Shown here one piece after another: positions 1-64,000 of a stretch of DNA of 64,000 bases. This stretch comes from Paramacrobiotus metropolitanus (taxonomy: Eukaryota; Tardigrada; Eutardigrada; Parachela; Macrobiotidae), in the NCBI RefSeq assembly GCF_019649055.1, contig NW_026570223.1:1550001-1614000 (forward strand), written 5' to 3'. The notes beneath the pieces are model-generated. The model did not search any database. It saw only the letters and a list, made by a program, of their open reading frames with translations, and was not told the DNA's origin. Both the position numbers and the translations under genes were made by a program. Numbering within the stretch: position 1 is the first letter of the stretch; every line of letters begins with the position of its first letter.

Positions 1-79
1 GAAATTTACTGCCCACGAATAATTACATGGTTACTCGTGTTCTTCTGGAGCGGCAACCGCATCTGCAGATTTTAAAATC

Positions 80-1993
80 ATGATGGAAGCAGCTCAGTCT
101 GCGCTAATGCTGTTATTATTCGTGGTACGCACACCTACAAACTTCGCTCAGCAGGATGCAACGATGGACAATCGTGCAGCCGGGAAATCTGTAGTGGACG
201 CCGTCATTAAACGCCTTGATCGCGCCAATATTTTCAAGACGACAGAAACATTCTGCGCCGAATTGCTTGTGCGGAAACGCAGTACGGGCAAAACGCTATA
301 ACTTTTACCGAAAGCAACTGGGGCGGCATCTGGCAGGTGCAAAACGTGGTTAATCACGTTTACATTTACAAATTATATAAAAACCTGTTCATAGCTATTT
401 CGTCATATTTGAAATGAAAAGGATAATGCGCTTTATGAAATAGTTAGGTTTAAAATATTGGTACCATATTTTTTGCGCTATAGGTCACTGCCGCAGACTT
501 CGAGAGAACCCAAAATACGGAACGATATCCCCACCTTATGCAATTACACGACAACATAAAAAATCTATGGAATGTACAGTGGAAAAGTCTCGACCGCCGT
601 GAGCTGCTGAAACCTTTCTACTCAGGATTAGCCGCTCGTCTAACGGAAACTGCTGAGCACAAGCCGATCCCGGTACTGATATCCGCTCAAGCCGATTATT
701 GGCAGACATACTACAATCCACTGGGTTCACGGCCCGCGTTCCAGACGGCCGCCACATCGGACGCATGCGAATCGCAGTGTCCAGGACGTCTGGATATCTG
801 CATTATGATGGACTCATCCGGGAGTATTGGCTTCCTGAATTTCTTCCTGGCTCGGGTGTTTCTTAAGGATCTGCTTGGTTCATTTGAAGGAGGATCGGTA
901 CGCAAAACAAGACTTCATCAGCACCAACGTTTGAAACTGCAAAATTTTGGTTCACATTTTTATCTGACAATCATGACCAAAACCTAATTTTTCGGATATT
1001 CTTTACTAGAACATATTGCAAATCGGTTCAATTTTTAGGCGCGGGCAGCGTTGGTGGTCTTTTCCAGTACAGTCCACTTGACCTTTCCACTGGACACGAA
1101 CATGACGTGGAGCGAGAAACGGCTAGCGGCGCTCGACACAAAACTCACACCGCACTTACGGGATAACACACACACGGCCGCTGCTATTAAATATTGTATC
1201 GACATGTTCAACAGCATGCCCTCCATTCCTGGCGTACCCAAAATTAACCTGGTTATTACCGACGGGCAGTCCAATGATCCCGGTCCCGAAACTGTGGCAG
1301 ATACAGCACCCTTGGCGGCCGCTGCCGGTATATCATCCTTCGCTGTCGGTGTGGGTGCGGAAGTGGTACTGTCGGAACTGTTACAGATAACCGGCAATCA
1401 CCGCGATCGTTTACACTATCTGGACAGTTTCCAGGACCTTGCCGAATTTTTTCGCCAGCTGAATCAAGAAACGTGCGAAATACCACAGACTCCTCGGATA
1501 AATGATAAGATTAGCGATTCTCTTATTCGAGCAGAAAGGCGATATTTTCGGTACAGATTTTATATAGTTGAGCTAATCGCTCATTTACAGACAGATTCAG
1601 AAATACATTTTTTTCTGTAGGTATTCGGTGAGCGAAGAAGGTCTCCACATAAGAATTTCAACCACTGCCGGTAAAACAGCTGCCTATTATTCCTATGCGG
1701 AGAAGACGCCTTCGGATGCGGTGAATGATGGAAAAATCGACGAGATCACTGTGATTCCTTATCATAGGGCTAGCACTACATCAGCATCCAGATTCGATTC
1801 TGCAGGAAGCAGCAGCGATTTAGTAGAAGTTTACATCACCGTTGTTGGAATGTCAGAAAATAACAACTACACCATACAAGGCACTACGCATATGACAAAC
1901 GCGGTTTCGGTGCCAAATCATTTGTATAAAATCGTCCTGTTTATTTATGGTTGCCTACTGTATGTGGGAAGTGTTTTAAATGCTGTCGTTTAA
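80..1993 (+). CDS. Secreted lysozyme/transglycosylase-like + von Willebrand A domain protein
   Basis: Four exons fit: 80-336, 484-897, 1039-1550 and 1621-1993, giving about 518 aa. A hydrophobic start (MMEAAQSALMLLLFVV) is a likely signal peptide. Residues about 25-170 contain AETQYGQN, GGIWQV and YSGLAARL. From memory these resemble a soluble-transglycosylase-like domain found ahead of vWA in many aquatic invertebrates; the Glu of AETQYG would be the catalytic candidate. The vWA domain starts near residue 190 (DICIMMDSSGSIG). It keeps the MIDAS residues DSSGS, the NTHTA threonine and VITDGQSND, so it should bind a divalent metal and a protein ligand. The C-terminus is hydrophobic (LYKIVLFIYGCLLYVG), suggesting a membrane or GPI anchor. 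The frame breaks once in exon 1, near 249-252, where TTT is expected but TT is present; every domain continues afterwards. AATAAA follows the stop directly. The vWA call is firm; the N-terminal domain function is inferred. Confidence 0.82.
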
Positions 1994-2747
1994 ATAAAGT
2001 TTAATTAAAGTTTTAAATTAAAAATGCTGTCGTTAGCCAGTTAGCCAACATTTACTGCGTAACAGGTTATCCTAACCTGTCCTATGACATTCTTTGCCAC
2101 CTTTCGTCACCCTGGTAGTAAATGTCTAGTATCTAAATAGTTCTATATCTAAATTCGATAAAAACGATTCTAGTATTTTAAGTGCATTAATTAGTAGCAG
2201 AAATACTTTCGTTTAATTTGTACATGAGAAGGTGTCACGCTTGCCCGCTTATTCAAAAGTACACCTTTCGTACTTTTGAATAAGTGCATGCACGCTGCTC
2301 TTACAACGCTTGTTTTGACGGCAAAAATTGTGGTAAAATCGGGCGAAATTTTCATGTCAGGCCCTCAATGGCGCATTTACATAAGAAAGCCATTAACAAA
2401 AGCGCTGAGGTATACAATAATAATTTAGCGTTCAAGGTGTTTTTAAGCACAGCCGGCAATTGTCTTTAACACCGGTACCGAGCAACAATTATAATTCAGC
2501 TTACGCAGACATCAAAGAGCCTTTTTCCGGGCGTTGAGTGGATTACCGTTTGACACTACCGTTGATCATGAGCATCACACCAATTGTTGCCTCATTTTCT
2601 TTCACCACCAACTGGTAAACAGGGAAAAGACTATATTCCAATAACCTACTTTTATATTTATATTATAATTCTTTATTTACATGCTCCGTGGTAATCTGCT
2701 GGACGATTACCTTTGTCAAAAGGATTCTGTTTTTAATTTTTACTGTC
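1994..2747. other. Intergenic spacer with perfect hairpin
   Basis: No convincing gene is seen. The stretch starts with the polyadenylation signal (AATAAA, about 1993-1998) of the upstream vWA gene and ends at the AT-rich 5' region of the astacin-like gene. A perfect 15-bp inverted repeat lies at 2248-2284. Confidence 0.6.
2248..2284. repeat. Perfect 15-bp inverted repeat, 7-nt loop
   Basis: The left arm CTTATTCAAAAGTAC (2248-2262) is the exact reverse complement of the right arm GTACTTTTGAATAAG (2270-2284), with loop ACCTTTC. It lies about 250 bp past the vWA gene stop and 465 bp before the next start. It could form an RNA or cruciform hairpin; no function is evident. Confidence 0.85.
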
Positions 2748-5700
2748 ATGAAAAATTTGCAGTGTTCTGCTGTTTTACTGTTGTGCATATTAATTTATAA
2801 CAAATGTGTGGGACTGCGGAATTTTACCACGAGACCAGTCGCTTCGCTTGTAATCCGACCCAATGCGCATCAACCTAATCATCGCATATTAATGCCGCAC
2901 ATTGGCTCAAATCACGATGGATTAATTCAGGGGAAAGCCATTAATACCGAACCCTTTTATCTGGAATGGCCAGAACCGAGAAGAATTTATTTCGATTTGG
3001 ACAGTTCTTACAGTAACTGTGTTTTAATAAATTACAGTTCGGCGTCAAATAACAAGTGTATTAAGTTTAAAAAATACAGATAAGCAGTACTGTATTTCTA
3101 TAAGAAGCCGTTTCGCACATCATATGTTTCTTGCCGTTGATCAACACTTCACGGACGTGATGTGCGTTTTGTAGCTCAGAATGAACGAGTAAATATAATC
3201 CAAGCCATGGGACAAATTAGTGCGGATACGAAAGGATGTGTTCGTTTTGTACCGTATAATCCGTCAAATCAGACAGACTTCATCAGTATTACACCGCTGG
3301 AAGATGCCGGGTAAAAGACTGTCAAATTAACAATTACGTACTATTATGCACACCGACTCAAAACCAATATTATAAATTACTGCAACGCCTATTGCTGTCA
3401 GCCTCAAGTGCCGGCAACGCTAGTGTCATTTAATTTACATTTACAATAGCAAGTGGTTGTAGGTCAATGCGTTACGGGTGTTGGTCCTTTCCTGGTCGGG
3501 TGTTCAATCAAAACGGCCGCGGACAGCTGCTAGGGCTAACAAGAGGCCCAGCGGGCTGCATTAATAATCAACGGGAACTGATGAAAACCCTCGTCCACGT
3601 ACTGGGCTTTCGAATGGTGCCCAATCGGCCGGATCGAGATGCATATATTACCATCAACTATGAAAATATGGCCAGAGGTACTTTGGAAGGGTAGTTAGTA
3701 TTCACTTTATTAAATATTACGGGATAAATAATTCATAAGTCATGGTTCGTTTTTTTCGGCTTGCCGGTTGATAATAATCACACTCTATCCACAAAGTGCT
3801 TTATAGGTATAACGTATCTACCTTAATTTCATACGTACCGGTTAATTTTTGCAGAATGGCGATCAATCGATCCTTATAGAAAATATTCCGAATCCCAAGT
3901 TATTTATCGCAGTTTGCCGTTCGATTTTAACTCCATTACGTTCCACGTTCCTACGAAGTTTTCACGGGATGGCACCTCACCGGTTTACACAATAAACGAC
4001 AACTCCAAAACTGCTGGGGCACAACCGCGGTTGAGTTTCTGGGACTGCGTGGGAATATCGGCTATCTATAAATGCAACCCCAACTTCTGTCCAGATGGTA
4101 AGCGAAAAGCAACATTTGACTAAAAATTCTGTAAATGTACGAGTCAGTGTTACAATACAATAATGATCATTGCGGGAATTTCAGCCTACGGCGATATGGA
4201 CCCCAATCAGCTGCCCACCAACCGGCCACCGATAACCGGAGGCGGTACAACCCAACCCACACCGCCAACGCGCCCCACCCGACCCACAGTACCCGACATC
4301 CCGACACCGCCCACGCAACCGACCATCCCGACGTTCCCCACACCACCCCAACCGGATACCACCCGTCCCACAAGGCCGACCCCGCCCGACAGCGGAACCA
4401 CGCCCACTTCCCCGGACTTCCCCGATCCCGAGGAGTTTACGCTACCCACCACGACCGAGGAGCCGGAGACCACCACCGAAGATCCCAATGCAATCACGAC
4501 GCCTTTTACCTTCGTTACGTTTACGAGGCCGTCGCGGACGCGCCCGCCACCACGCCCCATTACAACCGCCAGCACAACGAACGTCAATCCGCCTATTAAT
4601 CCACCGTTCCCGAATAATCTTAACATCCCTACCATCAGTAAGTAAATGCTGCATGTGCAGAGTGAAGAAATAAAAACCTAGTTCATGGTTGCCCCATTGT
4701 AGTGGAGGTTTTTGCAGACTTGCAATCACTTACGAATTGCACATTTCGTACGTTTACGACATTAAAATACTTAATTAAATCACTTGCGCCTACGTACGGA
4801 CACAGTGGTACGTACTACATAATACGAGTACGCACTCGTATAATCAGGTATTTATGATTTGTTAGATCCGACAACCAATTCGGTGCTAACAGCGATCTGC
4901 CGACCAACATTCCGGGTGGATGCTGCAGTGTTTTCCGAGAACGGGAAAATCTATCTGTTTTCCGGAGATCGCTTCTGGACCATGGATATACGCGGTGATG
5001 TTATTGATGCAGGAATTAACATTTTAGACAGCTTTGACGGCCGTGTACAGCCTCCCATACAAGCCGCATGGTCAGATGGAAAACAGACCACACTTGTCGA
5101 CGCGGTAACGTGATTAGTAGACATTATTTTACAGCATGAAACCTATCGTTAAGCGGAACAACTGCTGTGCATTAATTTTATTAGTGACGTAGATCGGAAT
5201 ATTTGTTTTACGATTGCATACAACTTACAAGTAGTCTTTTATCGCAGAGTCGGAAGGAAATTATTGTCCGAAACGAAAGATTCATCAGCATAAACCCCAG
5301 CCTTTTCCCAAAAATCCAGTCGTTAACGGAAGCTTTCTTATATAACTTTACAACTGGCCCTGCTGTTTATTACATTACAAGTACGCAATCATCTGTAAAA
5401 CGTACATCTATTGATTGTTGTACTCGTAAACATCGTACGTAAGTGCAGTTTGTGTTCGTTTTGTCATATTTAGATGACGGTACAGAGATTCAGATTGGTG
5501 CCGACGGACCGTCCAAGAAATTTGCCGAAGTCGCCATGATTGGGCTAGGCCCAAAGATCGACGCTGCATTCACGGTGCCCATGCTGGCTTCACAGATGAT
5601 CGGTCTGTTTTCCGGCAACGATTTTGCTTATGTGGTGCCGTGCACAATGAATATCGCCCAGGACCCCTCACCGTGCTTCCAGTCCTTACCGGTCGGCACG

Positions 5701-5793
5701 TGGCCGGTGCCCTTTAGTAATATGGTCTCTTTTCCACAAGGAAACTGCAGGAGAAGGATACGTCTACGATTCCCGCACTTCCGACAGTTGTAG
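2748..5793 (+). CDS. Inactive astacin-fold protein with Pro/Thr linker and hemopexin domain
   Basis: Eight exons sum exactly to 667 aa: 2748-3012, 3175-3310, 3463-3677, 3855-4097, 4185-4637, 4866-5104, 5248-5380 and 5474-5793. ATG 2748 is chosen because a signal peptide follows at once (MKNLQCSAVLLLCILIY). Residues about 89-286 are an astacin fold: KGCVRFVPYNP, YGCWSFPGRVF, LGF, RPDRDAYITINYENM, SLPFDFNSI, LSFWDCVGISAIYKC. The zinc motif HExxHxxGxxH reads KTLVHVLGFRM, so two of three His ligands and the catalytic Glu are gone. The Met-turn SIMHY reads SITFH, and the propeptide FxGD switch reads IQGK. Residues about 287-437 are a PT/TTE-rich, mucin-like linker. Residues about 438-667 are hemopexin-like (RVDAAVF, GKIYLFSGDRFW, KIDAAFTV), bracketed by ICRP and VVPC cysteines. 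Inference: a secreted binding or matrix pseudoprotease. The last exon end is the least certain. Confidence 0.85.
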
Positions 5794-6000
5794 TTGTAGC
5801 TCTTTTTATATACATTTTGTTGTTTGGGGGTTTATACGGTGATTATTTTGTACGAAATCGTTTTGGAAGGAAGTAATCGGTAAATTTATAACTGCAGTCG
5901 ACAAAGGATTTGAAGGCAAATCTTTGAACCAAAACGTCGCGGAATGTGCCGAGAAGTACAAGCGTATGTACAGCAATAAGCGGCTACTTTGCTAATGCCT

Positions 6001-7438
6001 TCAGGTATAGTTTGAATTATGAGAAAAAATCTCTTCCTTTAGTCGCGCGAAATCATCCTGGTTTAGCCCTCGCTGTTCTAACTCCATCATAACCATAGCG
6101 AAGGTGACAATGGCACCAGCCAACTATCGAGTAAACAAAAACAAGAGCGTAGCAAAAGTCATGAGTGCAATAGCACAATCGTATCTGTACTTAATGTGTT
6201 ATATATTCAAATGTTGCATTTATCAAGTAGATCGCTTACCGATCCTGCAAATGCTCGATCAATCGCGAAAAACCGTCCAGCCGTGAATCCGACTGTGTTC
6301 ATGTGGAACTCATTGATGTAGTACCGCAAAATGTTCTGCTCGTTTTGATCATCAGTTTCACGCAGAAGTCGATGCAAAATTGGCAAAATCCCGTTTGCCT
6401 GTACAAACAAACGTTTCAATTAATTTAATATTTGTGGTGAATGTGAAGCAGTAATGTCATTACCTGCATGTCAACGGCGATACAGCCAATGGTAATAGCA
6501 ATCAGACCAGCAAAAGCTAGGCCAACATTTACCGCTGCGCCCGGGATTTGGTTATTCCCGCTGAGAATTGGTATACCAGCCATGATGCAGAACAGGTAAT
6601 ATAGATATAGAAGAAGGTTAGGAAAGTTCAGCACGGAATCCAGCTGGGCAACGTCTTCAGCAAATGCCGCGTAGTCGATGAGAAACCTCTCCACCACATG
6701 AAAACTCTCTTTTTGTTGGGCATTTTTCTCCAGAGCGCATTTGAATTCGTATACATAAATTGCAGCGATACAAATAAGCAGATTAATTATCATTTGGAAG
6801 CTTGCCAAATAAGCGGCATAGTAACCGTAATGCATGAGCAGAAAAGCTTTTATGCAAAGGAACGAAGCAGGATACCGATATTGCACATCCTTGATTATCC
6901 AAAGAAGTCCTGTACTTTCGGTTTCGTTCCCAGATAGAAACAGTGTGTTAAGTTGTGGGTACACGTAAGAAAACCACAAACCCAGTGCAATAGTATAAAA
7001 AATGACGGTAATACTATAAAGCCATCTTTCGCTACGCTTATTAGAGTAGGCGGCGTCGTAAAGGTCAAATTTTTTTACCACCCTCAAAGTGCCATTGTGT
7101 GAGAAAATGGCGTAGGCACAAGCCATCCACAAGAAACACTTTTGAAAGGCCGTTAGGTATCCGCTGACGATCGTTTGGACCGATTTATTTTCTGAAGGTC
7201 TTGAGGAATACATGTAAGAGTTTAAAATAGTCAGCACCGGTATCAGAGCCATGTAGATAATTACCCACAACCTCCAGATAAGTTTAATGGTACATCTCCA
7301 CAAAGATTCAGGTACTGATTGTTGCCCTTGTGAAAAAGATCCGCATCCACAAATTCGAAGAACATAATAAACAGGAGTCAGGCATAATCTAACATTGCTC
7401 GGCTGGGCACCCATTTCACTGCCGTTCCGGAACCCCAT
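6001..7438 (-). CDS. Gustatory-receptor-like 7TM protein (copy 1)
   Basis: Exons 7438-6464, 6398-6240 and 6123-6001 are joined by phase-0 introns and give 418 aa. Several hydrophobic segments fit a seven-TM receptor with an intracellular N-terminus. The C-terminal signature of the arthropod Gr/Or superfamily is visible: VGFTAGRFFAIDRAFAGS in exon 2, then LAGAIVTFAMVMMEL opening exon 3. That corresponds to the family's IDRxL...TYxxxxxQF, with F for Y and E for Q. A phase-0 intron just before the TY motif is a known hallmark of the superfamily. The extracellular loop carries LSGNETESTGLLWII, shared with its four neighbours. It is the most distal of five tandem paralogues on the same strand. Expected role: a ligand-gated cation channel in chemosensation. 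The ligand is unknown. Confidence 0.85.
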
Positions 7439-7728
7439 TCATAACTAATAAAAAACGCCGCAGTGCAAGTTGTCTAATAACCTTAACGCGTATATTATAT
7501 CTGCCTACGATGTACACTGTACCGTAATCTGTGCAGTATGCCAGGATGAACGCAGAATAAAATCTGATATTAATCGTAAAATATACTACAATAAGTATGC
7601 AGTTCCCGAACTTGAGTCTGTGAACTTTACTACTGTAATGCGGCAATAAATACGAAGGGATTCAGTCCTTTGTGGCAAACGCTTGTTATTCTCATCAAAT
7701 ACTCGACGCACCGCTTCACTTTTTATAT

Positions 7729-8298
7729 CTATGTTACTTGATATGTGGCAATGTTATAATTAGGTACACAGGCATCTGAACCATACCTTGTTGACTGATG
7801 ATGATTGATGACCAGCATGATGGTTGTGTAAATCCAGAGTGAAAACAAAGAATCCCTCGCTGACGCAGGGAGAAGTGGAGAAAACGGCGATCCCCTACGG
7901 GAAAATTGTGCTGCATGCATGAGGACTCGATTATGACAAAACATTATTATCATGAGATGCATAAAGCGGTTAAATTGCTTCAATAGAACGCCGTATGCTG
8001 TCACAGGTCCGGTTGTTTCGGCTTCGAGACTAGACTGCTTTAATTTTAGTAAACCATACAGATGTACTAAATGTAGTACGCATGTGATATACTGGAACAA
8101 TGTACAAAGTTTAAATAACAGTTTACTCAAACAGTCAAAACAAGGCCACAAACCCTGTCGCTTATAATAATTTCGTAAAGGGATTATAATACGGAAGACT
8201 TTGCGATGCGATGCAGAATTTTTGGACGACGCTCCAGTCTTTATGCGTAGAATAGCACTACTGCCACTACATTGCGTTTGACTGAACCGTCTTTCCAT
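7729..8298 (-). pseudogene. Possible gustatory-receptor-like fragment
   Basis: This is an open frame of 189 codons with hydrophobic stretches (LCTLFQYITCVLHLVHLYGLL, broken here by charged residues later; FNRFMHLMIIMFCHN). The pattern MFCHNRVLMHAAQ resembles the TM3-edge motif MWRHNEVMHRISQID of the intact receptors around it. It lies between receptor copy 1 and the SMYD gene on the same strand. No downstream VGFT...IDR or TYxxxxxE exon was found next to it. I read it as a truncated or diverged receptor copy. It could equally be an unrelated membrane-protein exon or a chance ORF. Confidence 0.3.
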
Positions 8299-8507
8299 TG
8301 TCTAACGCAAGGTACTACATAACACGACTTCCTATCGTTTAAAAGTTTTACGGGAGAGGAACATGCGCTACTGTACGCTCAACTATGGCCATTGTTACTC
8401 ACTGATATATTTGAAGTTGTAACATTCCGTCATCCTACACAATGCACGCTTTGGTAGCGAATTATAGGGCATTGTATACAGGTAAAAGAAAAGCATCAGA
8501 ATGAAGT

Positions 8508-10831
8508 TTAATGTAAATCTTGCAATATTTTGCTGGCCAGAGAAAGACATGGACTGTCTCTGTTTTCCACGGTGTTAAGTATATCCCGGGCTTCTTCCAT
8601 AGTCGCAGACGCTGATTGCGTTTGATCACACTGCTTTTGCAGATCCGCAATATCGATTAACAGCAGGGCAATCGTAGGATCGTTTTTGGAGAAGAATTTG
8701 CTATAGCAGTAGAAACGACAGAAATAGCTTTTTCATACTATGAACTCCTGCATTTTATTATTTACCGTTGCGCTTTCAGCGACTCCAAAAGGTATTCCAG
8801 TGCCTTCACAGTATTTGGTCTACTGTGTGGCAGTGCTAAATACCAGCGACCAGCTGCCTCAAACGTCAGGCCCCGTAAGAAATTTGTGCTGTGCAAAAGG
8901 TCAATTTCGTCGGCCAGCATCATTTCGTAGCATTCCAGATGTCGCCGGTTTTCGGCAAACGAACCCGTTTCTGTTGAAAATAGTTTCTATAACAAAAGCA
9001 GCATAAAGTCAATATAAGTCAATATAATATAAATACTCTCTTTTTCGTGACATTTCTGAATCAGCTTTACCTTGTCAGCATCTGCGTCTTCCGAAGATAG
9101 GCAAATTTCGGTGTGCATCAAAAGATGGTCTTCGGTTAATGCACGACTTTCCTATAAAACTCATTCAGAAACCGATTTAAACGTGAATCAGCTACGTCAT
9201 GACTTACTAAAACCATAGATAATGTTGGGCATAATTGGCATTTTGAGCAGGCAACTAAATTCTTCTCAGTAAGTACAACTTCTTGGTCGCTGCGTTTATC
9301 TTTGAGTATTTCTCCTTTACTGGAAACGTTGTCGTCATGGTCAGCGTTGGCGAGCCCAGGCAGAGGCACAGTTCCACCGCATCCAGGTGTACCGCATTTG
9401 ATGGCAAATATTTCTGAGACCTGTCGCGTATTTTACAGCAATCGTTACTTCCTGAAAGTTTCTGTTCCTACGGGACCACGTTCGTTGGCAATAGAAGTAT
9501 CGCTAACTCACCGTTTCTGGGTCGGCACACATACGGCAGCGGCATGCGAAATAATCTGCATTTTAACGAAATTGTGAAGTGACACATATGTAAAGTATTT
9601 GCACAATACCATGAACACCGGTAAAAACGGCTTACATCGATTCTGCAGTTTGTGCTGCCTGATTAACGGAGGAACAAAGCAATCCACATAAGATATCCGT
9701 ACCTAATTGCCGCGAAATTAGAGACTTGTGAATTCTTTGCCAAAACTAACGTATCCATTTAGTATATACATATCGTTATGTTAAAAGTTAAATTGCCAGT
9801 CTTTCTGAATCAGCTTTCTGATGCCGCACTGAAAGAACGAGCCTAAAACTTACATCTGAAAATGATTGAATGTCTTTAAAAGCCTTAACATACAATCCGG
9901 TCCCATCGAAAAAGTAATGCGCGTTCCGCGCTGATCCACATGCATGATCGAACACGCTGGCTTCCAAATACAACCCTTCAGCAACCTTGTTAAGGAAGCC
10001 ATCTAAGATGCTAAAAGCATTGCATTGCAGTTTCCCCATAATGTCCACAAAGAGGTCAAACGGATCACCAAAGGTTACTTCCCGTTTAGGCCTTGTAAGC
10101 GACAGGTTCTGGTTGGTGCATGTAAATGCCAATACGTGCTCAAGTGATGGTTCCAGTACATCCGCAACGGTTGTGTACCAGGTTTCCAGCTCGGCCATTC
10201 GACTAACGTCTTTGTGGATTTCTTGTTTGTGAGATATCAGATCGAAGAAACTTCTCGGTTGTTTGTTAGGTTTTGGACAGCTGTTAATATTTTCAGATGC
10301 GTCGTAGAAATTCCCGTACTATTAAACAAAATAAATTTGGAATCGGTATTGAGACTGCAAGTTGCAACACGCACTACCGAAATAAAAGTCTTGCGCTCAG
10401 GAACATAAAGTACCACGCTCCTACCTCTAATTTTCTTAAAATTTTTGCCAGTAACAGAAGATCTGTTTGAATTTCCGTGTTATCAGGTAAGGACGTAACC
10501 AGCGTGCAAATATATTCGTGATCTTTGCTACCATATTCCTGCAAAATTGGCCAGACAAACGGATTCTTAAAAATTTTTCTTCAAATTATCAATCAGATTT
10601 AAACGCTGTGGTAGCGTTTACCCAGCACTGGGCGGAACAGTATCGAGAAAATCGACACTGCGGACAGGAGAGCACGGATTCTTCGCAGTTGTCATTCGGA
10701 TGGATCGGCTGCAAACAGTAGCTACAATAATCCACTGTGTATTCTGGGCATACCGCGTAGACGAATGGCTGGTGTCCATTGATGATCGTGTCGCCGGCAT
10801 GGAATAAGGTCATAGTTGCTAGTTTTCGCAA
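8508..10831 (-). CDS. SMYD-type SET and MYND domain protein
   Basis: Nine exons fit: 10831(or 10813)-10622, 10538-10425, 10318-9854, 9702-9636, 9555-9512, 9420-9208, 9151-9071, 8986-8766 and 8700-8508. From ATG 10813 they total exactly 529 aa. Exon 1 has the split SET start (AGDTIINGHQPFVYAV) and a MYND zinc finger (YCSYC...CPQCRFSRYCSAQCW). Exon 3 has FFDLISHKQEI and SET core elements QCNAFSILD, GLYLEAS and DHACGSARNA. The next exons give VRISYVDCF and the post-SET cysteines YYFACRCRMC; the C-terminal half is a helical TPR-like region (EAAGRWYLALPHSRPN). Proteins of this family methylate lysines on histones or other proteins using S-adenosylmethionine. Here NHSC reads DHAC, the GEE motif reads FSD, and the usual N-terminal KGRG SAM-binding motif is not seen, so a 5' exon may be missing or activity lost. 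The gene sits inside the receptor array. Confidence 0.88.
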
Positions 10832-11663
10832 TTAAAATGCTTAATCAACGGGTAATTATAACGGTCTCAGTTTCAAATTACAGCAATTTTTTCTATGCAG
10901 CTAAGTTTTATTAATATCCTTGACTCGTTATATAAACACTTCTGTAAAAAATTAATTTTATACATAGCAGCGTTCTACAAAATTTTTTTCCTTTCGACTA
11001 CGTCTACATGCAATGCTGTAAAGATAAACTTACTGTACAAACTTCCGCACTTGCTTGCCTTGTCTAGACTGTTGTTTCCTGCTGTTTAGTACGACTGTGC
11101 CGATATGCTACCCTGCTGATGAGCTGTTTTCGGTTAAACGTTACTCGTTAACCCAACATGCTGCGCCAAAAATGCTTATCCTATTAGACAAATTACTCAC
11201 TACTGACGGAACATGCGCTTTATTTTTAGTAAACAGTCAAAGATAGTGACGGGCTAAGCGGAAGGGACAGGGTAAAATTGCAGAATCTGCTCAACCACTC
11301 ACGTGAACGATAGCGTTTTGGGATATCCATTCTGTACTCGTGCAGTTTGTACAGTAGGCATTCGGAATTAACACGATAGCCATGTTCTTGTTGCAACTGT
11401 AAGCTAAATTAGGTATTGACTCATGAGCAGCGTTAAACGTACATTGCGAAATTCCATGAGAAAGAGCTGATTTACTTAATTTCGGCACAATGGGAACATC
11501 CTTGTCCTTTCTGTTTCAAAGTAACTGCTAAAAACTGGAGATGGTACAGAAAATAAAGGCATTACTATAGTAATATGAGTGCTCAGTGTGCTAGTATAAT
11601 ACACATTTAAGCAGTACACATGAAGTGGGCACTAAACAAATACCAATACGCAAATTCCAGCGG
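10832..11663. other. Spacer between SMYD gene and receptor copy 2
   Basis: No recognised gene. A minus-strand open stretch at 11488-11291 ends in a good splice donor (CAC|gtgagt near 11300) and is Cys-containing (AYSCNKN, NAYCTNC). It might be an exon, but I could not connect it in frame to the SMYD gene. An upstream SMYD exon carrying the SAM-binding motif would be expected in this interval. Confidence 0.4.
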
Positions 11664-13149
11664 CTAGATGGATCCGCTTATTGATGAGTTTGAACAATTT
11701 TCGTGAAATGTTGTCTTTAAGCGCGCAATGTCCTCCGGAGACAAATCCTCCCCTAATTCCACAATGACTAACGCGTACGTCATAAGGGCACCAGCGAGCT
11801 AAACATTATGAAAAATAAGGGTAGCAAAACCAGAATCTCTGCAATTACTGTAGCGCAAAGGTGCAATTTCTGACAGCAAAACTCGTACCGACACTACAAA
11901 AGCACGGTCCACAAGGAAAAACTTTCCAATCGTAAAACCAACTCGGCTGGTCTGAATCTGTGTGACATAATATGACAGTTTATAGCGCGTTTCCTGGTCT
12001 TCGACGAAACGTAAGCACTTGAAGATTGTTGGCACAATGGCTTCCGCCTGTCAAACAATCCGTTCATTAGAACCCGAACCCACACTTGTATGGTTCACAA
12101 TTTTTTTTATTACACGTGAACGATAAGGTTTTTTTGTTAATGTAACGTTTTCCAAGCGTTACGAGTACAAGTACACAATTACCTGAATGTTGGCAGCCAC
12201 AAAACCAGCAGTAATAACTGAAAGTCCGTAAATAGCCAACATGACGGTTTGCCCGCTACCCGGTATGGCATTATTGCCGGTTAGAAAGGTCACACCCAAC
12301 ATGAGAGACAAAACATAAAACATAGACAATCAAATTGGGATACGCTAGAAGGGAATCCAGATCCTCGATCTCTTCAATCATTGCCGCGTGCTCGCTGAGA
12401 ATTACTTCGACTTTTGGAGAACTGTGGTCTTGTGCGACCGCTTTAACTAAGGAGCACTTGATTTCGCGCAAACAAAATACAAAAGCGACACTCGTCATTG
12501 AAATCATAACCTGCACAAGGGTAACATGTATGAAATAGATACATGAATGTCCAAAAGCTAACCACCGTATCACGGAGTATATTGTGGGATGCGTGTTTTG
12601 TAACAACCAAAGCACTCCAGAAACTTCTGTCCCGTTTCCAGAAATAAATGTCGCCCTGATAAAGGGCCATAAACGATAACCATACACTCCAATGGCGTTT
12701 AAGTAGAATATGCTATAAAACAGGCACCACCACTTTCGTGTGTCTGCATTCCACTGGGTTACACTGAACTGGTCAATATGGCGCACTACATGCTCGATGC
12801 CAGTGTGCACTCTCATTACCAGAACGCACACCAAAAACAAGCTAACAAACTGTACGTCGGCCAACGCCTCGCTCACCCGGTCCTGAATTTGCATGCTTTG
12901 TATTCTGGAAGAATTCGCATTTCTTTTGTACAGCAGAAGAGAAAAGCCCATCGCCATCCAAGTGAAATAGACCACCACCCATATTCTCCAGGCAATTTGA
13001 GCAATACGCTTCCAGAATGGCTGCTTCTGAATATTCTGAAGTGGAAATAGGCCGTGTCCGCAGAGCCGGAGGATTAAAAAGCAAGGACGGATGCCATTCA
13101 GTATATAGCCGCCGGGTATATTTTTGGAATGAGAATGTATTATTACCAT
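11664..13149 (-). CDS. Gustatory-receptor-like 7TM protein (copy 2, one apparent frame break)
   Basis: Exons 13149-12183, 12047-11889 and 11798-11664 give about 420 aa once the break is allowed for. The loop motif FISGNGTEVSGVLWLLQ, the exon-2 signature VGFTIGKFFLVDRAFVVS and the exon-3 start LAGALMTYALVIVEL match the other copies. Exon 2 is 159 bp, as in all five. In exon 1 the frame shifts near 12325-12335. YPNLIVYV continues as FYVLSLMLGVTFLTGNN in another frame, best explained by two T missing from a T run (or one extra base). Everything downstream is intact, with proper splice sites. It is therefore either a consensus error or a very young pseudogene. Confidence 0.8.
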
Positions 13150-14383
13150 ATTGTGACCGTTTTTAAAGGTTTTCGATTCAGGAACTCACAAAGAGCTGAC
13201 TGTAGTAGTGCAATAACCAAGTGCATTTCGGACCTCAGGTACTTTAATCGGATGCCTTCCATATTCTTTAGGGAGCATCACAGACATCAATTGTTACTAC
13301 ATTTGACTAAAGGCTTTCGTCTCATGTCAGTTGCATGGCTCGTAAGGTTCGACCGCAGAATCGCGTACATACAGAGTTCGGATTAACCGTGTCCCTTGTT
13401 GGGCAGCATAAAATAAACAGTAAAATATTTGATTTAAGACAGAGTATTTGTGCGATTAATTTAAAAAATCTTGCTTGTTAGGATGTATCCCGGTCTAATA
13501 TTGTAGCTTATTTTGGATCTATGCGCGTAATTTTGCTTACACCAGTACGCACATTGATGGTTTGGATTCTACTCTACAATAATTACAGTACGTAGCAAGG
13601 TACACTTTACAGAACGGTGTACAAATGAATTAATATCCACCTGATTCCGCAATACGTTTGCAAATGTCACAAGTGTAGAGCATTATCAATGGTTAACGCG
13701 TTTCATAGACCAAAATAAATAACCACGAGGGTGCAGTATGGGTCCACGTAAAACCTTACTTTAGCTGGAATTCCCAGAGAACACCTAACTGGCCTCATGC
13801 ACTCTCAGGGGAAATCCCTGTTCATGTTCCTGGAGCCAGGTCAAAATTACCATGACGTACAGATGCCTGTAATTACATACAATACCAAGTAACAGAGTGG
13901 GAATAAAATGCAGTTGTGTGAAACTGCCAATAAGCAGACTACAAATACAATATATCGAAAAAAGTACACGTACTTGGCAGTCTTGGCTGTTTCTGCATTA
14001 TCCTAGTCCTGGGACGAAGCCCTCTCGATCACATCACCTTTACTGCCGTACTTGGTTAGTATCTGTAGTCTTAAGTGGTTTGCAGTTTTAAACCATTCCG
14101 CAGTTGAAAAACTGCGCGAAACGAAATTGAAATGTCGCTCGAAAACGCTCCTGTAAGATTCGTTCGCTACAGAAGACATACACCAATGCCGCTAAAAGTG
14201 CAACAGGCTGGATAGGTACAGTTATTTTTAGGTACAGTTATTTTGCTATGTATACAACGAATTAAATTGTGAAGAGCCAAACAAAAGGTGTATCCAAAAC
14301 GCATAGATACTGAAATATGTACTGTAGCAAGGATTTATTATGTTTAAATAAATAAAAGCAGCTTCGTACGGCAGCGTGTAAAT
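13150..14383. other. Intergenic spacer in receptor array
   Basis: I see no supported gene on either strand. It presumably holds the promoter of receptor copy 2 (minus strand, near 13150-13300) and the 3' end of copy 3. It is AT-rich with several GTAC-containing short palindromes and no large repeats. Confidence 0.5.
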
Positions 14384-16015
14384 TTATGCCGTGCACAAAC
14401 GGAGAGAGATATTGCCACACATCGCCGGGATAACGGCTGAGCAGTGTGCCGTGCTGTTTACTGGCGTTCCTTTATCCCCTAATTCCGACATGATCAGAGT
14501 ATAAGTAACAATGGCTCCGGCTAACTGCAAAAAGTATGATAAACGATTTTTATTACGATTGAATCTGATGCATCACCAATTAGTGCTTACCGATACTACG
14601 AACGTTCGATCCATCACAAAGAAGTTTCCAACCGTGAATCCAACTCGGACGGTCTGGAGATTTGTAATGTAAAAGGACAAATCAGAACGTTCATGGCGAT
14701 TGTCAACTGTACGAAGGAACTTGAATAACAGCGGTATCACAGCTTCGGCCTGCAGACACAAAATAATTCTTCTTTTCATTTAAGTCGTTAGTACTGCCTT
14801 TAAAACGATTCACCTTTGCACGACGCTGTTAATGTTTATTAGACTGCGTAACTGGAACGAAGCAACATAATGTGTAAAATTACAAGAACGTCTAACTGTT
14901 CTTTTCACTAACTTTCGAACTTAAAAGGTCATATGCCGATTCCTGTCAAGTTTAATATACAAAACTAAGCTAGGTCACCGACGAGAGTGGTGCAACTTGT
15001 ATTCTGCAATGCTGCGTATCCCGAGATTTCGTAAAACAAATTATATTACCTGACAGTTAACGGCGACGAAGCATGTAGTCATAATGATAGTAAAAGTCAC
15101 AGCCATAACGAAAACCTCGAATCCAGCCGTTTCGATATTGCTGCCGTTAAATGCTGAGATGCCTTGCATCAAACCCAAGAGATAGAATTCGAACAGGATA
15201 AACGCTGGTACCGCCATCAAATTATCGAGCTGTGATACGTGATCACTCAGTGTCATGTGATCATTCAAAATGACCTTCACGGTTTTCAAGTCACCTTTTA
15301 AAGAAGCGCATTTCAATGACCACTTTATCGCGTGAAAGCAGAACGATATACCCGTCAACATAACAGCAATCATCAGCTGCGATATCAACAGCGACCAGAT
15401 GTAGATGAAGTGGTGAATCATAACCAATACCCGTATACACAGAAACACAGAAGGATGACTATATTGCAAGTAACCAAATATCCAAATGAACCCCACAACA
15501 TCGAAGCCGCTTCCGGTTATGAAGGTTCCTTTCACGGCGGTATAGAAACGCCAAGTAGCGGAGGCAAAACCAATGGTAGACAGCAAAGCAGCGCAGTACA
15601 AGAATGATCTTTCGTTTCTCTTGCTGAGATATTTAATGCCAAAAAGGTCAACCTGGCGCAGTGCATGCATAATTTGATTGTGTATGCTGATCATGAAGAT
15701 GCTCAGTGTAGACATGGACAGGTGACTTAAGATACCGCACAGCTGGTTGACGATGCTTTGAGTGGTCTTGTCACCTAGTAGCGCCGTGGAAATTCGGCGC
15801 CATACGCTACAAATCGCGAAAACTATTAGCAGTGCTATATAAACAACGATTCCTGCCCTCCAGAGAGTTTTTGTTATGCGCCTCCAAGCGGGTACGGTTG
15901 ACGGTAGTAGTTGTACAGGAAAGCAGCCGTGTCCGAAGGTGCGCAAGAAAGCAGAATAAACCGTTAAGCATCTCAATATCCAACTATTCCTTTTGCCTCT
16001 CACGCTAATGGACAT
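14384..16015 (-). CDS. Gustatory-receptor-like 7TM protein (copy 3)
   Basis: Exons 16015-15050, 14749-14591 and 14524-14384 join by phase-0 introns to give 421 aa. The N-terminus has the family start VYSAFLRTFGHGCFPVQ and a WRAGIVVYIALLIV first membrane segment. The extracellular motif is FITGSGFDVVGFIWIF. The C-terminal signature is VGFTVGNFFVMDRTFVVS then LAGAIVTYTLIMSELGD, i.e. TYxxxxxE in place of TYxxxxxQF. Exon 2 is 159 bp. No frame damage is seen. Copies 3 and 4 share WRAG, the loop DHxxLSD and a 141-bp last exon, so they look like the closest pair. Confidence 0.87.
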
Positions 16016-16631
16016 TGTAACTTGTAACTATAGCCCCTTTAGACGAACGTTTTTAAAAATGATTGTTTTAAAGCGGTCACTACGGATCAGATAAACGCTA
16101 AGTGATAAATATAAGTATCGCAATGGTTCGCCGAACCAGCAACCCTTGTGCTACATTGTAACGCCTAGCCGGCTGATATTGTATCCCTACAGAATGCAAA
16201 CGCTGTCAAATGTCAAAATGCAATTTCGAAAAGCGATGGGTATTCCCTTCTGGTTTCGACATCGGAGTGCAATGTCAGAACAAAGTGAATGATGTTATAG
16301 TATTTTTACAAGCTTGTTAAATATAAAAGATAAATGCGCAAAACTGAAAGACACCGTTGACACACATGCAGCTTATGCACGTATGAACACGTATGAACAC
16401 ATGCACGTATGAAGCGGTATGAGGTCACGCCGTCTACGCTTTACCTTATCACTGACCCGTATTTGTACTGGTTTAATTTTTAATACATTTTGACCCTACA
16501 AGAAAAATTAAAAAAACCACTACTCTGCAGTTTTAACATGAGTAAACCAACTAATATTATTTAATCAGGTCATTGACAACGCCGAATCCTTCCGATTTCT
16601 CGTTCGATTGTCAGCAGATTCCCTTGTCGCA
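16016..16631. other. Intergenic spacer with short direct repeats
   Basis: No gene seen. At about 16376-16410 ACGTATGAACAC-like units are repeated with small variations. The interval is otherwise AT-rich. Confidence 0.5.
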
Positions 16632-18124
16632 TTACCAAGTGACACACCTAGACGTATTCACTATGCAGGTGCATTTTTCGCACATTCCAATTCCAGGCTG
16701 CTTGTATTCCGGATGATCTGTACCATTCATTTCCAAAATTATGATCGCGTAAGTGATAATCGCACCTGTAAGCTGCAATGGAAAATCATGCATAACAAGA
16801 AATCAGCGACAAATCGAACGCTTACGAAATAAGGAACAAAAAGTTTCTTTGGGAGTGATCTTATTACAATGCCGTACCGATAGAACAAACGTACGGTCAA
16901 TCAGAAAAAACTTTCCAACTGTGAATCCAACGCGATCCGTTTGGATCTTGTAAATGTAAGAGGACAACATGTAGTGCTCTTTCTGATCTTGGACTGTGCG
17001 GAGGAATTTAAACAACATAGCCACCACAGCTTCCGCCTATGAAGAGAAAAGGGGAATGTCGTAGCTTATTTTGTTTGTCTGAAACTGTATTTTTTTACCT
17101 GGGTGTTGACCATAACAAAACAGGTAGTAGAAGCGGTAATAAAAGCCACAGCCACACCGAAAAGCTCTATCTCGACACTCATGTCTGCATTGCTTTCACT
17201 GATTGTGAGTGCCGAAATTCCCCTTAACAAATCCAGGACATAGAATGTATACAGTATAATAACTGGAAATGTCAGAAAATCGTCCAACTCCGCTATTTCA
17301 TCGCTTAACATGGCATGATCGTTCAATAATGCTTTCAATGTTTTTAAGTCACCCTTTTTCACAGCAGATATACCACAGCGCTGAATTGCGCGGAAAGACA
17401 ATGCAGCGCCTCCAGCCGTGATGACGATCATAATTTGGTAAGCTGCTATAGATCCCAGGTAGAAGAAGTTGTGGATTACAAAAAGCACCCGTGCAGATAA
17501 GAAGAAAGTTGGGTAACTGTAGAGCGAGCTCGCCAAAATCCATAGAATTCCGAAAGTGCCAGTGCCGGTGCCGGTAATAAATGTTCCTTTGACAACTGGC
17601 CCAAAACGCCATAGAAAGACTACGGTAAGGAGTGTGGATATTACCAGTGCAAAAATGTAGAATGACCTTTTGTATCGTTTGCTAAAATATCGGATTCCAA
17701 AATGATCAATCTGGCTTATTCTGTGCATCACTTCGTTGTGTCTCCACATGCCATAAAAACACATTATAGACATACCCAAATGGGTAAACATTCCAACAAA
17801 AACGCTTAAAATGTTTTGAGTTGTCGCATCCCACGGTCTGCCGGTTAAAGCGACAATTCGACGATATGTATTTAGAGCAACCGAACATATTATCAGTGCA
17901 AGATAAACCATAAGCCCGGCCCTCCAGAAAGCATTAGCCACACGCCACCAAGGGCCATAACTATTCGGCTTTTTTGAACAGGACTGCCGGATGGGAAAAT
18001 AACCGAAACCACAAGCTCGCAGAATGGCTGAGTAAACATCTATGCATTTTAACAAACAAATACGGCGTTTGCTCCTGTTGATGTTCAGGCTGTCGCTCTC
18101 GGACATCTCTAATTTTAATTTCAT
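16632..18124 (-). CDS. Gustatory-receptor-like 7TM protein (copy 4)
   Basis: Exons 18124-17099, 17036-16878 and 16772-16632 give 441 aa. Features shared with the other copies are AILRACGFGYFPIRQ near the N-terminus, WRAGLMVYLALIIC (TM1), MWRHNEVMHRISQID (TM3 edge) and FITGTGTGTFGILWIL (extracellular loop). The C-terminal signature is VGFTVGKFFLIDRTFVLS followed by LTGAIITYAIIILEMNG. Introns are phase 0 and exon 2 is 159 bp. The C-terminal tail has several cysteines (CEKCTC) that the others lack. An in-frame ATG at 18106 is an alternative start. Expected role as for the other copies; the ligand is unknown. Confidence 0.87.
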
Positions 18125-18913
18125 TACTTATTACTCACGCTTTGGCACAATCGCACCATATAACAAATTCAGTCAAATCGTAAGTTGCGCAACCCTACCT
18201 CACCTGCGAAAATTATACTCCTGTTTAAATGTTATATTGACAGTGTTATAAGGAAGCGAAGGTGCTAATCGTTCCGGAACAGAATCGAAATTGGGTTTTT
18301 ACCCCGTTAGCTTTGTTCGATGTAACTAATGTAACAACACGATATAGAGTAAGTGGTTCGTATTCCACAGGGATGCTTGAACGTTCACTACGACTAAAAG
18401 ACTTCACAAGCATCATGAATCCCTGTTTTGCCATGCTCCTCCTGGCACTGCCGGGAGCCCGCTTCTGTGATCAGCTTTTGAGTCGACCAGTACGCGGTCG
18501 CTAAAATTTTTAACTCGAACTTGGAAAATTTGATTACGTCGCATATTATAATTGCCGTTTATGCGTTACAACTCAGTCGCGATTACCATACGGAAAACGG
18601 GAAAAACTGTTAGAGTCTCAAAGCTGAAAGCTATTTCAGACTGTTGATAAAAAACTAACACGATGAGATGACACTGCAAAAGAATTTGTAACTGTAATAC
18701 AGTATTTTTTACTGACTGCACATACAGCGAGGAATGGTTGATATGCCTATACTGCGCGTCTTGTAACCTGGCCTTACCCTTAGCTGGCTTAGGCTAGGAA
18801 AGCGTAGCAGTTGTCAAACAAATTTGGAACAGCTTAGCCGCAATGTCATAATCCAGAATTTTAGAGCAATGGCGTCCGGTATTTTAGCAAACACTAATGT
18901 CAACTGAGAATAC
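18125..18913. other. Intergenic spacer in receptor array
   Basis: No supported gene. A plus-strand open frame at 18262-18504 (80 codons) has no start context, homology or splice partners that I can recognise. I treat it as chance. Confidence 0.5.
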
Positions 18914-20308
18914 TTAAGGAATATATGACTGTGATCCGTTTCCACAATTCGTAGGGTTCACAGGCGAAGCCTTCTCGCCTAACTCCCAAATGACCAACGC
19001 ATACGTGATGATGACACCAACCAACTATGAATACAAAAAGGAGTTATTGATCCCTGCATTAAAAGTGGACCCTTAGTGATGGTACTCACCGAGGCAACAA
19101 ATGCGTGGTCGATGAGAAAGAATTTACCGATAGTGAACCCGACTCGATTGGCCTGGAGACATTTGACATATGCCGACACTTTTCGGTACTTCTTGTGATC
19201 GTTCACTCTCCACAGAAATTTTGCTAGCATGGGTACAACAGGCCCTACCTAATAAAAGAAAAACACCATTGAAAGAAAGTAACTCAACACAGAAGAGTGC
19301 GTTTGCTTGTTCGAGGGATACCTGCTCGTTGACGAAAACCATGCAAGCGGTGGATATGGTCAAAATCATAGCTGCCAGGCATAAACCCTCAAAGGCACCG
19401 GTGATGCGATTCTTCCCTCTGATAGCCAGTATCCCCGACAACAGCACGAGCACTTGATAGAGATATAAGATGAGGTTAGGATAGGCTATTACTGCGTCTG
19501 CATGCTCAATTTCGTCGCATAGCTGCCCGTGGTCAAGGAGTACGGTTTCGATCGTCTCTTGGTCACCTTTTGCTAGAGCCGGCTTTAAAGAGTGTCGCAA
19601 GGCGCGCAAACACAATCCCGTCGCTATTGCAATTATAACAATCATAAGACAAATCACACCCACCGAAGTCATATAAACAAAGTAAACGACGACGAAGAAC
19701 ACTCGAAGGCACAATAACAGTGTCGGACGGTTGTTAAACAGCGGTTGCAGCAACCAGAGAAAACCTGAACTTTCCGTGCCCGTGCCGGTGATCATTGTAC
19801 TCTTGATTACTGGAGCAGTTCGAAATCCCACAGCTACTACCGAAATTATGACAAAACACAGGTTCAGCCCGTAAAGCATTCTTTGTGCTCGTTTGCTCAG
19901 GTATAATGTGCCAATAACGTCAATGTGCTGCATCGTGCTGACCACATTGGCGTGCGTCCAAATCATGTGGATGCATACAGTAATCATGCACGCGTGGTTG
20001 ACCAGTGCGGAGAGCTCACTGATCATACTTTCAGTCGATACGGTCCAAGTGACCGATTGGCAGATGCGGTGGTACACATTCAAGACGGAAAATCCTAACA
20101 GCGTTACGATGTACACAACCACCCATGCTCTCCAAGCGATACTGGCTAAGCGTCTCACGAAGTGCTTCTTCGGCCTTCCATTTTGCAACGGAAAAAATCC
20201 ATGGCCGAAAATTTCCAGAATAGCAAAGTAGGGAGCCATGCACTTCATGATAGCACCGCGAGGTTTGGCGTCCATGTTGGCCGTTCCGCTATGTCTAGCT
20301 TGCGACAA
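18914..20308 (-). CDS. Gustatory-receptor-like 7TM protein (copy 5)
   Basis: Exons 20308-19322, 19248-19090 and 19024-18914 give 418 aa. Family features are ILEIFGHGFFPLQNG, WRAWVVVYIVTLLGFSV (TM1), MITGTGTESSGFLWLLQ (loop), VGFTIGKFFLIDHAFVAS and LVGVIITYALVIWELGE (TYxxxxxE at the C-terminus). Introns are phase 0 and exon 2 is 159 bp. It is the first gene of the minus-strand array. It shares GHGFFPLQN with copy 2, which suggests those two arose from one another. A second in-frame Met about 11 residues in is an alternative start. Confidence 0.87.
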
Positions 20309-21220
20309 GGGAAGCGAAATGACTATTATAAGGTTTTAACACAGTTAAGTTTTACTCTGATCAGTAAATCAGAAACATTCTAGCTCTTCCTAAACGGATT
20401 GCGCCATTAAAAATATTTAGTTACGACTTACGAGTCTATGGCTGCTTGGTTCGAGCCCGTATAAAACAAAGGAATCTTTGTGATCGATAGCGTCGATACG
20501 AGTACTGACATTTAATACAGTATTGAAATAAAGGTGGTCGGCGACGCCTTCATATACAAGGATTGCTGAGGGAAGCAGTTGTAGGCGGTTGCGGTTTGTA
20601 GGTTGGTTGTACGATACTGCTTTTATTCACATTTCCCACTGTTACAGTATGTACAAGTACATCTATTTAACAATGATGTTTTACAGAACTACATAATCGA
20701 CTCTGTTTCACTTTTCGGACTTTATTTGTGATTGGCGTTGAGCATTAGTGAAACTAATTAATTAGGGACAGTCGTAGAGCATGCATTATGCATGCCCACG
20801 CGAAATGTGCTATCGTACTTTGTATGAGCGTAAAAACCTTTCTACCTCTGCAGTAATTTATTACATAGTAACAACGAAAAACAAGACACACCACGCTTAC
20901 GCATCTTAAATAAAAAGTATTCTGAACGTGACATTCTGTGTTTCTGGACTTTTACTGCACATGCGACAGCTATGGATTTGCTCAAAGAGAAAGGAAACAA
21001 AACATTGTAATTCTCTCCTGCCGAAATGCACTTGAAAATTGTGAAAAAAAATTGATAACAACTATCGCAAATAGCTTTCTGATAATAAAATTAAGTTAGG
21101 TAATCACATTCTGAAATATACATAAAACATATCTGCATCACTTTTTGCTCGGCAAAGCATATATTCTAGATTTGTTTAACATCTAGCTAACTACATGTAC
21201 TTTGTAGATCACAATTTTTG
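20309..21220. other. Intergenic spacer
   Basis: No gene is recognised. The first part should hold the promoter of receptor copy 5. The 3' side is AT-rich and carries AATAAA-like signals on both strands, consistent with the 3' flank of the multicopper oxidase. Confidence 0.5.
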
Positions 21221-23142
21221 TTAATGCCAGTAATGCAGTACGCGTGGAGCATAACTCGCATTACCATACGCCGACCCGCCGTACGTCAGATAACCTTCCA
21301 CTAGATGTGCCGGCAGCGGCGTCAGATCCTTCAGTTCCCCAAACACCCAAACTGTCTGCATTCCCATCAGCATATGTAGTAGCAGATGACAATGAATCAT
21401 CCATACACCAGGATTTTGCACCCGCACCCGCATCGCCCTCCACGTAAATACCTTCCCCGGTTCCGGTGCTACCGTACTAGGATCCGGTCGGTATAGGTTG
21501 GATGTATCGCGTGTAATAATTCGTCCATGCCTTGCCAGCAGTTTGGCCTCGTTGACCACCGGATCGTACGTGCCCAGACCCGTACCGCAGTCGTAATAGT
21601 GGTCACCGTGTGCGTGCCACGCATGTGGATAGACATCACCAAACCGGCTGCCACCCACAAGATACCAGACAATCTCCAGCACTTCGCCGACTTTCGCCGG
21701 GAACGTTTTAGTCACATTGTCCAAACCGTTGCCTTGAACCGCGCGTTGATAATCGGGGAAGTAATTCGTTCTGTTGCGGTACAGTGATACCAAATACGGT
21801 TCTTTGGGAACGTCTGGTATAAAGGGCTCAGGTTTCTCGTACCAGGGTGCACCATTCTGAAAATAAAACTCGGTGTCGCCTCCTGTCATCGTCTTGGCAT
21901 CGATCGCTTGAACGTTAATGTACACTCTCCGCGTTACTTCTTGTAGACGGATAAACGGATTAGATGGATCCGGTTTCAACGGTTGCAGTTGATCTTCCAG
22001 CCAACCGTCGGCATAGGACTCATTCGGCAAGGTCAACACTTTCTCGGCCGGTAAAGTGAATGTATCGACCGGTCCAGCGCTGGTGTTGTAATGCAAAATG
22101 CCGTAACCCCGCACGTCATCGGAATCCGCTGAACGGATTTCAAACTGCATCCAAAATCGGTTCCTACCGGCTAGTTCGGCTTGGGTCTTGGCAAACAGAA
22201 TAACACTATACCGCTGTCCGGAACTAATCTCCAAATGGTCAACGACATGTGGCATAATATATTTCCCATCAACTTCAATCAAAACTAAATTCAGATGGTC
22301 TTCAAAGGCTACAAACACCTGCGAGTAGCTTGTGGCGCCGATAAAACGCAGACGATAGACACCGCCCGCTGCAACGTCAATCACGCCCATCTCACACCCT
22401 GGCCCCGGTCTGGCGTACGTCTCGTTCATGGCACGTGATTTGCCGTTAACGGCTACGTTTTTCGGATTACCGGGCCAGATGAGATTGTTCGGATTCTGTA
22501 TGTTGAATTCGATCCGGTCATCCGTTTCATAGTAGACATCTTGAAACGCGATCGTCCGCTCGTCGTCGTAATGATACGGCGGATTGCCGTCGGCTTCGTC
22601 GACAATCAACGCGCCGTACGCGGTGTTCGCCTGGAAGCCGACATGTGAGTGATAGAAGTAGGTGCCGGCATCTCCGAGTTGTAGCTGGAACTCGTAGTCG
22701 AAATGGTGATACGGTGGAATTGGCCACTGGCTGGCCATGGGCGTGCCGTCCGAAAAAGGCGCCATACGCTGGGTAAGACCATGCCAATGCTAAATTAATG
22801 ACAAAAAATATACCATGTTATCAACATAACTAAAATTCGTTGACTTACAATTGTCAAATTCGCCTCGTCCATATCGTTGTACACTCGTATCCACACTTTC
22901 TGACCCTCTTTGAATCGTAATGCCGGACCCGGCAGTGTTCCGTTAACCAGAGTGGACAAACGTGTAGTGCAGTCAGTGGCAATAATTTTCGATGTAACTC
23001 GCAGAATGTAATCGGCTTGAAAATTACCATCATGAATAGCTGTATATGGTTGATTACTGGGAGGATACACCACCGAGGAAACCGTTGTCCATTGATATAA
23101 TATGCTGATCATTTGCATGGTGCCTAATATCTGGAACTTCAT
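21221..23142 (-). CDS. Multicopper oxidase (laccase/ascorbate-oxidase type), fungal-like
   Basis: Two exons, 23142-22849 and 22789-21221, give 620 aa. A hydrophobic N-terminus suggests secretion. All four copper signatures are present: TIHWHGL (spanning the intron), TYFYHSHVGFQ, HAWHAHGDHYY and HCHLLLHMLMGM. The last supplies the type-1 His-Cys-His with an axial Met. Three cupredoxin domains are expected: residues about 30-160, 170-330 and 400-600. Such enzymes oxidise phenols, ascorbate or metals and reduce O2 to water. Motifs such as FYHSHVGFQ, GALIVDE, PYHYDDERT and FQDVYYETD resemble ascomycete oxidases more than arthropod laccases (from memory). The single intron contrasts with the intron-rich neighbours. 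Horizontal acquisition is a reasonable hypothesis, not shown here. Confidence 0.93.
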
Positions 23143-24638
23143 TGTATCGGCATGCAGGTGTTATAAAACTAAAACACAACGTTGGTGCGGCGAATAACAC
23201 TTCAGCGTGAAAAAAAAACATTACCAAAGTTTGTAGACATCAGGCCAGCATTAAGGCAGTATAATAATCCGAATAATACGTATTATAATAGTCACGTTTC
23301 AATACTACTAGGCCTAGAACAGTGTCATAGTAGGTGACAAAAAGAGATCAATAAGCACGTCCGATAGATCTCGATGAAATGAGTGAACGATCAAGAACAT
23401 TATAAATTATACCGTTTCTTGCACACCATTATTTCGAAGGTAACAGATCTAGAAACCGCATAATATATTTCAAAGCATTTTTACGGCGCCGTAAGATACC
23501 AGTAGTCAAGACAAGCCGTTTATATTATCAATCTTATGGTTCGATACCCACAGCATATAAAGTGGACGGGTCGCAAGACTATGGTACGACTTGACCATAG
23601 CGGACAGAACTGCAAACAATTGTTAAGTTCTGATACAATCATAACTGGGTAGTTACTGTGAATCGAGATTCACTACTCGTACAGCAGAGAACAACATGTT
23701 CGAGTCAAACACATGAGCATGTACATATATGTGTATCCATCAAATGCGAAAATGGCGACATCCCGTGATCCAAGTACAGCGCGTACCTTCCTTTAAATAC
23801 AGCGCGAGACGTCCAGACGGACTGATTCCTTTTGATGCAGTACTGTTGCGTCTTTGTGACTACAAAGACTGCAAATACTGTACGACTAACACAATGGACC
23901 ATCGATTCCCAGTACGGAACAATCCAATAATCGAAAATTAACCACAAAGCAGTACTGCAATACAGCACCTACCAATATTAAATTCTGCTTGTTGACTAAA
24001 AAAGTCAGTTTTCTTGCGGGCCCAGTCTGATCGGTTCCGGCTTAATAAGGGTTGCATGCATATGGTACGCATTCATTTTACTATCGATTCAAAGAGCTCA
24101 TGCAGAAATTTATTCTTCTTCTTCGGTCTTTTCTTTTGAGTGTAAAATTAATATAGTACTAGCATAACCTTTTTTCGAGCATTTATTTCGGCATAGTATG
24201 GCGACCAGCATAAACTTATCGTTAATCAATTATCATTAATCATTTAATCGTCGACTAAAGTCGAAGCATTGTAAGATGGCAAAGCACTGTTTTAATTTGG
24301 GAATGCTAGCAAAATACAGCTTACTGTACAGATATAGCGTACAATACGTACACAGGACACTAGTTCGACGTTCAACGCATGTAATACAATAATATTATCA
24401 GCAAATTGCACATACGGCAAATAAAAATAAAATTAATGATAATGCATCAAGTAGACTCGAAGAATTGACATAAGAATAGTCGATTGACCTTTAAGTTGAC
24501 ATGGTGGATTGATCTAACGCAGAAAGGTGATTTGCTAAATAGTTATATCGGTTTACAACGCAAAAAATTATAGTAGTGCTGAATCAGAATGCAAGTACGA
24601 CCACTTAACTGCGTGTATGTCAACTAAAAAGTATCGAC
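23143..24638. other. Intergenic spacer
   Basis: No supported gene. The right end is the 3' flank of the TRPA gene and the left end is the promoter side of the oxidase gene. The ORFs at 23705-23968 overlap on both strands and look like chance. AT-rich palindromic stretches such as TCGACTAAAGTCGA (about 24250) are present. Confidence 0.5.
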
Positions 24639-27600
24639 TTATTTTTTATAAGGTGGCGGCAGATCATTTGCACCTTCATCCAGTTGTTCGGCTTCGTCAT
24701 GAATGTCCATCTTTTGTATGATCAAACGCAAAAGATTGCTTTGCTGATCCAGTTTGCCATGGACATCCCGCAGTCTGTCAAAAAAACGAAAAAAATTATC
24801 TCTAAACTAATGCAAAATGTAATTCGTAACGTTTGACAAAAGTTTTTGTTGACTTGAGCTTTAAATTATTTCTTGGTACAGGCTCGTAAAGGTCACGATA
24901 CGTTATACTTCATAGCTTACTTGCGTCGCTGTTTCTCCAGTTCGCACTGCATTCGTTTCTCGCATGGTGTGGGTGTGTTGAAGCCAGTGTAGTTAGCAAC
25001 CGGATTGCTACCGGAAATGCAGAAGAACTGTAACAAAAAGTACGCAGGCAATAGAGCTATCAGCCATTGCAATTGTTTCCCGTTGCGCTAAATGTGCTGT
25101 ATAGCCACGAATAAGAGATACATACTACTGGAAACCCTGGCTCTTATTGCTTTTAGTCATATTATTTTCTTTTACGCTAGATGCATTTGCCAAGAGTATT
25201 ACAGACTCATAACGGTGCTTCTGTACAGTGACCTTTTGCATTATTCCCTTGGTGCATCCGTTAGGGTAGTAGGTGTTTTCCTTAAAGGTAACCCGTTTCA
25301 AAAACCACTTCGGTAAATTTTTTTCCAGTCCAGTATGCAGGTCAACCTGCATGGCCATGCGCTGTAGCGTAGCACTGCGCTGAACCGATTCGATGTCACC
25401 AACCGCTAAACCAATCTACAGCATATGATAGACGGTTTGTATGCATGTCTGCAGAGTAGTCCAAATCGTCAATGCAGATATTCTTGGGGTATACAACTCA
25501 AGAAGGTTGACGGTTTTACTAAATGTCATTTAATGGCAATCTGCTTCATTACTTATCTTTCAGCTATTAGGAAAATTAAATTTTTACACTATTCGAATTT
25601 GAAATCGCACATTACCAGTAAATTCATAACGAGCACGGACAGTCCAATGAACGAAACGATGAAGATAAAGGTCAAGTGGGGGAACTGCACCATGCCCTCC
25701 TGCATTGGAGTGATGTAATTGGCCACAGCATCAATCTCTCCTGAAGAAACAATAGTTTTGCAAAGTTTTGCAAAAGCACAAATTTTATTCATGCTTCGCA
25801 GAGCCGTAAACAAAAACTGGGTTTTTCAGCTTAAATTAGCTGGAATGACTGGCCAAACGATACCTGCTCTTGAGACTTGAGAGTACAGGCAACCAAACAA
25901 AGCTGTAAGTACACAAAAATGCATTATCAAGATGACCTTACCCAAAAGCATATTTATAATCCGCAAAGCTGAGTATCCGAATTTCCGATGCGGTGTCGTC
26001 AAAGTACTCACATCGATGACAAGACCGGGTTTCTATAATTCCGAATCGATGATTAATGTTATCGCCAGGGAATATTGCTATGTATACCAGTCAGCCCTGC
26101 ATAGCGTGTTGCATATTACCAGGTAATAATCCTGGTCGTCGGGAAATATAAACGACGGCAGCAAAATCTGGAATGCCAGCACGAACCCCACAAGCAGGAA
26201 CGCGAAGACAAAGAAAGCGCGTAAAAGTGAACGGAGTATGTGCAAGAACATGACCACGTAGACACCAATAGTACCGAATCTGTAAATGACGCCGTTGAAT
26301 CGATGCGTGAGATCACTCATTTGTATAAAGAAAACGCTAACGTACCGTTGTAAATACAGCATAATATTAAACCAAGCCAGGAAAATAGCCGCCGCCCCTA
26401 ACTGCCATCGCACTGTCCAGGGCATAAAGGTTTCGGTCTTGTCACAGCTACCGAACGCGAAGAATGTGGCGAAGATGTACAAGAACCATTCAACGTAGTT
26501 GGAATAATCCAGAAAGTATTTCCTTCCCTAATATATTTCTTGCATAACACTTGCAGTTTAAGTCAACAATTTATCCACACAGCTCCTATATATGCATATT
26601 CGCTATGTTTAAACAGTAGTGTCAACCGTTGAAAAGTAATTATTAAAGAAAGGTCATGCTAGAATCACGCGATGTACCTGCAGGCATAACTGCACAATTT
26701 CTTTCAGCATATTAATGATGGTGAATGCGCAGATCAGGTAGCTGGCCGCTGCCGACATCATACTCTCTTTGTTATGTTGCATCCAGCGACGGAATCGCGG
26801 ATCTTCCATGTCGAATTTTGCTGATGCGCTCTCGGCAGTGTTATTATGGACATTATAATATGACGTATGTTTCAGTTTGGGGATGAGTTCATTTTCGATT
26901 CCCGTGGTCACCAGATAGGTCAGCATAAGTAGGAATGCAGAATACAGCGCGATGTTAAAACCGTGAATCCAGACTCCGTAGCTGGTCCTAAAATGCACAG
27001 CCGCATGCTAAAACTTAGACTGGACTGTTTTCCACTTTGAGAAGCTGGAGATTCACATTATACTGAAATATCATTCACATTATACTGAACGAAAATATAT
27101 TTACCATTTTTTATTCAGGTAACTGGTGCAAACAGGATGCGATAGCAGTTCACTGCGGCCATGGCGAACCATTGCCTATACATTTATTATTGGTTCATGA
27201 ACGAATTATTTACCACATTGGCATGATACTCATTAGCATCGTTATATGCATCTGATTCTGCTTTACGTTCAAAGCTTTCAATGGAGATTTTGGATCCGCG
27301 GAATTTTTATCTTCTACAAATTCCACGCCGGGTGGCTCCAGAAGAATGAAATTGAAGTTGATCTGTAATAGTTAGAGTTACCCCTGTAAAACTGGAAAGG
27401 TATTTTAATGTTCCACTTACGTAGTAATTTTTCGACCAAGGATGGTGCTCTGATTTCGTCATGGAGTGATCCAGCGCAACCTGTACATGTAATACTTTGT
27501 AGGTAATGTAAAGCCTACTCGTAGTTAATAGACTTGACTTCAGTTTGTATTCAACACGTCTTAAGATCACGAATGGCGCTAACGATTTTGGATATTAATT

Positions 27601-30600
27601 TTTTCATTCTTTGAATTTGATCATTTTAAGTAAGCAGTAAAAATTTGGACAGGCTTATCTGATCAGTTTGATGTATGTACTGTCTGTACTGGCTGTTGCC
27701 GAATAAAGTGACTTTCGTCTGTATAATAGGTGTCAAACACCAAAATGAATGCTGTGGCTCTGCTCCTGTCTTATTTCAACGCACTATTACGAAAGTTCAA
27801 AATGCAGATCGTACGTGTAGTTGGGTACTGCAGTTGCACTTACCGTCATTACTTCCGGTAAATGTTCGATCAATCCTAAAACAGGCCATCCGTAAGTGGC
27901 TGATGGGACGGTAAGAATTTCCACCCACCTGTACCACGCACGTTAAGTTAGATTACATAATAGTCCTCAAAGCTAATGCCATGTTTTTGCACCGTTTATG
28001 TAGAACAAAACATGAAGCTGCTTCTTGATGCTTTTTCTGTATAGCCACGTCGATGGGCGTTTGGTTGGATTGGTTTAGGAGAAGCTTGGCTCCCGCCGTC
28101 AGCAGGTCTTCGATGACCTTTGTCGCATTGTGCTCGGCAGCTTTGTGTAAACCAGTGTTCTATAATAATACCTTCGTCATCTAAAGTTGTGAACACACAC
28201 AGCACACCGATATAAAGTGGACAGATCGCACTCACTCCATTTTTGTCCACGCTGTCGATCAAATGGGAATAATGGACGACGATGACTTGAACTGTTTCTA
28301 AATAACAGAAATTACAATGTTCAGTGTTGAAGTCTGACAATTCGCGGCAAATGTTATTTGTTTAAGCTTTCAGCCAGCCGAATTACCTCGATAATCGCCG
28401 ACGCAAGCAAGATGTAATGGACTCTCACCCTGATTATTTCTGGAAAAAGGATACTAGTGTGACCTTGTTCGTGACCTTGACATTCAATATGCATCATATG
28501 CAGTATGCTCGCGTCCATTTACCCTTACCGATGAATAAGCGCTCCCTTACACATCAGTAGTTTAACAACGCGCGTGTGGCCGTTCATTGCGGCCAGGTGC
28601 AGCGGTGTCAAACCTAAATTAAATAAACAGATGCGATCCATCCCTAAAATGGGCTCAGTTTAAATCGTTTTTTCCTACCTAGATTATCTGGCTCATTTAT
28701 TATATTAAATCCATGCGACGTTTCCAACAAGCGTTTCACGGTATTAAATCGTCCGTATCTAAAGTAAAACATATTAAAACACGAGCACAATTCTAAAATT
28801 ATAGTCGTGTTACGCACTTTGCCGCAAAATGTAAAGGTGACTGCTGTTGCTTATCCTTGGCGTGAATGGATGCTCCCAGTCGCACTAAACCATCACTGCA
28901 GCGCAGCAGACCGCTCTTCGCGGCATAGTGCAACGGTGTACATCCCCACATATCCTTGTCGTCCAGTAACTCAGCAATCTGTAAAACCATGATCCAGCTG
29001 TGATTCTCCGGTCAAGATGCACAAAGGTCACTCTACCATCTTTTTGTTTCCGATTAATTCATTGACATTGGGAGCGCCTCCGTGCATAATGCTGTAATGC
29101 ATGAAATTCTTTCCTCGCTTGTCGCGTTTAATAGGACTGGCGCCGGCTTCTAACAGCAGTGCTAAGGATGCCCACGATGCCCGTGACGACGCCAGAATTA
29201 AGGCTGTTCGCCCTTCCTTATCTTCCTCATCAATGGAAGTGCCCTAACAGTTTATGAATTTCCAATGTAACAAAATTTAATGATCCATTGGTTAGTCGTT
29301 GACGGTTCCGTACCTTTTGTATAAGAAAACTGACAACATCGGTATGGTTGAACATGACAGCACGGTGCAGTGGCGTCATTCCTTGTGCATCTTTTTCGAC
29401 AGGACAGCATGAAAACTTTTGGTAGCCGATCGGTCCATTTCCATAATAACAGCCAAGAGTCCTTGCGCACAGGCCAGATGGACCGGAGTGGACTTATCAT
29501 ACTGCCGCAAACGACAATCACACGGAGATAACATAATCAGAATGGTAAAGGTCAACGTACCATCTGCGAATCTAACGCTGCTCCATGTTCCAAAAGAAGT
29601 TTGACGGTTTCACATCGGCCATTATTGACGGCCCAGTGCAGGGCGGTCTGGTTGTCCTGATCTTGAAGGCTCACTTGATTGTGGGCTTCCTCCTCGCCCA
29701 ATTCTTGTTCGGCAGAACAGATTGCAAATTACAAAGTGCTGCTACACGGTATAACACCACAGACTAAAGAAGATGTTACTTTTCACTTTATGCATAACTG
29801 TGACAGTTTGTTTTAAAAGTTGTGGCTTCATCTTTGCTGCATAGTTCTTACCGGTTAGCAGATATTTCAAGACTTTATTAGAACCACGCGCTGACGCGGC
29901 ATGAATGGCGGTCAGTTTGCTAAAGCAGCCAAAATTAATTTTGGCTCCATGCGCCACTAGCAGTTTAAAGCACTCCAGATAATCCTGTACAGCCGCAATA
30001 TGGAGTGGCGTACGTCCGTGCCAACCCGGGATGTTGATATCACGAGTACTGGTACGAAGAAGCGCCTACGAAAACAAGTACTGTATTTATACTAATTTGC
30101 CAATATCATTTATAGTTTCTGCCTACAGAGAGCAACCGTTCTGAATACAAGGTTAAGAATTTGCATTACAGATCGGTTGTACAGCTTGTACTGTACCTCT
30201 AAGGCGTCCAACGCATCGAAGCGAACGGCTTCATGTAACGGCGTTTCCAACATGGCGTTTTTGGCGTAAAGGTCAGCGTTGAGAGCAATTAGCGTCTCCA
30301 CCACTTTCATGTTATTATTCATAGCCGCCACGTGGAGGCTAGTTTCACCTTCGCCGTCTTTGACATCCACAGCTATTATTCGAGTAAAAGTTACGGTTAC
30401 TGTAATATAACTTCTCTTTCAATATTATGTTCCATTGAGTTCTGTACTGCTTAGTACATCTATAGGTACTTACGAATTCCTTTTTGAACTAACAAATCGA
30501 TCATCAGCGGCTTTCCATGCTCTGCAACGACATGCAGGAGACTTTTGCCGGCTTCGTTTTTGATGTGGACCAAGTTCCGTTGTTTATTGAAAATTTGCTC

Positions 30601-31764
30601 CAGTTGCTCGACATTGTCTGTTACTGCAAGCTGAAAAAAATGCTAATTAACGCAGTCTACGGTAACAACAACAGCGCGTAACGATTCAATTTAATTTGGG
30701 CATTGGGTGAAGACACTAGCACCGGAACACGGGTCACCAGCGCAACTGGCCCCGCCGTCCTTGCTAAAACAACCCCCCGTCTCCTCTCCAAAGAGGGTGG
30801 GCGGGAGGGAAGAACGACTTGTTACACGAGGACAACTTTTACTCCAATACACAACAGGAACTGAAATGCACTAACAGAAATGCACAATCACTACACATGA
30901 AACATCCACAACCGAAGCTGCATTACTTATACAGCATCGAGATATGCATCCCAAGACACACCCTAATGAGTTTTCTGGCTGGACACTGGTCAACCAAGTC
31001 ATCCAGCCTTGCAATCGCCTCCGCTGCGTTAACCGAAATTAGCTTTGCTAATTCTATTTAAATAGTGATGGTATTTAATTCGAATAATGTATTCAGGACC
31101 ACATGTGATGGCTTTGCCGGTTACGCTGCGGAAATCAATCCTTGCAAGCAAGTGCAGGGAGTGCACTCTCTACGGTGTCTGTGTGAATTTTACGGCTACA
31201 TCAATAATTGGCAATCCGCTGCTTAAGTGTAACTATAAGAGCACGTAAAATGCTGTGCACAATAAAAAAAGCACAATAAAAAATAACAACCAGCAAAACT
31301 TCATGTATTCTTCAGATGCAACATAAATGTATAGATATTGCATATCGTTAGTCTTATACCAGCGCAAAAAAACCGGAGTCAAATTTTTAATCTACAATGA
31401 ACAGACGTACCTTGAACAAGCGTTTGGGACTATGCTCAATTGCGCAGACCTCTTCGTTATTGACGACTTCTGTGCCCGTAAAGGAATCAATTCGCAGCAT
31501 CGTAGGTGCGTACTTATCCAATGGGTAGCCGCGCCGCTGTTCTTTAAATCTGTATGAAAGCAAAACATACTTATCTCCCCATTCTGGTTAACTATTTTGC
31601 TGCTTTGTAACTTTGAATACTCGAGTTTGTGCACATTATTTTCATTCCTGCACAGACTGCAGCGCTTATTGGCATAACTTCACTTACCGGCTAATTACAC
31701 TGGTCAACAGTCCGCGGCTGCGCGGCGTCAACACCGGTGATGACCTTTCTACGGTTAAATCCAT
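24639..31764 (-). CDS. TRPA1: TRPA-family cation channel (ankyrin-rich)
   Basis: More than 20 small exons. ATG 31764 opens exon 1 (31764-31688), followed by 31549-31411. Exons from 30630 to about 28000 hold a long ankyrin array, e.g. GRTPLHIAA, NQTALHWAV, GMTPLHRAV, GCTPLHYAA, GLTPLHLAA. A linker then gives GRSELLSHPVC and YLNKKW, which is typical of TRPA. The membrane part follows: S1 WTSYGVWIHGFNIALYSAF (near 26990), S4-S5 YLQR plus FGTIGVYVVMFLHILRS, and the pore LLGEID, whose acidic residue is the conserved TRPA selectivity position. S6 is FIVSFIGLSVLVMNLL, followed by VGLAVGDIE and a short coiled coil ending PPPYKK. Role: a sensory channel for heat or noxious chemicals. The exon 29501-29314 is one base short (near 29393, GTCGAAAAAG), shifting frame between HAVLS and EKDAQG. 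Confidence 0.93.
26284..26345 (-). other. Small in-frame intron in TRPA S4 region
   Basis: Between YLQR and FGTIGVYVVMF the minus strand reads gtacgt...ttacag, about 62 bp. The interval happens to be open in frame, so a naive ORF keeps about 21 extra residues (SVFFIQMSDL...). TRPA proteins are contiguous here (LYLQR directly before the GIYVVM helix), so I call it an intron. Confidence 0.75.
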
Positions 31765-33077
31765 ATGTCCAGATAAATATCAATTGAGTAAGTGAAATAT
31801 TAGTCCAAATTATACGCACATAGTACTCGGTTTATATGGAATTTATCCCTACCGTTAATCGACGAATAGGCTTCGTTATAATAACGATCAAATATACAAA
31901 AACGTGCACGAAGTGTTACAGTTCTCAGCAAACCACTCCAATGTGTCTCCCTACTCCTGAACTGAAAAGGTCAACAGGATTGATAAACATGACACTCAGC
32001 ATGGTGACGGCGATTAGGTCGACCAGACAATGTATATATGGCAGCTGCGCTGCTACTCAATATTTCCCGGGAAGAGGACTTTCGCTTAGCCATGATTCAG
32101 CAATACGATCAAGAATTTCATTTCCTCGTGTGTTAATGGTATACTCATAATGAAAATTAGATTTCGGGTACGTCAGTCGAGGACCATTCAGGTTGTTACC
32201 TCTGCAGGAATTGTGGCCCTTTCAGTAATTCAAAACATTGTCAACTACAGAATACAGCAGATGCGTGGGTAGCAGCCCAATTAATATTTACTCTTCAAAG
32301 TAAGCAACCGGCACACGGTCAGACCAGTAAAGGGCTAGCTTACTTAAGCTTACAGGTATTAGGCATTCTGAGTTTTAATTAAGTATGTTTAAGTTGCGTA
32401 TGGTGTTTTCACTTCCGTTATTAATTAAATTAACTTAGTCAATGAAAATTTTCCTGTTGTCTGGAGCATTAACTTGACAATCTCGCTTCTGAATTAGGAT
32501 AGCCGACCTACAGCTATTTAACCGTTGAAAAGTTTTTGAACGCTGACACGGCCACTTACAAATTTTGTTAAACCAACATAGAGTAAGAACTTATCAAACA
32601 GATTAACAGGTTTTTTGTCTGTTTGATGGAGTTATATAGAAATGGTAATCACCCAGCGCATGTACAGTAAGCGGTAAACTGATGGATTTTTTCATCCCAC
32701 CAAGGCAGAATTTAAATATATCATCAAGCTGAAGGTTATTTACCTTTCTCTATATAATTATGGAAACATGGAGTGGTAAAAACCGTTAGCTATCCTGCCA
32801 CATAGCTAACGCAGCACACTGCCGAAGCGTATACACGAGCTAGTTTTTTTTACAATCCGTTTTGTAGTAGAGATGGGTAGTGCCATCACTGAAAAACTAG
32901 ATTCCCAATTTGAAGTAAACTCCTAAGCGTGCGAGTGCATCCAGTCATACTGTCCTTTTAATGATTTATTACAACGTATAGGTAATACAGCTAACAGACA
33001 TAATATTGACAATACTACTATAGATATCGAGTGACAACTACTTATTTTACGTCAATATCGTGTATTTGGTCAGGAAA
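31765..33077. other. Intergenic spacer / TRPA upstream region
   Basis: No supported gene on either strand. The left end is the TRPA 5' flank; the right end is the 3' flank of the secreted-protein gene. The plus-strand ORF 31836-32150 has no recognisable domain, and I treat it as chance. Confidence 0.5.
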
Positions 33078-34691
33078 TCAGTTAGGCCAGGCCGACACAG
33101 TACAACTGGCACTCTTCGTGACAGGCAGCAGCATAGCCGCGTTCGATACAATGGGTGTGCCATTTGGGTCAAGGCCTACATTCGGGCCGTACGTTGTCAC
33201 CTGTACGTTAATCGTGCACGTTTTGGTCTTGGAATGCGTTTGCGTTATCACCGTCGTGTAACAAGGAACACTGGTCGAGGTCGTAGTAGCCGTATTGCCT
33301 CCTTCGGACGGCGTACGAATCGCCACGGGAGTGCATGTTGTCGTATCAATCTGTGATTTCACGCGAGTATTCTCGGACTCTTTAGACGTAGTATAGGTTG
33401 TCCCTGTTGTGCGCACACAGACAGAATTCACCAGCGTGCGGGTGACGGTGGTCAGGATGGTGCTGCAAGCGGGAGTTGTTGCTGTCGAGCAGGTGCTGGG
33501 TGTGTCACTTTTTGGGATATATGTGTGTTGACCTTTCCAATATCCCGGTCCGTATCCGGCGCCAGGACTATCATCGTACGCATAATTATCCAGTGTGTAC
33601 TGGGAGACTTTCTGCGGATTTCTCACCGCTCCATAGGCATAATTGTACGATGGACCCCCGCGGTAGAGATTATTAGCATTCAAATTCAGACCCGGTTGCA
33701 CCTGGTAGTCGGCAGAGTGGCCGGCATAGGGATTGTAATTTTCCACGGCAACGGCTCCCTTAATTATACTCTGCAAGAAAAAAGCTTTTTCACAATATTA
33801 CACTTGCGTGTAAACTAAGAATTAAGAAATGCGTTCAAGAAAAAAACTAAGAATATACCAGTTTGGTAAGCTCAGTACACCAGATAACCAGAACCTACAG
33901 CGTATATCAGCAGGATGGTCACCGGCCACTGCGTTTCGTCTAAGCGCAGTATACGGATTTCATTCAGTTTCATATACAGTAAAACCTGTGTAATTTGAAC
34001 ACCTACGGTTCCTACAAAAGTGTTCAATGTAAGCAACTGTTCAATATTCGCAGTAGCTTTCGAAGTATACGAGACGCGCCGGTTCCTATCCGGGCGTTCA
34101 ATATTAGCAGTTGTTCAATTTTCGTAGTTGTTTAATCTCGCAGAGTCTACTGTACTGTAATTCTCTAAATGCTGCAGCAACAAAAAATCTGGGTGTAATA
34201 CGGAAAGTTGAACTCCCGTAGTACTGTACTTTAATCATAATCATGTTATAAATAACTGCTATAACTTAATCACCGGTGAACCTTAATAAGTTAACAGCTA
34301 TATACTGTATTACTCGTAGTAATCGTAAGACTATAAAATATTCAATGATACAATACTACTCTAATCATTCTGTTCTAAACTATTGGTTATTTGGCAGTTG
34401 CAGAGAGTATTGTACAAGTCGGTCAGGAGCAACAAATTAATTTTAATTTGTAAGGTGAATAATCCCGTAGAAGAGCTTGTTAAAAAATGTTAGCTAAACC
34501 TTAGTTAACGGCCGAAGTTGGGACACATCCGTTCACCTTACGGTAGTCACACGTAACGTTTTTCGTACAAGCTGTTTTACTTGGGAATTGTGTTACGTAT
34601 ACTAATGCTAAATTAAAACATAGTCTGCAGGTTTCACACTCACCGCCAATATGATGGCGTAGAACACTCTCGGAGTTGGTGGAACAGTCAT
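33078..34691 (-). CDS. Secreted Tyr/Thr/Cys-rich protein (intact copy)
   Basis: Two exons, 34691-34644 and 33770-33078, join in phase 0 to give 246 aa. Exon 1 is exactly a 16-codon hydrophobic leader (MTVPPTPRVFYAIILA). The mature N-terminal third is Tyr/Asn/Gly-rich with YQVQPGLNLNAN, NYAYGAVRNPQKVS and GAGYGPGYWKGQH. The rest is Thr/Ser-rich with regularly spaced cysteines (ACSTILTT, CVRTTGTTYTT, TCTINVQVTTYG). I recognise no known domain. A damaged paralogue lies 3.8 kb away on the same strand. The composition suggests an extracellular, possibly O-glycosylated matrix, mucus or cuticle component. That is inference only. Confidence 0.75.
33990..34145. repeat. Degenerate short repeats in first intron
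   Basis: GTTCAAT(AT/TT)(T/C)GCAGT-like units recur about four times: GTTCAATGTAAGCAACTG, GTTCAATATTCGCAGTAG, GTTCAATATTAGCAGTTG and GTTCAATTTTCGTAGTTG. This is probably decayed minisatellite material inside the intron of the secreted-protein gene. Confidence 0.55.
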
Positions 34692-35603
34692 TCTGATGCG
34701 GTTAATCTACACTTTTATCTTAAATAAGTGTATCAAATCAGTCCTATTCGCATAGCATAAAACGTATTGAAATTTACTGAAAACACGGGAATGATTGCAG
34801 GCCAGGGGTGCTTATGCCGGAAAACTATTTGCGACTATTGGTGCAAGAATCAGCAAAGGAAGGCTCGAAAGCGCAAGCTAACCAAGTACTGTAACAAGAT
34901 GCGGTCGAACCTTTTTCCTCAAGAATGTTATTTCATTATAGAAACATGATCACTTTGAAAGTATTTTTTAATTCACAACCTTGGACCTTTCGCGTTCTGT
35001 ATATACCGTATCTCACATGACGGTTTTTTGAGGTCACGTTCGAACGTTATTTCGTCAATGGCTTGTGTCACAATTTAATCCGATGGCAATCGCGGCTATC
35101 ATGCACTTCAGTATATCTATCTGTGGTACAGTTACGTATACATTAGCAAAATTCGAAAATCGTCTTTAGAAGTATCTGAACGGAAGTAAAAGCATGAGGC
35201 GGATTTCTTTACGATTATTAAATTAAGGTTACAAATCACTCTTGCGTTTACAGTTTTGCAAGTCAATATTTTGTGTCGTGATTGATTACAAAGGAGCTTA
35301 GTGTGATCAACGTTATCCCATACATTTCCCCAAAAACAGACCTAATCGTGCCTGATAATATTTGTATTTTTCAACGCGAATAAGAGGCTACTATAAAAAT
35401 GAGCACTGCAATACGACATGCAGGTATACAGTTGAACTGTAATCGTCTACATAAATGGAAAAATAAGACGCGCTTAGCCCAAATTACATGTACAATATTA
35501 GCTACAGAATGCAGGTCAGGTAGCTGAATACATCTTAAAATTTTATTTAATTGTCTACAGAGAAATCTTGGGAACTCCCTCCAGCCGCACTTGCATAAAA
35601 CAA
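34692..35603. other. Intergenic spacer
   Basis: This lies between the glycosyltransferase 3' end and the secreted-protein start. It is AT-rich, with no gene recognised. The short ORF 34767-34949 has no support. Confidence 0.5.
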
Positions 35604-36648
35604 TCACCTATATTTCGTATGATAAATATTAACAATGGGAAATATATTCATCTTTTCTATCAGCTGATTATGATAAACGTTTATCGCATCGTCTGGAACG
35701 CTGGAAAACCACACCTCGTCAAACGTATCAAAAATTCTTCTTTTCGTGTTGTCTTTCAGTTTACTTGCGGATAGTTTATGGTATATATAATCTCTTGAAC
35801 GAAATGCATAATGGTTAATGCGAAGCTCATCCAGCTCGACATTTTGCTCCGGCCGCGTATCTCCTCACACCAGTGCACTTCCGCCAGTTCACACTGATCC
35901 GGCCGCCACATTCCCTTTCCGATTCCATGGCTGCAGTCTTCGGGAAATTTCGTACGCGCACATGTACCATTGTAACGTTGTCCATAGTACGCATGCTCCA
36001 ATTCGTAAAATGGCGCACGTTTTGGATTGCGGGACGATATCAGCATTTGGCCACCGAAAAGGTCATTTATCACGCTGATCGTGTCGGAATACGGATCAAG
36101 CATTAAGCGAACCCGGTTCTCCCAGGGCACACCATTTGTTCCGAATCGGATGACCTTTGCGCCTAGTTGGTTGAACTCGGAGGTATTGCGCAGAAAATTA
36201 GCAATGGTGTAATACTTGGGAGAAAACATAAACTCATCCACATCCGCCACGAGTAGCCACTCGGTGACACCCGTTAAACGGATGTTACAATAGTTTAAAG
36301 CTTGTCGTTGACTTTTCCTCCAATCGTGCTCCGAATCGTCCGTTGGTTGATGATACCGGCGAAAATTCTGCGGAATGACCTCCACCAAATCCGGATACCC
36401 GAGACTTGCATACAAACGCGGAAGTAAAGAAATATCATCAGCACTGTCATCATCCACAAAACGAAATGTTCCACGCCTTGGATGCGATGGAATTCAATCC
36501 ACTCCAGTATAATACTCATCTCGTTCTGAATTACGGCGCATGCTGAGAGAAAATATTTAAATTTTGAGGTAGTGTGCGTAGGGCTCGCGCTATTAAAAAA
36601 GCTCACAATCACAATGCAAATTTTTAGAGAAAATGTCATCATTAACAT
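35604..36648 (-). CDS. Glycosyltransferase family 92 (DUF23) protein with two apparent frame breaks
   Basis: The frame runs from about 36648 to stop 35604. ACAVIQNEMSIILEWIEFHR and GVEHFVLW open the family-92 domain. The frame then shifts (near 36465) and continues as DDDSADDISLLPRLY, RRYHQPTDDSEHDWRKSQRQALNYC, WLLVADVDEFMF (the DxD-type metal/sugar-nucleotide site) and YYGQRYNGTCA. A second shift near 35755 leads into LKDNTKRRIFDTFDEVWFS and a stop at 35604. Both breaks fit one missing base in a short run (GGG read GG, AAAA read AAA). A minus-strand open stretch 36923-36717 (MLAITVQPPLLVYCTLFLK) could be an upstream membrane-anchor exon; its splice is not clear. Family members transfer galactose onto N-glycan fucose in the Golgi in nematodes; the substrate here is unknown. 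Confidence 0.8.
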
Positions 36649-36716
36649 TTTTAGAAAACGATAAAATAGTCTATTAATTTGTCTTTCTAATTCATAATGT
36701 GATTATTTAACCGGCA

Positions 36717-36923
36717 CTATATAACCCGCCGGTTTCCATAGACGATTTGTTGGTGTGTGGATGCAGGGACAATGCATGGCACAGTTCGTGTAGGCAAGAG
36801 GCGGTTGTTCTGTGTACTTGTACTTTGCAGATATTGTTGCTGATTATTAATCACTGGTACATCGGACTTCAAAAACAGCGTACAATACACAAGTAAAGGA
36901 GGCTGCACAGTAATTGCAAGCAT
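36717..36923 (-). CDS. Possible 5' membrane-anchor exon of the GT92 gene
   Basis: A 68-codon open stretch starts with a hydrophobic MLAITVQPPLLVYCTLFLK and continues into a polar Gln/Ser/Thr-rich stem. That is the usual arrangement of a type II Golgi enzyme, and it lies just upstream of the GT92 domain. No strong donor was identified, so it could also be chance. Confidence 0.35.
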   Translation of the reverse strand: MLAITVQPPLLVYCTLFLKSDVPVINNQQQYLQSTSTQNNRLLPTRTVPCIVPASTHQQIVYGNRRVI

Positions 36924-37243
36924 ATCAAATTACGAAATGTAAACTATTCCAGTATACCGCACACTTTAATTTTCACTACGCGATATGAAATTATAGGTAT
37001 GGCCTCATCCAGTCATCCCCATGAAAAAATAAAGCAGCTTCTATTGCATTGTGCAAACAAAGGCACATTATTATGTGCTGCATTATTGCGATAACAAGTT
37101 TTGTGTTGGAACCTAGTTCAACCTACGATATTAGTACTACTGAGTAAAATTCATATGGTCACATTTTACAGATTCAGTGCTCAGTATCATATGAAAATTT
37201 ATGGATCATAAAAATTAAATAATAACATTTGTATCATTGTTCC

Positions 37244-38498
37244 CTACACTTCTAGGAAGTGCGTGAACCTGACAAGTGAAGCATGACAACCCGAGCTTTC
37301 GGTAACGGGCAGCAACTGAGCCCCGGGCATTATACGAGTAGCTACAGTGGGCCTGCCATTGGAATCCGTACCGACATTCGCACCATACGTTGTCACCTTT
37401 ACATGGATCGTGCAGGTTCTCGTCCTAACCGACATCTGCGTCAGTAACACAGAATGCTTGTTGATGTCGTAGAACGATCCGGTCATGGTGAACTCGTACG
37501 GATCGTGCAGGACGATGTATCTATGTGGGATGACACCGGGCAGTTGCCGCCGTTATCGCCGTCATCGACGGCCGGCCTCCGAGACTCAATAAGTCGTTCG
37601 TGTTGTGCACAAGCACACCGATTCCACCTCTGTGCGAGTGGCGGTGACCATGATCGTTTTGCAAGCGGGAGTTGTCGAGCACTTGCTCCTGGAAGTATCT
37701 GTATACGTGTGCTGACCTTTCCAGTATCTCGGGCCCGTATCCGGCACCACGACTGTCATCGTACGGAGGTGTCTCCAGTGTGTACTCGGAAACTTTCTGT
37801 CGGTTCCTCACCGCTCCGTAGGCATAATTATATGGCGGACCTCTGTGGCAGAGACTGGCATTGAAATTCAGTCCCGGTTGCACCTGGTAGTTAGCCCCAG
37901 CGTAAGCATGGTGAGACTCCACGGCGGCTGTTTCCTTTGATAAATCCTGCAAGGACTATCATACTTCACACATTTCTATATATTCATTTTAAAAAGGCCC
38001 AGCAAATGATAAACGGGCCAATAATGATATGATTAATTACAGGATATACAGATATAGATAGATATAGATATGTCGGTATGCGTACTCGTAAAGGAGGTGC
38101 TGTACAAGGTGTACATGCTGCTTTTTGCCTTTAATTTAGCTGAACGGGGATGATGTTATGAGATTTCTTCATTGATACTCTTGTATGAAAACCAACCCAC
38201 ATTAAATAATTTGCTCCACTGCTATCGCAGTAAATAAAAGTCGTATGTTTGCAAAACTATGAACATGTGTGTTCGGTACCGTGCTCGTTTGTTATACAGA
38301 ATAAATTATATATATCTAGCCGGCAGTTTTCCAATATAATACTGTTTGCTAGCAAAAATTACTGCCAGTATCCAAAATATTTTATGCATTTATTAGGCTT
38401 ATTAGATTTGTCCTGTGCAAGCAAGTTGCAATAATTACAATTACACTCACCGTCAACAGGATAACAAAGAAAATTACCAATAAAGACAAACTAATCAT
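37244..38498 (-). pseudogene. Decayed paralogue of the secreted Tyr/Thr-rich protein
   Basis: Exon 1 (38498-38451) is again exactly 16 codons of hydrophobic leader, MISLSLLVIFFVILLT, ending in GTGAGT. Exon 2 starts at 37946 and matches the intact copy (YQVQPGLNFNAS, NYAYGAVRNRQKVSEYTL, GAGYGP). At about 37733 an extra base puts YWKGQHTYTDTS into another frame, and that frame then meets TGA right after CTTRTTY. Further downstream the frame changes again to TRTCTIHVKVTTYGANVG and LLPVTES (37486-37244), matching the C-terminus of the intact gene. Several independent lesions, not only short-run deletions, argue for a real pseudogene. A spliced minor product cannot be excluded. Confidence 0.7.
38047..38074. 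repeat. GATATA microsatellite
   Basis: A short run of AGATATAG/GATATAGATA units lies in the single intron of the decayed secreted-protein copy. Confidence 0.6.
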
Positions 38499-40363
38499 TT
38501 TGTAAAATTGGTTTTTTGCTGCAAATAAATAATAAAACATGTTTCAGCACGTCTTAAATTTTCCTAATCTGATACGACATAATTATACGTATCTTCTTAG
38601 ATGGACTAATGGTTCAAATTATAATTTAGGCTCGGCAGCCGATGGTGTTCGAGAGGCTGAATTAGTGAGTAAAGTCATCAATTAGATTTCCAGTACGACT
38701 TGCAAGACTCTAATATTACTTTATTAGTATTTGTAGTTTCGTCTCACTGAAATACTCCTACAAAACTACGTCACACCTCAAATTCTACAAACACGCTCAC
38801 GAACGATGTCGATCGGATTATAGGAATACAGCATACAGATACTTTTATATACAAAAGCATGTGTGGTTTATTATGTGTTAAATCACTCGGAAGTTACATA
38901 CATTTTTCTAGTTACTTGCGATACGTAGTGGTGATGTAATAGTGACGATTTTGATCCAAGAAATTTCAAATATTCTTCAGCACAATTCGAAAATCAAGGA
39001 CAATCTGATAGCATTGCATGGGTGTAGAGTGTTTCCGTTCGTCATTACCACTGTATCCTAGATAGATTACATTCTACATTAAACGCATTTAAACTTTAAG
39101 TGAATTTGCAAGGTTGTGTCGTTGTGGTATTAAAGATGAAATCATACTGCCGTTGGTGACATTCGGCGTGCTCAGTTTTTGTGTCATGGTGCAGCAGAAC
39201 GAACTTATCTTCATTACTATCAACTATCAAATACGGAGGTCTAATGTCATTACAAAGTACATTCGCTAATGATAGTTCTTCATTCAGCGCTGTTATGATG
39301 TTGTACGGTAGCGCGTCGGTCACATTAATTATTTCTTGTATGCTAATTTTTTAAATGGTATAAAATTTTTGTAATATGGTACGAGAACAGATATTATATG
39401 AATATTCTTGTGCGATATCTGTAGGTCTGTCATACTGGAGCTTGTGGACGACAGCTTACTTCCGCCGAACACGTGTGGCAGTGAACGGCACATTGTGTAA
39501 TTATAAAAACCTCTCTAGACTCCAGTAGCCTTTTCATTTAGTTTACAGAGTGTAGTTCGGACTCCTTCGTTCTCTCTAGTCTTATTTCGGACTTTTAAAT
39601 AATCTAAAATAGAAATATAAACTGTGTACGTCTACTAGCGGTATTAGAATTTTCGTTAATACAGCTCCTGTTTTCCTCAAACGGACCTTATTTCCTCAAA
39701 TATGGAAGACCGTTGATTAATATTTCCGTAAAAAATGTTTTGAATTATAAATTTGCTTTAGAATTATGATGCGCGAAACTGTACTCGTAGCGAAGGACGG
39801 TGCGCATGCATCTCGACACATATTGCAAACAACTCAAAGATAAACCAGATAACCACACATTTTGATTATTATTTTCTCTCAATGTACATCACCGATATTA
39901 AAAAATAAAAGCCAAAGTTAACAACCATATTGAACAGATCCGAAAACCCACATTCAGATTACAACTGCTCAAATGACGTCCCAACCAATATTCTATTCTT
40001 TATGTACAAACCAAAAATACAAGCCCGCCCAGGTACAATATCACACAGAAAACAAGATTACTAGTCCAGTAGTAATACTTTGTTGAGATAGATTTCTTGC
40101 CCATATTCCACACCAAGCAACAGAAACACAACCGTAACATCTAACGCAACTACCCTCGCAATATTCCTCTGTAAAAATATTTTTCCCCTCCATTTTTTCC
40201 TCACTCTCATCCCATTTCCGTTTTATGCTGCGATTGGAGTGGCTAAGGCTGACGGCGTAAGAATGTCGTAAATGACATGACTAAAAATGATCGGGGAAAT
40301 GATTAATAAAAAAATTTCCCCCGTGCTGGAACAGTGCGAACGCGCCGGCTGGTTGATTTGGCT
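38499..40363. other. Intergenic spacer
   Basis: No gene is supported. A minus-strand frame of 75 codons at 39323-39096 has an ordinary amino-acid mix (PPYLIVDSNEDKFVLLHHD) but no recognised domain or splice context. The right end is the 3' flank of the LC3 gene. Confidence 0.45.
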
Positions 40364-45350
<4,987 letters not shown>

Positions 45351-48300
45351 TTATTCGTTAGACGGAGCCGTGGTTACAATGCGCGGCTTGCGGAATTTCA
45401 CCGGCGCACTGGCCATGAATTCGCGCAGCGTCGGAGTGGCGAATAGTCCGGTTGACCGGTCAACCACATCCGTGGCGCCGCTCCAGCATTCTTCCTGGAG
45501 ACGGATGTCTTCGCAGTAGCATAAGAAGATGGTATCAATCACCATCTGCAAAATATGTAATTTAAATTATTCGGCAATTTATAACGCCATTTTAATTTCA
45601 TTCACCAGTCAGATCGAAAAGCTGTTACAACTTATTATTATTTTCAAATTATGAGAAGAAACAACAGTTTACTACAGCGAAATTTCCTTTGGTTCAACTG
45701 CTTTCCTTAAAAAACGGGCGACAAAAAGCAGACCGATGATCCAAAAGTAAAAAAGTGCAAAAACGAAAGCACAATGGACAACAATAAAAATCAAATACCC
45801 ACAAAATTACAATTTCGCTTTTGCAAGGGATAAGTAGTAAATGTATTACAAAATCAGAACTGATGTCTTCCGTTGACTATTTAATATTTAAGATTTTTAT
45901 GAGCACCGTGCAGGAATTTATTGTGCCTCATCTGTGACCACTTTTGACAGCGTTCAGCAATAAAACTCACCTCATACAAGGAAAGAACCGAATGTGCAAT
46001 GAAGTATCCAAAAATGCAGCACAACAGAAGCGGTATGGCATACAAATGCAGCTGCGGGTCGTATTTCATACACACAATACCCAAAATAGCTAAAATGGCG
46101 GTAATGGCACACTTTCCTGTAAAGCGGAAAGAACCCATGTTAAATAAATATTTGAACAATTTATACTGGAGATCACAGGTTGAAAACCACATGATATACA
46201 CTGCTGGTGGCAACGTTCCTAGGGTACATCATCGCCGCTCACCCAGAAAAAGAACGAAATCGCCTACACAGTTCACCCCCATCATCGGTAAAGCGTTATC
46301 GTGCAACAATGACCGGGCCTCCGCTCCAGCTGGGAAGAAGTTAACCGTTCCCTGGACCGCTGCAAAATGTCAAATTTAATCATTAATCCCTACTGTCTTT
46401 AAGCAATTCATCACTCAGCGCTGCGCTAACAAAAGTGCCACCCCGCAACAAAAAAATACTGAGGATAAAAAATTGAGATGAAAGAGAATTTAAGCGGAAA
46501 AGTAACATTAACTACGCACATGAATCTAACGTTAGATAACTGGCAGTGTTGAAGGCTTCCTTATGATGAAGTCATTAACTGCACTACGACCGCGGCACCA
46601 ATACACACAGCTGCTCATACTTTCAAAAATAAAGTACGAGTATGTAAAATTTGTATTAAATACGAAACAGCTTGTGTTGCCTTCACAGTATTTACCGCAG
46701 TACGATAACTAATTACCTATGATGGCATATGCATTGTGATTCAACTGCCCAAGAAACCGATCGTAAATCCACCAGCATCCACCGCAGCAGCGGTACGTCG
46801 CATCAGAACAGGATCCATGTCTCCGACGCAAACTGAATAACAGTTTATAATTATGCCGCCTTGATCAACAAATCTGGCATTCAACACTCACATAACACTC
46901 AACAGGTAGCAACTAAGAACGCCGTTGACTTTTCTCTAAAAATACGTTTCTCGCAGAATAAAATGTGCGACAACAGTGTAATAATGTAAGCGGAACTGAG
47001 CGTAGAGTAGTGGCGTTCTTAATGATACTAGCCGCAATAACGTCAAGGAGATGCGACTATTTCAAAACTTTCATTAAGAGCAAACGTTAAAAAAAGGTGA
47101 AATTTTTCGTTTTTGTGCGTGCCAATCAAAGGCCAGCGGTTCCGAAAACAGAAAATTTCCCGGAGAAAAGATACGGACATGTTGAATTTCGTTGTTTATT
47201 TCAAGCGGGCGAAGGTGTACTTACAATCTTCGGCAATATTGCACAATCAAGCGTGGCACTTTGAAAATGGTAATCAGGAATGATCCAAGAGCAACCGAAC
47301 CGAGATGATACCAAATCAACTGGCTGATGGAGGATAACACCGGACTGGAACATTGCTTTTTATCCCTAAAACAGTTCAGCATTATAGCCATAATCCACTG
47401 CACAACCGTGTGCAACAAATTTTTCAGACTATAACCGCAAAAAAAAACTTTCCACTAATGTTCTTTTTGGTGAAAATTTTATATTTTTCAGACTTCTTAA
47501 AAACAATACAAGTCAACAAGAAAAAGGCCAATATTTACCTTTCAAAATACCACTTGGAAATAGCACCGGCTACAACCAGCTGCTGACAGGCCAGAATAAA
47601 TTCGCTAATCCAGATTAAGGCCAGCACGTAGAAAATCCACATAAAACGCATCGGCGTCTGCTGGTCATACTCGATCACCGTGAAGGACGTGTCGGGTATG
47701 GCCACCTTGGCCGACAAAAAGTCCACCGTAATCTGCTTGCGCACAAAACGCGGAATCTCTGTGAAAAAAAGTTATTCGTGAATCATGACAACGCTTTCAA
47801 ACGGATGGTGCCATAACGAAGACCATACCGGAAGTCGCCAAGCAAAGCATCACGCCGCACCATAACATCAGAAACGATCCCAGAATAAGAAACGTCCACA
47901 CTGGCTGCAGCAGCAGAGACGGTATCCCGCGAATGCACACCGTGGCCTCCTCGTACATGCGGGTTACATAATCGATCTTCAGCCGAATACAGATCGGCAT
48001 AAGAAACAAGATCACCTGAAAATAGCAGATATGAAACAATTCCACGCGCTCGTGCATATCTGTCCCAATGTTTTTCAAAATATTACACGAATTATGTTAC
48101 AATTTTTCCGAAACCACAATCCAAGAAACCAGCTTATATAATACGTATGGAATTTGCTACGGATGGGAAAAATGAATCAATCTATAATCCCATACGTACT
48201 GTAAGGGCAGTCGCCAGAATAGCAAACGTCAAGAGGATAATCTCGTTTTTGCTTTCCTCCTCCAGAATGTCGTACTGACCAAAATACAGCCGAGAATCTA

Positions 48301-51045
48301 GAGACTGTTTTAAACTGCTCCATGCCCACCACAACAAAGCCGTCGCCACTGCAAGAATCAGAAATAAACAGCACAAACGGAGTACGGCGAAACGGACCGA
48401 AATGTTAAAATATAAGCCAGATACTGAAAAATTCCGAAGCTGAACGAACAGACTACAACGCAGCAATTTTAAAAAGCCAATAAGATGCTAGTCCTGTTGT
48501 CTGCTAAAAATCAAATTACGCAGTTTACACAAATCAGCGATTAATCAAAAGTCACTAGAACGGATTGTAGCCGGACGTGAAGACGGTAAAGCGATGATAC
48601 GAGTAATCAGCTCATGTCATACACTGTACTACACCTGTGCTACATCTCCCGCAAACAGTATACCGATATGCAATACAAGTACAGCAAAAAAGCAGTGCAA
48701 AAAAACCAGGAAACAATTTACCGCTAGAAACGCGCAAGAATTTAAAACGAAAAAAAATAAATAAATAATTTTATTCCAAGTTTCGCTGAATTTTTTCATT
48801 TTCTTTTGACAAAGAGATAATAATTAGAGTAAACATTTCCAAACATAAAGAAAAGTATATAAATATCGTAACTGTGGCTTACCCACGCTGCCCAAGCTGA
48901 CCAGGATCAATATGACGTAAATAATCGCAGCTGTCCAGTAGTATAAAACCAGCAAAAGTACTCCCGATAGCACTGTAAACAACATAACTATTACGTACTT
49001 GCATGCATACACCGATTACCATTATCACACTTCAGTTCCTACCGTACCGGCACATTCACGTACTTAATGAATGCCGGACGAATTAACAGTGGACTCAAAA
49101 TAGCAGTCAATATTTTAATATTTGCTTATCTATAGAAAAACCAATTTTCACGGATACGAAACCACCCATGCTGATGCATACCGTGAGCCGGTGTGAAAAG
49201 AGGTTAGTCAAATACACCGGACAAAAAATCAACGGAACTGATTATTTACCTAGGGCAGCGAAGGATAATCCAATGACTTCACGGTAGCTGGCATACAAGT
49301 CGGCCAGAATTTGCGAGAAGAAATCGAAGCTGTTCAGGTAGGCGTAGAAATCGTACACCACATGCACGTCGGATGTTGACAAACTGGCCTTGTCGGGAAC
49401 GCAGCGTCGTAACACGGGAAAGCTAATACAGAATGCATCAAACGTTATTCGATCAGTGCACAATTTTCATGCTAAAAAATTATTTTTTTTTATCGATTAC
49501 GATTCTACTGCACCCAACACAACAAGTAATCCCATGCAAAAATTCGATAAAGTCAGCTATTGTGGCCAATTTATGCCTTTTATCATGACATATTTGAAGA
49601 ACCTTGCAATCTAATAATTCAACAAACTAAAAGAATGATATGTATTAAAATTGTGAATAAAATTAGAGCTGTTAGACAAATATTACTGCGGTTTTCTTGT
49701 GAAGTTGTTAATCAAGCGAAAATCAAGTAATGCAGAAAAGAATTAACTAAAAAATTTGTAAAATCTCAAAAATGCATTTTTTTACAAATTCAAATATAAA
49801 AACAAATCCAGATGTACGAAGTGCTTTTATTTCCCGATACCTCGGTTGAACCGGTAATCTGGGACAGTTCCCATATCCCTCGCGCCACTGGGCGATTTTT
49901 ACGAGGCATCCATTCACCCCGTAATTCGCAAGGATCTCCACCGCGGTGGCATCGCGCCGTAGCGCCGCACATTCGTCGCTATTCAGAAGGACGGTATCGC
50001 TCTTCCCATATTCGGCTATGGAGATATCATAACGACATAGCGCGACGCCTTCACGTCGCCCATAATTCTCTAGATCTTTCAGTGTGGAGAGAGGGCGATC
50101 GGGACAGCGGCTAACACAAATCTTCAACGAATCCCGTGGATTGTTGATATCGAAGGAGAAGACGTACCTAAGAGCGGCAGTGAGATAATATAAGGAAAAT
50201 AAAATATAATAACGGTCAGTGAAAAAATCCATCAAATCTCAGAAATGCTTCTTCTGAATGCGGTCTACAATTATAATTAATTTAGGCATTACGCACTCAG
50301 ATTGAAATAGAGAACCCTGTTAAAGCCATTAAACTGCGTTAGACTATACCATAATTGAAATAATACAAACTATAACTGAAACTGATGTGCAATTTGAAAC
50401 TCACGGTTTGTCCCGTAAATCCAATCCCGTCAACGTGCGATTATCAATGCGATCATTAAAAATTCCGCAAACATTCCCGAATGAATCGTGTCCATAGAGC
50501 AGTCGAAACGGCGATCCGAACACTGCTGCAAGAATCCCTCCGACAATCTGCAGTCACATAGGCAAAATTCAAAAAGCCATAAAACTGATAAAAGCAGAAA
50601 GATTCTGTGGCATCACCACAGGATATTTGATAATACTTGAAAGTTATTTCCATTTCGCAACGATACAAAGCGGAGTATCCTCATGTTTTAATTCCCATAA
50701 TTAGCATAATACTCGTATTTTATCCTAAGACAAATTCTAGATCTGCCTAGTACTGTAATCTGCGCTCATCCAAGGAGAAAGCAATATGAAATAAGGAGAA
50801 GAATTTAGAAAAGCTTTAAAGTCAAATATTTTTATCCAGGAGCAGCACAGATCCCAACTGCAAGAATTTGTGCAACTTCTCCACTTTAAAGTTATGATAC
50901 GTACCAGAAAAATGACGAAAATCAAGAATACGAACAAGCACGGAAGATCCGTGCAGCGTCGTGGTCGGCTCTTCAGATCATGATAACAAACAGGTCCGTC
51001 CAACTCCTCTTCCGAACCAGCTACTCCACTAACCATTTTCTCCAA
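45351..51045 (-). CDS. Choline-transporter-like protein (SLC44A/CTL family)
   Basis: About 13 exons. The first (51045-50907) has the cytoplasmic N-terminus RRCTDLPCLFVFLIFVIFL with TM1. The next codes GSPFRLLYGHDSFGNVCG, the CTL signature. Later exons give PVLRRCVPDKAS (49430-49252) and several TM helices (LSGVLLLVLYYWTAAIIY; RLCCLFLILAVATALLWW). Exon 47762-47541 holds FILACQQLVVAGAISKWYF, and the next has SQLIWYHLGSVALGSFLI. Then come CCGGCWWIYDRFLGQLN, VNCVGDFVLFLGE and the last exon (MVIDTIFLCYCEDIRLQEEC). These are the conserved C-terminal DUF580 elements in order. It is expected to be a plasma or mitochondrial membrane choline transporter with about 10 TM helices and a large glycosylated first loop. 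It is head-to-head with TMF1. Confidence 0.93.
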
Positions 51046-51516
51046 AAGTCAAGGTATAAATCATGTAAACTTTTGTATACAGACTCTAAAACTGATTCAG
51101 AAAATATATCTTTTACAATTGTACCACATCAAGTGTAAACCACAACACGGATTATCGCAAACGATAACGCCGCTTCTTTCCTTTTGAGCCAAAGATTATA
51201 TCAGCGGAATGATTTCACCGTCTAGTCGCACGTCGCAACCGCACGGAGACGACGTCAAGAATCAAGTCATGCGAGAGCAGACTTGCTCTCGTCATGCCGC
51301 TACTCCAAGACCGAGTCACTGCGGCAGACAGCACTCTCTGTGGCCTGTGCAGCGTGTCAAAAAAAAAACTTCAGCAGCTGAAGTTTAGCTGTGCTATGGT
51401 GCTATACCCGATTTTTTGTACTGTTTCCCACATTTCTATCTTTTCATCTATTATTATCCATAATCCATATTTATCTATTTATCATTTTTATGCCCTACAT
51501 CGCGAATCGTGCATAA
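51046..51516. promoter_or_regulatory. Divergent promoter between SLC44A-like and TMF1 genes
   Basis: The two start codons are about 470 bp apart on opposite strands, so the region must serve both. It holds a near-perfect inverted repeat, TGCGAGAGCA...TGCTCTCGTCA (about 51269-51296), about 220 bp ahead of the TMF1 ATG. A GC-rich stretch (51225-51260) is also present. A bidirectional promoter is likely. Confidence 0.55.
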
Positions 51517-54500
51517 ATGAGTTGGTTCGGGACAACAAACTGGGAAACAATCGGCGGATCTATTGCCAAGACGGCCAAGAGCGCGCTGAAACAAGCCCAG
51601 AAAAACATCGATAAAGTCCTCGAAATTCCTGAAGTCCATGTGGAAGCGACGGATAACACTCCGAAAGCGGAGAATGGAACAGTTTCTAGCAGATCTGCAA
51701 CCCCCACTTCTAGCGTCAAGGGTAATAATCAAACTAGTTCCAAAAATAAAAATACTGCCTCCATCATTGTTGCTTACGGAATTTTTGCGGTCCACTCTCT
51801 GTGGTGTTGTACTACGCTTCCGTACTGTGCTACCGATACGCACTGAATGCGCCGTGTTTATTTTCGACTTTTCCTCATTTTCGATTTTCTTTGCAGAGGA
51901 AACAGATGGATTCTTTTCCATGTTTGGCGTTAACAGCCTCAGCACTGTCACGAAAAGCTCATCGAAATCCTCCCTAAACGATGACACTCCCCGATCCCTC
52001 CAAGAGCCCTCGCTGAGTCGGCGCGCCAGCACCAGCTCATTATCACGACTACGTTCCGTCGACACTTGGTCCACATCGGAACTGCACGCTGTCAGCGATG
52101 TCACACATCCGCCCGATCACTCTGTGGAGATTCTAACTTCCCCTCCCGATAACATCCTGGATAATCTGGTTTCCGTGGACTATCTATCCGTTGAACCGGT
52201 GTCCCATCATCCTCCGGAGAAGGACGCGCTGGAAGAAGCGTTGAGTGAGGATAGTGATAGTATGATGCCTGTGAATATCTCGCAAGGGAGATTGGAGATC
52301 TTATTTCATGATGAGGAGCCCGCGGAAGAGGTGGACGTGGTGGAGACGGCGTCGGACGCTCTCGTAAACATTCCCCTCGATTTGTATGATGCTTCAGCAG
52401 CCAGCGAAGAAATTCCGTTACAGCAAACCCACGCTCTCCTATCGGAGAACAGTTTGCGGGAAGATCGCAGTCTGCTGGACGTTAGCTCGGAAAATCTGTT
52501 TGATAATGCATTTTCGAACGGGTCGCAGTCTGTGGATGTGCCTGATGGTGTGTGGACCGATGTGATATCCGATTCCGCACCGTTTGATGGGAGATCGGTG
52601 AATTTGAATGATTCTAATCCAGTGCAAGATGTACAGGCTCAGACAACAGTTGATTCTAATGCAGTACAAGATGTACAGCCTCAGACTACAGTTGTAAAAC
52701 AAGATATAGTTGAAACTGACAGTTTGGAAGAGCCTCCGAAATTGGACCCGCTTATACAAAAGGAGGAAGAACCAGTGGAAAATACACGGACGGATGAGAG
52801 AGAGCAAACTGAAACTGATTTTGCGGAGAGTAATTCGAATTTTGTGAAATCGGAGTCTGTTACCGTTGTAAGAAACGACGAAACGGGAAGTGTTGAAGAG
52901 GATAAATCTACTGAACGGGAAATTGATCTACAATTCAACACAAATATTGCTGCTACAAATGATGACGCTTCCAGAACGGTGGGTTTTCCGAACATTATGT
53001 GTTAGTGAAAATTATTTTGAATTGCGCATTAATATTATTTCCGGTCATTATCGTTATTCTCGCTTTTTGTGCATTCCTTAAGATCTGGTTTTGGCGTTTT
53101 TAGGCCTCTCGCTTTGATCTGCAACGATTGTGTCTAATCGATGCTTTTGAATTTGACAGGAGCTGGAATCGTTGCAGAGAATTATTGTCGCTCGTGAGCA
53201 GAAAATTGCCGACTTGAATTCTGAGAGCGTGAAAATCAAGGAGGAAAATGATAACTTGAAAAGGTTGGATATTGCTTATACTTCTTGTTAGTATTTTGCT
53301 TTTTATTACGACACTGCTTAGCGGTTAGTTGGGAATCCGGGAATAGATGTAAGTCTATAATAATTTGCAGTGAAATCGCCCTTTTGAAAGAGTCGGCTTT
53401 GGAAATCGATAGGAACAGAAATGAAATGGCAGATCACTTTGCTCAACTGGAACGGAAACTCCAAGCAGTGAATGATGAGAAAAAATCCCTTTCTGAGCAG
53501 CTGAAGTTAACTAAGAATGAACTATCAAACAGGTAAAAATGCGCAATTTGTGTTAATGTTAATGTAAAATATCGTAGTGTATCGTAAACAATTGAGGTCC
53601 ATGAGTATTCTTACAAATCTACACTGTAATTTTGGGACGAATGCACTTTGGTTTGAATTTTCGTTTTCAGTATAACTTTTTGGCTATGACTTTTGTGGAA
53701 ATACTGTTGTTAAATGGTAGGATACGCATTTGATCTGTATCATAATCATGATTGCTTTCAGGGATCGTATGAAGAACACCACAGAAAACATTTCCGGTGG
53801 TCAGCTTAAAGACGTTTTGCGGCAAGTTGAGGAGAAAGACGTCCAGATTAAAGAATTACTAGAAGAGGGCGAAAAATTGTCGAAGCAGCAGTTTCAAAGC
53901 AGCAATCACATTAAAAAACTCCGCGCACGCCAAACTGAACTGGAAGCCGAAAACGCCAAGCTCAAGTACGTCGATACGCTTTTACATAATCGCTTTGCCT
54001 GGAGAGAAAATTTAAAGTTTCGAAAATATCTGAAAACGAAATTTGCGGGGTGGTTTAGCGTGGCACGATTGATAAGACAAGAGATATAACAATGTAATAA
54101 TTTTACCCAAATTCGTTAGATCATTTGCAATTTTTTTGAAATGCAGATATATTTTCATTTTAGGAACGATTTAGATGACAGGACTAACGAAATCACTGCA
54201 CTAAAATCGACATTATCTCTGTCGGAAGATTTGGAACAAAAGAATGCTGTGGCGAATCAACAGTCAGCAGCTGCCATGGACCGATTGGAGAAGGATTTAT
54301 TGGCGACAAGAAATCTCAACGAAGAATCCAAGTCCAAAGTGGCATCGCTACAAAGTGCTCTTGATGTAGCGTATAAAGAACTGGCTGAATTACACCGACA
54401 ACGAGCAACTCATGATGGACAGCTGCATGAAACGCTGTTGTCTGCGGAAATTGCCGCCAAGGAGGTAAAGGAATAATTGTCCCTATCGTGTCGTGCTGAA

Positions 54501-57174
54501 ATGATGTGGGGCGCCAGGTTATCCGCAATGTACATACAAACCGTAGTATTGTGTCACTGTTACAAAGGTCCGAAAGTTTGGAGCATTCGATAAGTGCTTT
54601 ACACATCATGAAACGTACAAATAACTTTCGATATGCTTGCTTTTTTTAGCTGTACTTTGCTTCCTGCAAGATTGCATAGGCGTTTTATATGCCTTTTTCG
54701 TTTAAAATGTTCAGGAAAGAGGTGGTCGATGACTGTACTTTATTTTTTCAATTTTTAGGAGCTGCGTCAAGCACTCGACTTACAACGACAAGAACTAGTG
54801 CGCGACCATGAGGAGTTAACCGAACGCGTAGAAATTCTGCAGAACAACGTCAGTCGTCTGGAATCCATACTGAAACGGAAGGAGGAGAGCTTCCGGGAAG
54901 AGGTGGCCGACTATCAGCATCGCCTGCAGGAAGCCATAGTCCGTAATGAAGAGCTGTCACAGAATCTCGCGCAAGCCACACGGCCACTGATGCGACACAA
55001 TGAAACGCTGCAAAAACAGATGACCGAACAAGCGGCCACGTTTGAGAAACTGGAGCAGAATTTTACCAAGCGCCTGCAGGTAAATATTTCTGCTGTGTAG
55101 TTCAGTTATTTTATTAGGTTTTCAGGTTGCGTGGATATATGCGGTAGACTGTAGAATATGACAGCTAGAAAAGCTGAGGCGTTATCAAATCCGTAGAGTG
55201 ATAAGGAAACCGCATTTGTTAAAATTAACGTTAGCGGGAGTTTTTATGTTGTTTTTTGCATTTGATTTTGTTGTATACTTTGATGTGGAATAGCGGTGTT
55301 ATATGCTGTATTTATTTCTATCAGGTTTTACCTCCATTATTAGTTGTAGCGTAGCACAAAGTTTTCTGGTGATTAATTCTCGGTGTTGGAAACTATTCCT
55401 AGTTTTTCTGAAAAGTTTCGTAGTGCATTGGCTGAAAATTGAAGTGGACCTGTTTTCGCACAGATATCAGATATCCTGGCTGAAAGGCAAAGGAGTAACT
55501 ACTTTTTTTTCGTAAAACACTACTTTTCGTAAAATAATACCGATACCTGACTAACAGAATCAGAATGAAGATTCACAAAATAAAGTTCGGATATGCTTTT
55601 GGTAAAATTTGGGACACCTTCTCTAGATGAAACGAACAGTACGGTACTGTTTTTTTATTGCATACCTCAGGAATCTGCAGCGCAATTATCAGTGGCTCAG
55701 GAACGAGAACGTGCAGCGGTGGACCGTCTAACCTCCTGTCAAGCAAAACTGCAGGCCCTGGAAGCACAGATGACCATTGTCCGCGAGGAGCGCCACAGTT
55801 TATCTGCCAACCTGGAAGCGGAGAGTGGGCGCTGTCGTACCTTGGACGCCAGAATGGGTGAGCTGGAGAAAGAACTAGATGCTATGCGGAGTAGTACTAA
55901 TGCCGAGTTGGGGATTTTACGACGGGAAAAACAGCTGCTGGAACATCAGACAGCGCTGCAGAAGGAAAATGTGGAGATGGAACGCCGCAAAGTGGCGTCC
56001 CTGACCGAGCAGATTAATGAACTGAAAGCGACATTGCAGAATACGAGTTTGTTGGATGGAGGTACGTAATTGCTCGTTTATTCTTTTTCTAGGTAAATGA
56101 TGCTTAATAGTAGTAGCACAAAAAATCAAAACGGATTTCATATCACAAAATTTCGGCCATATTATTTTGCGAAATCGTGATCAGTGTAGTACCGCCAAAT
56201 ATAATCGTAGCAGGCTGCATGATACAGATTACGAATCATAGGATGCCGTTATGAATGGCTTGTAGTGTAATGACTACTGTGGTGGAACCATGTGGGTGGT
56301 TGTCAATATGAGATGCGAACTTAACAGCCTTAATAAAGTAGAGCAGCGTTATGATAATGTTCAAGAATAAATTTTTTTTCCAGTTTGATAGGACTGGACT
56401 GTTGTTTTATACAGTAAAGTTTTCTTTGGGGTTATTGAAATGACCTTTGTAATGTTGCGGTTATTCAGGGTTATCTCAGAATTTTGCTCATGGTCCCTCC
56501 GTTCGCCGCTCGGACTCCATGAGCAGCCAGCTGAGCACGGCCACGCTGGAGCCTGATGGTCGATGGTCACCCAGCAACAGCAGTCAAGTGGCCAGTTCGT
56601 TGTACGATGTTCTGCGGGGCACCGGCGCTCCTTTCATTGACTCCGTCCAGTCACAGCTCAGACTCAAAGATGGCGAACTGCAGCATGTAAAGAACGAGTT
56701 AAAACAGCTGGAAATCATGCGCCAGACTCTGTCGGATCAGTTGATTAAATCCGGCGAAAAGGCTCAGGAGATGGAGCGTATGAAAGTGGAAATGGAAGTT
56801 TTGAGAGGCGCTAATACAGTAAGAAGACTGTCTACTGCATTGAATCGTTAATTAAACCTGTCAAAATATTTTCTGTGTGAGAATGACCGAAAGCGATTTC
56901 ATGACTATTGGTTAAGTTTTGTTGAACGTACATTAAGGTTTTGTTTGGGCAATACTGTCGTCTGTTATCAGTCAACTTTGATTATGCGAAGTAATCAGTA
57001 ATTAACCTTTTTCTTTTGCAGGATATAAATCACCGCTACAACGCGATGCTGCAGATGTACGGCGAGAAAGCAGAAGAATTACAGGAACTGCGTCTGGATT
57101 ACGACGATATGAAGGCGCTCTATAAATCTCAGATTGATGCCTTAACCCGCATCAGCAAAGACTCACTCAAGTAA
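51517..57174 (+). CDS. TMF1: TATA element modulatory factor 1 (Golgi coiled-coil protein)
   Basis: About ten exons: 51517-51721, 51897-52978, 53160-53264, 53371-53532, 53761-53966, 54164-54464, 54759-55079, 55669-56061, 56468-56818 and 57021-57174. It starts MSWFGTTNWETIGG...AKSALKQAQKNIDKVLEI, the family N-terminus. A long acidic Ser-rich low-complexity exon follows. Next is extended coiled coil including LLEEGEKLSKQQ and HIKKLRARQTELEAENAKLK, the TMF DNA-binding/coiled-coil region. The conserved C-terminus is RYNAMLQMYGEKAEELQELRLDYDDMKALYKSQI (TATA-binding/Rab6-binding domain), ending in a stop at 57172-57174. TMF1 tethers vesicles at the Golgi and binds Rab6. The gene is convergent with the MATH-BTB gene. 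Confidence 0.92.
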
Positions 57175-57782
57175 CAAACAGTCCGTTTTGTAAATTATTC
57201 CCGCCTTTCCGGTTGAAATTGTTTTTGTACCACAGAGATTTACTGCTGCGCTAGAAGCGCTACAGTGTGTTTGGTTTGGACAAAATGTCTTTTCTTGATC
57301 TGTGATTCCTTATTCTAACGAGACGAATTTATCTGGTTTACATTTTGCAGTTCTGTTAGCATGAACAATTGGCTATGTTTTTATTCGTGTAAATAAAAAT
57401 CAAATCGGTCGAGAATTTACTTCATAAGATCCATTAAACTGGTATTTATTATTTATAATGGCCTAATATTAGTTCTATTCCATTATTTTTAGTAAAACCG
57501 TACAAGAGTACCTTCTAAGCGACGGGTTCCTAACATGACATCTAACCGAGACACCTCCACAAATCAAAAAAAGACTGCGGTAGCGCAAGAGAAGAACTTT
57601 CGCAGCAAGAAAGGGAGAAAAACGTAAAACCGCCTAGCACAAACACAGTAAAGAGAGACAAACCAAAAAAAATCAAAAAGAAACAAACGCGCTACACTCA
57701 TGTTTCTTCCAGGCTGATCTCTTTTTCCCCCGAGCACCTCCACGAATGTTTATAACGATTATAATTCCAGCATGCACGCCGT
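57175..57782. other. Convergent 3' intergenic region
   Basis: This is the 3' flank shared by TMF1 (+) and the MATH-BTB gene (-). AATAAA occurs at about 57391 on the plus strand. Low-complexity A-rich sequence runs 57560-57690. No gene seen. Confidence 0.6.
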
Positions 57783-60572
57783 TCAAGCCATCGACTCCTG
57801 TCCACTGCCGGCCTCCGCTTCCCTTCCCGTCTGCATATCCAACAGATCCGTGGCCAGACCGAAGCCTTCTTCAGAGTCCTTCAGCTCATTCCAGCCGGGC
57901 GTCTTAATCACACTGCGCAGATTGGCCGCAATGAACTGCTTGGATTCCCGCTTCAAATCCTCGGCGTTATAGTTGGCCGCCAGGAGGAACAACTGGCAGG
58001 CGTTATCCGACGCCATACGCTCAATCAGCTGGAATTCACAGGAGCGCTTCAGATTATCAATCTGGTACTTGTCAGCGGCCACCAGCAGATCCTGCACCGC
58101 CGGCACATCCCCGGTCCCGATGACCTTATCCGTGTACATAAACTCCAACAATAATTGGATGATATTACTATCATCCGGCAGATCCACCGTGGCCTTGTTG
58201 TTCTCCTTGGTGGGATGGTTGAACATGGCCTCAAAGTATTTGGACCGCTGACTGATGATCAGTTTGTGTGCGCGATGCTCCTTGTTATCCTTACTCCGTA
58301 TCACAACATCCGACCCGCGGCCACTCTTCAGCAGCTCACCAAAATCCACGCCCAGGGTCGCGCGGGGGATCTCGATGCGGTTGACGGCGTTCTCCACCTC
58401 CACCAGGATCTCCAGATACCAGAGGATGCGGATGGAGTCGTTCTGGAGGAATTTCTTCTCATCATCAAACAGATCACCATGCGAGATGAACTCGGGCCAG
58501 CCCCAGCTGAAGTTGTCGCGGGTGAAGCAGTCCACTTTGCCCATCTTGGCCGAGCGCTCCATGGTCTTGAGGGCATCGTGGATGTCGTCTTCAAAGGAGA
58601 GAATCTTCCCGCGGTGCTTGGCCTGCACATGGCCCTGATTAGGCTGATACACGCACAGGTAGGCCGAGACGAAGTTGCGCTCGGGGACGTCCCGGTTAAA
58701 TCCCAGGGGATGCACACGCAGATACCTAATATCAAGACAACAACACCCGTCAGCATTGTAATCACTGTATTTCTTTCCGGATCAAGTAATAAATTCTCTC
58801 CATCCAGAAAAAAAGATCAAACAAACATTTTAATCTACTGTACGGGTATTGTGTCCAGTCTCTAATATTTCTTATAAACAGGATCGAGAAGGATTCAATA
58901 GATGGCAATAATCTGTGATAAAAATACTTCAAGTAAAAACACATGGAAAAGCATTGCACAGTGGGACGCACATCCGTTAACTAATCTCTAACCACACAAT
59001 TACGAAACCACGGAATATCTCATAATAAACACTATAACATTATGAATAAATACCGCAGCTGCAAGTCATGGAGCGCGTCAATTAGTGATATCGCAAAGTT
59101 CGCAAACCACCTCGCATAAACCAGCATGTGGACTAATAAGAGACAATAACATTAGAGTTTTAGTGCAATACCAACTGAATGAAATATCACTGACAAGAGC
59201 TAATTAAATACCCAATCTCTCAATGAGGTCAATTCATGTATAAATTAATTTCTGGTCACCTCCGTCCCTGTTCGCAAATTAAGTACAGTACATAAATAGC
59301 AACCGCGTCTCAATATTTTTATTACTATGAAAAGTAAAACTTATCATACTGCAAAACAATACTTTGAATACATTCTCCTGCTAAAACCGCTTTTAGCAAA
59401 ATTTTTGCGTCTTTTTTCCTAGTAGTCTACATATTAAGGGCATCTGGAAAACAAAATACTTCAAATCATACAATTGATTAACGGTAATTCGAACTGAACG
59501 AGGAATGTGCTAACAATGACGAGAAGGAAAGTGTGAAAGGAAAAGCGTCATTTAAATGAGTAAAATCAAATGCTAATGACCCTAATTAGCATCCCCACCC
59601 CTTTCACCAGTGCAAAGAACAAGTGTGGCGCGTGATGGTTGTTTGTTTTAAAATCCGTCTTATCCGTGAAATCCAGAAAATCTCCTCCACGCCTTGGAAA
59701 CCTCACCGTCGCGATAGGAATCAGTACAAGTGTTGACGCTCATACGCCTGTCAGATGCAATCACACACACCCGAAAATGCAGTAAACAACAAAATAGATC
59801 ATCGGAGCCCACCCTGCTGTAATTTTTCGGGTCATAAAGCACAGAGAAAAACTTATCATGTACACTGCACATTTTCAAAATAATCAAGCCCAGTCACCAG
59901 AAAACACCGTTACGAAACGCAAACAGCAATATGTATGAGCCCCCTCTTGAAAATTAGTTTTCTAACACATGATTGATTCCAACACACCGTATTCCATCAC
60001 AAATACTGCTGATCTGGGCAGAAAAAAACGCGACAGACTGTTGCAACAAAGTAAAGTACCCGTCAAGAATCAAGATCCAATTATCCAAACGAACTGAGCG
60101 CAACCAGTAAGCCTTCTGTACGGCTACGACCGACAGTATAGTTTCTACAGCGCATTATCACCCAACATACAATTTAAACCTGCATCACAACAATAATTCA
60201 AAACCCATCATGCCATCAAGATGTCGCGCTCAAATCCGTTTTTAACATGAAAGATAGATGTAAATGGTGGAGGAAAAAACTAAATAACACACAGACTTAC
60301 CATTCTGTACCATCAGGTGTGGTGAATTTGGGGGATTTTATGGATTCATCCTTATCCTTAACGAAGGTATAATTACTGATTGTCCATAAATAATGGCATT
60401 TAATAGTCTTAATGATTGTCGTGGCATGGTAACTCAGAGAAGCATTGGCATTGGGATTGTTGAAATTTTCCGGGGATCCCGAACTCTGCGATAATGAGCG
60501 TCCTGTGCTGGGATTAGTCCGTCCGTTTCCGTTACTGGATTTGACACTTCCTCCTCCTCCGCTGGATGCCAT
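57783..60572 (-). CDS. SPOP-like MATH-BTB protein (cullin-3 adaptor)
   Basis: Two exons, 60572-60301 and 58725-57783, give exactly 404 aa; the junction forms GTEWYLRVHPLGF. A Ser/Gly-rich start (MASSGGGGSVKSSNGNGRT) precedes a MATH domain (HYLWTISNYTFV, LRVHPLGF, DNFSWGWPEFI; residues about 45-220). Next is BTB/POZ (RGSDVVIRSKDNKEHRAHKLIISQ, YFEAMF, LLLEFMYTDKV, DLLVAADKYQIDNLKRSCE; residues about 235-345). A BACK-like helical tail follows (LRSVIKTPGWNEL). The domain order equals SPOP/RDX: MATH binds substrate and BTB binds cullin-3 for ubiquitination. The C-terminus lacks the basic SPOP nuclear signal and is acidic/Gly-rich. The exon-2 GC content is clearly higher than in neighbouring genes. 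Confidence 0.92.
58726..60300 (-). other. 1.58-kb intron of the MATH-BTB gene
   Basis: It is bounded by GT (60300-60299) and AG (58727-58726) on the minus strand. It is AT-rich, with no coding potential or mobile element that I can recognise. Confidence 0.7.
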
Positions 60573-61655
60573 GTCTTTCCCTGCCCTTCACTTCCGTATG
60601 GCAAAACAGAGTAAAAACACAATTATCCTAGCAAAAATATTGAGCTACTACAATAAAGTATCAAAACCAACGTGAAACGCTGGTGCGAGAGTGAAAGGAA
60701 GGAAAAGATCGCTGCTGAAAATTGAAATGAATGGCCGTCGATTTCAAATGCAATGGATTCGAAAAATCTCTTTCAGCATAACACGACAGACACGCTCACT
60801 ACTAGGCCAACTCAAGCATGCCACAGACAACTTGCTCTCTGTGCAGTGTGAGTCATAAGCGGAAACGGTGGACGGCTGCGTCAGTCAGCTAATCCGTGCC
60901 AAAAATCCTTTTCGTCAAGTATTTTTCCTAAACCCGGGCCTGTGGTCTGGATCGTCTGGTTAATATGAATAATCCACTCTGTAAGTATTGTGTTCCTGTG
61001 TTTTCTCGGAAATTACTTCTAATTTTCGTTAACGTCAACACTTGTACACTGGCATAGAAGGGCGAAAAATAAGTAGGAACACATGCGACGGCTGGTTTGC
61101 CGACACCCGAATATGGGCGGTAGCCTTAGAGACACATTTTGCAAAACTATACTCAACGTCGAGTCGATATTCAAATACGTAAGCCTTTAATTTGGAAGTA
61201 CTTGTTAAGATTTTGTCTTCTCGGCTTAAGAATTGAACTACCGACAATAGATATCGATTAATCTACCGACAATAGATTAACTGTAATCTGCAAGCATTAT
61301 TTTTCGAAGTTTACAATAATTAATAGGCTTAAGGCCGCTTAATAGCAGCAGTTTCGCAGTTTTTGTCTGTTTAAGGATTTCTTCGTTAATTTTTTTAGAG
61401 CTCCACCGTAATTAATAATTATTTTAAGGAAAATTAACCGTTAGGTACAACAAAACTGGAAGTACTATATTTGCAAGCGCAGTTCTGTTTCTAAGAAACA
61501 CAAAAGGAAGAAACGTTAACTTGCATACGGCTACTTTTGATTATCGACGTACTCGCAGTATTTGTGCAGTAATGCTTCCATAAACGCAGGAGACTGTTTC
61601 GAGTAAAACGTATAGTAGTGTAATCTCACAATTACTGGAGCAAAATAAAACTGGA
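60573..61655. other. Divergent upstream region (MATH-BTB / RIIAD1-like)
   Basis: It separates two divergent starts. CTACCGACAATAGAT occurs twice, in direct orientation (about 61239 and 61263). No supported gene was found; the minus-strand ORF 61247-61035 is taken as chance. Confidence 0.5.
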
Positions 61656-62649
61656 ATGGAGCAAAATAGCAGAACATTTTTTCGGAAAGGCCCAGAATTC
61701 TGGAGTGACGATGCCATTTCTAATAAGCAGAAGGAAGTGCTAGCGAAAGTTATGTACGATGTAAACGCGGACGACGAGCGGTACCTGCGTGTCCATCCGG
61801 AAGTGGAATACATAATTGCAGCAGTTGTCATGTGAAAGTGCAGCACCTGTAACAGTCCCTTCTTCCTGTGGTTTAGCTACGACCTAATCCAGTTGCCTAC
61901 TTGCGATCATGAAATTCACTGCTTATTACCGCGCGATAAAATAGTTAATTAGCGCGCTAAACGAAATATGTATAGACAGTTTAAGCAACGATTTTCTCAA
62001 TTTTTTCAGGGCAGCTACCGAAGCTAAACCGGATAATCCTTTGCTGTTTGCTGTGGGTAGGTTCTTCTATTTTCTATGAAGTAACGATTATCCCGGATTC
62101 CCGACTATCCGTAAAACGTATATTATCCGTATATTATGCACAATTTACGTAGAAGTGTATTTGCATATTGTGCAAAAGCCAGATTATTTCAGAAAAAGGT
62201 CCAATACAAAATACTTCGATCATTAATGCTGGTGCGAACCGTTGTGTCAAATTGTAAAGATGATTTTCCGCATGTAACCGCACTTGACCGTATTCGGAGT
62301 TATAACTAGTATAAAATATTTGATCTTTACTTGGAGTATAAAAGTAATAAAACGTTATGAAATCAATATGACATTGTGCGCTTTCGACGGTGTTTAATAT
62401 TTTGATTCCGCAGATTATTTGGCGAGTGACCACTTGAAAGAACGCGTCATGGAGCAGGTTCGAAAATATCGCTTGGACGAAACCGCACACCGACGAATGC
62501 ATCAACTGGAATATGCAGGAAATGTGCCCTTTGATACCGAGCCGGCTCTCATCCTGGGAAGACCATTGCCCAGCAAAGCGATCGACTCGTCGACCACAAC
62601 CAGACCGCACCGGCTCGTAAATCGTCTGGCGGAGTATCAAGTCGTTTAA
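61656..62649 (+). CDS. RIIAD1: RIIa-domain protein, RIIAD1-like
   Basis: Three exons, 61656-61831, 62010-62056 and 62414-62649, give exactly 152 aa. The core DERYLRVHPEVEYIIA followed by EAKPDNPLLFAVDYL is the dimerisation/docking fold of the PKA regulatory subunit RII-alpha. It matches the vertebrate RIIAD1 pattern NEKYLRTHKEVEWLI...RPDNILEFAADYF, and both junctions fall inside this motif. The C-terminal 70 residues (YRLDETAHRRMHQLEYAGNVPF...) are longer than in vertebrate RIIAD1 and have no known domain. Such proteins dock to A-kinase-anchoring partners, often in cilia or sperm flagella. That role is inferred. Confidence 0.85.
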
Positions 62650-62880
62650 CGTAGAATTTTGTTGACTTTGCCAAAATGTAACAATCGAGAAAATGCAGAC
62701 GAGTTTCATGTGGGCAGAAAACTGGATATTTGATACTTTTACTAAGTTCTGCTGATGTTTCTCGCGCTTACATCGTGTAAAGTACCCTCTACCTAGTCGC
62801 ACGTCACGTATGCGTGCCACGAGTTGTCGAGTTTATTTAATATGTTATCGTTACGAATTTCACGGTGTTGATTCTGCTAG

Positions 62881-63841
62881 TAAGTACGAGTAATAAATAA
62901 CACGCAACCCGGCAGAAACATAATTATAACGTTATTCCAAATTTCCAGTTTACAAGATTTCTACGAAGACAATTACAGTTCTCGAAACGCTGTGGATAGG
63001 AGACATAGTAGCAGTAATACATAGCACTAGCAGCATCTTGTAGACTTCATAAATAAATACTGAAAATAAACCGTACATTTCCTATACGAGTAAATAAAAA
63101 ACTGTATATTCTCTATATGTAAGTAGTTTCTATATGTAGATGCACTGTGCTGAGTGCTCAAGCCATTTTTATTTCACCTTTCACTGATATTCTATTATTT
63201 GTAACCGTTTTTATATGTACTGGAAAAAAAATTGACAGCGAAACATAATTATATTAAATTTCTATTTCATCTTTCGATGAGGTTTCAAACCACTGAAATT
63301 GTGTGCATATTTCGCGTGCTTTATTACAATTTACAACCAACTCGAAGCATTTATCGTTTTCTGTAAGTACAGTAATAATAACACGCAACCCGGCAGAAAC
63401 ATAATTATAACGTTATTCCAAATTTCAGTTTACAAGAATTCTACGAAGACAATTACAGTTCTCGAAACGCTGTGGATAGGAGACATAGTAGCAGTAATAC
63501 ATAGCACTAGCAGCATCTTGTAGACTTCATAAATAAATACTGAAAATAAACCGTACATTTCCTATACGAGAGAAAATAAAAAACTGTATATTCTCTATAT
63601 GTATGTAGTTTCTATATGTAGATGCACTGTGCTGAGTGCTCAAGCCATTTTTATTTCACCTTTCATTGATATTCTATTATTTGTAACCGTTTTTATATGT
63701 ACTGGAAAAAAATTGACAGCGAAACATAATTATATTAAATTTCTATTTCATCTTTCGATGAGGTTTCAAACCACTGAAATTGTGTGCATATTTCGCGTGC
63801 TTTATTACAATTTACAACCAACTCGAAGCATTTATCGTTTT
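62881..63841. repeat. Recent tandem duplication, unit about 480 bp
   Basis: Copy A (62881-63360) and copy B (63364-63841) align end to end with only a handful of differences: small indels in A runs, AAGATTTC versus AAGAATTC, TAAGTAG versus TATGTAG, TTCACT versus TTCATT. By eye they are about 98% identical. Each copy contains AATAAA signals and ends CTCGAAGCATTTATCGTTTT. Copy B runs on into an ORF to 63991 that copy A lacks. Each unit opens with a GTAAGT-like sequence. There is no transposon end or target duplication, so unequal crossing-over or replication slippage is likely. Confidence 0.92.
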
Positions 63842-64000
63842 AAAATCGAAGATATACGAAAACGGAAACAGCGGTCATGCTTATTCAGCACAAATAAATT
63901 TAAAATCTTCGTGGCAGAAAAAACTCTGGAAAGAAAGAAACCCATTAACATGTTAAAAATCCACCTACAAAACTGGCCACAGACTGAGTGAAAATTCGAA

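What the first reader, a model, noticed from the sequence alone, without database searches (positions are those of the whole stretch)
2748..5793. Astacin pseudoprotease fused to a hemopexin domain
The fold-defining astacin motifs are all present, but HExxHxxGxxH reads KTLVHVLGFRM, the Met-turn is lost and the propeptide Asp switch is replaced by Lys. Losing the active site and its inhibitory switch together suggests selection on a non-enzymatic role rather than random decay, because the 667-aa frame is open across eight exons. Hemopexin domains normally follow matrixins, not astacins; I know of no standard astacin-linker-hemopexin architecture.
Basis: partly seen in the sequence, partly recalled or inferred. 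Interest (0 to 1): 0.75.

Follow-up and report, generated by a model that had tools for sequence, protein, structure and literature searches.

The report
Tardigrade family of dead astacin proteases
In a tardigrade genome, a gene for a protease-like protein that has lost its cutting site (an astacin joined to a hemopexin-like domain) looks real and kept by selection, and it is one of about fifty such dead astacin genes, so a protease fold seems to have been reused on a large scale for a job other than cutting.

Summary
Eight in-phase exons (GT-AG introns) encode 667 aa: signal peptide-like start, full-length astacin domain (Pfam E 7.7e-24), Pro/Thr-rich linker and a hemopexin-like domain (E 4.6e-6; only blade 1 recognised). 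The zinc motif reads KTLVHVLGFRM and the Met-turn SITFH. The 3' end is uncertain: a shared FGRK* ending hints that the gene ends at 5876, not 5793.

The assembly's size fits the tardigrade Paramacrobiotus metropolitanus. A second gene 1 Mb away has the same architecture, the same H-E to K-T change and six matching introns. Both belong to a clade of dead astacins: 54 of 90 sampled active-site exons lost three or all four of His/Glu/His/His, and of the 45 whose Met-turn I could read 42 carry Thr, against 0 of 23 canonical ones. With catalytic columns masked, 41 of 42 form one clade (UFBoot 100). Eight pairs of recent duplicates have dN/dS 0.02-0.35. This points to a functional pseudoprotease, not decay. 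Its likely role, extracellular binding or scaffolding, is inferred. I found neither fusion nor clade in the papers searched.

The parts
2748..3012 (+). Exon 1: start Met, signal peptide-like stretch (MKNLQCSAVLLLCILIYNKCVG, by eye), about 44 aa in place of a propeptide, mature-like start INTEPFYLEWPEP
   Evidence: open frame and GT donor at 3013; WPEPRR at residue 74
3175..3310 (+). Exon 2: astacin domain, KGCVRFVPYN
   Evidence: GT-AG, phase match; Pfam PF01400
3463..3677 (+). Exon 3: astacin active-site exon, GCWSFPGR...GCINNQRELMKTLVHVLGFRMVPNRPDRD
   Evidence: GT-AG; aligned with 89 other astacin exons
3584..3616 (+). Dead zinc motif KTLVHVLGFRM in place of HExxHxxGxxH (H to K, E to T, second H kept, third H to M)
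3855..4097 (+). Exon 4: rest of astacin domain, to YKCNPNFCPD
   Evidence: Pfam PF01400 to residue 280
3932..3946 (+). Met-turn position: SITFH in place of SIMHY (Met to Thr, zinc Tyr lost)
4185..4637 (+). Exon 5: Pro/Thr-rich linker, about 151 aa, 56% P/T/S
4866..5104 (+). Exon 6: hemopexin blade 1 (ICRPTFRVDAAVFSENGKIYLFSGDRFW) and what follows it
   Evidence: Pfam PF00045; PDB collagenase-3 E 2.4e-4
5248..5380 (+). Exon 7: hemopexin-like region, blades not recognised by sequence
   Evidence: GT-AG, same flanking intron phases as the paralogue
5474..5793 (+).
   Evidence: alternative
5751..5876 (+). Possible exon 9: EKDTSTIPALPTVVVVALFIYILLFGGLYGDYFVRNRFGRK*, with a transmembrane-like stretch (about 5787-5834, by eye) and the shared ending FGRK* (5862-5876)
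   Evidence: FGRK* found three times in the window plus 156 kb of loci, each time at a family gene end; donor sites weak

Best explanation
The gene encodes a secreted, possibly membrane-anchored, catalytically dead astacin joined by a Pro/Thr-rich linker to a hemopexin-like domain. It belongs to a clade of dead astacins in this tardigrade ('Thr-turn astacins') that keeps the astacin fold by homology and the R-x-D-R-D element, but has replaced the first zinc His mostly by Lys or Arg, lost the catalytic Glu and third His, and turned the Met-turn Met into Thr. Shown: the gene model, its dead active site, a second gene of the same architecture, the clade, and purifying selection on the dead exon. 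Inferred: export, and that the protein works by binding. The old substrate cleft, now without zinc ligands, holds a partner (a former substrate, a matrix or cuticle protein, or an active astacin), the hemopexin part is a second contact surface as in matrixins, and the linker is an O-glycosylated spacer, giving an extracellular scaffold, decoy or inhibitor.
For: Gene model and domains. Paralogue of the same architecture with six matching introns. Astacin part under purifying selection between the two. 54 of 90 sampled active-site exons lost three or four of H/E/H/H, 25 are canonical (biased sample). Lys/Arg at the first His in 48 of 54, the family Glu after the third His kept in 53 of 54. Met-turn of the 54: 42 Thr, 2 Arg, 1 Met, 9 not read; canonical 21 Met, 2 Leu, 2 not read. 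Clade UFBoot 95 on the active-site exon (49 of 50) and 100 with the next exon (41 of 42), catalytic columns masked. Eight recent-duplicate pairs with dN/dS 0.02-0.35. Other members are followed by Ser/Thr-rich, Pro-Phe-rich, Asn-Pro-rich or CAP-domain stretches, which would fit extracellular modules.
Against: No RNA or protein evidence; one species only; partner and function unknown. The hemopexin part evolves fast (49 of 193 identical, pN 0.555) and is just below the Pfam cut-off in the paralogue (20.0 against 21.3 bits), so its fold is not proven. The window gene itself departs from the clade signature (Val for the family Glu, Met for Asn/Ser). The two hemopexin genes are not recovered as sisters. 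Pairs at dS of 0.89 and above give dN/dS of 0.37-1.19 in the 31 rows shown; with 45-65 codons and near-saturated dS I take these as uninformative, but they do not support constraint.
Confidence: 0.72

Rival explanations
1. A decaying pseudogene: the active site was lost first and the open frame is a remnant.
For: Zinc motif and Met-turn are gone; the hemopexin part is divergent; 3' end uncertain.
Against: Eight exons in frame with usable splice sites here, and the matching exons open in the paralogue; codon position 3 differs far more than 1 and 2 in the astacin part; eight recent-duplicate pairs in the clade with dN/dS 0.02-0.35; the same replacement residues recur in dozens of copies.
Confidence: 0.05
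2. Two neighbouring genes, a dead astacin and a separate hemopexin-like gene, wrongly joined.
For: No transcript data; the linker exon is low-complexity.
Against: The same order and intron phases in the paralogue, where linker and hemopexin blade 1 share one exon; I see no signal peptide in front of the hemopexin part (by eye).
Confidence: 0.06
3. A regulator of active astacins: the dead domain binds their substrates or pairs with them and so controls their cutting, much as iRhoms regulate rhomboid proteases.
For: Canonical astacins are encoded in the same genome (25 read; 164 Pfam matches of all kinds); pseudoenzymes sometimes regulate active cousins (PMC11266112, start of abstract seen in the listing; PMC3149277, listing).
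Against: No interaction evidence; varied C-terminal stretches across the clade suggest several roles.
Confidence: 0.25
4. A structural protein of cuticle, egg coat or mucus, in which the dead astacin is only a stable building block.
For: Ser/Thr-rich, Pro-Phe and Asn-Pro-rich stretches after several clade members; clusters of copies.
Against: Conservation of the reworked cleft (Lys/Arg, Arg, Asn/Ser, Glu) suggests that the cleft itself does something.
Confidence: 0.3

Closest known systems
Astacin peptidases (MEROPS M12A; crayfish astacin, hatching enzymes, meprins, BMP1/tolloid)
   Same: Full-length Pfam match; solved relatives by sequence are choriolytic enzyme, proastacin, crayfish astacin, meprins and BMP1; RxDRD kept
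   Different: HExxHxxGxxH and SIMHY destroyed; a hemopexin-like domain follows. The astacin review PMC9848320 has 0 occurrences of 'hemopexin' and of 'inactive' in its main text
Matrix metalloproteinases (matrixins, M10)
   Same: Metzincin-type domain, Pro-rich hinge, C-terminal hemopexin domain; some MMPs have a membrane anchor (recalled)
   Different: The N-terminal domain is astacin, not M10, and dead. Six other hemopexin places in the genome have M10 matches nearby; five of the six show a plain HExxHxxGxxH, the sixth reads QEIGHALGLAH
Known pseudoproteases (iRhoms, inactive ADAMs)
   Same: Dead active site, likely regulatory or binding role
   Different: Different families; in the review of inactive metallopeptidases PMC11266112 the one main-text mention of astacins lists them as metzincins (passages)

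Membership tests
Astacin peptidase (M12A) | Astacin domain by profile | tested here: met
   PF01400 E 7.7e-24, positions 2-189 of 189
Astacin peptidase (M12A) | Zinc motif HExxHxxGxxH | tested here: not met
   KTLVHVLGFRM
Astacin peptidase (M12A) | ExxRxDRD with family Glu (PMC9848320 abstract) | tested here: not met
   VPNRPDRD: RxDRD kept, Glu is Val; Glu kept in 53 of 54 dead exons, the window being the exception
Astacin peptidase (M12A) | SIMHY Met-turn (PMC9848320 abstract) | tested here: not met
   SITFH
Astacin peptidase (M12A) | Four fold cysteines (recalled) | tested here: met
   C110, C140, C166, C279, matched by eye
Astacin peptidase (M12A) | Propeptide with Asp switch (FxGD, recalled) | tested here: inconclusive
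   No FxGD in exon 1 by eye; IQGKA at residue 60
Astacin peptidase (M12A) | Peptidase activity | not testable with these tools
   needs purified protein
Dead (Thr-turn) astacin clade defined here | Lys/Arg at His1 and Thr at the Met-turn | tested here: met
Dead (Thr-turn) astacin clade defined here | Groups with the clade, catalytic columns masked | tested here: met
   UFBoot 95 and 100
Matrixin (M10) | M10 catalytic domain | tested here: not met
   no PF00413 match at E up to 1; none of the 15 PF00413 matches in the genome lies in the window gene
Hemopexin domain | At least one blade above the Pfam cut-off | tested here: met
   26.9 and 29.5 bits against 21.3
Hemopexin domain | Four-bladed propeller | tested here: inconclusive
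   only blade 1 recognised; no structure predicted

The most novel reading that the evidence does not exclude
A tardigrade lineage turned the astacin fold into a large family of non-enzymatic extracellular binding proteins. The founder may already have been an astacin-hemopexin fusion without a working zinc site, since the two fusion genes are the first branches of the two halves of the clade and, of the 54 dead exons read, alone keep the second His; most descendants then lost that His and exchanged the C-terminal module. A Lys or Arg in the place of the first zinc ligand may stand in for the positive charge of the metal, so that the cleft still holds peptides without cutting them.
Probability: 0.3. 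Interest if true: 0.78.

Novelty: new variant of a known kind. Interest (0 to 1): 0.62.

Why it matters
To my knowledge pseudoproteases are mostly described one or a few at a time. A clade of about 50 dead astacins in one animal, with signs of purifying selection and the same replacement residues in two separate exons, would be an unusually large reuse of a protease fold. It offers a natural series (canonical, partly lost, fully lost) for how catalysis is dismantled while the fold is kept. It also warns that 'NAS metalloprotease' labels in tardigrade expression studies (such as PMC9145152, passages) may name proteins that cannot cut; whether any cited one belongs to this clade was not tested.

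Tried and rejected
Singleton pseudogene: rejected. Other astacin-hemopexin genes: the window hemopexin region finds only itself and, weakly (E 0.094), the paralogue. Of the 17 hemopexin matches, one is the window gene, one is C12:1613647 (L008), where no M10 match is listed and I saw no astacin match in the 7 kb fetched, and the other 15 lie at six places with M10 matches nearby. Hidden hemopexin after other dead astacins: hhalign of the two-sequence hemopexin profile against stretches of L059, L055 and L009 gave 0.1-1.0% probability (shuffles 0.1-0.7%); controls gave 36% (L008) and 94.5% (one MMP blade). FGRK* as a clade-wide ending: found at three gene ends only, not in the ten downstream stretches L052-L061. 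A profile of both hemopexin regions against PDB did not find more blades. No structure prediction was run: the tool takes proteins read letter for letter from window DNA or certain loci, and this protein is spliced. No other animal genome is held, so cross-species dN/dS could not be done.

Results that disagree or do not fit: with the active-site exon alone the window gene and L001 branch first (85 and 52 support); with the next exon added they fall in different halves of the clade (88 and 90), and their being sisters is not rejected (AU p 0.22 with 5000 replicates, which the program calls too few). L083 lost all four residues but keeps the Met-turn Met and falls outside the clade. L041 and L082 are partial losses with Met and Leu at the turn. 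L046 keeps three His, lost the Glu, has a Thr turn, yet is placed just outside the clade, so Thr alone does not define it. L013 and L080 have Arg at the turn.

Dropped rows: the tree used 79 of 90 exons (6 incomplete, 5 too gappy: L046 and four dead ones); that used 69 of 72 genes with both exons. Met-turn: the first scan gave 40 Thr, 2 Arg and 1 Met for dead exons after setting aside L046, three repeat views (L057, L058, L060), two genes read only in a second locus (L052 and L055, both Thr) and spurious matches (L076 at 828, L068 at 696, L012 at 1109, L026 at 621); a looser scan gave 42, 2 and 1, which I use. The Fisher value is for 40/2 against 0/23.

Full report
What is there. Pfam finds a complete astacin domain (E 7.7e-24) and one hemopexin blade (E 4.6e-6). 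The nearest solved structures by sequence are choriolytic enzyme (3vtg), proastacin and crayfish astacin for the first part and collagenase-3, metalloelastase and hemopexin, all weak (best E 2.4e-4), for the second. Between them lie about 151 residues that are 56% Pro, Thr and Ser.

Dead active site. His-Glu-x-x-His-x-x-Gly-x-x-His reads KTLVHVLGFRM and SIMHY reads SITFH. The review PMC9848320 (abstract) names HEXXHXXGXXH, EXXRXDRD with a family-specific Glu, and SIMHY as family marks; of these the window gene keeps only RxDRD. C110, C140, C166 and C279 sit where I recall the fold's cysteines.

A second gene. On the same contig, about 1.01 Mb away and on the other strand, L001 (G000:C3:2559000-2567000) holds the same layout: astacin with KTLFHVLGKRS and SVTHH, a Thr-rich linker, a hemopexin-like region. 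Its exons join at GT-AG sites. Six of the window gene's seven introns have a counterpart in the same phase by my reading; the one between linker and hemopexin is absent, so that linker and blade 1 share an exon, and one intron lies inside blade 1 instead. I did not identify its first, signal-peptide exon in the ORFs listed upstream. Pfam: astacin E 1.1e-22; hemopexin 20.0 bits, just under the 21.3 cut-off. Identity is 94 of 213 in the astacin part and 49 of 193 in the hemopexin part.

Selection between the two. By Nei-Gojobori the astacin part has dN 0.53 with dS saturated (pS 0.757), and third positions differ most (0.394, 0.371, 0.634); the active-site exon has dN 0.47, dS 1.48. The hemopexin part is less constrained (pN 0.555, pS 0.805; 0.596, 0.503, 0.741) and its alignment is poor, so I draw less from it.

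The genome. G000 has 169.8 Mb in 533 contigs; C1 is 4,484,719 bp. Paramacrobiotus sp. TYO is published with 170,483,395 bp, 684 scaffolds, longest 4,484,941 bp (PMC8277472, passages); PMC11191345 (passages) calls the species P. metropolitanus, with a longest scaffold of 4.48 M. The identification rests on these numbers, not on a marker gene.

A clade of dead astacins. Searches with the window protein and two clade members and with Pfam PF01400 (164 matches, a lower bound, not all listed) led to the loci fetched. The motif tally took in the window gene and L001-L103 and found 90 active-site exons: 52 lost all four of His/Glu/His/His, 2 lost three (window and L001, which keep the second His), 2 lost two, 3 lost one, 25 are canonical, 6 are incomplete. 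The sample is biased: I chose hits to dead queries and 22 of the stronger Pfam hits, so the ratio says nothing about the genome as a whole. Four pairs among the 54 are over 90% identical in amino acids and may be alleles or recent copies, leaving 50 distinct ones, one of which (L083) is outside the clade. In the 54, the first His is Lys (28) or Arg (20), the residue before the third His is Arg in 44, the third His is Asn (31) or Ser (11), and the family Glu is kept in 53, the window gene (Val) being the exception.

An independent mark. The next exon carries the Met-turn. Of the 54 dead ones, 42 read Thr, 2 Arg, 1 Met (L083) and 9 were not read; of the 25 canonical ones, 21 read Met, 2 Leu and 2 were not read. 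Fisher p is 1.3e-15 for the first scan's 40/2 against 0/23, a figure that ignores relatedness. A tree of 79 active-site exons with the four catalytic columns masked joins 49 of 50 dead ones without any canonical one (UFBoot 95). One of 69 genes with both exons, catalytic and Met-turn columns masked, joins 41 of 42 (UFBoot 100, branch 0.64). The odd one out, L083, keeps Met. The simplest reading is that catalysis was lost once at the root of the clade and again elsewhere.

Purifying selection on the dead exon. Eight pairs of recent copies at dS 0.17-0.55 give dN/dS of 0.16, 0.02, 0.21, 0.03, 0.15, 0.10, 0.35 and 0.25; a ninth, at dS 0.04, has no amino-acid change. Three of the pairs share members, so they are not independent. 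In the other 31 rows shown (of 50 pairs with dS below 1.3), at dS 0.89 and above, the ratio runs from 0.37 to 1.19; there the method is near saturation with 45-65 codons, and I rest nothing on them.

Layout across the clade. Other members are followed by Ser/Thr-rich (L052, L057), Thr-rich (L059), Pro-Phe-rich (L060) or Asn-Pro-rich (L010) stretches or by a CAP domain (L061, PF00188 E 3.6e-8); that these belong to the same genes was not tested by splicing. In three genes of the C26 cluster a signal-like start runs straight into the mature N-terminus (by eye), so the propeptide seems to be missing there. Six other places have hemopexin matches with M10 matches nearby; five show HExxHxxGxxH in a plain scan and the sixth, C62, reads QEIGHALGLAH. 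Hemopexin with a dead astacin was found only in the window gene and L001, within the limits of six-frame, exon-by-exon search.

The 3' end. FGRK followed by a stop occurs three times in the window and 156 kb of loci, both strands (about 0.2 expected by a hand estimate): at 5862-5876, at the end of L001 and at the end of one C26 gene. An intron ending at 5750 would reach it, but the donors at 5692 and 5707 are weak. I see no such transmembrane stretch in L001. FGRK also looks like an amidation signal (Gly-Arg-Lys, recalled); untested.

How it works. Shown: astacin homology kept, active site gone, selection on the remainder. Inferred: export, binding through the old cleft and the hemopexin part, spacing by the linker. 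Scaffold, decoy or inhibitor, and structural use are not separated by the data.

Literature. Searches of the open library for astacin with hemopexin, pseudoprotease and architecture, tardigrade and astacin (5 papers), inactive astacins, tardigrade metalloproteases, and 'hemopexin domain' with 'astacin domain' (0 papers) gave no description of this fusion or clade in the listings shown or in what I saw of nine papers: passages of eight and, of PMC9848320, passages, the abstract and one part of section 6. PMC11788884 (one passage) has a table that pairs astacin and hemopexin profiles each with DUF3377 in MMP24-type genes; these are MMPs. Most subscription journals and protein databases were not searchable, so absence from print is not shown. 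PMC9145152 (passages) reports highly expressed 'zinc metalloprotease NAS' in tardigrades; whether these are dead ones is unknown.

Noticed in passing
window 5862-5876; L001:1761; L010:5295: Three dead-astacin genes with different C-terminal regions end in the same FGRK*, which also resembles a C-terminal amidation signal (recalled).
   Followed up: partly
L104 (G000:C6:235000-243500), L046: An astacin with all three zinc His kept but Glu replaced (HLLMHVLGFGHE) and Thr at the Met-turn: a possible intermediate or separate loss; no hemopexin seen after it.
   Followed up: partly
L083 (C100), L082 (C13), L041 (C89), L045 (C53), L101 (C50): Further astacins with one to four catalytic residues lost outside the main clade, so catalytic loss seems to have happened repeatedly.
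   Followed up: partly
L007:3172-3564, - strand (G000:C62:672671-673063): A hemopexin-linked M10 domain whose zinc motif reads QEIGHALGLAH: the first zinc His is Gln, so a matrixin here may be dead too.
   Followed up: no
G000:C175:53748-94610 and G000:C3:1188917-1298834: Clusters of dead astacins: seven matches on C175 and four on C3, the latter about 250-360 kb from the window.
   Followed up: partly
L008 (G000:C12:1611500-1618500): A hemopexin-like gene with no M10 or astacin match seen in the 7 kb fetched.
   Followed up: no
L001:5433-6374: A minisatellite of about 153-bp units inside the 2.6-kb intron of the paralogue.
   Followed up: no
window 1039-1993: Upstream gene with a von Willebrand A domain (PF00092 E 2e-17).
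   Followed up: no
window 6425-7438, - strand: A 337-aa frame rich in hydrophobic stretches, no Pfam match, possibly a multi-pass membrane protein such as a chemoreceptor (guess).
   Followed up: no
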